A program made the translations under genes and the position numbers. A stretch of 64,000 nucleotides of DNA from Chrysophaeum taylorii (Eukaryota > Sar > Pelagophyceae > Pelagomonadales > Pelagomonadaceae), in contig JAQMWT010000029.1 in assembly GCA_029834535.1 (NCBI GenBank), forward strand, positions 62,001 to 126,000. The letters run 5' to 3'. Under the pieces are notes generated by a model. It ran no database searches, was not told where the DNA came from, and worked only from the letters and a program-made list of their open reading frames with translations. Shown here in pieces: positions 1 to 64,000 of the stretch (within the stretch, counting starts at the first letter, position 1; each line of letters opens with the position of its first letter).

Positions 1-3000
1 TGGATACGTGTTTAGGTAGCCAAAGGCGCTTGGGAATAGCTTGTAGATCATCCACGATCTTTAGGAAGGGGCGTGGATGGAGGATAGGCCACGACAATTT
101 AATTGGTCCAGTAGAATACCTGCGTGCGATGCATATCCATCTTTCTCTAGATTGGTAGTCGCCACAGAGGTAGGTCGGGAACCTATCAACAACATCGACA
201 CAGTAATCGAGTGTAGTATGGATGAGATTGGCCACTGTGATGTGGTCTTGATGACAGTACTTATGCGGAGGCGTCATCTCAGCCAGTAGTACCAAGGGCT
301 GGAGTAACTTGATGACAGACAGCATGCTGTCGAAAAGAGAATCGTCCAGCAGGCTGTGTAAGTCTTCTGTCTTATGCTGCTTTAGTAGATTCCTGTTCGT
401 GCAGGGAGGAGTAATCTCAATTATATCACAATAGAATTTGCGCCTTTCCTCTGGTGAGATTAGGTGAAGATGGTTAATAAAGGCGGGGAGAGATTCAAAT
501 AATAATACTGTAGGGAAACGGTGGCGTAACATACGAACAAGCGTATCATCAGACTCAACAACAACTTTTACATTGATATTTAAGCCTAAGTCATTAGTGG
601 CTTGAGACAGGAACGCCGGAGTTGACAAACCAGAACAAAGTAACATGACAGAGGGTTTGCGGAGATTGGACTCTTGTGAGAGAAACACTGGGCGTGAGAG
701 TAGTCAGGTTAATGGCTGCGTGTTTTGCTGAACAAACTTGTTCTGTTTCCGAAGATTGAGAACCAAAGGGCGAATCCACGGGCGATCTGGTAAAACTCTT
801 TGGAGTAGGTAGTTGTAGTATGCCAGTAGATCCCTGTTTTCATGGTATCGCTTGAGCGGAAATGCGAGGGAACGAAGTTCGAGTTGCTTGTCGCGAGCGA
901 TGTTGTAGGTGAGACAAGGGAGAGCGGGTAAATTAGCTGCTATGTAGTGTATGGGAATACGTACATCTTTGTCTATGCGGCTCGTGACAGCGCTGAGCTT
1001 TGGCTCAGCTCGATCATTGAACACAGTGGTCAGGTTCGTCTGGTTCCACTCGAGCATGCTCAGGATAGCGAGATGTCGGTCGTGCACTGGCTGAAGACAT
1101 AAAGCGAAGTCGATCTTAACATAGCCAACTTGTGGATGATCTGGTAGGGGAACAACAATGTTACGTGTTAACATCATGTGTGAGGCACGTTGTTGTCCAG
1201 TGGCTGTTTGAATAACAATCGGCGCGTATTTGGAGTCCAGTGGAATAATATGATTGGGTATTGCAAAATCGCAAGTGGACATCAATGAGATGGTAGCACA
1301 AGAGTCAAAATATAGAAAAGAACAATGTGGAGGGACACTGTTTACCTTCATGTAGTTGGTGAGGAAGGCGTTTTCCGAATGTGGGCAAGTAGTGGAGAGG
1401 CTGGCTGTGAAGAAGTTCTCCAGCAATAACAGATTCGTTGGAATAATAATCGGTTGAACAGGTGGTGATGGTTCGTCAGCCTCATCAGCCATGCCGTGCT
1501 TTTCATCAAATGACGATAGCGAAGTATGATCGGCATCCCTTTTGGTTTCGGCTTGTGGGTTGAGGGCAGATTGGACCTGTGAAGATAGCGAGGACAGTAA
1601 CGCTGGTGGTAAAGCCGAGATGGCGGAAGCAGTAAAGAGGTTAGGCACAATATTGGAGGGATTACCCTGTGTGTTGGGGGCATTCTTCGTGTCTGTAGTA
1701 GGAGGAGTTGCCTTTGGGGTGGGAGCAGTAACAACAGTATGGTGTTGTGGCTCCACGTAGTTTAACGACTTTTCGGTCGAGGATAGATGAACGTCTACAT
1801 CATAAATGATGTCTTCTGCAAACATGAGTTGTTCGTTTAGACGAAGTAAGTTACTGTTGTCCTCAGTAGATGTCGTTGACAGAATGTCAGCTGATTGTAA
1901 TAGAGTCTCAAATAACTTGTTGATATTCTGTTGTAGCTGAGCCGTGGTATCATTATCTGTCACATGCTTCGTAAGTTCACTACACTGTTCTCGCAGGGTG
2001 TTTAAGGTGTGATTTGTTCGATCTAATAATTTCATGTTAGACCGAGAGGACCTGTCAAAAGTGCGGGGGTAAATTGGACGGTCATGGGACTGTCCAGCAG
2101 TTTTCTTGGTGACGTAAGAATCACCAGAACGATAATACGATAAATCGCTGCGAGAGAAAGGCTGGCGAGCATCATTAGAGTTACGCAAGCGTCTAGCATT
2201 AAACGTGGAAGATGTACCAGGTTGAGACGCAGTGATGAAGGCGAGTGTGTTAGCAGTTTGAGTCAGACTTTTGTCTGCTAAATCCAGCGTGTTTGTAAGT
2301 AGTAACTTTGGCTTTGGTTGAGATGATAAACCTTCGACATAGGGTTGCCAAGAAACAGGGCGTTCTAAGCGTCTTTTGTTCGACCCATTTGATACTACAT
2401 TATATAAGTCTAATGCGTATTCTAAAATGTAGCTAGGGTTGGTAGGGTGACACAATCGTTCAGCTTCTGGCACAGGCCGAGATGAAGATCGGGTTTCATA
2501 CATATAACACCAATCTACCCAACCACGATCGTAACGATTGTTGCTGGTATTATCGGCATAATGCCGATGTATCTCTTCATAAATTTTTCTACAAAGAGTA
2601 CCAAAGTCGAATTGAAGGTCAGTCTCTTCCTGGTTAAGTTGGTAAGAGATTTGCCTAAATGCTAGGACAGCTTCGATAAATACATGGACATACCAGTTAG
2701 GATTATAAACAACAGAGTTAAATTGCTGTTTCAAATAGGACACATCAGTAGTCGTAACAGACTCGTAGTGACTAAAGGCGATGAGCATAATGGCTCGAGC
2801 CTTGTTGGGTAAATAACTTTTGTTATATACCTCATTGATGGCGGGCCAGGCCGCAAGTGCTGGTTTTCCAACACTTTCAAGATTGAAGTAAGTATGCAAG
2901 AATGTAGCATACGTGTTCTGATAAGTGTGCCAGTCAGCAGCAGTTAACGAAAACATAGTAACAGGGGCACGAACACGGGTGTCGAAAGCTAATGCCTTCG

Positions 3001-3579
3001 GGTGCGCGCGATTTAAGATTCGTTCCTCTTCTAAGAAACGGGCATTGATTTCAGGACGTAATGCCTTGACTTCATAGTCGTAACAGACAGTAGCTAGCTG
3101 AGCTACTTCTGCATCAGGTAAGTTGGGAAAGCTTCGTTGGTGAAATGCCATTCCTGATACTCAGGGGGCAATTCATCAACAGCTAAACGGAGATCAGCAG
3201 CCCTATCGGTCTTCCATTCCAGGAAAACGCGATCGAGAATTTGATTCCGGAGGATCTCGTAGTCCTTGCATGACCGAGTATATGCTTCGTACGAGTCGTA
3301 CTCGAGGAAGGCATCGGCATGACTGGACCGTAACAATTGCTTAATATGCTTGATTTGCAAGGATACCTTGCGAGTCTGAAGCTGAAATCGATTTCCATCG
3401 TTAAGAAACTCAACTACAGGAGCTTCGAGCTTCAATATATCCGCACCTGTGATCGCCTTGGGTGCGGCTCGTGCTGCGTGTTCTGCCATAGCAGTTGACG
3501 GGGAACCTGTGTGTTCAGTCACGCAGTTGACACTGTCTAGACATTCTAAGGGGGTCTGTCTATCGGTGTCTATGTACAC
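1..3579 (-). mobile_element. Ty1/copia-like LTR retrotransposon copy B (fossil, runs off the left edge)
   Basis: This is the 5' half of a copia-like element read on the minus strand. About 3580 down to 3100 encodes a Gag-like N-terminus. About 3150-704 encodes a long Gag-protease region of about 800 residues, with a charged helical Gag part and a retropepsin-like stretch around the motif DSCATIS near 1300. Bases 1-700 match, at nucleotide level, the methyltransferase region of copy A (compare about 600-660 with about 11,310-11,370). The order Gag, protease, methyltransferase therefore appears shared. Integrase and reverse transcriptase would lie left of the window. The copy is partial here and looks broken in a few places in its methyltransferase part. 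It is AT-richer than the host genes. Copia membership is inferred from copy A. Confidence 0.75.
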
Positions 3580-5233
3580 TCATCGTTTTCGATGGAAAGA
3601 TGTCTATTTGACGACTGTGCAAGCTGTGAGTCCAGAGTAGTGTCGCTAAGCGTAGTCACTCAGGCAGCTGGTTAGTTTTGGTGCTCTCAAGGAGCTTGTT
3701 AAGTGCATTGCCATGGAATGTACGAGTGGACGTACCCAAAATATTCCATAACATGTGTGCAAGAGTACAGGTTAGCCAATTACACACACATCAACATTGA
3801 CATGACAATACGATACTATGAACAGGTGCACACAAGGTTACACGATCACGTGTGCAAAATATGTTATATACAGCCCAATGGTAATGGCGTTATATTCACA
3901 AGCGTGTTTACGTGGCGAGGCTGAACCGGCGCGGTAACAGTCCAAAACCCATAGGTTACGTGCACGTTTTAACACATGGTTTCTCAGGGACCCGCCTGGG
4001 CCCATAACCTGCAGAGCATTTAGCAAGCAGTGGTAAGTCACCTGGGAAACCATCCCGTCTCATCATGAACGTCTGGCAGTATTTAATTCGGGGAATGAAA
4101 AGGTATGTTCCCTATATCCTCAGAACACGACAGGCGGCATCTAGAACTACACGAGAAAGGTAAAGTGTATAGTGCTACATACCTCGGGACGCGCTAGACC
4201 ATGATGATGAGCTTAAGCACAAATCAGAGGACTATTTGATTGTGTAGAAAGGAAGAAGAAGGGTAAGGAGGAGATCACGCTCTAAACGGACGGATAAGGG
4301 TAAGAGGCAGCAGATTTCTCTGCAGGATCATTATAGCACGGAAGATGAAAAGACTGTCGACTATTTCGGATTAACGCTGTCCCGTGCAACGACAGACTAC
4401 ACATGACACAAATCAAAAGAAAGAAAGGACGCGGTACATCAAAACAATGCGAGGCATGTTGATCTGACGCAAGGTGGTCCTCGATGATTTTAATGATTTT
4501 GTCCGTTTTAAGCTCATCTTCGGTGCAAATGGCGAGTACAAGGGGTGTACCCGGCGTATTGGTTTTATTATAACATTTTGTACACGCCACGTGTACTTTG
4601 ACAACGCCTTTAATGGGTGGGTATCGATGAAATCGAATACCCTCGTTTGTCGGTATGTTAGGCGCGTTCCGGATGCGCTTCGCCTTTAGACACAACAATG
4701 AGCTCAAGAATTGGAGGTTGTCAGCGCAGTTAGCTTGTTGTGCCTCCGTAAGCAGTTGTTGGATGGATTGATGCCAACATTGAGGATCCTCAGGTGGTGG
4801 TAGTAAAAAATTCGGTGGCTGGGTGCCAAGCGAAGGGATATTCCCTGACATCATCGCCATAGCATCGAATTTACAATGCCTGAGCAAAAAATACTCTGTG
4901 TTTGCTACGTGCGATTTAGGAGTCACTGGCGAGGACTGATTTCCTTGAGCAACGAGAGGTAAGTTTGATGCTTCCGATTAGGAGAACTGGTTGGAGCAAC
5001 GCCTGGATTTAGTGCATTAAAAGGAGAGGATAATGATGACATGCCACCACGCCCACGGTTCAGTACAGAGTAACGTCGGCTCGCAGCATCCTTGTTCTTG
5101 GCCGGGTTCATTTTATAAAGGTCCTCACATCGGGAGTTTCACATTTTGGCGAGCCACGATGCCGCAGTATATGAGGGTTAGTTTAACGTAATTTCGGACG
5201 TAGTGAAGGGTAAGGGTTAAGTGTCTTGCTGAG
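3580..5233 (-). other. Spacer between retrotransposon copies A and B: probable LTR/leader plus an extra unknown ORF region
   Basis: This stretch lies between the RNase H end of copy A and the Gag start of copy B, both on the minus strand. It should therefore hold the 3' LTR of A, the 5' LTR and leader of B, or one LTR shared by both. No second copy of the sequence is present in the window, so LTR borders cannot be fixed. Between about 5111 and 4282 two overlapping minus-strand reading frames encode a protein-like sequence rich in Pro, His and Cys, including a CTKCYNK motif. I do not recognise it. It could be an accessory ORF of the element. Bases 3600-4280 show no convincing gene. Confidence 0.4.
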
Positions 5234-5522
5234 CTATGGGTTGTTGTAAGCCAAGTAACGTGCGGAATCTGGTGAAGAGCGGAGCACCAAAGGGTTTAGT
5301 GAAGCCGTCAGCGATGTTCTGAGACTGGGAACGTGATGTAAGCGTATACGTTTTAGATGTACGTAATCGCGAATACGAAACCAGCGTGTGCTAATAGCTT
5401 TAGCCTTAGTCGCACTGTCAGGATTATTTGATAGATGGATAGCAGAAGCAGAAACCCCAAGTATAGGGCTGTTACGTATGAACGACATGTCCGATAGGAG
5501 AGGGTTGTCATGAGCATCATAA

Positions 5523-5805
5523 CTAACTAACTAACTAACTTCAGACCTCTCCCGAGCATGGGAGCCAGGCCGGACCGACAGGAGCCAGTCCGGAATCACG
5601 GGCCTGTAGACGAGGAGCGCCGAAAGGTCGGTCGGCGGAGAGTGACCATCAAGCTTGTCGCCATGCGACGAGGAGACCGCGATGTGACTGACAACCAACT
5701 CGTCGATAACCTTCCGTCTTCGCCCCCCGGCCATACCCCGTCCCACTGCGAACGTTCCGGCTGCCAACCGGCCCGCCCGGGAGGCGAATAGGTGCCAACC
5801 TACGC
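5523..5805 (-). mobile_element. SINE-like retroposon with (AGTT)n tail and 14-bp target duplication
   Basis: A 283-bp GC-rich insert interrupts the RNase H region of retrotransposon copy A. It is flanked by identical 14-bp copies of catgagcatcataa at 5509-5522 and 5806-5819, a classic target-site duplication. Read on the minus strand it begins ggcgtaggttgg and ends in five AGTT units. A diverged relative lies at about 50,880-51,187 with the same head and an agttagtt tail. The insert has no coding capacity of its own. Short size, a simple-repeat tail and a long target duplication indicate LINE-mobilised retroposition. I do not see a convincing tRNA-type A/B box pair, so the origin of the head is open. 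The perfect duplication suggests a young insertion, later than that of copy A. Confidence 0.82.
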
Positions 5806-8800
5806 CATGAGCATCATAATCTAATAACAAATCTTTCCCTGGAGGTTGGCAAAGATAGTAGTATGGGTTTATAGCGAATGCCATTTCCGTTAATAATTTG
5901 CGTAACCAGACCACATCATCGGCACACGTATTAAGGGCGATGAGTTCACTCTCGTGCGTAGAAGTAGCTGTAATAGGCTGTAGTTTGGAGTTCCAAGTGA
6001 TGAGAGAACCGAACAAAAAGATGGCGTAGCCAGTTGTAGACTTGCGGTCTTGTTCATAAGAGGGTGCGTTATCAGCATCGACGAACGCGACCAGTGGATC
6101 AAAGTTACCTGTATTTACTTGTTCTTTAGTGTAATCCAACATGGTAACCATATCAGTACGATTGCCGATGAGAAGTCTAAGGTGGTCCATTAGAGCGGAA
6201 GAGCCAGAGTAGTACCATAGTCGAAGATTGCGATTTTCGGGCTTGCGCAAATAGCGGAGCTCCTGTTAACACTTGAACATGCAGAAATGCTGGATTATAC
6301 ATTCCTCGGGAACAACGACTAAGGCTTTGTGATAAATCAGGGCGACATGCCAACTGTACGAAAGTGAGCTTGCCAAGTAGGGTGGAGAAGGTGTGTAGAA
6401 TGAACTTGTCCATATCAGAAGATGGCTCTCCAGTTTTATAGGTGGCTGATGGTGACATCGGTGCAGAGGTAGGACGTAACTGCATTAGAATGGGGTCCTC
6501 TTCAAACAATGCATCAAGTTTAGCTTGACAGTCAAGTGAGATGGAACCATCAGTAGTACGCGTTATGCGCATGCCTAAGAGAGTATGAACTTCTTCAAAG
6601 GTGTCGACTGAGTATTCCTTTTTCATGGCTTGCTGGAATTCACGACGTAGAGTTTCCGAGGTGCACGTGATCACAACATCCTCCACTGAAAGCGTGCAAA
6701 ATAAAAACGTAGCGTCAGCTTGGACTTTAGCGTAGATGCATGTATCTGTTCGAAAGCGTGTATAGCCTAATGAGTCAAAGAAACCATTCATGGTTTGATT
6801 CCAAAGGGCAGGACTCTGTCGTGATCCATAAAGGGATTTAAGTAGTTTTGGGAGACGACGTCCTTGATATTTTGTATCTTCAGGATCGAGTAGGTAAATA
6901 CCTTGTGGCAATTTAACATGGACATGAGAATCTATGGGAGCTTGAACAAAAGCGTTAGGTACATCGACGTGGTAGAATGGAAGTCGTAGATGAGCTGCTA
7001 GCGCCAGAACACAACGGATGCCAGTAAGCTGTGCCATAGGACTAAATGTGTTGAAAAAGTCGGTGCCCAGAGAAGCTAAGAATCCTCGTAGAACCAGGCG
7101 CGCTTTGTGTTCGATGTATTCACCTGCGGCATTGCTTTTTATACGTAATACGAGGCGGGTATCAATAGGCTTTGAGTTGACCATGGGCAACGCGAGTTTA
7201 AAGCTGCCAAACTTAACAATATCAAAAATCTCTTTAGAGATAAGCTTTACGATCAGCGTCTGCGAGACCTTTGAGGCAGGTCAACTCATATTCATCAATC
7301 TTGATATCTTTGGCTTGAATTTTATATTCGTCCGGACCAACAGTGCTGGGGTCTTGAGCCTTGGTAAGATGGGTGATTGCGTAAGAAGCGACCTTATCGT
7401 TAGTGTGAGCGTAAGCTGGATCTTCGACAAGTTGAACGACTAGTAGAGGATCATCTCCAAAGTGGGCCTCAATGTAATGAGATTGCACGGTGATGTAGTC
7501 TTCGATGGCGGAGAGGTGAGGCTCGGAGGCACCATAAGAAGCATCATTATGATCCAAAATGGAATGGGGTGTGAGCAAAGCATAAGCATATTGAGCGGGA
7601 GGAACTTGAAAAGCTTGAGAGTGTTCAGAAATAAGATGAACGAGAGCACGAGGAAGGTGAAAGTCTGAAAGGCTGAAGTCGTCGAAGAGATGAAGAGGAG
7701 TGGCTTCCGTCGATGGATGGCTAAGGCTCCTATGACACATAGCGGAAGAAGATTGGGAAAGCCCTTAGCGAACATGATGATGAACGGATGGTGTAAATTC
7801 CCCCTCTGGAGGTATAGCCGTCCAGTGGATGCCATGAGCAACATGAAGGGAGTGGAGGGTGGGGTCGCAGAAAGTGATATACTGCGTGGAGAGGTCATAC
7901 TTGAAGTCAGCAAGTGTACCACCAGCTTGTTTATAAGCGGCAACAGTTGGCGAAGCAATACGAGTAAGAACAGCCTTGAGATTAGTCTTGCGACGAGGTT
8001 GAGGGTGATGAGGACCACGGGTGAGACGAAGGACATCCTGGGAATAGAGAGACCGATAAGACGGTAAAAGGGGCAAAGTGTTGGAAGACACGTCAGATGT
8101 AGGTGTGGTGACAGAAGCAGCGGGTGCAGAAGCGGCTGGAGCACTTGCGGGAACGGGAGAAGGAGCATGGGCAAGAGAAGAAGGAGTCCCCCTCTCGTGT
8201 TCAATGTCGGTGGACATAGCATTCCCCCTCTGCGCCGCATCATTGGGGGTGCTGTGAACAGAGAAGGGGATATCGGGTGAGGGTGCGGGTGGTGGATGTT
8301 GTTCATAATCGGGAAGTGGTTTAGAAATAAGATGAGGAATGGTTAGTTTAGAGGAAACACGGACTTGGCCGTTCTCAGGATTAAGGAAAACATCAGCTAA
8401 ATGGTTGACAATGGGTGTTATTAACGGGTTTATAACATTAGCACCACATAAGTAGATGTAAGGACGACATCGAGGTTCATATTTATGAAATTCATTTGGT
8501 TCCAAATGCAAGTAACAAACAGAGCCAAAAGGTTTGAGGTAATCTTGTTGGGGAACATTACATTGATCCAACAAAACTTGTTGGGGTCTTAGGACTTTAT
8601 TGTAAATACGTTCGAGGGAAACGTTAGGAAGGAGATTATACGATTGGACAGCATGTATAACAGCCCACGGGTAGTGTGGTGCCGGATCTGTTAGGGGTTG
8701 ACCTTTATAGGATACATTAAGCACGTGCCGGAGTCGTGTAGACGCGGCAGTTGCTATCTGACCAACAGCGGCTTCTACTTCATGATTAAAAACATGTAAG

Positions 8801-10131
8801 TACGGGGGGAAAGCAGACATATTAATACCGTGTTCAACACGAAAGGGAGTAGTAACATGTTGAGATAAGTAAGGTTTAAAAGAATCACAATAAATTTGTT
8901 TTAATTGTACATGAACATAAGTAGAGCAAAAGTTGCGAACAAACTCGAGGGCATTACAAAATTCGCTAGAATTGGTGGTACGACAAAAGTACACTAACAA
9001 AAATTTAGAAATGAGACACTTAAAGACAATGATATGGCGAAAGGATCCCCATTCCGAGAGGACAGATACGTAACCACCATCACATGCCCAGGCTTCACCA
9101 GGTTGAAAAACTTTTTCGAATGATGGTTGCTTGGTAAGATGATGTGGATGAGGAAAGCGTTTTTTATGTAACGTACAATCCACACAGAACTTACGGTAGG
9201 GTACATCAGAGGGATGATGTCCCGGACTGGCAATAACCTGAACAGCTTTTATAGCCTGGGAATCACTAGAGTGATGTATATTGCGAAAATTGGTAGCACG
9301 TCGCTGAGAATCTCGAAACGCGAGGGTGCATCTGGCATGAACTTTTCTGTCAAAGGGCGCATGTTTCTCATGTAACTGTCTTGGAGTTATGAGAGGAATA
9401 TGTTTCGCTTTTGTAGGAGATGATATATCTGCGGATGAAGTGTTAGAGAGGAAGACGTGAGCCACTGAATCGAGATGAAATAGTGGAAGTTCGTGGTTAG
9501 AAGCGAGATTATCACAACATGGAAAGATTTTATTAGAGATGTATAACATTGTAATGGAACTCTGGTGTAATATTAAGGATGTGTCAGTAGGAAAGATGTT
9601 TGTGAAAAAGGTTGACCTGTAGTTTTTGGTTAGAGAAGCGTGATCGGGATCAAAGGATGGTGATAACGTTAATTTACGCAAGTCATAGACAATCTGACAC
9701 AAATGTTTATAGATTACATGATAGGTTCCAGCCGGAATAGCATTAGCGATTATGTCACAGCATAGGTCCGGGGACAAAGACAGAAGAAAATTAATTTGGT
9801 ACGCTGTGAAATTATTGGCGCGTGCCAATTCGCGAGTTGAGTAATGTCGAATGCGATCGAGCCGTGGATCGTAAAGGATCATGTTAGCAAACCCACGAAT
9901 AGTAGGAGTTGGGGTATATATAGAATGAACTTTGGCGCCCATCTTCTATCACTGGATGTGATGAAGCCAAGGTATCTGCTTTGAGACAGATGCATGTCAC
10001 TTAAAGCAAAAATTTTTCCGATGAACTCGAGACGATTTTCCTGAGGGTAAAAAATGAAAGAACCGTGAAGCACAGTTGAAGTGTAGGAAACCAATGTTTG
10101 TACTAGACGACGCGTGTCTTGATTTTCATTA

Positions 10132-11334
10132 TTATGGTGATAGGCTTGGCATAACCAAAGAAAACCAGTAACAGGAGTAAGAGAGGTTTCCTGTATCATG
10201 TGTTTGGAAGATGTAGGTTTCGCCAAATGCATTTATGTGTGCCTGGTATTTAGAAGAAGAGTTAGAAACTATGATGTCTCCACCTGTGTGTCTTCCACCA
10301 GTGATGTAAATGATGGAGGAAGTAGAAGATTTATTTAAGAATAACCTGTGAGGTGGTTGGTTAGATTCTATAGTTGTAATACGAAAGGACACAGGTAATG
10401 TGGTAGATTTTGGGAACAAGCGTCCCATAATATTATAGAGGAGCACAAAAGCCTTGAGTTCAATGGGAGAGCTCATACAAGAGAGGGGCTTTCTTGAATT
10501 CGTTAAGAATCCTACGCGAAAGTTAGAAATGCCCTCCATTTCATCTTGACTTGGATGTTCGACTGTTTTGTTTGAGTGCAGACGAAGAAACAACATGGTT
10601 AAAGTTTCGAGCTCAGTAACTGTTAAGCGAACAGATCCTGTGCGACTGAAGTTGCTGCAAGTTTTGGGTATGGACACAAATGGCATGTCAGAGAAAACCT
10701 GCGTCCAAGGTTCGTCGACAATTAACTTGCGACTGATGGAGTTAGCGTGATCTGCAATGTCCAGGAAGGAAGTGACTCGTTTATTAGGCCAGGAGAGCAA
10801 ATCCAGATGACCGGTATTATATTTGCGAGCAACAAGAATCCATCTTTCTCTGGCTTGATAATCTCCACACAAGTAGCATGGAAATCGATCACATATATCC
10901 ACCGTATAGTGCATCGTAGAGAAGATGAGATTAGCAACTCGTATATGATCTTCATACGATGCGGAGTGTGGTGGCGTCATCTCCATGAAAAGAATGAGGG
11001 GCTTTAAAAGCTCAAGTACACTTAGAGCACTTGGAAACAAGGAGTCGTCCATATCACGCTCGAAAGTTGAAATGGATCTCCCGTTGATTATGTTGCGATT
11101 GGTGCATGGAGATGTCAGTTCCACTATATCAGTATAATATCTTGCACGTTCAGTGTCCGATGCTCGATGTAGATATGTGAGAAACTTGGGTAGTGATGGG
11201 AAAACTTCGATGGAATTATCAAAACGTCTTCGTAGCATGTGCGTGAGATTTTCGTCGCTCTCAACAAGAACTTTAACGATGATGTTGATTTGCGAGTCAT
11301 TGGAAGCGCAAGCCAAGAAGGCAGGAGTGGACAT
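10132..11334 (-). CDS. C5 cytosine DNA methyltransferase domain carried by retrotransposon copy A (fossil)
   Basis: This is a reading frame of about 400 residues. It has the landmarks of C5 DNA methyltransferases in order: a motif I-like start (STPAFLACAS), a motif IV-like SPCTNRN containing the catalytic Pro-Cys, a motif VI-like EMTPPHS, and a motif VIII-like QARERWILVA. It sits between the Gag-protease remnant and the integrase. The family transfers methyl from S-adenosylmethionine to cytosine. Capture of such enzymes by copia and gypsy elements is known from dinoflagellates and charophyte algae. The equivalent region of copy B lies at 1-700, so the domain belongs to the element and is not a chance insertion. 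Whether the product is active cannot be judged. Methyltransferase identity is by motif recognition only. Confidence 0.68.
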   Translation of the reverse strand: MSTPAFLACASNDSQINIIVKVLVESDENLTHMLRRRFDNSIEVFPSLPKFLTYLHRASDTERARYYTDIVELTSPCTNRNIINGRSISTFERDMDDSLFPSALSVLELLKPLILFMEMTPPHSASYEDHIRVANLIFSTMHYTVDICDRFPCYLCGDYQARERWILVARKYNTGHLDLLSWPNKRVTSFLDIADHANSISRKLIVDEPWTQVFSDMPFVSIPKTCSNFSRTGSVRLTVTELETLTMLFLRLHSNKTVEHPSQDEMEGISNFRVGFLTNSRKPLSCMSSPIELKAFVLLYNIMGRLFPKSTTLPVSFRITTIESNQPPHRLFLNKSSTSSIIYITGGRHTGGDIIVSNSSSKYQAHINAFGETYIFQTHDTGNLSYSCYWFSLVMPSLSP

Positions 11335-11619
11335 CCCGGAACAAAGTAGAGTTACAGTAGGTGTTCGTGAACTTGGAGACGTAGTTACCGTATGAAGTAG
11401 GCGTGTAGTAACCTTGCGTCATACAGGAGGTGACAAATGCTTGCGTATGTAAGGCAACTGCGAATGCATTGACTCCAAGATGGTTTTGAGCCACGGGACG
11501 TAAATTGCACGTTCCAGAAGGTTGGAGTATAGCTCAAGCATTTCGAGTTGTTCGTTAAAAGCACTTAGTCTGAACTGTAAGGAGCGAAGTGAATTCCGCG
11601 AGTGCTGTTTTTACAGCGA

Positions 11620-14600
11620 CAGATAGCGCTGTTGGAATCAACGTGAATTACTTCGAGTGATCGGATCCGGACGTGTTTCGAGATTCTTGATCGATATTTG
11701 ATACAGTATGGAGATAAACGCAGACGTGCGTGAGGAAGAATCTCCTCCAGTTCTTCCCGCCGCCCCTGAGATAGGCCGCGAGGAAGGTGAATTGAGAGAG
11801 GCCGAGGCAGTCGACGTTGCTGACGTGCCCCCTGATGTGCCTCCGGATACTGCCATTTTTTCGCCGTTGAGTCCAACGACTCCGGACCGTGGCGAGCGAG
11901 TTACTATTGAGCGCGGATCTGCAGCCCGAAGTCGACTTCGTGAAGACCTCGAGCAGAGACGTCGCGAAAATGAACGATTAGCTGAGCGTTTTGCCAGCAA
12001 GATGCGGATAAACCGTCTGGGAATACGGATCCGCTGATCTTACGAGATCCTTTTTTTGTGGGGCAAGAAGACGTGCAAGCACTGTGGGTTCTTCTGGACC
12101 ACCCATGATGAAGATGAACACGGAAGTCGCGTAGTCTGCAACCGCGATCCGGATCGTTGCTACTGTGCGATGTGGAAGCGAATTCGTAAGCAGAAGAAGC
12201 ACCCCATATCGCGGTCCGATTGGGCGAGGCGTGATGATGCATCTCATGCGAACGCCACGCACGGATCGGAGCCTTCTAATGAAATTCAAACGGCCCTCAC
12301 CGATCTTGGAACCACAATGGCGACCATGGTGAGCGAGGTCAGAGGCATCAAGGACACTACGTCGTTTTCTACACGACAACGAGACGGACGATCACCTTCT
12401 AGACGATCGTCACGCCGACATCGAAGCCAGAGCCCTGATCGAAAAGCCCATACTGCTCAAAGTAGCCCGAGTCCTTGCCGTCACCGGAGCTCTAGTCGCA
12501 ATTCGCTCCGGCGCCGACGTCATCGACATTACGATGACGAGTATGACGGAGGCAGATATCAGGAAAGTTCGGGACATTCGAGCGCAACTTTCGCGTTCCA
12601 ATCTTTATGCGACGCGCCGCCAATGTCGGGGGTTGTCTTTTACCCGACGGCGCGCCCTGCCCGAGTCTCCGATGATGCTGCCGATGTCGCTGTGACGAGC
12701 AGCCATCGTTTGCAACAGGAGCAACATACCACCAACGCTCGGATCGTTCGGTGGCCTTCTACATCGTAGGTGGAAGCAATGTCAGATGCTACTTGGGATT
12801 CTCAGCACTACTGGGAAGACTCAGATTCGGAGACCGACGAACCCATGCCGCAGGTTCCAGTATCCCCCCATTCGTCAATGTACATGTCTTGCCGGGCAGT
12901 TCACGATGATGACGTTAGACCTTTTTAGTTGACGTCGGGGACGACGTCTTCTTTTCCTACGGGGCCCCCCGAGACCGTTTTAGCCGTTTTAGCCGATGTT
13001 CTAGCCGATATAGTTTTGGTCGCAGCAGAGCAGACCACAGCGGCGCCGATGGAGGAGAAGTTGACGGGAATGTCCGATTTGACGGACGAGAAACGACGAC
13101 TACCAGAAGAGATAAAGGAGGAGATATATGTGCCTCCGATTGAGAAGTGTCAGAATTTGTTGTCAGCGAAACTGGGGAGTGAAAAAGCAGCCGAAGCGGC
13201 GAGCGCCAATATAGATTCAGCGGCGAGATGTACAACGCCAGATATAGCAGCGGTGACGATGCAGATTCCGGGCGATGCGAAACCGGAGATACGATGTCAT
13301 CACACTGCACTGTCGCCGAGCGATGGGGAAAAGATCGAGCAAGACCTCATCACCATCGGTTGCCTGGACCCTGGTACCCTTACGTTTATAGTTGGTCATA
13401 TTTATAGACGACGAGACGGGCCGAAGTTTGCAACGACTTTAGGCGAGGATGGAATGGCTGATGTCTCTTATATTTGTCGTGGGATGGTTGAAAAACTGGA
13501 AAAGGATAGCATCATCCTTGACCGGGGCGATCTTCCAGTCGAGCGCACTTTGTATGGTTCAGGATTGAACAAAACGACTATCCACAAATGGGTTGCATTG
13601 CGGATTGCGCTTGCGGACGACGTAGCCGTTCCAGTTGTTGCTATTGTGGCCGATACTAATCATCTATTTTTGCTGGGAGCGCGCGATATTCGGGTGTTTG
13701 GAGCCATAGTGGACTACCCGCGGAATCGCATTGCGTTTCTACGCACACAAGTCGCTTACGGGCGCAAGAAGTTAAAGGTGCAGGATCGACGAGTAGATTC
13801 TCCGATTTTGACATTCAGAACAACTTATGACGAGAGCAATCCCGTGGTAGTTCAGGTTTATGGGCAACAGCACCATGCGATGCAACAAAGCCTGAGCACA
13901 GTGGCGAACCGAGTCTACGCTCGCTTGTGCAAGATTGAAGACCTCCAGCGTCCACCGCCGAAACGAGCGGGAGCTTCGACGACTTGGGGAGTTCCTCCTG
14001 TTACGCCTTCTCAAAGTTCGAACAGCGATGCTTATGAAGTGACAGCCTATGCTGCGCGCACGATGAAGGTCTAGCCTGGGCGCACCTACTGCGTGCTAGT
14101 CGCTCTTTCAGAGCCCATGGAAACTGGGCAGGTTTTCGTTGCTACGTCTTCTGGGTACGAGCAACTCGGGGTAGTCGATGGAATGTGTTCTTCTCCAGAG
14201 GATCATGATAAGTTCGCAGCTCGAGTGGCGATATCCTCTACCCAGGATGTGCCGACTGTGATCACTCAAGGTGAAGTCCTTGCTTTGGGCGATATTGTTC
14301 GTTTTGATGACGAGCTGAATGCTGAGACGGTCGACGATTTAACGAAGGATGGTGAAGCCGAATCTAACAAGGCTAACCTATCATTCACTGTTTCGGTCGC
14401 AAGCCATCTTACTCAAGGCAATGCGGCTCCCGAACTGATGCTTTTGAGCTCAGTGCAGAAGGCGTCTCCTTCTGCCGATAAGAAGAAGAATTCTCGTCAA
14501 GAATCGCTCGGTAACCACGATTTCGACAGACGAACTGACGAGGAGGAAAAGAAATGCCGAGAAGTTACAGAATGCGAGATTCGCCGAAGGTTTGAAAAGG

Positions 14601-15184
14601 TCCACTGGGTGCCGATCACGTATCGCAAGGTTGTGATGCTCTTCAGCGGCGCCGGAGGAAGTACTTTAGGACTGCAACGAGCGAACGAGTTGTGCGGGAC
14701 GTCGCTTCGAGTCGTCCTTGCTCTTGACTCGTCAACAGCTGCCAACAAGGTTTATCAGAAGAATTTTCCGAAGATACCTGTGGTCCAGCACACGCTCTGT
14801 GGACGATATGACTCGACCCTCCGGTTGATCAAGGCTTATTTGCCTGAAGCGGAATGGTCATCGTCGATGTGTATACCATCTCCGCCGTGCGTTCATTCAG
14901 CACTCTGCAACTTGACATCCAGAGATGTTGGCAAGGGTGTTACGGCCACTAACTGGACGATGAGGCTGTGCAAAAGGGCTGGCTTCATGATGAGGCCGAT
15001 TGAACAGGAGGCGTCCATTATTTCGTATATAGCGCGTTTACACCCTCACCAACATTCTTGCTATCATATACCATCTCTCCATCTTGTTGAGAGGCTTGGT
15101 GAGCGTGAGCAAGGTGTGTGGCGAGCATATCCGACCCCGCGTCCGTGTTTCCCCCGTTCAGTGAGGTCTAGGACGAGTCGGTGA
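11620..15184 (+). mobile_element. Second retroelement fragment C: Gag-like, aspartic protease and C5 methyltransferase (fossil)
   Basis: On the plus strand, opposite to A and B, the parts in order are: a Glu/Pro/Arg-rich Gag-like frame (11,708-12,037); a second frame (12,056-12,769) with a Cys-His cluster (CKHCGFFW onward) and an Arg/Ser-rich tail; a retropepsin-like frame (12,929-14,074, with NHLFLLGARDI as the LLG-D region); and a frame (14,093-15,184) whose second half is a C5 DNA methyltransferase. That domain shows motif I VVMLFSGAGGSTLGLQ and a motif IV-like PSPPC. Reverse transcriptase, integrase and LTRs are not present, so the 3' part is lost. Gypsy or DIRS-like affinity is possible but unproven. 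The fragment is broken, with several interruptions. Its methyltransferase does not look like a copy of the one in A. Confidence 0.68.
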
Positions 15185-16560
15185 GTACCCCCCTTGAGTC
15201 GGTGAGTACCCCCTTTGTCACCCGGGGGTCGGGAAGGTTTTTCTGTGCCGCCATACCACGTTTGAGCAGAGGTTGAAAAATTCAAAAATTGCAAGATACT
15301 ATAGAATGCCGCGAAGAACTCGTGGTGACGCCTCACAAAGTACAACAGATGGAAAGCGCCGAAGAAATGATGCCGACCCCCCAGGCATATCGCACACGTT
15401 GGTGTACGGCTACAATCCCGAGAAGACGTACTGGGTCCTCAAAGCCGAAAAAGAGCCCACCATCCGCATCCTTCTCGAACACGCCGGAATCTTCCTCGAA
15501 AAAACCAACATCCAGCCCATCTCCTAACCACCATCATCCCCCATCAATGCCCCTCTCGAACACAAACCTTCTTCCAACACCTTCGTAAAACCCTCATCGC
15601 ATTCATTACAACCCCCAGCATTTGCCCTACGTCACGTCATTCGCAACGCACTTATTAAACGAGCCCCCATCAACAGCCCCAGCGTTAGCCCTTCTTAATT
15701 TACTGCGTAAAGTGTCTCCTGTAACTTGTCCGGGGCAAAGCGGATTGCTACGCACATGCCGTGCCCGACGCGGACTCTACCCGCTAGCCCGTATTTACGC
15801 GCACTCGTGGCAGTCCCCGAGGGCCTCCACCTCGTCGATCTATCGACATATACCTACGGCGTGACCTGCCTCGCTGCTGCCTCGTTGCTGCGAGTCGAAT
15901 ATTAGGGGAAGGCTGGTCGATGTTACTATAATATTCAGGGGTGCGCAATGACCACTTTCGTTGTTCATCGGTGTTCACGTTGCGGCATAAGACGGTCGAT
16001 AAGGTGGGCGACTGCGGTGAGAGCGATATTTCCGACAGTTGTCCGCAGACGCAGACGCTCTCCGCGAGGCTCGGAGCGCTTGATCGATGCCGAGTCAGGT
16101 TGGTTGTGCTGAAGCATGCATAAAGCCGACCAACATGTGCATCGCGCTAATGTAGGGTCGATAACCTCGCGAGTTCCCGCAGTGAGTCCCCGCATATCGA
16201 TGCTCGCTGGGCCCATCGCCTCGGCGCCGGAGGGCATACCTTGCTCTCTATTGGGTGATTGGCTGAAACCAAGGCGGAAAGCAAAACTGCCACCAGTCGT
16301 ATCGACGGTCTCTGTGCCTCTAGGGGTCACGAAGGGTCTTGAGCACATGTTTGGTGGCCTCTGCGGCGCTAATACCAACCTTGAACACCTTCCGTCCCGG
16401 TCCAGTCTCTCAAGCTTGGGGAAACAAGGGAGAACGTCTCTCAACAGGGCTAGAGACAATGCAGACTATGTTGAATCTACCCATACCCTCTAGGTACGCA
16501 CCTGGAGGTCTACTCCTTGTTCGAAGTGAACTGCAGATCTAATTGTTCATAATCTGAGAG
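15185..16560. other. Mostly non-coding stretch after element C
   Basis: At 15,175-15,215 the phrase gtcggtgagtacccccttt-like is repeated twice in tandem. No protein family, tRNA or rRNA is visible. Short open frames exist on both strands, but their composition does not look coding. The region may be remnants of older transposons. Confidence 0.45.
15306..15527 (+). CDS. Hypothetical 73-residue protein (weak)
   Basis: A short open frame from ATG at 15,306 (MPRRTRGDAS) ends in TAA at 15,525-15,527. It is Arg/Lys-rich at the start, with the more ordinary segment GYNPEKTYWVLKAEKEPTIR after it. No domain is recognised. It stands alone in a gene-poor stretch and may be a chance frame or the relic of a larger gene. 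Confidence 0.2.
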   Translation: MPRRTRGDASQSTTDGKRRRNDADPPGISHTLVYGYNPEKTYWVLKAEKEPTIRILLEHAGIFLEKTNIQPIS

Positions 16561-17025
16561 TTATAATGGCGGAAGGGTAAGGAAGGAAAGAGGGAAAGCC
16601 GTATTGCGGAGAGAAAACCCTCTTGTGGAGATAGGTGTGAAAGGAGTGAGATGTTCCAGTGTCATACACATAATAGTGTAGCTCTCTGGAGGTGGACGAG
16701 GCTGGCAAGGGGAAAGTGAACCAGGACGAGACGACGAGCGACGCTCGATGGAGATAATCAACGAGAACCAGCAGGCGACCATATGTGGTTGCGGGGTTTC
16801 CTCTCGGGTTCTTTCCTTTTGCTCGGCGGCGAGTCCGGAAAGAAATCTCGAAAATCGCTTTTTTTCCCCTTTCGATAACCTCCCCGCCTTCCAGTGGAAC
16901 AAAAGTTTGTCACACTGCGCATCAAGCGCAGGGCCCGGACTTGGAGTTCGAGAGAAAGACAGACAGACAGACATGTCTGCGATCGATGTCGCATCAAACT
17001 CACCACCCAACGGGGGGGCAGACAT
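16561..17025 (-). CDS. Hypothetical 154-residue protein (weak)
   Basis: An open frame on the minus strand runs from ATG at 17,025 (MSAPPLGGEFDATS). It contains a Lys/Arg-rich helical segment (LSKGEKKRFSRFLSGLAAEQ) and then a Pro/Ser-rich tail. It lies just downstream of the FG-GAP gene 3' end on the same strand. No family is recognised. The tail composition suggests that only the first 100 residues might be real coding, possibly as one exon. Confidence 0.25.
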   Translation of the reverse strand: MSAPPLGGEFDATSIADMSVCLSFSRTPSPGPALDAQCDKLLFHWKAGRLSKGEKKRFSRFLSGLAAEQKERTREETPQPHMVACWFSLIISIERRSSSRPGSLSPCQPRPPPESYTIMCMTLEHLTPFTPISTRGFSLRNTAFPLSFLTLPPL

Positions 17026-17139
17026 GGTGCTGCTAGCGTCGGGAACTTGGGGAGACCGAGAAGAGCGCCGCGGGGAGCAGCAACACTCGTCAGACGATAT
17101 AGTATTATAATTTGATCCGAAAAAGCGCAAAACCAATCA

Positions 17140-19581
17140 TCACGCTAGTAGAATTCCACCACCACCACCACCACAGACTCTTTTTCGGCGGTATGGGGTC
17201 GAGGAAGAGGAGGAGCGGCGGCGAGAGGGCGGACGGGAGTTGTTGGCCAAGTTGGCGACGGCATCCCTCGGCGCGAAGCTGGGGAGGTCCACGACCGTGC
17301 GTTCGTCACCGGAAAGGGCCGCGAAGTGGAGACAAGAGAACTGCAGCAAGACGATATCGGTCGGGGCAACCCAGAGGGCGCGCCGGCGCCGCCGCCTGGA
17401 GATGTCGTCGCCGTCGTTATCACCTGCAGCGTCGTCGTCGTCGTCGTCGTCGTCGGGGTGAGCGTCGGCGATAAATTTTGACTCGGAGCGGGGTCCGCCG
17501 TGGCGGTTGGGCTCGAACTTGTCGACGGTTTTCGTGACGGCGTCGACGACGACAACGGCGTGGCCGAGGGCGTTGGCGGCCGCGCGGCTCTCGAGAGGTG
17601 TCCAGAGGTGGACGTAGTCGGCGTCGTCGTCGAATCGACGAGCGTTGTCGTCGTTGTTGTCGCCAGCGGCCGCCTCTGGATGCTGCTGCTGCTGGACGTC
17701 GCACCAGCGGAGGTAGTCGTACGCGAGGAAGGCACCCGCGTCCTCGCCGAGGGCGACGAGGCGGCGCCAGCGCGCACACCTCGCCAAGAGCTCGATCTTG
17801 GTGCGCTTCATCGCTCTCGAGATCTCGACGAAGCGCGCGATAGGCCCTCCTCTCCTTCCGGACGAGGTTGTCTTGGGCTTGGGCTCGGCGGGGACCAGCA
17901 AACGGACGTACCAGTCGACGTGGCGCTCGATCTCCGCGACGACCGCGAGGCGAATGGTGAGGGGGTCGACGTTGAGGGGGCCGTGGAAGCGCTCGACGTC
18001 GTCGACGTTGTCCTCGAGTCGTCGTCGGAGGTGTCCCGAGAAGGCCTCGACGGCGCCGGCGGCGAAAACGACCGAGGAGAGGGCCTTGGTCGCGTGGTGC
18101 GCGCTTCCCAGCGGAAGCGAGAGGGGTCCGGCGAAGGAATCGACGGAGAGCTTTGGCGAGAGCGCGGGCGGATACGGAGCGACTCTCGCGCGGCCGATCG
18201 CCGAACAGAACTCGAGACACTCGACTGTCTGGGGGGATCTCGCGTCGACCGAGGCGCTCGCAACAAGCTCGGTGTAGGCGTCGGGCCGCTGCCGGTCGCC
18301 CAGCCGCGAGCACCGGCAGTAGCACAAGCAGACGACGCCCGCGACGATGCCCGCGTTCTGGACCCACAACCGCCAGCGCGAGGTCGCGTCGCGGCCGCGC
18401 GAGTCGTCGTCGCCCTTTGAGGAAACAAAACCGACGCTCGCGTCGCGGGTGAAGAGCCAGGAGGTCACGCCGCCTGGGGCGGCCACGGCGACCAGGTCGC
18501 CATCGATTGCGACGGCTTCGCCAAACGATAGGTAGTCCTCGACCGAAGGCGGCTCGGCGACGCCCGTCTCGCAGAATTCTTCGCCGCCTTCGCAGGGCGA
18601 AAACACGAAGACCAGCCCCGCCTGGAAGCTCGAGCCGTCGTGGCCCGGCGCGCCGACGGCGATGTCCTCCTCCTCCTCCTCCACGGCCACGGCAGACCCA
18701 AAGTGGTCCCAGGCGGCGCGGCGAGACGGAACGAGCTCTTTCGCGTTCCACGCGGCCGTCGCGTTGCGGCGAAACGCGTAGGCCGCGCCGCTCAGCTGCC
18801 CAACCTCGTCGCTGCCGCTCGCACCAACCACCACGAGGTCCGTCGCCGCGCCGACCGCAGACCCAAAGTAGTCCTGCGACTCGCCGTCCGCGACGAGCTT
18901 GGCCGTCTCCGACCAAGCCCCGTTCGCGCGCTCAAAGATGTAGGCCGCACCCTGCTGCGAGGCGCGCGAGTCGTCCCCCGGCGCGCCGGCCACCACCATA
19001 GAGCCCGAGATGGCCACGGCGTACCCCAGCAAGTCCCAGGCCGTCGCGTCGGAGGCGACGAGCGACGCGGCCGGGATCCAAGAATCGTCGTTTCTGGATT
19101 CTAATACCAGCACGCGGCCCGCGTACGTCGAGTCCCCCGGCGCCCCGACAACCGCGAGGGACCCCGAAATCGCCACCGCCGCGCCGAACCGGTCGGTCGT
19201 GTTTGTGATTCGGTCCGTCTCGACCCATCCTTCTTCCAATTTTCGCCGGAAGAACAACACCGAACTCGCGCCCGTCGAGCCCACGCAGTACACGCCCACC
19301 GCCAAAACGTCTCCGTCGAGCGCGATCGACACCCCCGTACTCTCGGCGCCCTCCGTCGACACCTCGGCGGCGACGATGGTCTCCTCGACAACCACCCCCG
19401 CGGTGGACACAACGGTCGCCTCAACGCGCGCGCCGTCGTACGCCCCTGCCGCCGCGAACCACGACCCCGACACCGCCACGTCGTCGGCGTAGGGTAGCGA
19501 TAACACCGAACGATACTCCTCCTCGCCCCGTGCCAAGGCGGCGGCCGCCGCGAGGACCACCACCACCACCTGCCGCGTCAT
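17140..19581 (-). CDS. FG-GAP repeat single-pass membrane protein
   Basis: The protein has 813 residues. The chosen start (ATG at 19,581) gives a clean signal peptide, MTRQVVVVVLAAAAALARG. An upstream in-frame ATG at 19,669-19,671 would put a basic extension before it. Residues about 25-390 form seven or so FG-GAP-type beta-propeller blades, each with motifs such as FGAAVAISGSLAVVGAPG. One membrane span lies at about 405-425 (AGIVAGVVCLCYC). About 390 residues follow inside the cell, with poly-Asp and poly-Arg runs and no domain I know. FG-GAP propellers bind ligands in integrin alpha chains and related algal surface proteins. A role in adhesion or sensing is inference. It shares a 137-bp divergent promoter with the RECQL4-like gene. 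Confidence 0.8.
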   Translation of the reverse strand: MTRQVVVVVLAAAAALARGEEEYRSVLSLPYADDVAVSGSWFAAAGAYDGARVEATVVSTAGVVVEETIVAAEVSTEGAESTGVSIALDGDVLAVGVYCVGSTGASSVLFFRRKLEEGWVETDRITNTTDRFGAAVAISGSLAVVGAPGDSTYAGRVLVLESRNDDSWIPAASLVASDATAWDLLGYAVAISGSMVVAGAPGDDSRASQQGAAYIFERANGAWSETAKLVADGESQDYFGSAVGAATDLVVVGASGSDEVGQLSGAAYAFRRNATAAWNAKELVPSRRAAWDHFGSAVAVEEEEEDIAVGAPGHDGSSFQAGLVFVFSPCEGGEEFCETGVAEPPSVEDYLSFGEAVAIDGDLVAVAAPGGVTSWLFTRDASVGFVSSKGDDDSRGRDATSRWRLWVQNAGIVAGVVCLCYCRCSRLGDRQRPDAYTELVASASVDARSPQTVECLEFCSAIGRARVAPYPPALSPKLSVDSFAGPLSLPLGSAHHATKALSSVVFAAGAVEAFSGHLRRRLEDNVDDVERFHGPLNVDPLTIRLAVVAEIERHVDWYVRLLVPAEPKPKTTSSGRRGGPIARFVEISRAMKRTKIELLARCARWRRLVALGEDAGAFLAYDYLRWCDVQQQQHPEAAAGDNNDDNARRFDDDADYVHLWTPLESRAAANALGHAVVVVDAVTKTVDKFEPNRHGGPRSESKFIADAHPDDDDDDDDAAGDNDGDDISRRRRRRALWVAPTDIVLLQFSCLHFAALSGDERTVVDLPSFAPRDAVANLANNSRPPSRRRSSSSSTPYRRKRVCGGGGGGILLA

Positions 19582-19718
19582 TCTCTTTTTTTTTCGCGTT
19601 CCCGGCTTTCCGACCTTTGGTTTTTGAGAGGTTCTCCGAACATCAACATGCCACATCGTCGGTACTTGCATTTTTTTTAAAGTCCGAGCGGCGGCAGTTA
19701 TTATTTATTATTATTACC
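19582..19718. promoter_or_regulatory. Shared divergent promoter, FG-GAP gene and RECQL4-like gene
   Basis: Only 137 bp separate the two start codons. The stretch is AT-richer than its flanks and has T-runs at about 19,583-19,592 and 19,671-19,678. It also has a ttattatttattattatta tract just before the helicase start. No certain TATA box is seen. A bidirectional promoter is inferred from spacing. Confidence 0.5.
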
Positions 19719-19762
19719 ATGATGATCGACCTCCCGGCGATGCGCTACGCGGCGAGCCCCCG

Positions 19763-19799
<37 letters not shown>

Positions 19800-22700
19800 A
19801 TTATTCCCTCTGTCGCCGCCGCCTCCTCCTCCTCCTCGAGCGACGAAGAACTCGAGTTTCCCCCGAGCATTATTATTCCCCCGCGGTGTGTTTTGGAGCA
19901 GCCACAGCAACAAGAAGTCACGAGGGCATTCGTCACCGAGCTGCCGCCGCGTGCCGTCGAGCCCCCCACCGAGGCGGCGGCGGCGGCGGCGGCGGCCGGC
20001 GGTCCGTCGGTCGAAGAGGCCGAGCGGCTCAAGGCGGCCAAGAAGGGGAAACGCGGGCGCGAGCGCGCGATCGCTCTCGGCCAGGTCAGCGACAATTACG
20101 TCAAGCTGGACATGCGGCGCAAGGGGACCTACCGGAAACGCGCGCGTCCGCGCAAGGAGCGAATCGCCGCCCCCGAAGATCTCGGCCCCAAGCCCGCCGA
20201 CGACGACGCGAACTTTGAGGCCGCGCTCGACGCGGTCCGCCGGAAGAAAAAAAAAAGCCCTCTTCTCGACGACGACGAGCGGTACGCCCTCTACGCCCCG
20301 CGGTGCGCGACCCACGGCACGATTGCCAGGCTCCTGCGCGTGAAGAAAAAGTGTACCGGAAACCACGGCCGTCCGTTCTACGCGTGTCGCGAACGCGGTT
20401 GCGACTTCTTCGAGTGGGCGGACGACCACGCGCCGGCCGTCGCGGCCGCTCGCCGCGACGAGACCGACGACGCCTGGCGCCGCCGCGTCGCCGACGAGCG
20501 CCACGCTGCGCGCACCTCGCGGACCGTTGGAGAGCTTTTGGACGACCTCGCGCGCCGCGGCGCGGACCGCCCTTCCCGAAAGACGAAAAAGGATCTCCTC
20601 GCCGCGCTCCGCGAGGACGACCGCCTCCGCCTCGGGCGCCCGCCAACCCTTCGCGTCTCGCCAAACCGCCCCGCCAACAAACTCCCGCGCCTCGATGATG
20701 GCGCCGTCTCGCGGAAACCTCGCGACGACGAGGACGACGAAGAAGAATCGCGCCCGGCGGAGTCGTCGTTCGTCGAAACGTGGCGCGAGCTGCGCGAGGC
20801 GGGATGGACGTACCTCGTGCGGGGAGGGCAAGTGTGGTACGTGCGGCCCGGGTGCGACGCGATGGCCGGAACCGAGGGCGTCTTCGCGAGCGAAGCCGCG
20901 GTTCGCGCTTACCTGCGCGAGAACGAGGACGAGAACGAGGCGGCGCCGCGGCGCGTCGACGACTCGTTCGCCGCCGCGATGGAAATCGCCAGGCAACGGC
21001 GAGGGTCGTCCTCCTCGTCGTCCGACGACCTCCTCGAAGTGGACGAAGCCCCCGAGGAGAACGATATCCTCGCGCCGAGCCGGGTGCTGCGGTCGGTGTT
21101 TGGGCACGAATCGTTCCGCGACGGCCAGGAGTGGGCGATCGAGCGGTGCGTGCGCGGAGCCTCGAGCCTCCTCGTGCTGCCGACGGGCGCGGGAAAATCC
21201 CTCTGCTATCAGATCCCAGCGCTTCTGATCCCGGGAGTCACGGTGGTCGTCTCGCCCCTCGTCGCCCTCATCGAGGAGCAAACGGCGCGCCTTCCTCCCG
21301 AGATCCCGAGCGTCTCTTTATCTGGCTCGGCCTCGCTCGAACGCAGGATGCGCGCCCTCGAGGACCTCAAGACCCCCGGCCGCGCGAAAATCGTCTTCGC
21401 ATCGCCCGAGCGGCTCTCGAGCCGAGCCTTCGCGCGAGCCTTCGCGAGCGTCGACTGCGGGCTTCTGGTCGTCGACGAGGCCCACTGCGTATCGCAGTGG
21501 TCTCACAACTTCCGTCCGGCTTTTTTGAAGATTGGAAAGGTCGCGCGGGACGTCCTCCGCCCGCGCGCGATCCTCGCCCTTACCGCGACGGCCTCCAAGC
21601 GCGTCGCGCGCGACGTCTGCGCGGTCCTCGGCCTGAACCCCTCGAGCTGCGGCGGCGGCGACGTGAGGCGCTCGAGCTGGCGCCGGTCGAACCTCGCGTT
21701 GCGCGTCGCGCGCGTCGACGGCCGCGACGGTCCGCTCCTCGCGCCCCGTCGGTTTCCGTTTTCCGGAGGACGCGAAGAAGAAGACGGCCGTAAGCTCGAC
21801 GTGCTCCTCGAGCTCCTCGGGGAGGGGCGGCGGCAAAAAAAAAAGGCCGCCGCCGCGAAGAAGACGACGATCGTCTACGTGCACAAGCAGCGCGACGCCG
21901 AGCGCGTCGCCGAGCTGCTGACGTCGCGAGGGTGCGAAGGCGCTCGCGCGTATCACGCGGGACTCGCGCGGCACGACCGAGCGTCCGTCGCTCGCGACTT
22001 CGCGCGAGGTAAAGTGCGAGTCGTGGTCGCGACCGTCGCCTTTGGGATGGGCATCGACAAGGCGGACGTGAGGCTCGTCGTACATTGGACGATGCCCTCG
22101 AGCCTCGAACGCTACGTCCAGGAGACTGGCCGCGCGGGCAGAGACGGCGATCCCGCGACCTGCGTTTGTGCCGTCTCGGGGACCGAAGCCCAGCGCCTCG
22201 CGAGCCTCGCGCACGCCGACGGCCTCGAGCTCTCGCAGATCTCGGCTCTCCTCGACCGCCTCTTTGGATATCGCGGACAATGGCACGCGCTTTCGATCGA
22301 CGCGTGCGCCAAAGAGCTCGACCTCGGGGTCGAGACGATCGAGACGATCGTCGCCCTCCTCGACAAACGCAACAGCGCCCTCGCGTGCGGCGGCAAACTG
22401 ATGGACGGCGTGCGCATCCGGATTCGACGTTCTGCTGGGAATAGTGATAAGCTCCCGTCGTCGCTCCTCGCGTTTCTCGACCAGCCCGGCCGCCGCGGCG
22501 ACGACGACCTCCTCGGTCCTTTTTCGCTCTGCAAGGCGGCGCGGACCCTCGGGGTCGTGCCGTGGCACGCGCGCCGCGATTTGGAGACCCTCCGGGCGAA
22601 GGGCCTCATCGACGTCGTCTACGATACGCCCTGCCTCGTCTTCCGCGTCGACGACGACAAAGACGGCGCCGCCGGAAGCCTCGGAGATCTCGCGCGCGAC

Positions 22701-23210
22701 GTCTACGCCGAGCTCGCCGCGATCGAGCGCGCGAGCGTTGCAAAGGTCCGCGTCACCGCGGCCGCCCTCGAGCGGGCCGCCGTCCCCTACGCGCGCCGCG
22801 AGACGGACGACCCCCAAAACGACGACGACGACGACTCGGTCGCTCGGGCGGAGAGCCTCGCCTCCGCCATCGACCGCTACTTCGAGAACGAAGACGATGA
22901 CGTTGATGACGTCGTCGACGACGACCTCCTCATCCTCCTCGAGAAGAAGGAGGAAGTCCGGACCGCGCTCGGTGCCCTGCTGCGAGACCCGCGGTTTGGC
23001 GGGGGGAGCGACGTGGTGGTGTTGTCAGGCGCCCTCCTCGAAGACCACGCTTTCCTCGCCCGCGCAGCCGCGCGGGTGTTCCACGGCATCGGTTCCCCCG
23101 GGTTCCCGGCGGCGGAGTGGCGGGTGAACGGGTTTTGGGGAGGGTTCGCCCACCTCCCCTTCTCCAGCCTTCGCAAGTTCGCGCTGGATGTACTACGAAA
23201 CAATATTTGA
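19719..23210 (+). CDS. RECQL4: RecQ-family DNA helicase, RECQL4-like
   Basis: The protein has 1,163 residues from the MMIDLP start. The N-terminus is acidic and poly-Asp. At about 185-235 there is a GRF-type zinc finger (CATHGTIARLL ... FYACRERGCDFFEW). The helicase core starts near 460. It has Q-like FRDGQEWAIE, Walker A LPTGAGKSLCYQ, DEAH box VVDEAHCVSQWSHNFRP, TATA motif LALTATASKR, and motifs V-VI (VATVAFGMGIDKADVR, QETGRAGRDGDPA). SHNFRP in place of GHDFR, and the C-terminal RVFHGIGSPGFP, match RECQL4. RECQL4 acts in replication initiation and DNA repair in the nucleus. The GRF finger, a single-stranded DNA binder seen in NEIL3 and Top3, is not part of animal RECQL4. No intron is seen. 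It shares a promoter with the FG-GAP gene. Confidence 0.9.
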
Positions 23211-23353
23211 ATGAAGAAGCTCTTAATTAATAATAACGGTTCTCTGGGAGCCAAGCAATCAATCACTTGAGGACGACGACGACAATACAACGCTGCGTTG
23301 AAGAAGAAGAAGAAGAAGAAGAAGGGAAGAGTCGTAGACGCGAATGGGAAAGG

Positions 23354-25222
23354 ATGCGGTTCTCCTACTACTGGAGGGCGGTCGTGTGGGCGTTGTGGGG
23401 GACCGTTGACGACAAGGAGAAGAGCATGAGAGGGGGCGGGCCGACCACTCCCGAGCACGAAGGGGGGTACTACGAGTCCAAGGAGGAGGAGGACGCGCTG
23501 AGGAGCGCCCAACGGGCCGCGCGCGTGTACTGCTCGGGTCCGTTGTTGGATGCGGTCCAGACCCTTCATCTGTTCGCTGATTCCAAAACCTTCGTCGACA
23601 TGCCGATGCTAGAAGATCCGGAAGCCGTTCTGGCGGCCTTCGACGCGCTCCCGACGTCGATCGACCGGAACTCGGTCGAGGCCTTCGTTTCGCGGTACTT
23701 TGGAAACGTGAGCTCGGGGCTCGAGCAGTGGACGCCGACCGACTGGTCGCCTTTTCCTCCAAAACTAGCAACCCTTGCCGAGCCGTGGAAGACGTGGGCG
23801 TTGGACCTCAACGAACGCTGGAAGGAACTCGGGCGCGTCGTGGCCGACGCGACGCGGTTGCACCCAGCGCGCTCCTCGCTCCTCGCGCCGCCCTACCCCT
23901 TCGTGGTCCCCGGCGGACGATTTCGAGAACCCTATTATTGGGACACCTACTGGATCGTCGAGGGTTTGCTCGCGTGCGACATGCCGACGACCGCTCGCCA
24001 CGCCATCTCGAATTTGCTCGAGTACGTCGATGCCTACGGCTTCGTCCCAAACGGCGGCCGCGTCTACTACCTCAATCGCAGCCAGCCCCCGCTCCTCTCG
24101 GAAATGGTGGTTGCCTACCTCGAGACGCGCCTCGACGACGACGCGCTCGCGCTCGCGCGCAAGGCCCTGCCTCGCCTCGAGAAGGAGTACGACTGGTGGA
24201 TGCGCGCCGACCACGCCGTCGCCTGCCGCGACGCCGCTGGAAACAACCACCTCCTCAACCGCTACTGGACCGACACGCGCATGCCGCGCCCGGAGTCCTA
24301 CCGCGAGGACGTCGACACGGCCCGTCGACTCCCGGAGGCCCGCCGTCCTCGATTGTACGCGGACCTCCGCGCCGCCGCCGAGTCGGGCTGGGACTTCTCG
24401 AGCCGATGGATAAACGCCTCCGACTGGGATAACGTTTCCCTCGCAAACACCGTCACAACATCCATCGTCCCGGTCGACCTCAACGCGATCATGCTCCGCT
24501 TCGAGCGCAACCTCGCCGCGCTCCACGCGTTGCTCGGATGCGGCGTGCCCTGGAATTCGGCGCGTCGCGCCGCCGGCCTCGACCCTTTCTCTTCGGAGAC
24601 AACACCCGATCCGGCGGTCTTCTTCTGCGAGGGATTTTCGACCTACGCGGCTGCCGCCCGCCGCCGCGCCCGCGCCATCCAGGCCCTCCTCTGGCGCGAC
24701 GACCTCGGCGTCTGGCGCGACCTCCACCTCGGCGATCCCGCCCGCGCCGCGACCCCCGCCGCCAGCGACTTCGCCATGCTCTGGGCTGGCGTCGCCGACA
24801 GGGACGACGACGACGCCCAGCGCACCCTCGTCTCGACCCTCCGCGCCTCGAACCTCGTCCAGCCCGGCGGCATCCTCACCTCGCTCCTCGAGACTGGACA
24901 GCAGTGGGACGCGCCCAACGCCTGGCCGCCCCTCCAGTTCCTCATCCTACGGGGCCTCGGCCGCCTCCGCGTCCCCGAGGCCGCCGCCCTCGCGCGCAAC
25001 ATCTCAACGGCCTGGCTCGACTCGAACTACGCCGCCTGGCGCGCTACGGGAAACATGTACGAGAAGTACGACGCGCACCACCCGGGCGTCGGCGGTGGTG
25101 GCGGCGAGTACCAGCCTCAACTCGGCTTTGGCTGGACCAACGGCGTCGTCCTCTCGATCCTTACGGCCTCCGACGACCTCCACGAGCCCTTAAAAAAACA
25201 ACAACAGCAGCCTTATTTATAA
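23354..25222 (+). CDS. Trehalase (glycoside hydrolase family 37)
   Basis: The protein has 622 residues. It hydrolyses alpha,alpha-trehalose to two glucose molecules. Both family signatures are present: PGGRFREPYYWDTYW and QWDAPNAWPPLQF. The early conserved DSKTFVDMP and the late glycine-rich GGGGGEYQPQLGFGWTNGV also fit. The start is ATG at 23,354 (MRFSYYWRAVVWALWG), which gives a hydrophobic N-terminus consistent with a signal peptide, so secretion or a lumenal location is likely. Length is normal for the family. A poly-Gln tail closes the protein. No introns are seen. The gene begins 143 bp after the helicase stop and converges on the permease gene at 25.8 kb. Confidence 0.93.
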   Translation: MRFSYYWRAVVWALWGTVDDKEKSMRGGGPTTPEHEGGYYESKEEEDALRSAQRAARVYCSGPLLDAVQTLHLFADSKTFVDMPMLEDPEAVLAAFDALPTSIDRNSVEAFVSRYFGNVSSGLEQWTPTDWSPFPPKLATLAEPWKTWALDLNERWKELGRVVADATRLHPARSSLLAPPYPFVVPGGRFREPYYWDTYWIVEGLLACDMPTTARHAISNLLEYVDAYGFVPNGGRVYYLNRSQPPLLSEMVVAYLETRLDDDALALARKALPRLEKEYDWWMRADHAVACRDAAGNNHLLNRYWTDTRMPRPESYREDVDTARRLPEARRPRLYADLRAAAESGWDFSSRWINASDWDNVSLANTVTTSIVPVDLNAIMLRFERNLAALHALLGCGVPWNSARRAAGLDPFSSETTPDPAVFFCEGFSTYAAAARRRARAIQALLWRDDLGVWRDLHLGDPARAATPAASDFAMLWAGVADRDDDDAQRTLVSTLRASNLVQPGGILTSLLETGQQWDAPNAWPPLQFLILRGLGRLRVPEAAALARNISTAWLDSNYAAWRATGNMYEKYDAHHPGVGGGGGEYQPQLGFGWTNGVVLSILTASDDLHEPLKKQQQQPYL

Positions 25223-25787
25223 TAAGAAAAAGATGATCCGTCCTTTGCTCGAGCTCCTGTCTTCGTCGTCGTCGTCGTCGTCGTCGTCTTCTGTGGCCTG
25301 CTCGTCGTCCCCTTTCTCTCTTTTATTATTGTATGGCGCCGCCGCTCCCCCCCCCCCCTCCTCCTCCTCCTCGTCCTACGCACGTCTTTATGGTGATTAT
25401 TATTTTTGACCCTCACCTCCATTCGGTTTGGTAGCTCGCGCGCGCCTGGATGAGGCAAGAATATAAGGCTAGCAGCACGAGATCGCATTCTCCACTATGT
25501 ACAACAACAACAACGCGCGCGCCAGAGATAGGAGTGGCTTCTCTTCTTGTGGCCGCCTTTGTTGTGTGCTGCTGCTGCTGCTGCTGCTGCTGCAAAGGAG
25601 CTTGCAGCCAATCGTTCGTCGCGCGGTCACCACCACCTCCCGCCGACTGTTTCTTTCAGCGAGGTTGTTTTGTTTCGTTTTGTTTTGCGTTGTTTTGGAC
25701 GAGAAGGAGGTAACGCTCGCGAAACAAGCAGCCGATTGCAACAACAACAAACCAAAAAAGTCAAAGGACCACGCGGGTCGGCGCGGA
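25223..25787. other. Convergent 3' intergenic stretch with simple repeats
   Basis: The 3' ends of the trehalase and permease genes face each other here. The stretch holds a GTC run (about 25,263-25,288), a C run near 25,348, a CTG run (about 25,570-25,593) and a short block of the permease 3' UTR. No gene is seen. Confidence 0.6.
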
Positions 25788-26474
25788 CTAGCGGGCGGTC
25801 GCCTCGGACCAGGAACCCCAGGTGCCGAGGGCACCGAAGAGAGCACCGAGGAGGATGGTCGCGTAGCAGGCGATGCGCGTTGGAATGGTTGTCGTGCCTG
25901 CCGCGAGGGAGACAGCGCAGGGGAATATGATGCTGATCAAGGTGGCAAAGATGGCACCGAGGAGGGAGTCGACGACGGCGAAGCCGGGGAGAGAGAGGGC
26001 AGACGCGAGGGAGAGCGCGAGGAGGCCGGCCCGGAGGATAACGGCGCGGTTGGCGCGAAAGAAGGGTCTGGGGCATCGGGGGTCTTTGAGATCGACGTCA
26101 TCGTCGTCGTCGACGAGGAGTTCCTCGATGCCGAGGGCGAGGGGCTGGAGCTCGAGGGCGAATTTAGAGACGGCAGAGACGGCGATAAATCCGCAACAGA
26201 GGGCACCGGTGGTCTCGTCGATCGCGTCGACGTCGACGGATATCTGGTCCGAGACCTGGTCCCCGAAGAGGGCGTAGCCCGCGCAGGCGACGACGCTCGA
26301 GGCGGCGAGGACGATCGCGTAGGAGACGTCGACGACTACGTCCCATTGCTCCTTGGGGTTTTGGAGCGAGTAGTAGATGGAGGGGAAGAGCGCGTGGCCG
26401 GCAAAGCAGTAGAGCACGAGGCCGAGGGCGAGGGCGCGGCTCGCGTCGGTCGGCGCAAAAGCAACCGGGGAGGC

Positions 26475-26515
<41 letters not shown>

Positions 26516-27416
26516 AAAAGAGGGCCATGCCCGCGACGACGACGACGAGCATAACGGTCGCGACCGTCCCGACGGCCGAGAACTTTGCGAGCGCGGTGAG
26601 GTCGTCGAAGGCCGTCGCTGGCGCGAGGAGGGCCGCCAGGATCCAGACGCAGCCGTTTGGCGTCGGGACCCACGCGGTGCTGCCGCCGACGACCTCGAGG
26701 AGCGCCGCGAGGTTCGCGCCGCCCATGATAAGAAAGAGGACCAGACACATAAAAAGGTCAAAGTAGAGTCCGACGGCCACGGCGACGCGGCCTCTTCGGC
26801 CGAACACGTAGAACGCGAGGTCCGGAAAGCCGCGGGCCCCACGCCTCTCGAGCTCGCGGCCGAGGAGCTTGGCCGTAAATAGCGTGGCGGCCGAGGCGAC
26901 GCTCAGAATCGCGATCGCGCCTCCGTAGCCGCCGGCGCATTTTGTCGCGTACGGAAGCGCGAGAAGCCCCGAGCCCATCAGCACGTTCGTCGTGTTCAGA
27001 ATGCCCTCCACCACCGAGGAGGTCCCGCCGCCCATGACCTTGAGCTGCTCCTCCTCTGGCACGTACTGGAGGTTCGGCGTCGTCTGCATCGCGAGCGCGC
27101 GCAGGCTCGCCTTGGCCTCGCTCAGGCTTGGCAAAGCGTCGTAGTGCGCCGGCAAGACCTCGGTCGTCATCATGCGCTCGTACACCGCCTGCCGGTCGCC
27201 GATCTCGGTGTCGGGGGTCTGGTATCCGCGGTTTAGGGGGGGAAGCCCGCGACGACGTCGCAGTAGCGTCCTCGCGCGGAGCTGCGGGTAAGGCCCCCAG
27301 TGGCTCGGCTGCGCGAGGAACGACTGCGCGCGGTTCAGGGTGCGGGGCCACATGTTCGCCACGTCGTCGGGCTTCGACCTCTCCCGATCCTTTTGTTCCT
27401 CCACCACCTCCTCCAT
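25788..27416 (-). CDS. Amino acid/auxin permease family transporter (AAAP, SLC32/36/38-like)
   Basis: The protein has 542 residues and about 11 membrane helices. The helix 1 signature is ILNTTNVLMGSGLLALPYA, the usual N-x(4-5)-G-GLL-LPYA of the AAAP family. A cytosolic N-terminus of about 120 residues comes first. A poly-Asp run (about 310-322) lies in a loop. The role is secondary amino-acid transport, either at the vacuole or at the plasma membrane; the sequence does not say which. The start MEEVVEEQKDRER at 27,416 is the first ATG. It is divergent from the coiled-coil gene at 27,538, with 121 bp between the two ATGs. It differs from the second AAAP gene at 36.6 kb, so this is not a recent tandem duplication. 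Confidence 0.88.
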
Positions 27417-27537
27417 CGGTCAGTAGGTCCGGTCGGTCAGAAGATAGGTGGAGAGAGTTGGTAGCTCACTACTCGTTTTTAGTATCCAGAAGAGAAGAGG
27501 GTAGGTATATCTATCTATCTTCTTGAGTGTGCGCTGG

Positions 27538-28863
27538 ATGGCACAGCACCAGCACCTCCGGCACCGGGCCGCCGAGCTCTGGCGGCACGTAAACAAGTGC
27601 AGCGAAGGCATGCGAGCGGCGAACCAGGTCGTCCAGCTCCTGGAGAGGGACAACGCCATGTTCGGGCTGTACCTCGAGCGCGAGGTGAAGGGCGAGCGCC
27701 CCAAAGTCGCCGCCGCCTCTGCTGCGAAAAACGCGGGCCTCGACGCGTGCGCGCAGCTCAAGCGCCGGACGAGAGATCGAGCGACCCGCGGCGATATCTG
27801 TGTCTCCCCGACGACAACCGCCGACCTCGACCGAGTTTGCCAAGCCATGCGGCCTCTCTCGCGGCCGCGCGAACGACGCCCCGTCGCGGTCAGAACCAAG
27901 GCGGAGCCCTTTGCGCTCCACGCCGCGTCGCGCAGACACGAGGTTGCGAGGCTCGAGAGCCCGCAGTTTACGGCCCGACCCCTGCCGCCGGCCTACCGCG
28001 GACCGCGGGTCGACGACCGCGACGTCGCGACCCGGACCGTCGAGTGGTACTTTCGGAAGAAAAAAGAAAGGGCAGCGGCGCGCGAGGAGCGCAAGCGCGC
28101 CGCGGTTGCGATGATGCAGCCGGCCCCCGACCTCGAGACCAGCAAGTCCTCGTGGGCCGCCGCGAAGCTCGAGGCAGCGCGCGTCGCGGACGCGCGCGCC
28201 GCGAAAGAAGCGCTCCGCGACCGCGCGGCTGCCCAACGCGACGCCTGGAAGAAGGCGCGACTCGAGGCCCAGCGCCTCGAGCTCGAGGCTCAGCGCCGCG
28301 ATCTCCAAAGAGAAAAAAATCGAGCCCCCCGCGTCCGACCGCGCCCCGACGCGCCCATCACCAGGCACACGGAGGCGACGCGCGCCGCGATTCGCGCCGC
28401 TAAGCCGACGACGCCCGAACCGCCGCCGCGCCCGGTTCCAGAGGACGACAATCCGTTTCGAGGGATCGAACCCTTGAGGCTCGACCCCAAGGTCCTCGCG
28501 CTCATCGGCGAAGACTTGCCCGCGTCGGCCCGCGAACAAACGACGACGCCGACGCCGCGACGATCGCACCCCGAAACTCCGACGGCAGGAACGATCCCCT
28601 TCTTCGACGCTCTCTCCTCCTCGGAACGCGGCCGCAAGCAGTGTCGCGACGCGCGTCTCTTTCAGCCCGCCTCCATGCGCCGCGTCACGATTGAGCCCGG
28701 CATCGTTCTTCTGACCGGCAACCTCGTCGACCCACCCTACACAGAATGTGTCATCTGCGTCCTCTTTGATCGACATCGCTTCGCCGAAACGCAGGCCGCC
28801 GACTGGTGGGAACGCCGAGGCGAGGCGCTTTGTACCGGCGACATCCCCGATCCTGCCTCATAA
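27538..28863 (+). CDS. Coiled-coil protein of unknown function
   Basis: The protein has 441 residues, starting MAQHQHLRHRAAELW at ATG 27,538. Two helical, Arg/Ala/Glu-rich regions (about 1-60 and 180-270, e.g. AAREERKRAAVAMMQ) look like coiled coils. The middle and end are Pro-rich. The C-terminal 60 residues (MRRVTIEPGIVLLTGNLVDP) look folded. No catalytic motif, signal peptide or membrane span is seen. The gene has a single exon. It is divergent from the amino-acid permease over a 121-bp promoter. A cytoskeletal or ciliary role would be a guess, so no function is assigned. Confidence 0.7.
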   Translation: MAQHQHLRHRAAELWRHVNKCSEGMRAANQVVQLLERDNAMFGLYLEREVKGERPKVAAASAAKNAGLDACAQLKRRTRDRATRGDICVSPTTTADLDRVCQAMRPLSRPRERRPVAVRTKAEPFALHAASRRHEVARLESPQFTARPLPPAYRGPRVDDRDVATRTVEWYFRKKKERAAAREERKRAAVAMMQPAPDLETSKSSWAAAKLEAARVADARAAKEALRDRAAAQRDAWKKARLEAQRLELEAQRRDLQREKNRAPRVRPRPDAPITRHTEATRAAIRAAKPTTPEPPPRPVPEDDNPFRGIEPLRLDPKVLALIGEDLPASAREQTTTPTPRRSHPETPTAGTIPFFDALSSSERGRKQCRDARLFQPASMRRVTIEPGIVLLTGNLVDPPYTECVICVLFDRHRFAETQAADWWERRGEALCTGDIPDPAS

Positions 28864-29714
28864 CTTGTACTTGAGAAAGAAAGAAAGAAAGAAAATAGGG
28901 ACACACTCCCGCGGATTCAACCTTTCATCCCTCTGGCTGCGTATGCGCGGCCGTGTGACTCTGTAGCCGGTCACCACCGGACCTATTCCGACGACGATAC
29001 CTTTGTGCCTCGCTTCAACTACGTAGCGACGACGCCACTATCCCACGAGTGGGCTGTGTGCTCCAGCACGCGCCGACGCAAGATCTCTCGTCCGCGTTTC
29101 AAAGTTGTGTTAACCCGCGCCAGTTCACAAACTCTGAGATCGTCACGAAAGCACCCACATTACTGGCACGCCCAGTACCACAATGTCGTGTCCATGTAGG
29201 GTCGCTTCGGCCGGCAACGCCGCGCACCAGATCGACAATGCAGTCGTCCTCAAAGCCTTGCAACATGTTCAGATACTCACTTCCGCGCGCACAAGGAGGG
29301 TGCTCTTGCTGCCGTGCAACAAGACAGTTGGGCGACACTCAAGTGCAACGACGATGAGTTTCCAATTAACGCGGAGGTCGGTCGTCTTACCGCCGCCGCA
29401 CGACAGAGCGCTATAGCCCACGAGTCCGCAGACGCCCAAATCTCTGCGCTTGCAAATAATACACGTCACCCTTACCGTAACCCTCCAATTGTTTTTAGAA
29501 AGCGAAATCCTTTGGTTGAAAACCTAACCCTCTCGAAGAGACCGTTCTCGGGTGATTACAAATATTGTAGTGCGTTGGCGAAACCGTCGTCGCCAGCTCA
29601 GTATATCAGTATATGCATACTAAACGGATCGCAAGAAACGGGAAGTTCAATGTGCGTCCTTGTGTCTTTCTGACGGTCTTGCGTATTTTCTTTTTACGAG
29701 CTAGAAAGAGAAAT
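28864..29714. pseudogene. Decayed coding DNA of unknown origin
   Basis: After a (gaaa)n run at 28,874-28,894 there is no intact gene. Protein-like stretches occur in the plus-strand frames, the clearest at about 29,280-29,560 (EGALAAVQQDSWATLKCNDD). They have normal amino-acid composition but no good start and frame changes upstream. Family unknown. This is probably a relic of a mobile or duplicated gene. Confidence 0.35.
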
Positions 29715-30180
29715 ACAAAAAGAGAGGCTAGGAGTGCCGCCGGTCCTGGGTGTTGCAAGTGCCCGGGGCTATATATACCCCTGTACTTCCCCATCATAGT
29801 GAAACGTGAACATCTGGGGCGAGTCAAGCATGTGTGCGAGACGGTGGGGACCCAGCAGACGACGACGCCATCTGCTTAAGATGAACGAACATCTGCGTCG
29901 GAGATGAACATCCGGTCCTGGTAAGTGAGAGCGCCCAGATGAGGGGGGTCTAGTGTGCGTGCTAGACGATGGGGCTCCAGCAGTTGGCGACGGCATCTGC
30001 TTCGAAGACACTCACACACCTCACACACTCCTTGCGGCGCAGCGGGGGGGCGGGTTCGAACGCGCGAATCACCTCGAGCGCTTTAAGGGCCCATAAGACT
30101 GCCATAACCAAAAGACAGGGGTATATATAGCCCCGGGCACTTGCAACACACCAGGACCGGCATTTCTACCCTCACCTTTT
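29715..30180. repeat. Fold-back (inverted-repeat) element with TATA-like motif in both arms
   Basis: Arms of about 66 bp at 29,717-29,784 and 30,115-30,180 are inverted copies. The core gcccggggctatatatac is identical, and the outer parts have scattered mismatches. Between the arms lies a diverged direct repeat of about 55 bp (about 29,826-29,877 and 29,951-30,002, both ending catctgctt). The flanking gaaat at 29,710-29,714 and 30,181-30,185 could be a 5-bp target duplication, but it is short and A-rich. There is no coding capacity. It resembles a MITE. Family is unknown. Confidence 0.65.
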
Positions 30181-30185
30181 GAAAT

Positions 30186-30550
30186 GACCTATATAGGGGA
30201 CGCAAGACTGCTTCGGGTGTTGTGCGTTTTTTTCGAGCGGGAAATCGGTCGATTTGGACCGGAGTTTCGCTCGGGCCTCCGAAGGGGTCCTCTTGGGCTG
30301 TCCGTGAAGGTACAAGTGACTCCGGGCGAGCCCGTATGCCTTATATATACACGATGCCTGAAGTTGGCGACTGTATGACGAGTCCAATCTCGAAGCCCTA
30401 CGTGCCGCGAGAGGTCGGAAGCGACTCAAGTCGGACGGCAGAGCGGCTCCAATACGCGAGGGGACTGTTCCTGTCCTCTCGCCGCGCTTTTCGAGTGTCG
30501 AGGTCATCACCAGAGTCATGCATATAGCTAGGCAGCGACGTTATCCTAAA
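30186..30550. other. Non-coding stretch between fold-back element and transposase relic
   Basis: Apart from tatata motifs at about 30,191 and 30,344 and a T-run near 30,228, nothing recognisable is present. Open frames on both strands are short and look random. Confidence 0.4.
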
Positions 30551-30553
30551 GAG

Positions 30554-31480
30554 TCAACGCGGATAGAATTGGCGCGTCGATCGCGCGATGGGAGGAGTGT
30601 CTGCGCTTGAGACGCGCAGTCTCTCTTTGTCGCTCGATTTTGGCGTGTTCGAACTCGGCGGTGCCCACGTCCTCCTCGCAGCGGTAGACGAGTTTGTACT
30701 CGCAGGCAACGCGAGAGAACCGCACGAGCCGGAGAGGCGGAAGCCTTTAGGGCCAATGCTGTCAAAGACGCGCTCACGTTGTCGGCGCACCATCTCACTT
30801 TCTGTTCTGGTGTTATGTTGGCGGTAGTACCGCTTTGACTGGCCCCAGCCATACTCAACGCCATCGCCGGCGAGCTCTGGGTGGATTTTGGCGACGAGAG
30901 TAGGATGTGGCCACGGTCAATAACGAGCTGCTGGAGGAGGTTGAGTTCGTTCTTGAAGTCCGGGCAATTGCCGAGGATCTCCTTGGTTGAGGTCCACGGA
31001 ACGATGTCGCCGAACTTGTCGAGCTGGTCACTGAGCGAGTGATACGCGTCCCAACGAGTGGTCGACCTCAATTAGGAACTGGTGACGAAGGTGCCAATCC
31101 TCCATGATATCGAGGACGTCCTCGACCTGAAGGAGAAAACTGTCTGACTCCCAGAAGCCTTGGTGCTGCTTGCCAACCTTGAGCGTCTAGAGAGCCGCAG
31201 ACTGGAACCACTTGACGCCGCCGCGCTCAGATAGGAAGACCTTTTCGAAGGGGGCTTGATTGTCGGATCGATCTTGAGGTCAGCATCGTTGTCGCCGTCG
31301 TCGTCTTCTTCGTCGTAAACGTCGGGATCTGTCACGTTCGTCGCTACTTGACGAAGCTTGTCAGACTTGTCACCTGAGTTGTAAAACCAGTGGAGCCGGG
31401 TTCGTGTGGAGCGCGTGTCGTCCGTGGAGGCCATCAAAAGTTGCAGGAGTGTCCAGCAGCACTTCCAGTACATGCGCTGC
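30554..31480 (-). pseudogene. Broken transposase-like gene (DDE-type, tentative)
   Basis: The minus strand carries protein-like sequence across several frames: GGVKWFQSAAL, QGFWESDSFLLQVEDVLDI, EILGNCPDFKNELNLLQQL, then SPK followed in another frame by IHPELAGDGVEYGWGQSKRY. The HPELAGDGVEYGWG block, with a Glu in a helical context and Lys/Arg after it, resembles the C-terminal catalytic-Glu region of a repetitive transposase-like family that I recall from heterokont genomes. At least one frameshift (about 30,887) and in-frame stops (about 31,070 and 31,190) break it. An Asp/Glu-rich run near 31,300 interrupts the upstream part. The DDE assignment is tentative. The gene lies between two fold-back elements that it might once have mobilised. 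Confidence 0.45.
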
Positions 31481-31688
31481 CGACATGTTGTCGCGCTCGT
31501 CAGGTCCTCAGCTAGGCGCTACCAGAGCCACGCAAAAATCAAGGGACACCGCACACTCTAACCTCTGAGACTCAATCCTTAACCCTTTTGCTTTCTCCCT
31601 TACCACTTAATTATACTCCCTAACCCTTTGATTTTACTCCTTACCACCCAACGCCCTCCGTGCTCACCAGCTCACCCTGACACGACTC

Positions 31689-31944
31689 GTGCAGGAATTT
31701 CGGAGGGTTTTGGGTTAAAACTGATATTGGATGTCAAAGTGAGGTCGAGGACGCGTCGATCGGCATCCTGGCCTAAGGCAGCGGCGACGCTGAGCAGAGT
31801 CTACAGACAACAGTAGTTTTTACTCCTAGACTAGATGTGTGCTATCGACGAATCCAGCTTAGGCCGGGATGCCGATCGACGCGTCTTTGGCCCTCCTGCA
31901 CGGCCACATAGAACTTGACACTAAACCCTCGAAAAATCCTGCAC
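31689..31944. repeat. Fold-back element, 88-bp inverted arms
   Basis: The inner arm ends are nearly perfect inverted copies: gacgcgtcgatcggcatcct at 31,749-31,768 pairs with the reverse complement of 31,866-31,885. Similarity extends outward to gtgcagg at 31,689 and cctgcac at 31,938-31,944, with lower identity in the middle. The spacer is about 81 bp. No ORF is present and no clear target duplication is seen. It looks like a MITE or a hairpin-forming non-coding locus. The 31,480-31,688 stretch to its left is AT-richer and shows no gene. Confidence 0.7.
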
Positions 31945-32097
31945 TATGTTGTTATGATTTACGGTCGAATATGCTTGTAGAACACAGCGGGGGGTGGAGT
32001 GCCAATGGCCGAATGAGGGTTTCGGGCAGGTCCTGTTTCCGACGACTCAAGGAAGGGTAAAACTTAATTTCGCGAAGGTGAAGTTCAGATCCTGACG

Positions 32098-32952
32098 ATG
32101 GCCCGAACCTCCAGCTTGGTGATCCTCCTCGCATGCAGCTTGCAGCCTGCGACGTCCTTCAATCCCTCGGATCCCTCGATTCGAATGGCAGCGCGTCATG
32201 ACGAGCTGCAAACTGCCGAGCTCGACCGGCGATCGTTGGTTGTTGGCGTTGGTGGCATGGCCTTGACGCCAGTCGCTGCGAGCGCACGCGGCCGTGGCAC
32301 GCAAGTGCGTCCTCCTTGCGGGAATTTTTTTTTTCCTACCTACATTTTTTTTTTTTTTCGCGCAGCCAGCAATGTTTCAGCGCTACTCGCCCCGAATCGT
32401 CGCGTACGGAGAGTACATCAAGTCAGACCTGCCAAAGATTGTGGAGGCGAGCGACTGGACGGCGCTTAAAGGCAGTGTGATCGCTGAGCTGAACAAGAAG
32501 AAGGGAAAGATTGGGCCGCTGTACAACGGCGAAGCTGCGATGTCGCTCTGGGCGGCAACCTACAGCGAGACAGCTCTCACCGAAAAGCAGAAGAACATGG
32601 ACGTAAGGCCCGTCGTCTGCCGCCCTAATCTTCGAGCAGGCACGGGTCGCAGTCCTCGCCGAGGCGCGAGGGAAGCTCGAAAGCATCGCACTTAAGGGAA
32701 CTGGCGAAGGCTTAAAAAAAACGGGCGGCTTCTTTGGCATTGGTGCCTCGACCGAGCCGCCGCCTCCGCCCGCCGTCCTCAAGAAGGAGGCAATGGCGGC
32801 CGTTGCCGCCGCCAAGCAGGCTTACAACGAGTGAGTGCGATCGCAGGCTCTTATACTACAGTGTAACGCCGTCTTGATCTTTCTTGCGCAGATATGTCGA
32901 CATCAATAACGCGGGCATTCCCTTTGAGATCAGACCCCTCCCCGCCATCTGA
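32098..32952 (+). CDS. Thylakoid-lumen protein, four exons (PsbQ/Psb31-like possible)
   Basis: Model: exons 32,098-32,304, 32,366-32,602, 32,640-32,830 and 32,892-32,952. All introns are GT-AG (61, 37 and 61 nt). The frame closes exactly, giving 231 residues. The N-terminus has three parts: a signal peptide (MARTSSLVILLACSLQ), then an ATSFNP motif like the heterokont ASAFAP plastid-import signal, then a twin-Arg hydrophobic segment DRRSLVVGVGGMALTPVAAS ending in an Ala-x-Ala-type site. That is targeting to the thylakoid lumen by the Tat route. The mature part of about 165 residues is helical and charged (RYSPRIVAYGEYIKSDLPK). It would fit an extrinsic photosystem II subunit of the PsbQ/Psb31 kind, but that is a guess from size and helix content. 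Confidence 0.75.
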
Positions 32953-33322
32953 GCCCATCTTAATTGCCCCCCTGTTGGTTGGTGGTGGTTCGTGTGGAGC
33001 ATGGCGAAACGACGAGGAGACCACGTCACTCGAAAATACTGCTGCGCGTGTCTTCTTGCTCACGCTATGATGATGGGACATACGTGCGGGGAGAAGAGCA
33101 AATGGCTGGGGCGGTAGGTAGGTAAGTAAGTGAGCGAGTACCTCTGGGCGCTCGCTCGCTGCGCGGTATCACGACGACAAAAAACGAGGGCGGCTTCGGG
33201 CGTTTTTGTGTTTATGTAGCTGAAAAAGGACCAATCTGCGAGCAGAGACTCGCAGAGAGCCAGTATACGTCGTCGTCGTCGTCGACGATACGAAACCGGG
33301 GGATGGTGGTAAATACGGACCA
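32953..33322. other. Convergent 3' intergenic stretch
   Basis: This lies between the stop of the lumen-protein gene and the duplicated tail of the tyrosyl-tRNA synthetase gene. It holds a (ggta)/(agta)n-like run near 33,113-33,130 and a GTC run at about 33,268-33,282. No gene is seen. Confidence 0.5.
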
Positions 33323-33435
33323 GTGCACTATTATTATTATAATAACAATAACTACAATCCTCCTTGTGGTTGTTCGCCGTGCACTATTATTATTATAATA
33401 ACAATAAAACTACAATCCTCCTTGTGGTTTTTCGT
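33323..33435. repeat. 56-bp tandem duplication covering the 3' end of the TyrRS gene
   Basis: 33,323-33,378 and 33,379-33,435 are near-identical, both starting gtgcactattattattataa. The gene-proximal copy contains the last codons and the stop of the synthetase. The distal copy repeats them outside the gene. The TA-rich part probably lies in the 3' UTR, so the poly(A) signal region may be doubled. Confidence 0.8.
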
Positions 33436-34861
33436 CATCGTCGTCGTCGTCGAGGGTGAGGAGAGCATGCCTCTTCTTACCCGCCGAGATCTTGAGAGCG
33501 TCGAGGTCGGCGAAATTGGAAGTTGAAATTGTGGCGTCGACGTCAGTGATTTTAACGTCTTGAAGGCGAGCGCCGCCTTGAGTAATGAGGCGCTTGGCCT
33601 CGCCCTTGGACTTGGCAAATTGTAGGCGAACGAGAAGGTCGGCGACGGGGACGGCGTTGCCGTCGGCAAGGCTCGAAAGGAGGCTGAGCTTGGGGAGCGC
33701 GGCGTTCATTTGTTGCTGAGTGCCGGCCGCCCCAAAGAGCGCATCCACAGCTGCATGGATGGGCGGGAGGGCGTCGGAGCCGTGGAGTAAGGCGGTGGTT
33801 TCGTCGGCGAGGCGGCGTTTGGCGGCGTTGATGGCGGGTGCCTCGCCGAGGTCGATCGAATCTATTTCGTCGACCGGAACTTCGGTAAAGAGCTTGAAGA
33901 AGCGTCGAACGTCGGCGTCGGCGACGTTGCGCCAGAACTGCCAGTAATCGTAGGGTGGCAGCCGATCGGCGGTAAGCCAGACGGCGCCGTCGGCCGTCTT
34001 GCCCATCTTCTTGCCGTCGGCGGTGGCGACGAGCGGCGCCGTGAGGCCCACGAGCTTGGCACCGTCGATGCGGCGCCCAAGCTCGACGCCGCTGACGATG
34101 TTGCCCCACTGGTCGGAGCCTCCGAGCTGCACGGTGACGCCGTGGCGCCGTCCGAGTTCGAGGAAGTCGTACGCCTGGAGGACGACGTAGTTGAACTCGA
34201 GGAACGAGAGCGGCTGCTCGCGCGAGAGGCGGGTCTTGACCGAGTCGAAGGTGAGCATGCGGTTGACGGAGAAGTGGGGGCCGAAGTCGCGCAAAAAGTC
34301 AACGTACTTGAGCTCCTCGAGCCAGTCGGCGTTGTTAACGAGAACCGCGTCGGTCGGGCCGTCGCCAAACGAGAGAAACTTGCTGAAGATCGAGGTAATG
34401 CCGTCGACGTTGGCTTGGATCGTCGCGTCGTCGAGCATCTTCCGCGACTCGTCCTTGCCCGACGGGTCGCCGACGCGCGTCGTGCCGCCGCCGACCAGAA
34501 CGATCGGCTTGTGGCCCGTCCGTTGGAGCAACCGCAGCACCATGATTTGCAGCAACGACCCCACGTGGAGCGACGATGCTGTCGCGTCGAATCCGAGGTA
34601 CGCCGCGATCGAATCGCTCGCCATCTGGGTGTCGAGGTACTCGAGGTCGGTGCACTGGTGCAAGTACCCGCGCGCGACGAACTCCTTGATGAATGCCGAA
34701 GAGTACGTGGCCTCGTCGGTTGTTGCTGTTGGTTGGGGCGCTGTCGTCGCGCATCGGCGCACGATGCGGGTCGTCGTCGTCGTCGTGAATGCCGCCGTTC
34801 GCCGGAGCAGCAGACACATGACGACGATGACGCTCTCTTCTTGCCACCACCACCACCTCAT
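33410..34861 (-). CDS. Tyrosyl-tRNA synthetase, bacterial/organellar type
   Basis: The protein has 483 residues from ATG 34,861. A second ATG at 34,819 would give MCLLLRRTAAFTTT. It charges tRNA-Tyr with tyrosine. Class I landmarks are present: LHVGSLLQI as the HIGH region, GDPSGKDESR, QLGGSDQWGNI for tyrosine and ATP binding, and KKMGKT as the KMSKS loop. A C-terminal S4-like RNA-binding part follows (LLVRLQFAKSKGEAKRLI). This layout is bacterial TyrRS, so the enzyme serves organelles. The N-terminal hydrophobic stretch followed by AAFTT resembles a plastid pre-sequence. Dual plastid and mitochondrial use is plausible. An Asp run precedes the C-terminus. It is divergent from the cyclin gene, with 146 bp between start codons. 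Confidence 0.94.
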   Translation of the reverse strand: MRWWWWQEESVIVVMCLLLRRTAAFTTTTTTRIVRRCATTAPQPTATTDEATYSSAFIKEFVARGYLHQCTDLEYLDTQMASDSIAAYLGFDATASSLHVGSLLQIMVLRLLQRTGHKPIVLVGGGTTRVGDPSGKDESRKMLDDATIQANVDGITSIFSKFLSFGDGPTDAVLVNNADWLEELKYVDFLRDFGPHFSVNRMLTFDSVKTRLSREQPLSFLEFNYVVLQAYDFLELGRRHGVTVQLGGSDQWGNIVSGVELGRRIDGAKLVGLTAPLVATADGKKMGKTADGAVWLTADRLPPYDYWQFWRNVADADVRRFFKLFTEVPVDEIDSIDLGEAPAINAAKRRLADETTALLHGSDALPPIHAAVDALFGAAGTQQQMNAALPKLSLLSSLADGNAVPVADLLVRLQFAKSKGEAKRLITQGGARLQDVKITDVDATISTSNFADLDALKISAGKKRHALLTLDDDDDDEKPQGGL

Positions 34862-35007
34862 CCCGTATGACTCTAGGGTTTGTTTCGAAACACCTTCGCG
34901 GTAGCCGCCGATGAGATGCGGTTGTGATGGTGTCATCTCCCGTAACGACAATAAGCCAGTGAGACGCGGTTCGGAGCGCGTCGCTCTCACTCTGTCTCAG
35001 GCGTGTG

Positions 35008-36400
35008 ATGGCTCGGGGGGGCGAGCCAAAGGTCGTCCCGGCGGCGCGCGACAGCGGCGACCAAAAGGCGCAGCTCGTGTACGACGGCGGTTCGCGCGGG
35101 CAAGTGTACGCCGAGCTCGAGCGGCCACAACCATCGATCCCCGAGGAGGAGGAGAAGACCTCAGGGACGCGCGCCGTCGCGTCGAGCGCGGAGTCGCCGG
35201 ACCCGCGATTCGTTCTGACGCACGAAGTCGCGTCGCCCGCGTTACCGCGAAGAGTACACTACCGAACTCCGATCAATCGGCTCTCGACGCGGCGCTACGA
35301 GGCCGTTGGCTCGAGCGAAGGCTCGGTCGCTAAGCCGGACCACGACGACTGCCTGCGACGAACGGCCGTCGTCGTCCACAAGCACGTCGCGACCTGCGAA
35401 GCGAGGGAAGCCCGAGCCCGAGCCCTACGCAAACCGCGATCCCTCGACGTCCAGTTTCGCGCCGAAGCGAGGGAAGCCCGAGCCCTACGCAAACCGCGAT
35501 CCCTCGACGTCCAGTTTCGCGCCGAAGCGAGCCGCGTCTTCCACGAGACCAACTACGCGACCCCCCGCTTCGACCTCTCCACCTACCGCCTCCCGCTCGC
35601 CTGGACGGGCTTCCAGTACTCGATGCGAAAAGTCCGCGAGCACTATTTCTCGCCCTCGATGGAAGACGTCTACGACTTCCTCTCGACCCTCTTCGTCCGC
35701 GCCCACCTCTCCTCGGAGTGCTCCATCGTCTGCCTCATCTACGTCGAGCGACTCATGGACAAGGGACAGGTCTCGCTTCTCGCCGCGACCTGGCGACCCG
35801 TTCTCCTCTGTTCGATGCTCCTCGCTTCCAAGGTTTGGCAGGACTGCGCGAGCTGGTACGGACCTCCCCCTGGATTGGTGGCTCATCTTCTATGTCCCAG
35901 GAACATCGAGTTTTCCGTCGTCTACCCGGAGTATTCGCTCGCCTCCATCAACCTGTAAGCACCAACGCGGTAGCCTTAGCCCCCCCCATCTTTGCGACCA
36001 CCGCCCTGCCCTTTTGCGACCAACCCTGCCCCTTCGACGATAAAACCCCGCTCGCACCCAGGCTTGAACGAAACTTTGTTGCCGCCCTCGGCTGGGACAT
36101 GTACATCTCCCAGTCCCTCTACGCCAAGTTCGAACCCCGCGTCCCGTAACCGACGTTCTTCTTCTCGTTCTTGTTGTTGTTCAACGAAAAGAAAAAAAAA
36201 AAAAATCCGAGTAACCTTCGGGCTCGCGCAGATATTACTTCGCCCTCCGCTCTCTCAACGAGAAGCACGATTTTCGACGGCGCTACAACCACTTCGTCAT
36301 CCGGACCACCAACGAGAAGCCCGAGGGGGCCATCAACGTCCAACGCCGGTCCGACAAGCTCAGTTCCGACTGGTCCAAGGTTCTCTCGAAATCGCTCTAA
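35008..36400 (+). CDS. Cyclin-Y/PHO80-like cyclin, four exons
   Basis: Model: exons 35,008-35,855, 35,901-35,954, 36,062-36,127 and 36,232-36,400, giving 378 residues with all GT-AG introns (45, 107 and 104 nt). The cyclin box holds SSECSIVCLIYVERLM, LLCSMLLASKVWQDCASWN and LERNFVAALGWDMYIS, then YAKYYFALRSLNEK. These match the cyclin-Y/PHO80 branch, which activates PCTAIRE/Pho85-type kinases. Splice sites were set by this family match. The first 170 residues are low-complexity, and a stretch is duplicated in tandem (35,398-35,523). The first ATG in frame is 35,008. It is divergent from the TyrRS gene. Strong assignment to the family; the partner kinase is unknown. Confidence 0.87.
35398..35523 (+). 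repeat. In-frame tandem duplication inside the cyclin gene
   Basis: Units of 66 bp (35,398-35,463) and 60 bp (35,464-35,523) encode EAREARARALRKPRS-LDVQFRA and the same without one Arg-Ala pair. A third unit begins at 35,524 and diverges after eight bases. The frame is kept. The near identity of the two units indicates a recent duplication. Confidence 0.88.
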
Positions 36401-36575
36401 GAATAGGAGGAGGAGGAGGAGGAGGAGGAGGAGAAGAGGCCGGCGGCTCGGCGACTCCTCCCTCCACTTCAAGTCGTGATGTTAAGCGCGCGTTGTCGCA
36501 CTCGAGCGCACGCCTCGAGGTGTGCTGTGCTAGCCAGATTTTTTTCACGAAGAAAGGAGTTCCGATACTGAAAAA

Positions 36576-37989
36576 TTAAGCATAGTCTTTGCACGCCGAC
36601 GTGAGGCACGTGTGAACAAAGACGTAGATGGTAACGATAGGCGAGATAAGGATAACGACGACGCAAGCGGCGAGAAAAAGGTTTGAGAGCGCGGGGTTGT
36701 AGAGGAAACTCCTATTCGGAGTCGAAGAGGAGGATGCGCGGCGAAGACAGGTCGCCTTGAAGGCAAGTGTCGGGATAAGGAAACAGCACGTTGCCGTCGG
36801 GATTTGGCCGGTCAAGGCGATGACGAGCTCGAAGACGCCGACGACGAGGGCTCGCGGAATGGAGGCCATGATGAGAAGCGGCGTGGCGAAGAGAACCGCG
36901 GTAATGGCAATGTACTTCACCGTGGGGATCTGAAGTGGATTGATGTCGAAAAAGCGAAGCGCGAAGAGGCGCATGATCACAAAGTCGTTCGGAATGTACA
37001 TCATGAGGTGGAAAATCGTGAAGACCGACAAGACCTTCGTGAGCGGGTTCGTCTCGTCGAGCGACTGGATGATGTTGGAAACCGGCGACGAGCCGACGGC
37101 AGCGACGCCGCCGAGACCCATGATCCCCAGAAGCGTCGCGCCGACCAAAATTGACGATAGGACGACGTTCCGCACCGCCGGCCTGTCGGTCGAGACCATC
37201 GAGGCGTACATCTCGTGAACGACAAACTGGACCGTCATGGCGTAGGCGTAGTTGCCGAGGAGGGCAAAGGGCGCCAAGGCCGAGTCGGGCCAGAGGGGAA
37301 TCGCGTGACGCCCGTGGACGACGCCTGTGATCGCGATGGCGAACGTAGTGACGGTGATGCAACCGATCGAGATAATCGAGACGGGCGTGAGCTCTCCGTA
37401 CGACCGAAGAAAGCACGCCGGCGACAGAAACACCGCGCACAACGTCATGAATGACGGGTAATTGTTGATGCCGAGGAACGGCGGCCGCGTCGGAGCGAAC
37501 AAATCGGCGCCGAGCAAACCGATGACGTTGAAGTACGACATGAGCGCGCCAAAACACATGAGCGCCGCGCAGAGGTCGAGCCCGCGTCGCCACCTCAGAC
37601 CGAGCGCCGCTTCCACGATTTCAGACAAATCACCGACGGGCATGTCGACCTCCTTGCCAACCTCGAGAACCATCAAGCTCGTCGCGTAGACGAACCCTCC
37701 AAAGGTCGCGAGCAAAACCAGCGCGAGCACGACGCCCGTCTTCGAAAACACGTACGGAAACGACAGGATCCCCTGCGACGACGCTACGGGGACGCGGACC
37801 AATATCGCTCACACTCCCGATCATCGAGTTCGTCAGCTGCACGACGCTAAACAACGCGTTGTTCAGCTCGGGTGGCCGTTCCGGCCGCTGCGAGTCCTTC
37901 CAAGCGCGCGCCACGTCCTCGCCAAGCAACGGCACGTGCTTCGTGTCACTCGCGCGCGACGACGCTCTTGACTCGCTCGAGCTTTCCAT
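36576..37989 (-). CDS. Second AAAP amino-acid permease, two exons
   Basis: Model: exon 1 37,989-37,813, a 40-nt GT-AG intron (37,812-37,773), exon 2 37,772-36,576, giving 457 residues. The intron splits the helix 1 signature, which reads VQLTNSMIGS then GILSFPYVFSKTG after splicing. This is the AAAP family hallmark and fixes the splice. A Ser-rich N-terminus (MESSSESRASSRAS) precedes about 11 membrane helices. Likely a secondary amino-acid transporter, SLC38-like; substrate and membrane are unknown. The 3' end is 176 bp from the cyclin stop and convergent with it. The sequence is distinct from the permease at 25.8 kb. Confidence 0.87.
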
Positions 37990-38069
37990 CTCCGAGCCGC
38001 TGCCAATCGGAAACTCGACCCACTCGACGACCCGCCCTTTTTTTCAACAACGAAATTGGTATTTCGACT

Positions 38070-39740
38070 AGGAATTCGGCACAAGCCTTGGGTTGGGCGT
38101 GCCACCCCGGCGCATTTCGTGCTGGCTAAAACCAACCAACCACCCGCCCGCCCGCGAGGAGGTCCTCGATGCCATTCCCACCCACCCGCACAGTCTCGGC
38201 TGCCCTGCGCGAGGCCTACGGCACGCACGTCGTAAATGCCGCCACGAATTCTTTTTCTTGCCCAGCCCTTCCCAAGCACCAACGTCGACGCGCGCTCGGT
38301 GATGGACAATGTCGACAACAACGTCGAGACCTTGTAAGTTCACGCGGCGTTGCGTGATTGGCACTACTTGTGACTTTCATACCGCTTGTCAAAACGCCCT
38401 ACCGCTGACGCGCGCTTACTGCGCGCACCGTGGGTACGAACACCGTCCGTCGCCGTTCCACTGGACGGTGGGTCGTGCGTGCGCTATCTCCACTGCGATG
38501 TATCCGCCGATCTCAAGGGGAGTCCCGCGCGCTTCGTCTTCGGTGTCCGAAAAACCCCGCGCGGTGTAGTAGCGTCCCGACCGCGTCATCATCAAGCTCG
38601 ACAAACGCAATGTGCCTTCCACGAGCTCACTCAAGCGGCGAGCAGACGTGGACGAGCTCGCCCAACACGCCAATGCCATGTTGTGGGCCTTTGATCTTTT
38701 CATGTCCGAGCAGCTTCGAACGACGTTCTAGTTCTGGCGGTTTGCGCTCGACCGCCGACTCTCAGGAAGGCGGCCAGAAGCGTGATGCCACTTACTCTGT
38801 CTGGCTGGCTGGCAATGTTGACGCGGCACGGGCCCTCGTTGCCTGATTTCGGACGATGGTTTCGCCTCCGGTTTCCGTGGTGAGATTGTCGTTGTTTCTC
38901 GCCAACAGTTCGACGGTGACATCCAAACTAGCGGCGAGGAGTTCCGCCCGGAAGAAAAGTTCGCGGCGTTCTGTCTGGCGCAGGTCTCCTTGACAATCCT
39001 ATCGTCCAAAACCTCATCAGGTCGCGCCGGAAGGCACCCGCACTCTTGCTGGCACCCCTGGTGTTGCCAACGCCTCGTTACGTACGGCGTGTCTGTCGGG
39101 TTGCCCGCTGGGGACTCTTACAAATTGTCTCCATACTTTGCTCCCTCCATAGCATGCACGCCCTGGCCCGCGACCGCGTCGCCTCGCGCATGGACTGTGT
39201 CCCACAGCATTGCTACCCTCCTAGGGCCGCCGCGGCCGTCTCCGCCGTTTTCGTGTCGCCGTCCTCGATTTCGTCGTCGGTGAGGCTGGTCGGGCATTTG
39301 ATGCCGGCGGCACAGTATCCAGTGCCTTGGTCTTCCCGCGCGGCGTAGTGGTGTTGGTATCCGCTCTCTCGCCTCCCTCAGCAACGTCGAATCTACGGCT
39401 CGCGGCGCCTCGCAGCTGCCTGGGAAGAGGGGCTCGCTGGGGCCTTACCACCGAAATCGGCCGCGTCGCTGCCTCGGGCAGCCCAACCCAGGGCGCCCAG
39501 CAGCAGAACGGCACACTCCGTCGCAAGTATGTCCGATCGCATTACGCGTACGTCCCACGGACTGGACTGGCCCTCTCCCATCTTTGCCCGCCCCCGGCTT
39601 CGGCGGCGACTCCGTCGAAAGCTGCTAGCTCTCTCGGGGTGCTAGCTTCTGCTGCGTTTCTGGTGTTGCGCCCTCGGCTCATAACAAATCCAGATATTAT
39701 GTAGGTCAAAATCTGCATCATAGGACAATGGGTTCCTTAA
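38070..39740 (+). pseudogene. Decayed coding region of unknown family
   Basis: No intact gene is present, but plus-strand segments read as ordinary protein: RFVFGVRKTPRGVV (about 38,530), DRVIIKLDKRNVPSTSSLKR and HANAMLWAFDLFMSEQLR (about 38,580-38,720), and GFASGFRGEIVVVSRQQFDG onward (about 38,860-39,000). They lie in different frames and are separated by stops, which suggests one old gene or mobile-element protein. I do not recognise it. The rest of the stretch to 39,740 shows no structure beyond short random frames. Confidence 0.4.
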
Positions 39741-40096
39741 GCTACTAGAGTATGATTATTAATGACAGTCTCAAGCAAGCAAGCAAGCAAGCAAGATGCA
39801 AAAGCGGCGATACCAAAGAGGTTGGGCGACGAACCACAGCACGAATCTTGATCCCACCCACCCTGTTTGCACACGAGACGTATTGTCGACGACGGCGTCG
39901 TGCTGGGCTGTTTGAGGTCGACTGCCACGAGGGTGCAAAAAGCGTGTGCACGCAGGGCACCCATTGGGGGGGGGGTGAAAAGAAGAAGAAGGCGTGCATT
40001 TCCAGCACTCAAAAAAAAAAAAAGGATCTCCTCGCAAAATGAATCGAGACGAAAGGAGCGCGCGAGCGAACATTATTATTATTATTATTATTATTA
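39741..40096. other. Simple-repeat-rich 3' flank of the mannosyltransferase gene
   Basis: The stretch contains (aagc)n at about 39,774-39,794, G and A homopolymers (about 39,966 and 40,008-40,023), and (att)n at about 40,073-40,096 next to the stop codon. No gene is seen. Confidence 0.55.
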
Positions 40097-41644
40097 CTAT
40101 TCGAGGGGCATTTTAGAGTCGGGACCGCAGTAGGGCGATTCGAAGCGATTGACGAGGACGGTCGCGGTGGCGACGGTGTCCGAGTCGTGTTTTTGCTGGT
40201 CGGCAGCAGGAGAGAGGTAGTATGTTTTTCTGAAGTCGCCGTCGAGGACCGACTGGACGTGGCAGCCGCGTACTTTGATGTACTCGGTGGTGCTCGGGTG
40301 GAGAAATTTTTCTCTATATTTTTCGAGGTTTTGGAAAGGGTTTGGATCATCGGTGCCAGTTTCGATCCCGCCAAAGGTGATGTGTCCCGAGGAGACGGTG
40401 TGGTGTTGGTAGGTGAAGTCGGTGTATCGCTTGCGGGAATGTTTAGGCATAAAAAGCTTGATGACGGCGGTTTGGAAAATGAGGTCGTTGCATCGTCTGG
40501 AGAAGATGAGGTTGGATCGGTCGAAGGCTCTGATCATGCGTGCGGCGGCGTCCGTGTCGAGCCACCAAGAAATGTTGGTGACGAACCAGTTGTTGTAGTA
40601 GCCGAGTTGGCCGGGGCCCGAGCAGTACCAGGTCATCCACTTTTTTTTGTGCAAGTGCAACATCGCGTCGTGGCGCGGGTCGACGCGCTTAGCCTGGATG
40701 AGGTTTGCCTTTTTGAGAGCCACGGCGAGGGAGGCCTGCATCTCGGCCTTGCGGCAGTGGCGCGGCCAGGTCCCGCAGAACTTGATGATGTGGCGGCTCT
40801 CGGCGTCGAGGTTGTCGCCGCCGCGCGGCGTCCGGCGGTCCATCGATTCCACGGCGTCGTCGACGAGATTATCCGAAGCGTCGGCATGGGACTTGAGGCC
40901 CGAGATGCCGGCAGCGCTAAAGTCGAGGCCACCGGAATCGCCCGCCGCGTCGTCGGCGAGTCCCTCCTTCCAGTGCGCGTGCGTCGCGTAAGTGTCGACG
41001 AAGTCGCCGAAGATGACCGGGCACTCGCGCGAGAGCGTTCGATAGCCGTAGGAGAGGCCGTTGGAGCGCATGTCCTCGAAGATGTTGTAGGGGATGGGCG
41101 ACAGAATGAACGAATCGTCGTCCATGCGCATCACCCACTCGTAGCCTAACCGGGCGAGCGTTCGCCAAATCGTTACGGCGTAGAATCGGATCATGAACCG
41201 GTACCCCGCCGAGAACTTCATCGTCGGGACCACCGGGAGCCAGGGCGGCGCTCCCCAGCCCGTCTCCTTGGTCAGCAAGCAGAACCGCACGTTCGCGACG
41301 CCGTCGAGCGCCGTCGCGTCTTCCAATCCGAGGTCGCCCTCGTGCCAAACTATGACGTCGCTCTCCCCAACCCGCAGCATGTTGTGCCGTAAGCTCTCCA
41401 TCGACGCATTGAGCGTGTTCTTGTGCGTCGCGTCGTAGCTCGAGTGCGTCTTCTGCCCCAGGTACACTATGGTATCGCGCGATCTTCGTTCGCCGGTGCA
41501 AAGCACGTCTAGCGACGTCTCCTTCTTCTGTTTTTTGGAGGGAACCTTGCGCGTCGTCGAAAACCGCCGGTTGGTCGTGTTCTTCCGCGACGACGACCCC
41601 TGCATGCAAAGCACGGCCAAGGCTACAAGTGTTCTCCTCCTCAT
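40097..41644 (-). CDS. Glycosyltransferase, GT15-like (KRE2/MNT1 alpha-1,2-mannosyltransferase type)
   Basis: The protein has 515 residues from ATG 41,644. MRRRTLVALAVLCMQG is a signal anchor, giving a type II Golgi enzyme. Landmarks: a nucleotide-sugar region YEWVMRMDDDSFILSPI with the DxD-like MDDD, AGYRFMIRFYAVTIW before it, and a late SWWLDTDAAARMIRAFDRS with a Cys-rich region. These resemble GT15 mannosyltransferases, which use GDP-mannose to extend O- or N-linked mannans. Family placement is by pattern only, and another DxD family is possible. The gene is a single exon. It is divergent from the tRNA-binding gene with only 80 bp between starts. Confidence 0.62.
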   Translation of the reverse strand: MRRRTLVALAVLCMQGSSSRKNTTNRRFSTTRKVPSKKQKKETSLDVLCTGERRSRDTIVYLGQKTHSSYDATHKNTLNASMESLRHNMLRVGESDVIVWHEGDLGLEDATALDGVANVRFCLLTKETGWGAPPWLPVVPTMKFSAGYRFMIRFYAVTIWRTLARLGYEWVMRMDDDSFILSPIPYNIFEDMRSNGLSYGYRTLSRECPVIFGDFVDTYATHAHWKEGLADDAAGDSGGLDFSAAGISGLKSHADASDNLVDDAVESMDRRTPRGGDNLDAESRHIIKFCGTWPRHCRKAEMQASLAVALKKANLIQAKRVDPRHDAMLHLHKKKWMTWYCSGPGQLGYYNNWFVTNISWWLDTDAAARMIRAFDRSNLIFSRRCNDLIFQTAVIKLFMPKHSRKRYTDFTYQHHTVSSGHITFGGIETGTDDPNPFQNLEKYREKFLHPSTTEYIKVRGCHVQSVLDGDFRKTYYLSPAADQQKHDSDTVATATVLVNRFESPYCGPDSKMPLE

Positions 41645-41724
41645 TGTGGCAGGCTCCAACGGCAACTCCTCTTTCCTCCTGAATTCAACAACGGAAGCAA
41701 CAACAACAAACAACACCGTCCGCG

Positions 41725-42973
41725 ATGATGATGGACCAAGCCCTCGCCGATGTCGTGTCGGCGCTGGGGGGCGGCGCGGTGGCGGGGGGGGGCAAAGCTA
41801 AGAACGCCGCGGCGCGGTTCGCGTGTAACCAAGTGCCGGCGCTGCGCGGGGCGACGCCGGCGGAGCAGGCCCAGGTGTCGATGTGGCAGTCGTGGGCCGC
41901 CAAGGCCGCTCCGGCAGCGGCGGTCGCGACGCTCGATGGCGCCCTCGCGCGGCGGTCGTACCTCGTCGGCGAGCGTCTGACGATTGCGGACGTTGCGGCC
42001 TATCTCGCGTGCGTGCCGGCGATGCCGAGCAGGCCGGGTCCCGCGGCGCGATGGTTCGATCAAATCCAGCGCGAGCTGCGGCGCGCATCGCCAAAGGCGG
42101 TGCTGCCAGGCCTCGTCGACGTGGCTCTGCCCGCAAACCTATCGGGGCCCGTGCCGGCACCTCGCCCCGTGTACGAAGAAAAGCCGAAGAAAAAGAAGAA
42201 CGACGACGCTAAACAAGTTCCCGCGGCCGGCGGCGGCGGCGCCAAACAAAAAAAAGTACCCGCCGCAACAACCTCGGATTCGTCGGATCCGTCGACCGTG
42301 TTCGCGGCCCTGGATGTACGAGTTGGGAAGATTGTCGAGGCGTGGAAGCACGAAGAGGCGGAGAAGCTGTGGTGCGAGAAGATCGACGTCGGCGACCCCG
42401 AGCCGCGAAGCATCGCCTCGGGTCTCCGGTTATTCTACAAAGAGGCCGGCGATCTCAAAGACCGCATGGTCCTCGTTTTTGCCAACCTCAAGGCGCGGAC
42501 GATGCAGGGGTTCAAATCCGAGGGCATGGTCCTCTGCGCTGCCGACGCCGGCCATACGGACGTCAAGCTCCTCGAGCCCCCGCCAGGAGTGCGATGCGTT
42601 GTTGTTTGTCGTGCGATGCGTTGTTGTTTGTCGTGCGATGCGTTGTTGTTTGTCGTGCGATGCGCTGTTGTTTGTCGTGCGATGCGTTGTTGTTTGTCGT
42701 GCGATGCGTTGTTGTTTGTCGTGCGATGCGTCGTGATAAAGGTGTTAACAAACCGCGCAGGCCAAGCCCGGGGACCGCGTCGTGCTCGAGGGTGTCGCGA
42801 ACCTCGAGCCCCCGGCCACCGCGTCCCAGGTCCAGAAGAAGAAGATGCTCGAGAAGGTCGTACCCCACCTCCACACCAACGCCGACGGGGTCGCGTGCTG
42901 CGGGGACAAGCCGTTTATGGTCCCCGCGTTGGGCCCCGTCGTCGCCCCCCTCACCAACTCCCCAATTTCCTAA
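41725..42973 (+). CDS. Arc1p/EMAPII-type tRNA-binding protein, two exons
   Basis: Model: exons 41,725-42,588 and 42,761-42,973, giving 358 residues. The first 130 residues look like a GST C-terminal-like fold (SYLVGERLTIADVAAYLACV), as in Arc1p and AIMP proteins. Then comes a Lys-rich linker, then an OB-fold tRNA-binding domain (VFAALDVRVGKIVEAWKHEE, MVLVFANLKARTMQGFKSEG, and in exon 2 AKPGDRVVLEGV and PHLHTNADGVAC). Such proteins bind tRNA and tether aminoacyl-tRNA synthetases in the cytosol. The 172-nt intron is almost filled by a 22-bp tandem repeat that begins at the splice donor. It shares an 80-bp divergent promoter with the GT15-like gene and lies 46 bp before the next gene. Confidence 0.88.
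42589..42735 (+). repeat. 22-bp minisatellite inside the intron, starting at the splice donor
   Basis: Six full units of gtgcgatgcgttgttgtttg+tc and one partial unit are present. One unit has a single t-to-c change at 42,665. The first unit starts exactly at the GT of the donor (GTGCGA), so every unit repeats the donor hexamer. The array has no stop in any plus-strand frame. Confidence 0.93.
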
Positions 42974-43019
42974 TTATTTCCTTGGCCGCGCCGCGATTCC
43001 GATTTTGTCATCGGAAAAC

Positions 43020-43901
43020 ATGCCGGAGGGGGACATGCTGGAGGGGTTGCCGGACCTGACGCCCGTGGCGATTCCGGGGGACATTGCAGCCGTGGTCGCC
43101 GAGACCAAGGTGACGCGAAAGAAGGAGCCCGAGTCGATCCAGCTCCGGAAAAACGGCGTCCTCGTGCCGGGAACGGCCGTGTGGTGTCACGAAACCCAAG
43201 TCGTCGAGGGTGTCGAGCGCGTGCGAATCTCCGAGCCCTGCGAGGGCTGGGTCAACAAGGCTGACGTCGCGTTGGGCCAGGTGGTCGTCGTGAACTCGAC
43301 CGTCGGGGCGACCGTTCGGAGCGGGATAGACCTCAAATCAGAAGTCGTGGGGGAGCTCCCTTACGATTCGCGGGCCTTCGTCGTGGAGAAGGCGACCGCA
43401 CCGGGGGGTAAGCTCCGCGCACGCATTATCGATCCCCTCGAGGGCTGGATTTCCGTCAAGTGCGTTTTGCCTATCGTCGACCGCGCGGGCGAGGTTCAAG
43501 CCGCGGGAAAGAAGGTCGTCGATCCTTCCGACGTCGGCGACAAGTCCATGGTCTACACTCACTACATGGAAATGGACGTCAACCGCATCTACAAAAAGCT
43601 CTGGGATACGGGCCTTATGTACGGCCCCCGCTTCCGCATGCTCAAACGCGCGTGGCGCACTGACGTAGACGCCGTCGGCATCGTCGGGCCCCTTAAAGAA
43701 GAGTCCGAAGGCTGGCTCGTCCACCCCGCGCTCTCCGACAGCATGCTCCATCTAACCGTGAGTTTTGTGGTCGACGACCAGTGATGCTTGACTTGACGTC
43801 GCGCGCAGACTGTCGCCCCGGCCCCGCCCGCCGGGGGTTGGCCGTGGGCGGAGGACTCCAAGGACGAGGCTGCTGCTGACGTCGCCGTCGAGGCCAAGTG
43901 A
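43020..43901 (+). CDS. Free-standing polyketide-synthase dehydratase-like protein with SH3-like repeats
   Basis: Model: exons 43,020-43,757 and 43,809-43,901 (51-nt GT-AG intron), giving 276 residues. Residues about 45-150 contain two SH3b-like repeats, each ending in R(I/A)RIx-P-EGW(V/I). Residues about 180-245 resemble the C-terminal hot-dog half of a polyketide dehydratase: KLWDTGLMYGPRFRML, then EGWLVHPALSDSML with the Asp position kept. The N-terminal hot-dog half with its catalytic His is absent. A Pro/Glu-rich tail closes the protein. No signal peptide is seen. It may be a detached binding domain or regulator; catalysis is unlikely with half of the fold. It lies 46 bp downstream of the tRNA-binding gene, same strand. 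Confidence 0.62.
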
Positions 43902-44216
43902 TGAGGAAGGGTAGGTGGTGATCGTCTCGCGAGAGAGAGGGAGTGATGTCATCGTGGCTGCGACAAACACCCAGGAAGGAGTGTGCCCCGCTGCTTCTTT
44001 TTCCAGAGAGAGAGAGTTAGAGAGAGGACCGGGGCAGGCAGGTAGCATCCGAGACCGACGACGACCACCGCCGCCGCCGCCGCCCTCGTGGTGGGTTGTA
44101 GTAGGCACAGGAGGAAGCAGTGCCTCCTCCTGCTGCGGAGAGGAGGAAGGAAGGAACGAAGCTCACACACTTAAAATAAATTTTAGGTCGCTGCTCCCGC
44201 TTTCATAAGAGAAGGT
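43902..44216. other. Convergent 3' intergenic stretch
   Basis: It holds purine runs (gagagagag near 43,930 and agagagag near 44,008) and a short (ccg)n stretch near 44,072. No gene is seen. The dehydratase-like and Hsp70-like genes end toward it. Confidence 0.5.
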
Positions 44217-46298
44217 TTAGGGGCTTGGTGGTGGTGGTGGTCGTCGTCGTCGTTGTGGTCCACTTAATATCGCGGGCGGCGGATCGGGGGGGAAGACGCC
44301 CCGGGCGTCTAGATCGGCGGCGTGGATGGCCGCGCCGAGGGCGACGGCCTCCTCGGGGTTGAGGGCGTCGTTGGCGACGATGCGGGAGAGAGGAAGCCCG
44401 GTGATTCGGCGGAGCATCCTGCCTATCGCCGGCATGCGCGTGGCCCCGCCGACGAGGAGGACGGCGTCGAGCGCGTTTCGAAGAACCCCGTTCTCCTCCT
44501 CCTCCCCGATTTTGGGGAGGGAAATGTTAGCCTCCTCGCAGACGGCCAAGGCCGCGGCCTCGATGTCGCGGAAGAGGGGTCGGCAGAGACTCTCGAAGGT
44601 GCGTCGATCTAGGGTTTCGTTGAGGTCGAGGGGCCGACCGCCGCGACTCCTCTCGCCCGTCTCGCGGTTCGCTCGGGCGAGGCAGCGCGCTCTGGCTCGA
44701 ACTTCTTTTCGTCCCGACAAGACACGCTTGCATCGTTCGGCTTCGGCGAGGAGGCGGAGGCGGGCGGTCGGGGCGCGGATGGAGACGTTGTGGGCGTCGT
44801 AGAATCGCTTGGCGAGGTACTCGGCGAGCGCGGCGTCGAAGTCGTCGCCGCCGAGCCTGGGGTCGCCGCCTACGGAGACGAGCGTCGCGTTCGCATTCCG
44901 CACCCGCACGACGCTCGCGTCGAAGGTGCCGCCGCCGAGGTCGAAGACGAGGAGCGTGAGGTTTTTCGAGGCGTCGGATCGCGTCCTTCCGAAGGCGATA
45001 GCCGCGGCCTCGGGCTCTGTCAACAAGCGGACGTCGTCGAAGCCGGCGCGTATCGTCGCGTCGCGCGTCGCGTCGCGCGCCCAGGCGTCGAACCTCGCCG
45101 GAATTCCGACGACGGCACGGGTCGCGACGAGGGGCGCCAGGAAACGGTCCGCGTCGCGCTTGAGCTGGCGCACGATCTCGGCCGAGACTTCGGAAGCCGC
45201 GACGCGAAACGGAAGCGCGGGAATCGCGAGCGCGACGTCCGAATCGGAATCGCGACCGCCGTGGGACCGGAACGTGCCGACGCGGCGCCTCTCGGCCCGC
45301 GTCGCGTCGCGTCCGAGAATACGCTTGACGCGCGAGCACACCGAGGCACCGTGGACCCCGCCGCGGAGGGCTTCGGCATCCTTTCCGACGACCGCGAGCA
45401 CGGTCTCGTCGGCGAGCGCGGCTCCGAACGCGGGGTCGTCCTCGTCTACGAAGACTTCCGCGTCGAGGGAGAGGTCGACGAAGCACACGACCGACGGACG
45501 CATTCCCGGGGGCACGAGTCGCGGCACGCCGTCGACAACTATGGCCGCGGCCGAATTCGTCGTCCCGAGGTCGATCCCTATCGAAGAGCTCGAAACGCGC
45601 ACTTCTTTCTCGTCGTCCTCGACGCGGGAATTGCGGCCCGCGCTTTCCAGGAGCTCGCTGTAGGCGGCGTCCATCTCGTCGTCGTCGGCGGACAATAAAT
45701 CCGCCGGAACATCGATCCCGCTGTACCACGACCGGTTCCGACCTTCGTCGCTCAGCAAACCTACCGACCTCGCGTCCTCGAAGGCTTCCTCGGCGACCGC
45801 GTCCGTCGTCGCCGCGAATGCCAGCGCCGCCCGCGCGTCGGCGACGGCGTCGACGGCGCCGTAATGTGCCTCCACGTAAGCCTCGCACCGCTTGATCGAT
45901 CGCATAATCGACGCCGACTCCTCGTCCTCCTTCCCCTCGACCTCGGACCGCAACCGCGACAGCAACGACCGCAATTCCTCGTCGTCGTCGTCGTCGTTGA
46001 TTTCGTAGCGCGCCAGCTCGTGGACCACCGACTCTTCCCCCTCGCTCCGCAGCGTCACTAGGCCCGCGTCGATCTCTTTCTCCTCATCACACGGCCACCC
46101 CTCGGCGTCCAAGATGTCGTGCGGGTCGCTCGCCACCAGCACGTCCTCCTCCAAGTAAGGCTGGCCCTCGGTGCTGCTCTTCGCCACCACAAGAACACCC
46201 CGTCCCCTGTTGTTGTTGTTGGAAAAAAAAGGCGCGAGCCCGCGGCACGCCACCACCAGCTGCGACCACCACCACACTACGGTCCCTATGTACAACAT
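44217..46298 (-). CDS. Plastid-targeted Hsp70-like ATPase lacking the substrate-binding domain
   Basis: The protein has 693 residues. MLYIGTVVWWWSQLVVAC is a signal peptide and RGLAPFF follows it, the AxF-type motif of secondary-plastid import. About 210 acidic residues precede the Hsp70 nucleotide-binding domain, which begins SSIGIDLGTTNSAAAIVV at about 237. It also has LLTEPEAAAIAFG, LLVFDLGGGTFDASVVRV, and VLLVGGATRMPAIGRML near the end. The protein stops about 30 residues after that domain, so the beta-sandwich substrate-binding part of normal Hsp70 is missing. An atypical plastid Hsp70, perhaps an ATP-dependent regulator, is inferred. The start codon is only 8 nt after the stop of the FYVE-lipase gene on the same strand. 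Confidence 0.85.
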   Translation of the reverse strand: MLYIGTVVWWWSQLVVACRGLAPFFSNNNNRGRGVLVVAKSSTEGQPYLEEDVLVASDPHDILDAEGWPCDEEKEIDAGLVTLRSEGEESVVHELARYEINDDDDDEELRSLLSRLRSEVEGKEDEESASIMRSIKRCEAYVEAHYGAVDAVADARAALAFAATTDAVAEEAFEDARSVGLLSDEGRNRSWYSGIDVPADLLSADDDEMDAAYSELLESAGRNSRVEDDEKEVRVSSSSIGIDLGTTNSAAAIVVDGVPRLVPPGMRPSVVCFVDLSLDAEVFVDEDDPAFGAALADETVLAVVGKDAEALRGGVHGASVCSRVKRILGRDATRAERRRVGTFRSHGGRDSDSDVALAIPALPFRVAASEVSAEIVRQLKRDADRFLAPLVATRAVVGIPARFDAWARDATRDATIRAGFDDVRLLTEPEAAAIAFGRTRSDASKNLTLLVFDLGGGTFDASVVRVRNANATLVSVGGDPRLGGDDFDAALAEYLAKRFYDAHNVSIRAPTARLRLLAEAERCKRVLSGRKEVRARARCLARANRETGERSRGGRPLDLNETLDRRTFESLCRPLFRDIEAAALAVCEEANISLPKIGEEEENGVLRNALDAVLLVGGATRMPAIGRMLRRITGLPLSRIVANDALNPEEAVALGAAIHAADLDARGVFPPDPPPAILSGPQRRRRPPPPPSP

Positions 46299-46306
46299 AC
46301 TTCACT

Positions 46307-49300
46307 TCAAATTAACGACGTGTCCGCCGCCGCCGCCGGACGATGGTTGTCCGAAAAGCCCTGGAAATGACACCGGTCGCAGACTCGGCTCGGCTCGAGG
46401 AGGCCGATTCTCGGGAGGGGCTTGCGCCGCTTGGAACACGGATCGCAGACCAGCAAACCGCAGCTCCGGCAGTTGTGCTTCTCCCGGTACGTCTGGGCTT
46501 CCGAGTTGGACGTGACGTGCCAGGTGAATTTGGCCCCGCAGCACTGGCAGCTGTCGGTCGCGTGAAAGGGCTGCCACGGCGGCGGATTCTCGGGAGCCCG
46601 CCTCACGTCGAGGACCTCGGTGATCGCGTCGAAGTGGCTCTGGATCGAATGATCCGAGATCATGTTTGCCGACACGGCGATGTCGGCGAGGGCCTCGCAC
46701 CCCCGGTCCACGATGGCGGCCTCGTAGGTCCCTCGCCACGAATAAATGTGCACGACCCGACCCGGAACAAACAGCTCGGGCAACTTGTCCACGTCGTCGA
46801 AGTCGTCGGCGAAAAATCTCGCGTCGTCGTCGTCGGACGATGCCGTCCGTCCTCGCGGCGGAAGATACGGAGGAGGAGGAGCAGCAGCCTGCGGTGCCTC
46901 GTCGGGAAACAGCCGACTCTCGTCGTCGCGCGACGCTTCGATCCTCGAGCTACTCGGAGGGTCCTCGTCTCCTCCCCCCAAAAAACTAGAAGAAGAAGAA
47001 GAAGAAGAAGAAGAAGAAGGAGGTTGCGGCGCGCTCCGAGACGACGAACAACAAGAAGGTTGCGGCGCGCCCAGAGACGGACAACTACTCTCGCTTGCCG
47101 ATTCCTTTCCGCTCGGGACATCACCAACGGTCTCGCGAGGGGTCTCCACTTCGTCGTCGTCGTCGTTTGTCTCCATACACTCCCGAAACGACTCGGAGGA
47201 AGAAGAAGAAGAAGAAGAAGAAGAACGCTGGTCGGTGTCCTCTTCTTCCGGAGGGAGACTCGTTGTCGCCGCGACGCCGGCGGCGAGCGCCGCCGAGAGC
47301 GCGGCGCGTCGCGCGCGTCTCCGTCCATCCTCGTCGGGTGCCTCCGCGTTTACGGAATCCTTAAATTCTTCTTCTTCTTCCTCGTCCATCGACGACGCGA
47401 ACAATTCGTCCCGTCTCCCGTCCGCCTCGTCCTCAGCAGGAGTCGTCTCCTCGACTGCGCCATCAACGCGATCGGCTTCGGGAGTCGTCGTCGTCGTCTC
47501 CTCGACTGCGCCATCAACGCGATCGGCTTCGGGAGTCGTCGTCGTCGTCTCCTCGACCGCGCCATCAACGCGATCGGGAGTCGTCGTCGTCGTCGTCTCC
47601 TCGACCGCGCCATCAACGCGATCGGGAGTCGTCGTCGTCGTCGTCTCCTCGACCGCGCCATCAAGGCGATCGGCTTCGGGAGTCGTCGTCGTCGTCGTCT
47701 CTTCGCGAGCATCACAATTATAATCGCCTCCAACAGACGTATTCTCGTCCGGCAGGTCGTCACCGACCGCAGGAGAAGAACTAGCCTCCGGGGAGTGATC
47801 ATCTCTCTCGACGATCCGCCGCGGCGGCGGCGGCGGAACCGAATGAGCGTACGACGCGGCACTCTCTCTCAAGAGCGAATCGCGCCATCGCGGGGCCCAG
47901 AGACCGTGCCTGAGCCTCCCCCAGACCGCGTCGAGGTCGTCGCGCCACCGGCGCATGCAGGTCTCGCGTTGCCGGAGAAGCTCGGCCATGAGCGCCCGGA
48001 GCGATCGGGCGGTGAGGCGAGGGACGACGTCGTCGTGCAGCACGACGGAGGTTATGAGGCCGACCGTCTTGTCGGCGAGGGCGCGGTCGACGCAGGCGGG
48101 GGTCGCGAACCCAAAGCAACGGACGCGCGCGTGCCCGAGGCCGCGGTCGTCGAAGCCGTTGCGCAACATGACGGAAAGAAGCGACGCGACTCCCGCGCCG
48201 AGAGAGTGGCCGGTGAGGACGAGATCGTAGCCGCCCGCGGCGAGAGCGAGGAGCGCGGGCGCCGTTTCGTCGTAGAGCCATTGCGCGGCGCGCGCCATGC
48301 CGGCGAAGGCAAAGGTCCCGCTCACCGACGTCCAGGCGCCGTTCCCCTCGAAATCCCGCTGCGGCGGAAACGGCGCCGGAAAGGCGCGGACGTCGGTCGC
48401 CACGTCGTGGACGCTCGCCGTGCCCCGAACGGCGAGGATCGCCGTCTTCCTCCGGGCGGTTCCGTCGCGCTTCGCGAGGCAGATGAACCCCGGCTGCGCG
48501 ACGGCCTCGCGCTGGCGACCCCAGCCGTTCTCGAAGAGGAGCGCGTACCCTTGCTGGCGAGCGACGAGCTCGACCGCCGTCGGCGACTCGAGGTAGCACC
48601 ATATCGCCGCGGGGGCGGCCGCGCGCAGGTCGCGGAGCGTCTCCTCGTCGCAACGCTCGCACGACGCGAACTGCCGCTTCTCGGCGTCGGGGTCCGACCC
48701 GCGCGCCCCGCGCCGCAGCGCGAGCAAGTAGTAGATCGCCGCCGTCAGCTCGTGCGCCGAGAGCGGCCACGCCGCGTCGACGCGCGCCACGCGCCGCAGG
48801 AGCTCGGCCGCCTCGACGAATTCGCGCCGGAGCACGAGCGTCGCGAGGCCGGCCGGACCGTACTTGCACAGGATTTCAAGCACTTCCACGGTGATCGTCG
48901 CCGACGCGGGCGCCAGGAGCGGACACGTCCGCGCGACCGCCGCCGCCGCTTTCAACAGCCGCCGCGCCTTGTTGGTCGCCGTGTCCACGGCCACGTCGAA
49001 GTACGGTCGCAACCCCCCCGACTCTCGGTGCCGCAGCAGCATTTTCACGCGACACACGCGCCACGCGGCGCGCTCTGCTGTCGCGAGCGAGTCCATGCGC
49101 GCGTCGCACTCCTCGCACACGCGATGCGGGTTCGCCCCGAGATGCCTACGTCGTCGTCGTCGTCGTCGTCAGACGAGATTGGCCACCACGTACGCGGCGA
49201 GCGCCGGCAGCGCGCGGTACCGAGACCCGTGCGCGCGGCACACGGACCGGCCGCAGAGTCGGCAGTGGTGCCTGTCGGTCTTTACGATTAAAATATTCCA

Positions 49301-50063
49301 ACGACGACACGACCTGTGCTTCGAGGGGCCAAAGCGTTCGCCGCACGCCGAGCAAGCGTCCGCGAGCTGCCACTTGGCCTGCGCGTGCGATGTGCGAAAC
49401 TTTTAAATATATCCCTACCGGGGCGACGACAGCGAGCTTGGCGACGTGGTACCCCGCCTCCTCGTCTCGCTCCTCGCCGAGGGCCCGGTCGCGGACCCAC
49501 CGAGCGAAATCGTCGCTCCGGAAGTCCGCGGGTCCGTCGAGACCCTCTGGAAGCTGCCGTTTCGAGGGCGCATCCTCATCCCCGCCCTCGTTCGTCTCGA
49601 CGAGCTGCCGTTCGTACCACCCGAGCCTGCGACACCCACCCGTCGCGCGAAGGAAAGGAACGAATACCACGCGCGTGAGCCATCGTTCGCCCTTGACAAC
49701 CTACGACAAGAAAAACACTACGAGCGCGAACGACGCGAACGCGAACGCGAGCGCGAACGCGAACGAACGCGAACGAACGCGAACGCGAACGCGAACGCGA
49801 ACACTCACCTCGTCCGTGTAGCTCCATTCGGGGTCGTGCGCCTGGATAGCGCTGACGGCCCACGAGGCTCGCTCGAGCGCGTAGTGCGTGGCCTCGGTCA
49901 GGACGGCCGCGATGTAGCGCGAGGTCGGAGTCGTCGTCACAAACTGGACGCCGCGATGAACAGACACCCTCGTGAAGTCCACGGCTCGCCGAACGTGAGG
50001 AGCGACAGACGACACCCCACACGCCCGCCGCTGTGGGACGACCGTGTCGTCATCGCGCTCCAT
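46307..50063 (-). CDS. Class 3 lipase with two FYVE-like zinc fingers, five exons
   Basis: Model, minus strand: 50,063-49,809, 49,700-49,419, 49,378-49,314, 49,271-49,227 and 49,145-46,307. All introns are GT-AG (108, 40, 42 and 81 nt) and the total is 1,161 residues. Splicing creates an N-terminal FYVE finger at about 187-230: CSACGERFG, RHHCRLCGRSVC, CEEC. The lipase domain follows at about 400-620, with the nucleophile elbow LTGHSLGAGVASL and a D-containing VVLHDDVVPRL. Then comes a long acidic low-complexity region with an ETTTTT repeat (47,440-47,705). A second Cys-rich finger lies at about 1,083-1,145 (CQCCGAKF, KHNCRSCGLLVC, CDRC). FYVE fingers bind phosphatidylinositol 3-phosphate, so an endosomal acylglycerol lipase is likely. 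Exons before 50,063 cannot be excluded; the first 180 residues are unrecognised. Confidence 0.82.
47440..47705 (-). repeat. Tandem repeat encoding Thr/Glu-rich units in the lipase gene
   Basis: Five imperfect units of about 50-60 bp encode DGAVEETTTTTPEADRV-like sequence. The GTC-rich core varies in length by whole codons, so the frame is kept. It lies in the long disordered linker between lipase domain and C-terminal finger. Length variation between alleles is likely. Confidence 0.85.
49720..49803 (-). repeat. (GCGAAC)n-type repeat filling intron 1 of the lipase gene
   Basis: The plus strand shows gcgaac and gcgaacgcgaac variants from about 49,726 to 49,803, directly next to the donor (gtgagt, 49,803-49,808 on the minus strand). 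It accounts for most of the 108-nt intron. Confidence 0.8.
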
Positions 50064-50879
50064 GGTGTTGGAACCTGCTCCGAACGTTCAACGGCCCACA
50101 CACGCTGTGTGCACAACGCGAAAAACAAGAAGAATTCATTCATTTATTTTTGCGCTTGGTCCCGGAACAACTACTGCCCGGCAGGCAGCCGCCGGCGCCG
50201 ACCACCGCGCTTCGTTTTTTTGCACCCCAATGAATACGCCCGCCATGCTCGCGACTTTGGTCACGCACCTCCGTGACCTCATCAACGAGGCCCCGGGACC
50301 TATCGTCCAACTGCAAGGCTACGGTGACGGTCGAGGCTTCGTCGTTGGCAACGTCGGTGAATGTAACACCGCCCTCAAGTTGCGACCTTGTCTGTCTCCT
50401 TCATTGCTCAGCGCCTTTTGTGCATGATTGGCGAGAGACTGATCGGTTGGTGCGAGCGCGCAATAACGCACGCTCCGCGACTACGACGCGCACTTCCAAA
50501 CGCTCAGCGTCATCGCGGCCGTTTCCGCGCAATCCTCGCCATGCGTCCCATCGCTCACCCTCACCAACGTAAGCTGTCCAGCTGCTGCGCGTCGCGCACG
50601 CGCTGAGAATCGGTTCTTTTCTTCCGCGGCGGAAGACCCGCTGCTATGGTCAGCGCTTTCGCGCGATGGGCTCTGAGCCATCGGCCCTGCCATCCCATCT
50701 TCCCCACGTTCATCATCTTCTCCTCCCGCCCCCACACTCGCTATTGCTCACCTCCTCCATGTGTCCATATCGTGCTCTTCGTCGTTTATCAAATAAACCC
50801 TGAACGCGCACCGTTATTATGGTCGCGATGGAGGACGGTGCCTTCTGAACCCGCTCCTTGCGATGGCACTGGTCATCCC
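50064..50879. other. Upstream region of the lipase gene with one doubtful plus-strand frame
   Basis: An open frame at 50,230-50,427 (MNTPAMLATLVTHLRDLI...) encodes 65 residues. The first 45 look protein-like (EAPGPIVQLQGYGDGRGFVV) and the rest does not, so it may be one exon or a relic. Around 50,490-50,570 a different frame reads YDAHFQTLSVIAAVSAQ. No family is recognised. No other feature is seen. Confidence 0.3.
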
Positions 50880-51187
50880 GGCGTAGGTTGTTGGCCCTGT
50901 TCGCCTCCCGAACCGTTCGGGGCCGCCGGTTGACAGCCGGAACGTTCGCAGCGAGGTATGGCCGGGGGGCAGAAGAGAGTTGACGACGGCGAGAGGGTAG
51001 TCGGCTACATCGCGGTCTCGGAGTCGCATGGCGATAAGCCCTAAAGTCACTCTGCGCCGACGACTCCCTTCCCTTTTCGGCACCCTTCGTCTGCACGCCC
51101 GGTGACTCTGATTCCACGCGCCCCCGGCGCTGGGATGGATTACGCTACGCCCCATATGTACTGGGCTGGCCTATATCTAGTTAGTTC
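50880..51187 (+). mobile_element. Second, diverged SINE-like copy
   Basis: The sequence begins ggcgtaggttg, shares blocks such as ggtatggccggggggc, acatcgcggtctc and tcgcatggcgataag with the copy at 5,523-5,805, and ends in ctagttagtt. Orientation is plus. Divergence from the first copy is large, with small indels throughout, and the tail is short. No target duplication is visible. It is older than the copy in the retrotransposon. Confidence 0.75.
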
Positions 51188-52241
51188 GTCTCCACCTTCG
51201 CCAACGTTGACCTTTCAGTTCGCGCCGTTCGCTTCTCTGCATACCACATAGGTCCACCTCTGACCAGCGTACGGATGTCCTCCTCTCCACCCCTTCGTCA
51301 CGTTCTTTGACACCGAAACACACAAAAAGGAGCAAGCCCTCTTCTTCTTCTTCTTCTTCTTCTTCTTCTTCTTCTTCTTCAGGGAGAGACGGACAGCCTC
51401 GGTTTTTTTTGACTCGCCGGAGACGGATGCCGGTGAAGCTTCGTTCGCGGCACTGATTTTTTTTTATTTGCGCGACGACGAACCTTCCTGCGCTTCGCGC
51501 GAGACACCTTCAACAAGATCAAGCTTATAACTAGCCGCATGACGACACTAAACTCAGTCACAACTCCTGGCAGGCAGACCCTCGTGATGTCGGTCACGGT
51601 TCTGCAACGGGCGGGCGTCGCCTTGATCCCGCTGTCGAGCACGCGCGGCGCGTCTCTCGCCCGGGCGCGACGCCGATCGTCGAGATCGCCACACCGGGAT
51701 GGTTGACTATGCTTGCCGATCACGTCGTCTTCACCAGCTCATGACAAAAAGAACTTCGCCGGCTCTTCATTGCGAGTTGCCAAATAACCATTCTTTGCCT
51801 GGGGAGGAGGAACTCGCTTAGCTCGCCACTCGAGCGTTTTTTTTCTCGTTCGCGCGAGGACCTAGTCTTTCTTCAAGGTGCGCGGGCAGATCCGACTGTA
51901 TTGTCAAGTCCCGATATCAATTAATCAAACATTTGCGCGTGCTTCCTCGAGTACGTAAGTACAGCACGTCGTTGAACGATCACTGACCGTCGAAATGCGG
52001 TGTGTTCGAATTCGCATCGTTGCTTCGCGACGAGGCTGGGCTTCCTTCGCGTGAAGCTGAGGCACATCGACAGAGTGACCACTTTTTTCGTATCAGCGTC
52101 GGCAGAACTCGTCGGCGATCATCATGTCGATGCTCGAGTCAAAGAAAGCTTCGCAGAGATCGGTGATGCTGTATTTATTAACCGACTGGAGGGGAGCGGG
52201 TAACTTTTGCAGGCGGGCGGGCGGCAGCAGCGGAAGGAGCG
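51188..52241. other. Gene-poor stretch upstream of PRP38
   Basis: It contains a (ttc)n run at about 51,340-51,378, T-runs near 51,403 and 51,460, and short frames with no recognisable product, such as 52,000-52,203. The last 100 bp must include the PRP38 promoter. No TATA box is certain. Confidence 0.45.
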
Positions 52242-54230
52242 ATGTCGCGGTCTGCCGAAGCGCGGTACGAGATGAAAAACGCGGCCGCCAGTGCGCAAGG
52301 CATGATGCAAGTACTCGGCCCCGCGCGATGTATTCACCGCCTCTCGCCCCATGGAATTGAACCGCCGTCGCAGGTTCCGCTCTGGAACGCGTCGTTCGCC
52401 GCGCACCAAGCCGCGCTCTCGGGACAGCGCGTTCCGCATCATCACGCCGGATATCCGCCCCCGGCGATGGCTCCGCCGTGCGTCTCGTTGTGTTCCGGCG
52501 GTAGTCACTCGAAATTCAGGACGCTGACGCCGCTCGCGCCGTTGCCGCTGCCGCCAGGAGTCGCGTCGATCCCTGGCGCCGCGGCGAATTATGCCAAGGC
52601 TGCGAGCGGAGGCCAGTTGATGTTCGCGGCACCCGTGATGGCGCACGAAGAAGACGACCCTGCCTGGCGCCACACGCCGCGCGTCGAGACGTACGGCAAC
52701 AAAGAGACGTTCAACCTCAACCCCCTCCTGGCCAACTGCGTGCTCAATCACGACTACTCGCGCAAGTTATGGGAGATGGGCGACTCGTTTACGGCGCTGC
52801 TCGAGGAGGCCCGCGATAAGGTGACTCACGTCGAGCCCTGGCAGCAGGGAACGCAGCGCACGCCGTCGACGGCGTTCTGCGTGCTCGTCCGAATGTTTCA
52901 GCTCGGCCTTCGCGAGGGCCATTTGCGCGCGCTTCTCTCGGACCAAAAACCCGCCGTGCGGTGTATGGCCTACCTCTACCTCCGCTACGTTATGCCGCCG
53001 GCCCAGCTCTGGAAGTGGTGCGAGCCGGGTCTTTACGACGACACGACGCAGACGGCCACGCTCTGCGGCGCCGCGACGTCGACCGTCTCGAGCTGGCTCC
53101 GCGACTTGCTTACGGACCAAAAGTATTTCGGGACGATCTTGCCGCGCATCCCCGTCAAAATCGAGCGCGAAATGCAGGTCAAGATGATGTTGCTGGAGGA
53201 GTCCGTCGAACGGGCGACGAAGAACCAGCGCATCGTGCGCAAGCTCGTCGTCGGCGCCAACGTTCGCGCGATCTACGCCGACGATAACAACGAGCCCGCG
53301 TGGTACGACGCTGTCATAGACGCCGTCGAAAAGATCGGCGACACCGCAAAGTACTGGGTCACTTTCCCTGAGTACGGCAACCAGGAGCTCGTCCGTCTCG
53401 GCGACATAGAGCTGGTCGGTACCATCGACGACGACGACGACGACGACGACCGAGACGGCGGCACCGCGCGGGCTGCCGAGGTGCCTGCGAAAGCAGAGGA
53501 CCGGCGGTCCCGACGCCGACGCTCTCCGTCAGCCGAGTACAAGCCACGCGAGCGTCGCCGCCGGCGCGACGACGACGACGATGATGGGCGTTCGCGCCGG
53601 CGCCGCGATTACGACGACGACGACTCCCGCTCGCGCCGCCGCCGCCGCCGCGATAACGACGACGATGCCGACGAGGACAGGCGCCGCCGCCGCCGCGATA
53701 ACGACGACGATGCCGACGACAGACGGCGCCGTCGCCGCGACAACGACCGCGACGACAACGAAAAGCGCCACCGCCGAGGTCGAGACGAAGAGGACGTGGA
53801 AAGGCGCCGTCGTCGCCGGGACGAAGGCGAGGAGGACGACGACAAGCGCCGCCACCGCCGCCGTCGCTCGGAATCGCCCGGCGAAGAGCTCCCGACAGCG
53901 AGTAGGGCTTCAGATAAAAAATCTTCTGACAAGGTGCCCGCAACCAAGGCCTCGGAAGAGCCGCCCCGCACGGGCGAGAGTCTCCTGGCCGGCGACCGTA
54001 TGAAGAAGGTCCTCCAACAACAACGCGATGCGGCAAGCGCGACCTCGGACTACGCCCGTCGGCCTCAGGGCTACAAGGAGGCTCTCGCGCTGAAAATTGA
54101 TCGCTACACGCGCCGCGACCGACAGGACCAGCAGCACCGACCTTCCAAGCGCGACTCATCGCCGCGCTCTTCGACCAACAAAGCAGACGACGACGACGAC
54201 GACGACAAAGATGACGACTCCGCCGCTTAG
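52242..54230 (+). CDS. PRP38: Pre-mRNA splicing factor PRP38 family
   Basis: The protein has 662 residues in a single exon. PRP38 is a U4/U6.U5 tri-snRNP-associated factor needed for spliceosome activation in the nucleus. The PRP38 domain (about 145-330) starts VETYGNKETFNLNPLLANCV. It contains STAFCVLVRMFQLGLREG, AVRCMAYLYLRYVMPPAQLW and YFGTILPRIPVKIEREMQ. After it, about 325-390 looks like a Tudor-type fold (VGANVRAIYADDNNEPAWYD ... YWVTFPEYGNQELV), a methyl-Arg reader in SMN/SPF30. The C-terminus is a long RS/RD-rich tail, common in splicing factors. An N-terminal 140-residue Pro/Ala-rich part precedes the domain. Start ATG at 52,242. Confidence 0.92.
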   Translation: MSRSAEARYEMKNAAASAQGMMQVLGPARCIHRLSPHGIEPPSQVPLWNASFAAHQAALSGQRVPHHHAGYPPPAMAPPCVSLCSGGSHSKFRTLTPLAPLPLPPGVASIPGAAANYAKAASGGQLMFAAPVMAHEEDDPAWRHTPRVETYGNKETFNLNPLLANCVLNHDYSRKLWEMGDSFTALLEEARDKVTHVEPWQQGTQRTPSTAFCVLVRMFQLGLREGHLRALLSDQKPAVRCMAYLYLRYVMPPAQLWKWCEPGLYDDTTQTATLCGAATSTVSSWLRDLLTDQKYFGTILPRIPVKIEREMQVKMMLLEESVERATKNQRIVRKLVVGANVRAIYADDNNEPAWYDAVIDAVEKIGDTAKYWVTFPEYGNQELVRLGDIELVGTIDDDDDDDDRDGGTARAAEVPAKAEDRRSRRRRSPSAEYKPRERRRRRDDDDDDGRSRRRRDYDDDDSRSRRRRRRDNDDDADEDRRRRRRDNDDDADDRRRRRRDNDRDDNEKRHRRGRDEEDVERRRRRRDEGEEDDDKRRHRRRRSESPGEELPTASRASDKKSSDKVPATKASEEPPRTGESLLAGDRMKKVLQQQRDAASATSDYARRPQGYKEALALKIDRYTRRDRQDQQHRPSKRDSSPRSSTNKADDDDDDDKDDDSAA

Positions 54231-54582
54231 ACGGCGACCGGGCCCACCTTCGGCCGATATGCGGTCCTCTGCAGTACTTTCGCGCAACCAAAATTCCTCG
54301 CTACCACCGCACTTCCCTCTTATTATGCTCGCTTCAACGACAACAACATCGTGACTCTCCTCCCCATGCGGCGGCGACTGACGGTGTTATTGTCCGGTCA
54401 ACCCCATTATTATTTTACGCGCACCACTGTTGCGTCTCTTTACTGAGGGATGCGTGCCTGACTTGGAGAGTCACGTCGTTAGGCGCGGAGGACTTTTTTT
54501 TTTTGCTATCGTGGCGCTCCAGACTACTGTCTCCAATAAAACGTGCGCATGTGATTTTGATTCACTATGGAATTTCAACGAC
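54231..54582. other. Convergent 3' intergenic stretch
   Basis: It lies between the PRP38 stop and the end of the small Cys protein gene. It is AT-richer in parts (tattattttacg near 54,408), with a T-run at 54,494. No gene is seen. Confidence 0.5.
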
Positions 54583-54924
54583 TTAGGTCCGCCTCTTTAG
54601 TGCCGCCCTCGCTTGCCTTGCCAGCCACCTCTTGCATGGAAACGACTCTGCGTTGTCGGGTGTGCAGAACGCATGGTGCATGGCTTCGAGCTCCGCGTGC
54701 GAGGGCGGAGTTCGCGGGAGACTGTGTCCTTCGCCCGAGCCATTGCGACGCGCGTAGTAGAGAGCACAGACTGCGGCCTCCATGTGACCTTGGTCTTTGC
54801 AGTACAAGGTGTGCATCCTCTCCATGTCCGCCATGACAGCCGCGTTCCTCGCCCTGCGAGGCCGCTCCGGGCCCGACTGGGCGGCTTCGCAAAGGGCGAT
54901 CACCACCACGGTCAACCACCACAT
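54583..54924 (-). CDS. Small secreted Cys-pair protein, unknown
   Basis: The protein has 113 residues. The start MWWLTVVVIALCEAA is a signal peptide or anchor. Two Cys pairs follow in helical settings: YCKDQGHMEAAVC (C-x10-C) and FCTPDNAESFPC (C-x9-C), each next to an aromatic His/Leu/Met segment (MERMHTLY, LEAMHHAF). The doubled layout suggests a helical hairpin with disulfides, somewhat like CHCH proteins, but the hydrophobic N-terminus argues for the secretory route. No family is named. It is divergent from the 55.0-kb gene, with 50 bp between starts. Confidence 0.6.
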   Translation of the reverse strand: MWWLTVVVIALCEAAQSGPERPRRARNAAVMADMERMHTLYCKDQGHMEAAVCALYYARRNGSGEGHSLPRTPPSHAELEAMHHAFCTPDNAESFPCKRWLARQARAALKRRT

Positions 54925-54974
54925 CCGTGAGAGTTCCGGGTCCGTTCCGTTGAGGTCCCTATTGAGACGCGTTA

Positions 54975-55511
54975 ATGAAGCGTCAACGCGGCATGAAGCG
55001 CGTCGTCGTCAAGGTGTGTACGTGCCTCATTATGACGTACTACATGACACAAAGTGGCGCGCCCAGCAAGAGGATCGACTGGTTCCGAAGGAGTCCCATC
55101 GAGGAAGCCGCGTCTTCGTCGAGATCGCGAAAGATCTCGCCCGTCCTAGTTCAAGCAGCGCTAGCGCTGGCGGTGGTCGTTGCGACGGGGATCTTCGCCG
55201 AACGGATCAAGGTCGGCCGCGATACCGAGGAAACACCAGTTGTTGACTCTCCGACCGCCGTCTCCCACCGACGGCTGCCTTCCGAGGCAACGCTCGTCGC
55301 GCATTTGCACGCCTACCGCGCGAACTTGGCTCGCGCCCTCGAGCTCAGGCGAACGCACGGCGATCTCACCGAGGACCAAGACAGGCTGGTGTCTGCAAAA
55401 TTCGAGGAGATGCGAGAAACGATTCGCATGACGGAGGAGTTGCTCCGATACGTACGCGCGGACCACAACGCCCTTGCTTCGGATTCTTCGTCGGCTGGTA
55501 ATTTTAGATGA
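54975..55511 (+). CDS. Small membrane protein with coiled coil, unknown
   Basis: The protein has 178 residues from MKRQRGMKRVVVKV. There is a basic N-terminus, a possible first hydrophobic stretch (VCTCLIMTYYM), and one clear membrane span at about 58-75 (VLVQAALALAVVVATGIF). A helical tail follows (DQDRLVSAKFEEMRETIRM) that can form a coiled coil. No domain is recognised. It could be an organelle-membrane tether. It shares a very short divergent promoter (50 bp) with the small Cys protein. Confidence 0.55.
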   Translation: MKRQRGMKRVVVKVCTCLIMTYYMTQSGAPSKRIDWFRRSPIEEAASSSRSRKISPVLVQAALALAVVVATGIFAERIKVGRDTEETPVVDSPTAVSHRRLPSEATLVAHLHAYRANLARALELRRTHGDLTEDQDRLVSAKFEEMRETIRMTEELLRYVRADHNALASDSSSAGNFR

Positions 55512-55946
55512 TACTCAGTCGAGAGACTCAAGACTCAACAGTAGCGACTGGTGGGCTCATTCAATGAAAGGATGTACATCTCGGAATAACATCTGTCGAT
55601 TTAGTAGTAGACGTGCGAGGTGGTCGTCGGCGACCATATATATCGCATCGTGTTGCCGTCGGAGTCCACGCACAAACGAAAACGAGAGGCACAGCACAAC
55701 GTATCGCAGACGACGGCGGAAGTTAGTCAAGCGGCAACCGACGAGAATAACGGCGGGCACCCTCGTCGCAAGGCGAGGAGAGCTCGTGGAATCGAAGAAG
55801 AAGAAGAAGAAGAAGAAGAAGAAGAAGAAGAAGAAGAAGAAGAAGAAGAAGAAGAAGAAGAAGAAGAAGAAGAAGAAGAAGAAGAAGAAGAAGAAGAAGA
55901 TGAAGATGAAGATGAAATAATAAAGTGAGCGCTCATGTTTTTGTTT
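55512..55946 (+). repeat. Intergenic stretch dominated by a (GAA)35 microsatellite
   Basis: An almost pure GAA run extends from 55,794 to 55,900, about 107 bp, followed by three GATGAA units. It reads as poly-Glu, poly-Lys or poly-Arg/Ser depending on frame, so the open frames there are artefacts. The 55,512-55,790 part shows no gene. The tract lies between two gene 3' ends. Confidence 0.9.
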
Positions 55947-57170
55947 CTAGTAGTGGCTGATGTCGGGTCCCATGACCTCCTCAGCGGAGGAGGTAAGGCG
56001 TCGCGCCGGTCGGAAGATGGTTTCGTTGATGAAGATGTACTCGATGGTGTAGCCCATCGCGTCGACGGTACGAAGTTGGGTGGGCTCGGTGGTCAAACTG
56101 GGCTTGGGCGAGGGCATGTAGGTGGGGGAGTAGCTCGGGGCCGAGGAGGGCGTGTAGGAGGGAGCGAGCGAGGGGATGTAGGTCGGTGAGTAGGAGGGCG
56201 AACTGGTGGGCGTGTAGGTCGGCTCGTATGTCGGTTGTGGCGAGGGGTTCGCCGTCGGTATGGGTATCGTCGGGGCAACCGTGGTGCGGTTGACCGTGGG
56301 CTGGGGCGTGGAGGTCGGCAAGTACGAGGGAACTGCCGTCGTGGGATTGTAAGTGGGGGGTAAGGAGGGCGTCGGGGTCGGCTTGTAGGAGGGAGTGGGT
56401 GTCGGTCTGTAGGTTACGGTCGTAGGAACAACCGTCGGAGTCTCCGAGGGGGTCGACGTCGGCATGCTGGTGACCGTCGGGACGTAGGACGGCAGCGGCG
56501 TCGGGGGATAGCTCGGAGCGCCGCTCGTCGGGACCGGAATCGGCACCGCCGAAGGCTCGTACGTCGACGGCGCCGCCGTTGGGTTGTCAGACATGGTAGG
56601 AATGAACGACGGGCCCGGCGTCGGCTTGTAGGTCGTCGGCGGCACCGTCGGCACCGGCGAGGGGTCGCTCGGCTTAGCAGTCGGCGCGTAAGTAGCGGGA
56701 GCCGCGGACGGCATAGCAGTCGTGGGCTGGTAGATTGGAGACGCCGTTGGGTCATTCGTTGGCTTGCGCGTCGTCGGCAAGTACGATGCCGTCGGCAAGT
56801 GCGACGGCTTGGCTGTGGTCGGCGAGTCCGTGGGTTCCGGAGTCGTGGGAGCTTTACTTGGTTCGTACGTCAACGAAGGCGCGGTAGTCGTCGGGATTAG
56901 GGAAGGACAGTACGACGGCGCTGCCGAAGGCAAAGCGCTAGGGTAGGGTATCGGACACGCGGTCGGGTGCGACGGCGTGACTGTCGGGCCCGCGGAGGGC
57001 ACCCCCGACGGACAAGACGTCGGAGTATACGTCGACGGCGACGGCGTCGGCGCGTACACAGTCGGCCGACTCGTTGTAGGTTCGCTCGACGGCGCGCGCG
57101 ACGGGCACGACGAGGGGACTTGGGACCACGCCGGCCACACCAGCCCGAGAACCACCACCCAAGGTACCAT
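55947..57170 (-). CDS. Secreted Pro/Thr/Ser-rich (PT-repeat) cell-surface protein
   Basis: The protein has 407 residues from ATG 57,170. The signal peptide is MVPWVVVLGLVWPAWS, then about 345 residues of short irregular repeats such as SYSPTYIPSLAPSYTPSS and YEPTYTP. A non-repetitive C-terminal 50 residues follow (MGYTIEYIFINETIFRP). This is the make-up of a heavily O-glycosylated wall or matrix protein. PT-rich segments like this are common in heterokont surface proteins. The conserved-looking tail may be a truncated ectodomain. No anchor is seen. The promoter lies in the T-rich stretch after 57,171. Confidence 0.75.
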   Translation of the reverse strand: MVPWVVVLGLVWPAWSQVPSSCPSRAPSSEPTTSRPTVYAPTPSPSTYTPTSCPSGVPSAGPTVTPSHPTACPIPYPSALPSAAPSYCPSLIPTTTAPSLTYEPSKAPTTPEPTDSPTTAKPSHLPTASYLPTTRKPTNDPTASPIYQPTTAMPSAAPATYAPTAKPSDPSPVPTVPPTTYKPTPGPSFIPTMSDNPTAAPSTYEPSAVPIPVPTSGAPSYPPTPLPSYVPTVTSMPTSTPSETPTVVPTTVTYRPTPTPSYKPTPTPSLPPTYNPTTAVPSYLPTSTPQPTVNRTTVAPTIPIPTANPSPQPTYEPTYTPTSSPSYSPTYIPSLAPSYTPSSAPSYSPTYMPSPKPSLTTEPTQLRTVDAMGYTIEYIFINETIFRPARRLTSSAEEVMGPDISHY

Positions 57171-57694
57171 CCTCCTCGTCGTGAGCTGCTGCCGCAAAAA
57201 ATCTACACTTCGTCAAAAATTTTGTACAGTTGTAAATCAAAAAGTTTACCCTTGTGGCAATTTTGAGTTATCACGGAATCGGAAGAGAAGCAGATTTCAA
57301 CGGATCGACACGCGTGACGGACGGAAGGACGAGGCACTCATGACGCTGGGATGCGTGATTATTTTTTGAGCCCGGCGCTTCGAAAAGCCAGCCATATAAT
57401 ATGGCGTTCAATAATAATAATAATAATAATAAGGCGCTTTCGGCGCATCCCAACAACGACCAGCACAAGCGGGTTGACGACTTGCACTTCTGCAGGAATT
57501 AAAAAAAAAAATCTCGAGGCCAGGGGGCTTGGGGGCGACGCGCACGTGGCTCGACGTGCACCTGCTGGCGAGGCTCTGACTCCAAGTCATGCGAGCACTG
57601 CCTCGACTGATGAGACTTCCAAAAAAAAAAAAAATCATTCGCGCGGGGACGAGATCTTCGACGCCGGCCGAACAACTTACCGAGATGGATCTGG
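57171..57694. other. Intergenic stretch with simple repeats
   Basis: It holds (aat)n at about 57,411-57,432, and A-runs at about 57,501-57,510 and 57,620-57,633. No gene is convincingly visible. Open frames at 57,351-57,694 are Thr/Lys-rich and look random. Confidence 0.45.
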
Positions 57695-58333
57695 ATGCTC
57701 CGTCGCCACCCTTCTTTCAACGAAGTCGAGGTGGGCTGGGGCGACATGGACTCGGTCCTTCAGCAGTTCAAGAAGAAGTATGAGAACCCCAGGGCGTCCA
57801 AGGCCACCGGGTCCGCAACCAATCCGCCGCCAAAAAATCTCGGTCGAGGCGAGCTGTCGCAGATCAGGACGCAGCAGGAGTTGGCTCAGACGCCGCTGAC
57901 GGCCATCATTACCATTCGCAATTTCGTCGAGAAAGACCTTGTCCATAAGGCCAAACAAAAGTTAAGTCTACGCACGCGTGTGTACCAAAGAAAGCGGTAC
58001 ACAGTCCGCCGTTCCATGTGCGCCGATGAGATAAGATCTTATCAAGGAGCTCCGGCTGCAGTCTCTTCCCCGTTCTTGTCCCCCGCGGCGCCCACTTCAC
58101 CCGCTGTGCCCCTTATGCCCCGATCATTTTCTTGGCCGCGACGCGCGGCTACAGTCTCCCAAGCCTTCGCCCTCGTCGGCTCTGCCACCGTCCTTAGCTT
58201 GTGCCGCTCCGTCCTTCGCTTCTCGTTGCTTCCTTTTTCCGGGTCCGTAGTCCTCACTATCGTCCCACCCGGGTGCGTACCGGCGCAGTCGTTAAGAAGT
58301 GCTCTGGGCGTTCCGGCCGCCAAAGAGGCTTAA
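57695..58333 (+). CDS. Hypothetical protein, probably only the first 88 residues or one exon real
   Basis: An open frame of 212 residues begins MLRRHPSFNEVEVGWGDMDS. Up to about residue 88 the composition is natural (DSVLQQFKKKYENPRA, LTAIITIRNFVEKDLVHKAK). After the gttaag at about 57,961 it becomes Ser/Pro/Ala-rich and less convincing. A GT donor there and a later exon are possible but I could not fix them. The ATG at 57,684 is out of frame. No family is recognised. Confidence 0.4.
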   Translation: MLRRHPSFNEVEVGWGDMDSVLQQFKKKYENPRASKATGSATNPPPKNLGRGELSQIRTQQELAQTPLTAIITIRNFVEKDLVHKAKQKLSLRTRVYQRKRYTVRRSMCADEIRSYQGAPAAVSSPFLSPAAPTSPAVPLMPRSFSWPRRAATVSQAFALVGSATVLSLCRSVLRFSLLPFSGSVVLTIVPPGCVPAQSLRSALGVPAAKEA

Positions 58334-58811
58334 AGATGAACGGGGAACGCACGAGGCGCGAGACGGGCCAGGCCGCTACAGAAGCTTCCGAGATGCAGGG
58401 GGACGCGCGACGGCCATGCGGGTCGCCACGATGGCGGGCTCCGGGCTACCGGGGAGTAAGTGGCAGCCGCGAGAGCCATCACGAGACTGCTCCACGTCGG
58501 TTTGTGCTCCGAACACAAAGTTCGTTGCGGTTGAGGCGGCTGTGCCTCGGCTACTACCTGCTCGCACGCAGCCCCTTCTTTGTTGTGGGTACAAAAAGCC
58601 ACAATTCGGGGGAGGGGGGGATCGTGACGTTAAGTCAATAGTTTACGACGCGTCGACAATGTATGTCCACCATAACAACAACAACAACAACAACGACAAG
58701 TTTCCACGCGAAGGTATAGACCCTATGAATGAATGAATGAATGAATGCATGCATGCATGCATGAATGAATGCATGCATGAACGAATGCATGTATGAGGGT
58801 GATGAGGGGTG
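58334..58811. repeat. Intergenic stretch with (GAAT)/(GCAT) tetranucleotide repeats
   Basis: From 58,727 to 58,793 the plus strand is a compound tetranucleotide array: gaatgaatgaat, then gcatgcatgcat, then mixed units. A caacaacaac run lies at about 58,675-58,693. No gene is seen. The array lies in the 3' flank of the acylated unknown gene. Confidence 0.75.
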
Positions 58812-60287
58812 CTAGATGTAGGTCGCGATAGTAAGCTGTTTGCCATCGAAGTCGTCCGGACAGTAGTCCGAGAGGATGAAGCCGAGTTGATCGAAATCGG
58901 GGTGGGCGATGATTTCGTTAAGGTAGGTGGCCTTGAGGTTCTCGGCCCTGGCGTCGTACTCGTCGAGGACTCTCTGGAGCTTGGGGTGATTGCGGGCGGG
59001 ATTATGGCCCGTCATAATGTGGCGCCTCGGTTCCACGCCGAGGATGGTGCCTAGGCCCGTGACGACGGTGTTGATGTCGGCGTCGTCCCAGGTGTCGTCG
59101 TGTCTGTTGCGCCAGCGCATGACCTCGGGAACGGCGAAGAGGCGGCCGTAGGAGAGCGTGGTGCCGTGGAGCGCGCCGGTGAGGGACATGAGCTGTATCC
59201 AGGTGTCGAGGGTCTGGAGCCTCGAGGCGTAGGTGCCGCACTTTGAGAGGTAGAGTTTGAGTTCGGCCTCTGCCTGATCGAACATGGTGTCGTCGACGTC
59301 CCTGAGGGCGTTTACGACGTCGGCAGCAAAGGGCGCGACCATGTCGGCGTGCTTGCTGAACTCGGTGAGGGCCCCGGCGCGCGCGAGGGTTTCGGGCGAG
59401 ACGTGGAGAAAGACATCGAGGAAGCCTTTGGCCGTCGTGCACCGTCCCCAGGCGTTGAGGACGTCGGCGAGGACGGGTCTGAGAGCCTGGGAGGAGCCGA
59501 AGCCGTCCTTGCCGGTGAGGACGAGGGTGTCGTCGCCCATCATCTGCGAAGAAGGCGCTGTGCCGAGGAGGAGGAGGCCGACTTCAACGTACTTGACGGC
59601 GACGTTGTCGTCGAAGACCTCCGACCATCTCTGGAGCGCGGGAAAGCGCGCGCTCGAGACGTCGAGGGCCGAGGTCAGCAAGAAATGGAAGACGTGGATG
59701 ATTGAGTGGAGTGCCGAGGCGTAGAAGAGCAGGTTGTACAAGGCCGAGCTCGCGCAGGTCTGGGGATCGGCGGCAGATACTGGCGCGCCGCGGTAGTCGT
59801 CGAACGCCGCGAACGACGCGATCTCGAGCGTGCTCGTGAAGGTGAAGTTGACGCGGTGGCCAATTCCGTTGAGAGTGCGCATCATCCGCAGAAACAAGGA
59901 GGGTTTCGTCTCGGCGGGATCGTAAGCCTTGACTTCGAATCGGCCGTCGACGAACGTGAGCGCCGAGGCGAACACCGGGTTCGTCTTGAGCAGCAACACC
60001 AGCATCTTGAGGCAGTCGCCATTTCCGAAGAACTCGTACCGCTCGGTTGGCCGCACGAGACCCGCCTTTTGCAGAAAGAAGTCGCGCGCGACCTCGAGCG
60101 AATCCTTCGCCTTTCCCACGAGGCGCTTCACGCGCGCCGACGACACGAGGTAACGGATCACGCGGACGTTGGTGAACAGCCGCACGTCACCCACCCGCGC
60201 GAGCCGCCGCGGCAGGGGCTCGTCGAAGGGCAGGTGTACGCCTTCGATCACCTCGAACATCGACGTCGATCCAAAGCAGCAACCCAT
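58812..60287 (-). CDS. Unknown protein with an N-terminal myristoylation/palmitoylation signal
   Basis: The protein has 491 residues. The first ATG in frame, 60,287, gives MGCCFGSTSMFEVIEG. Gly-2 and Cys-3/Cys-4 with Ser-7 form a classic signal for N-myristoylation and palmitoylation, so attachment to the cytosolic face of a membrane is likely. The rest is mostly alpha-helical and well composed, with a His-rich helix ALHSIIHVFHFLL, an aromatic segment FPALQRWSEVFDDNVAVKYV and a conserved-looking end YCPDDFDGKQLTIATYI. The His spacing recalls helical iron enzymes such as lipoxygenases, but no second metal motif is seen and I do not claim it. Single exon. Confidence 0.72.
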   Translation of the reverse strand: MGCCFGSTSMFEVIEGVHLPFDEPLPRRLARVGDVRLFTNVRVIRYLVSSARVKRLVGKAKDSLEVARDFFLQKAGLVRPTERYEFFGNGDCLKMLVLLLKTNPVFASALTFVDGRFEVKAYDPAETKPSLFLRMMRTLNGIGHRVNFTFTSTLEIASFAAFDDYRGAPVSAADPQTCASSALYNLLFYASALHSIIHVFHFLLTSALDVSSARFPALQRWSEVFDDNVAVKYVEVGLLLLGTAPSSQMMGDDTLVLTGKDGFGSSQALRPVLADVLNAWGRCTTAKGFLDVFLHVSPETLARAGALTEFSKHADMVAPFAADVVNALRDVDDTMFDQAEAELKLYLSKCGTYASRLQTLDTWIQLMSLTGALHGTTLSYGRLFAVPEVMRWRNRHDDTWDDADINTVVTGLGTILGVEPRRHIMTGHNPARNHPKLQRVLDEYDARAENLKATYLNEIIAHPDFDQLGFILSDYCPDDFDGKQLTIATYI

Positions 60288-60490
60288 TCCTTCTCTGATG
60301 ACGTCGATCTGACGCGGCACGAGGGGGGGAGGTGTAATTTAAATAAGTAACGGAGGACCAGAAAAAACAAAACCAATTGTCAACAACAACAACTACAAGT
60401 CGCTCAAGATGGTGGTGGTGCCCAACAACAACAACAACAACAACAACAAAAGGAGCGATCGCATTGTTGCGTGTTCAGACATTGTTTTCT

Positions 60491-60610
60491 TTACTCGGCG
60501 CCGGCGGCGGGGGTCACGTCAGCCTCCGGCACCGCCGGGCCTTCGGGGACGTAGCCCGGTGGTGGCACGGCTTCTGCAGGCGGCGTAGACTCGTCGGGGT
60601 CTTGGTCGTG

Positions 60611-60641
<31 letters not shown>

Positions 60642-62290
60642 GGGGGGGGCGGCGGCTTGGCGACGGATCTCGGATCGGCTGTCTTGAAGAGCTTGCGGCC
60701 GGCGTAGAGATTCTTCTGGTGCTGCTTGTAGGCCTTCTCGCGCTTGGAAATGTCGGCGAGAGCTCGCTTGGCGTCGTTCGAGTTGGGGTCGAGATCGAGA
60801 ACTTTTTTGAGGTCGGCGCGCGCCTTGGCCCACTCGTCGAGGCCCAGCCAGGCCTTGGCGCGGCGAAATAGGGCCTTAGCGTTGTCGGGATCGGCCTCGA
60901 CCACGGTGGCGGCGTCCTTTTTGGCGTTTACGTAGTCCTTCACCTTGAGATAGCACGCGGCACGGTTGAGGCGCGCGGCGTCGCAGGCCGTCTTGAGGCG
61001 CTTCTTGCACTCGTCGTCGGTGATGTCGTAGTCAGACGCGCCAAAGTTTACAGCTTGGTCGTAGCGGCGGATAGCGCGCGCGTAGTCGCCGCGGCTAAAG
61101 TGCTTGTTGCCGCGGCCGCGCGCGCCGTCGACGGCGGCGACCTTGGCATCGTCTTTGAGTTCCCAGGACGGCGTCGCGTCTTTGAGCGCGCACAGCTCGA
61201 GCCGCGCACGGAGGTCGCTCCCGACGGCGGCGAGGTCGCCGTGCCGGGGCCGCGAGAACCCAAACTCGGCCTTGATTCGCACTTCCGCGACCTCCCCGAC
61301 CTTCATGCGCTTGATCGCCGCCTCGGCGCCGTCGCACACGGGAATGTCGCCCGCGTACCCCTCGTGCTCGTCGATTTCCCACACCGTGCCCGAGTCGTCG
61401 GTCGCCGCAGCCTCGTGCGAGGCCGAAATCGCGCCGTAGTCGGCCACGACCGCGCCGTCCGACGAGAATATTTGGCCGCGCACCCTCACCTCTGTCGTGT
61501 CGGACGGTGTCTTCCAGTCGGCATCGGCGTCCTCCTTGAACGGCCGCTCCACGCGCTTCACCACGCCCCCGCGCGTCGACGGCACGCACTGCTCGTTCTC
61601 CGTCCACGACAACAATTTGACCTCGTAGTCCTCGTCGTCGTCGTCTGGCAGTTGGAAGCTCGCGACTTGGCCCTCCGGCATTGACTCGATCCCCAGGCGG
61701 AGCGAGGCGGGGACCGTCAAGGACTCGCACACACAGGGCGCAAGCCTGTCGTCCGAAAGCCACGACCCGCGCTGCCAGAGACCGTCGCCGACCCGAACCT
61801 CGAATTCGACGTCGCACGTGTCGTTGGGCTTGCGCCACTTGTCGGTATCGGCGATCACCTTCTTGAGAACGCGCTTATCTCCCTGCTTGTTCACGTTGTC
61901 GCGGTCGGTGAAGGACAGCAACTCGATCTCGAAATCTAGGGAGGCGTCCGGCGGAATTTTTGGCGGACTTCCCTCGGCGCCGTAAGCCTTGGAACTCGCG
62001 ATCGTGAACTTGGCGATCTCGCCGACGCGCATCGTTGGCACCGCCTCCGACCATCCCGTGATCACGCCCATCCCCACCTTGAACTCGAACGGCTGCCCGC
62101 GCGACCGCGACGAATCGAACTCCTCGCCATTCGACGTCAACGTCCCCACGTAGTGCACCGTCACCTTGTCCCCCGCCTTGGGACCTACCGTCGCCGACGA
62201 CGACGGCGCCGCCCGCACTATGCGTTTCATGATCGTCCCATCCCCACACACGTCCATCGCTGCATCCACGCTCTCTGCCATCGCGCTCAT
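60491..62290 (-). CDS. FKBP-type peptidyl-prolyl isomerase with TPR repeats
   Basis: The protein has 599 residues from ATG 62,290 (MSAMAESVDAAMD). The first FKBP domain (about 35-130) is canonical: VTVHYVGTLTSNGEEFDSS, FEFKVGMGVITGWSEAV, and YGAEGSPPKIPPDASLDFE. Two diverged FKBP-like domains follow (about 140-240 and 250-370), lacking several active-site aromatics. A three-motif TPR domain lies at about 390-520 (GNKHFSRGDYARAIRRYDQA, NRAACYLKVKDYVNAKKD, AKALFRRAKAWLGLDEWA). This is the architecture of FKBP4/5 and plant ROF co-chaperones, in which the TPR binds the Hsp90 C-terminus. The tail is poly-Asp and Pro-rich. No introns are seen. Confidence 0.93.
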
Positions 62291-62839
62291 AGTCTCGTCG
62301 CTCGCAGAAAACCACAACAAACTACTTGGGCGTTCCTTCGACTTCGACGAGAGTGTTAATTAAAAGGGGGGTCAACTTCGTTCTTCGTCGATCCAAAACG
62401 TGGTGGTGGTGGTGGTGGTGGTGCACATTCCTTTTTTCTTGGAGGGAGTCCACGCTATGCCACTATCCTCCAGCGAACAAGTGCGCGCACGCGCAGTGCT
62501 CGAAAGACGAGCGAATTATAATTCATCGTCGTCTTCTTATTCTTCTTATTCTTCGTGTTGAGAAAAGTAGCTTGGACGAGAATGAATAGGAGGATTACGG
62601 CGAAGGGCGGCGCGTGCCTGTCAGAACGAAAGAAACATGGAGGATCGCCCTCCCGACGACGACGACGACGACGGCGGCTAAAGGATCTGCTGCTAGTGCT
62701 CGATCGAAGTGATGAGCACGAGGCGCGGGAACAATCAGCCTCGATCGAGTCCCGTCGGTCTGGTCGCACGTACACACACGGCACTCGATAGTCAAAGAAC
62801 GCGAAGAAACAACAGGTTGGGGGGGGGCTCGGTCACAAA
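62291..62839. other. Intergenic stretch between FKBP start and UEV stop
   Basis: It holds a (tgg)n run (about 62,400-62,422), (ttctta)-like repeats (about 62,532-62,552), a (gac)n run near 62,655-62,674 and a G-run at 62,819-62,827. It includes the FKBP promoter. No gene is seen. Confidence 0.5.
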
Positions 62840-63403
62840 TTAATAAGTCGCGGCCTCGGGCGGCTGTCTGAGGCGTTTGTTCTCCGACTTGTTCATCTCG
62901 GTCCGAAGCATGTTCAGTACGTGTTCGACATCGTTGCTATACTTCCAGCCGGGACACAGCTTCTTCATGTCCTGCGCTCGCGACGGGCTCGGGAAAAGCG
63001 CACTAGGGAGAAAAGTCCGCACCACGACTCCGGTCGACGAGACGCAGCTCATGTTGATCTGGGTGGTAAACTTCACGTTCGGCGGCACCGTCGGATATCG
63101 CGGCCCGCATTCGATAAGCAGCGAGTAAAGCCGTCCTTCGAAAGGCGTCTGCGAGAGACGTAGAGCGGAAGCTCGTGCGAGCCAGTACTCACTCCGGCCG
63201 TGCCCATAATCGCCGCGTTCCAATTCGTGAGAAATATGTCCTCGGGGTCCACTAGCCCGGCGCTCACGCTCATGTCGCCTTGGCCCTTCTCAAACTTCTC
63301 CAATTCCTCAAGAAGCTACGCGCATAATAAAAACTTCAGGAAACCGCCGCGACAGGATTCAACTTACTCGAAAGTTGCGCGGCACGACCACATTATCGCC
63401 CAT
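62840..63403 (-). CDS. MMS2: Ubiquitin E2 variant (Mms2/Uev1), four exons
   Basis: Model, minus strand: 63,403-63,368, 63,315-63,193, 63,148-63,023 and 62,971-62,840. All introns are GT-AG (52, 44 and 51 nt), giving 138 residues. The spliced protein reads MGDNVVVPRNFR-LLEELEKFEKG, GLVDPEDIFLTNWNAAIMG, then FEGRLYSLLIECGPRYPTV, and ends LRQPPEAATY, matching Mms2/Uev1 almost end to end. As in the family, no catalytic Cys occurs at the E2 active position. With Ubc13 it builds Lys63-linked ubiquitin chains for DNA-damage tolerance. The third donor could be 3 nt earlier or later; I chose the one giving GVVD, as in the family. Length is normal. Confidence 0.92.
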
Positions 63404-64000
63404 CCCTCAGGACTCTAGGGAGTCCTCCCGCCGACGCTCTGCCACACGCACATCCTTGGAAAACAACATCCACTCTCACCTTGGAGGAGTAAGAAAAAAA
63501 AGCCTCTCGTCGCCACTTCCGCCGGTGCCCGTTGAAACAACAAAATGGGGCCGTTGAAAAGGAATATATATATGGGTATGGGGCCGTTGAAAAGGAAGTG
63601 TCTTGGTTTTTTCGCCCGCGCGATTTCCTTAGTATTATGCGCCAGAATTATTATCGGCAAAGCTCATCACTCGCGCGGGATGAGCCTGGCTATGAGTGAG
63701 GGACGGGACTGCTTGCGTTCGATGGGCCGTCCATGTCTGCGTCTCCTTCGAATATTTATTTGCAGCCCCGCACACGAATACGTCCTTTGCTGCTTCTCGG
63801 AATTAATCGTGCAAAATAAGTCTGTCTCTCTCTCTCTCTCCGACGTAATCCGCGAGGATGCTCTTCTTTTAGCGGCCAGGGCTTTCGGCGCCATCCTTGA
63901 CGCGCACGCAACCGCTGATGCGTGCCGATAGTGTTTGGTTTTCTAACCGCAAAATACAAATAATATACGATATAATATTAAAATAATATCATCGATATAA
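63404..64000. other. UEV upstream region and AT-rich right end
   Basis: A 17-bp direct repeat, ggggccgttgaaaagga, occurs at about 63,545 and 63,579, separated by an atatatatg segment. It could be a paired regulatory motif, but it is 140 bp upstream and otherwise unsupported. A (ct)n run lies at 63,824-63,840. From 63,940 the sequence is strongly AT-rich to the edge. No gene is seen. Confidence 0.4.

Follow-up and report, generated by a model that had tools for sequence, protein, structure and literature searches.

Fragment C, a retroelement remnant in the 64,000-nucleotide stretch of the Chrysophaeum taylorii genome analysed here (the window), belongs, with a probability that we put at about 0.95 from sequence comparisons, to an abundant Ty3/gypsy LTR family whose polyprotein includes a C5-methyltransferase domain, placed after the protease region and ahead of RT. 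The methyltransferase ORF of fragment C has at least 111 matches, its own included, in the 70.8-Mb, 697-contig genome (a lower bound, from 111 scored of 1329 candidates), and this number is far above chance.

Fragment C and its junction with a copia element

Fragment C occupies positions 11591–15049 on the + strand of the window, followed by a likely LTR remnant up to 15256 (Table 1). Blastn against copies L013–L018 aligned pieces of 11591–15049 at 83–98% identity; L017 was 96.8% identical over this whole interval, the homology starting exactly at 11591. Four + strand frames lie in one phase (11702–12037, 12038–12769, 12929–14074 and 14075–15184), with in-frame stops at 12035, 12767, 12926 and 14072. 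Positions 2485–2888 of L013 align with 11591–11994 of the window, after which L013 picks up at 4042; the approximately 1.15 kb of Gag found at 11993 in L013, L014, L016 and L018 is absent from fragment C. L017 is collinear with fragment C at 11993 and has the same gap, and this deletion is therefore not unique to C. The segment 15057–15256 matches 1992–2171 of L013 and its counterpart in L014 and L016–L018 (L017 from 15094), which in these copies is upstream of the coding part, and we read it as an LTR remnant. No RT, RNaseH or integrase was found in fragment C, and its methyltransferase ends before motif VIII. The copy alignments indicate that fragment C has lost its 5' end, a Gag portion, the C-terminal half of its methyltransferase and RT/RNaseH/integrase; judged from them, it is a dead, truncated Ty3/gypsy copy.

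The preliminary description had distinguished a Gag-like part, an aspartic protease part and a methyltransferase with a strong motif I. The Gag-like part is borne out by the longer copies, in which it stands ahead of the other parts; its putatively zinc-binding-like Cys/His motif, read from the translation, recurs in L013 and L011 with the Cys and His residues in the same places. The methyltransferase is likewise confirmed, with motif I, MLFSGAGGSTLGLQ, at 14630–14674, the motif IV Cys codon at 14888–14890 and the motif VI Glu codon at 15002–15004 (codon positions counted by hand). The protease part is a putative one, suggested by its position and by D-G-M-A-D followed by LLGxxDI, a motif of the aspartic-protease kind; no Pfam protease model matched the window ORFs or the longer copies. 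The stretch that follows it is tentatively described as dUTPase-like.

Table 1. Features of fragment C and of the adjoining copia element (window positions)
Feature	Position	Strand	Basis
Copia A integrase, RT and RNaseH-like parts	5531..9945	-	PF07727 RVT_2, E 1.9e-37; RNaseH by position only
Copia A methyltransferase-like domain (LLCSGMS, TSPC, MEMTPP, QARERW)	10132..11418	-	motifs by eye
Copia A/gypsy C junction, both elements cut there	11590..11591		ends of genomic matches
Fragment C, truncated, dead Ty3/gypsy element	11591..15256	+	blastn against L013–L018
Start of Gag frame, up to the internal deletion common to L017	11708..11993	+	alignment with L013 and L017
Gag Cys/His motif CKHCGFFWTTHDEDEHGSRVVC, presumably zinc-binding-like	12074..12139	+	translation; same Cys/His positions in L013, L011
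Aspartic-protease-like stretch (EDGMADVSYI ... LLGARDI)	13380..13745	+	position and motif by eye only
Post-protease beta-barrel-like (presumably dUTPase-like) stretch, tentative	14060..14340	+	rough alignment with the pre-methyltransferase stretch of P0001–P0003
C5 methyltransferase, N-terminal half, cut before motif VIII	14630..15049	+	PF00145, 22.4 bits; alignment A1 of other copies
Presumed 3' LTR remnant	15057..15256	+	matches L013 1992–2171 and the same region of L014, L016–L018

Fragment C had been described as abutting a retroelement on the opposite strand, and this holds: copia A lies on the - strand and the boundary falls at 11590/11591. All 14 copia loci listed at the junction end at 11590, and all five gypsy loci that reach it (L013, L014, L016, L017 and L018) begin at 11591. 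Both positions are internal points of their respective elements, which stand head to head, and no LTR was found at the junction. A plain insertion of C into A, or of A into C, was rejected because the junction has no LTR and both elements are cut there. The site looks like a rearrangement junction of two truncated elements, with no meaningful pairing.

In copia A the integrase precedes RT and the RT matches RVT_2, an order and a profile that place it in Ty1/copia; the rve and SH3_retrovirus matches were below their respective cut-offs. The C family being Ty3/gypsy, the two elements are unrelated, as had been proposed. The possibility that C is a part of A was rejected. The domain of copia A has at least 99 genomic matches; it gave no Pfam match with either the window ORF or copy L030, and we call it methyltransferase-like from its motifs and weak shuffle scores alone. 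With this qualification for A, and with the PF00145 match for C, the claim that both carry the same kind of cargo is retained.

The gypsy family and its methyltransferase domain

Among the matches listed, and by hand count, 69 form subfamily 1, which includes C, at 77–100% identity, 42 form subfamily 2 at 68–71%, and the domain is without internal stop in 86 of the 111. An RT-RNaseH query had at least 110 genome matches at 91–100% identity. In the long frames of L009–L013, Gag with the Cys/His motif is followed by a protease-like stretch and the methyltransferase, and these by RT, RNaseH and integrase; Pfam matches in the second ORF of L012 fall at residues 143–307 (RVT_1), 402–514 (RT_RNaseH), 698–756 (Integrase_H2C2) and 775–867 (rve). 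As RT-RNaseH is upstream of integrase in these fuller relatives, the family is assigned to Ty3/gypsy. A subfamily-2 copy on contig C5 (C5:520043-530330, - strand) is 10.3 kb long and has 336-bp LTRs that are 100% identical, with ends TGTGGCG..CGCCACA; in the neighbouring copy the LTRs are 98.2% alike over 341 aligned bp. With regard to a target-site duplication, neither of the two copies has matching flanks of its own, and AGGAG is common to the two outermost flanks of the pair. Paired LTRs are known from these C5 copies, including one of subfamily 2, while C itself is in subfamily 1.

These copies bear directly on two other readings of the locus. Fragment C as a host gene without retroelement parts is ruled out by the RT, RNaseH, integrase and LTRs of the copies, as well as by the number of matches, and its probability is close to zero. 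A single recent retroelement family with one captured methyltransferase would explain why C and A occur in one locus and both have C5-like motifs; however, their domains show no detectable relation and do not group in the domain comparison or the tree, in agreement with the preliminary statement that the C domain differs from that of copies A and B; the methyltransferase of copy B would lie beyond the start of the window. This refutes a recent common origin of C and A, which we consider hardly credible, and leaves room for a distant ancestor shared by all C5 enzymes.

The window ORF matched PF00145 at E 9.5e-5 and 22.4 bits, just above the cut-off of 22. The METHYLTRANSFERASE domain of L013 alone scored 26.4 bits against the same cut-off, the longer frames of L013 and L012 scored 19.2 and 22 bits, and in alignment A1 a match with E no higher than 1 was obtained for 9 of 12 members. 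In L013 the match spans motif I and the residues just after it, and the remaining domain rests on homologues. The catalytic positions C116 (motif IV), E154 (motif VI) and R186 (motif VIII) are invariant in all 12 rows of A1; fragment C itself keeps the Cys and the Glu only. The full consensus ENV and QxRxR is replaced in the C family by IEQE at motif VI and SxRxR or CxRxR at motif VIII. The NCBIfam dcm model gave 18.2 bits, far under its cut-off of 100.65. A PDB search with the C domain returned weak matches only (best E 0.062 and 0.14), profile A2 gave chance-level matches and the domain of copia-2 (see below) none; no relative turned up in IMG/VR when A1, A2 and P0001 were used as queries, profile comparison of A1 and A2 with host DNMT5 and Dnmt2 gave probabilities of 0.3–20%, and the AlphaFold models were unusable (pLDDT 35.1 for the C-family domain and 30 for the other domain). 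On profile and motif evidence, the C-family domain is a PF00145 C5 methyltransferase with conserved catalytic residues.

Across subfamilies the domain has dN 0.115–0.130 and dS 1.5–2.2, with dN/dS (Nei-Gojobori) of 0.057–0.085 in all 20 cross-subfamily pairs; as dS is near saturation these values are rough. The ratio was 0.048 for RT and 0.15 for gag-PR (one pair each), and within subfamily 2 it was 0.17–0.28 for the domain in 10 of 10 pairs. In the single pair dissected, codons 120–179, which include motif VI, were the most constrained sixty (dN 0.036). From these codon comparisons, the C-family methyltransferase is under purifying selection. The copia A family domain has a dN/dS of 0.07–0.10, and selection for the cargo, one of two explanations offered in the preliminary description, is supported by the figures for both families (0.06–0.09 in that of C).

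Age of the capture and other methyltransferases in the genome

When L009 was used as a query against 5.8 billion proteins, one relative was found, P0001, and a second round from P0001 added P0002–P0004. All four are annotated with PF00078, PF17917, PF17919 and PF17921, and P0001–P0003 also with PF00665. The alignment of P0001 with L009 covers the methyltransferase, the integrase and all that lies between, with 479 of 1746 columns identical (27%). Four C-family domains were compared by hmmsearch with a set of 15 domains plus 300 shuffled decoys; P0001–P0004 were recovered with E values between 4e-19 and 7e-14, and no other sequence of the set fell below E 0.5. Like the C family, these metagenomic elements have the order methyltransferase, RT, RNaseH, integrase, with a homologous domain in the same place; unlike it, they have ENV or ENT at motif VI, and three of the four have QxRxR at motif VIII (ENV and QGRNR in P0004, ENT and QKRAR in P0001 and P0002, ENT and QKRSQ in P0003).

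Among P0001–P0003, RT-RNaseH is 88–90% identical and the methyltransferase 72–79%; these values are 60–61% and 36–37% between P0001–P0003 and P0004, and 31–37% and 23–27% between P0001–P0004 and the C family, so that both regions give the same rank order of relatives. The tree joins the C family and P0001–P0004 in one group (support 100/99); its branches are long, it gives no placement among DNMT classes, and its copia and host branches are untrustworthy. Given the position of the domain in Pol and an ancestry common to relatives 31–37% identical in RT-RNaseH, the capture probably took place long before the copies in this genome spread. The simplest account of these alignments is one old capture followed by long co-inheritance with RT; the gypsy lineage appears to have kept the domain over a time in which RT identity fell to roughly one third. 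The other explanation offered for the shared cargo, that this lineage captured it repeatedly, is not upheld, since the C domain is common to these distant elements.

A PF00145 profile search of the genome, intron-blind and with 123 of 474 candidates scored, gave at least 57 matches. They include at least one complete host Dnmt2-like gene (L035) and a host DNMT5-type gene (L036, L045), in which a DNMT part is followed by SNF2 in a single 2086-aa frame. DNMT5 is known as a maintenance-only enzyme in Cryptococcus. No DNMT6 was identified among the matches listed in this search. The rbcL gene on contig C697 has 7yk5 and 5mz2 as its nearest PDB entries, which are red-type diatom enzymes; taken with the DNMT5 gene, this points to a probable stramenopile host. 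DNMT5 is reported from diatoms, pelagophytes, dictyochophytes, haptophytes and others, and the same account gives DNMT3 as missing from most stramenopiles except diatoms and DNMT6 as widespread in stramenopiles (PMC9998398).

Of the remaining 55 PF00145 matches listed, 50 overlap by coordinates (hand count) those of a second Ty1/copia family, copia-2, and 5 are others. The 128 matches to copia-2 include fragments that belong to the same copy. In L037 and L038 the motifs TLPCQHLS, IVENVPP and SKTRY lie, by eye, between protease-like and integrase-like stretches, and the domain scores 36 bits to PF00145. A protein search with this domain gave no match at E 0.001 among 4778 candidates. Its dN/dS was 0.165–0.205 against all three diverged copies, one of them broken. 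On these comparisons, three abundant LTR families, one gypsy and two copia, would carry different methyltransferase or methyltransferase-like domains under purifying selection.

Possible role and meaning of the cargo

That the C-family domain is what its motifs indicate and has a selected, nucleic-acid-methylating role is likely; that it methylates the element's own cDNA is a tentative proposal, to which we give somewhat less than even odds although no other single role seems likelier. Methyltransferase and RT are in one frame in 3 of 12 copies (L009, L010 and L011). In 8 of the 12, the frame with the 3' end of the domain closes 45–110 codons past DDLQD, before RT. Of these eight, L012 shows the closure, by eye, only downstream of an additional indel, and L018 has a frame break within the domain. 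In L016 the shift lies earlier. Near the methyltransferase/RT junction is a C tract of 5–9 bases, whose length differs among copies. As the frame closes before RT in most copies, the domain may, tentatively, be a Gag-side product packaged in particles; packaging and methylation of new cDNA are suggested by the conserved catalytic residues, the selection and the position in the polyprotein. The methyltransferase would then be made on the Gag side of the frame break, whether programmed or due to decay, and would be packaged in particles, where it would methylate the new cDNA de novo. The methylated cDNA might resemble host DNA, or the mark might shape chromatin at the insertion site, and host DNMT5 could then maintain it.

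Substitutions between copies bear on the extent of such methylation. C-to-T rates at CG, CA, CC and CT were 0.015, 0.012, 0.014 and 0.021 in subfamily 1; here the two loci of each of the pairs L003/L017, L006/L013 and L007/L018 overlap within a single copy, an effect that reduces the four rates equally. They were 0.026, 0.020, 0.022 and 0.035 in subfamily 2 and 0.075, 0.062, 0.062 and 0.081 in copia-1. A CpG-specific excess was absent from both gypsy subfamilies and from copia-1, CpG ranking after CpT in all three; copia-2, with one pair, had its highest rate at CG, 0.034 versus 0.030 at CT (1247 CG sites). The higher rate at CpT counts against the copies being heavily methylated at CpG; methylation that is light or short-lived, or an RNA substrate, would fit the rates better. 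The CpG observed/expected ratio, flanks included, was 1.15–1.32 in gypsy loci and 0.88–1.12 in copia-1 loci; it was 1.38 in the host part of the window, base composition also differing among these parts.

A Dnmt2-like enzyme acting on RNA (the primer tRNA or packaged genomic RNA, for instance) rather than on cDNA is an unlikely variant: the Dnmt2 resemblance is weak, local matches being mainly to motif I, which is common to C5 enzymes, the PDB search ranks DNMT1 chains above DNMT2, and in an hmmsearch with the host Dnmt2 two shuffled decoys outscore C. We find it equally improbable that catalysis has been lost and that the domain persists in the polyprotein to bind nucleic acid or for structural reasons. 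The altered motifs VI and VIII of the C family, of which P0001–P0004 mostly keep the usual forms, speak for such a loss, but the catalytic Cys, Glu and Arg are invariant throughout A1 and the most constrained sixty codons are those containing motif VI. More doubtful still is that the retroelements are the genome's de novo methyltransferases, host DNMT5 merely copying their marks. The reading starts from the host genes among the PF00145 matches listed, one DNMT5-type and one Dnmt2-like, but a de novo enzyme of the host may well lie among the five other matches or outside that capped, intron-blind search; if this were true, the usual relation between host silencing and transposons would be inverted, the elements themselves writing methylation.

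Retrotransposons bearing DNMTs, including one Gypsy element, are already known: DNMTs are described in LINE and DIRS elements of the dinoflagellate Symbiodinium and Dnmt3 in a Gypsy element of Klebsormidium (PMC5890265). According to that study, retrotransposon DNMTs perform de novo CG methylation, the tested LINE enzyme excepted, and cDNA methylation is proposed for DIRS (PMC5890265). A later paper citing it places DNMT3 in 'LTR Copia and DIRS' (PMC12344493), where the cited study itself says Gypsy. An antiviral role has been suggested for such methylases (PMC6338049). In Ectocarpus, chromodomains or a Tudor domain are described from some elements, and a methyltransferase gene of the N4/N6 type from a DNA transposon (PMC12477816).

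KnitGypsy-Dnmt3 of the charophyte Klebsormidium nitens resembles the C family as described, being an LTR Gypsy element with a C5 methyltransferase in its polyprotein, present in several copies and under purifying selection (Ka/Ks < 0.2) (PMC5890265). Its domain is a Dnmt3 by phylogeny and its repeats have a DIRS-like arrangement, whereas the C family has simple LTRs and no assigned DNMT class; its host is a charophyte, whereas rbcL here is of red type, the elements being compared by description only. As in SymbioLINE-Dnmt and SymbioDIRS-Dnmt3, many methyltransferase copies, of several kinds per genome and under purifying selection, have been spread by retrotransposons, the Symbiodinium copies being given as intronless and in the hundreds (PMC5890265). 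The carriers there are LINE and DIRS, whereas here they are LTR elements of another kind, and Symbiodinium Copia elements are described as without a DNMT (PMC5890265), whereas here two copia families have such a domain, A by motifs and copia-2 by Pfam. Among the literature matches listed, which cover few subscription journals, there was no report of a gypsy or copia element bearing a cytosine methyltransferase in a stramenopile.

What the present analysis adds is several LTR families with different methyltransferases in one red-lineage algal genome, two of them Ty1/copia; more surprising than the gypsy family itself is that copia elements beside it in the genome have a similar cargo. That unlike elements retain such a cargo in parallel argues that it is useful to the element, and a host bearing DNMT5 would make this usefulness testable by long-read methylation data.

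Gypsy copies related to fragment C

About 1.15 kb of Gag is missing both from fragment C, the truncated gypsy copy, and from L017, a gypsy copy on contig C246; four other copies do not have this deletion. It may result from the spread of a Gag-deleted form or from the duplication of one piece. Closely following the DDLQD motif, a C tract lies near the methyltransferase/RT junction; its length varied from 5 to 9 bases among 12 gypsy copies (L003–L005, L009–L013 and L015–L018). This length may be one factor in whether methyltransferase and RT lie in one frame, and could reflect slippage or drift.

Contig C5 carries two gypsy copies, about 24 kb apart and oriented alike, with AGGAG common to their outer flanks, as if a single insertion site had been split via recombination between copies.

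Positions of the features described
Feature	Position	Strand
copia-1 TGA	window 11419–11421	-
Gag deletion	window 11993	
Repeat (about 200 bp)	window 16493–16690	
Host part	window 17500–64000	
C5 gypsy copy	G000:C5:520043–530330	
C5 gypsy copy	G000:C5:about 544101–554380	

Copy counts and the rest of the window

Matches recurred at near-identical coordinates in the contig pairs C25/C521 and C10/C297, which are probably haplotigs; copy counts may therefore include some alleles. The repeat has matches 80–85% alike in L015, L018, L029, L032 and L033. The host part is GC-rich and has a CpG o/e of 1.38; it contains long open frames encoding trehalase, PRP38, tyrosyl-tRNA synthetase and FKBP-TPR proteins.

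Copia families

A second copia family, copia-2 (L037, L038), is abundant in the genome (128 matches, some of them pieces of one copy). Its methyltransferase is PF00145-positive and is flanked by protease-like and integrase-like stretches.

All 15 copia-1 copies examined (L019–L033), as well as the neighbouring copy in the window, carry an in-frame TGA (context GTA TGA CRC AAG), positioned 27 codons upstream of the motif SGxSTPAFLA. Production of the methyltransferase-integrase-RT part would therefore need stop readthrough.
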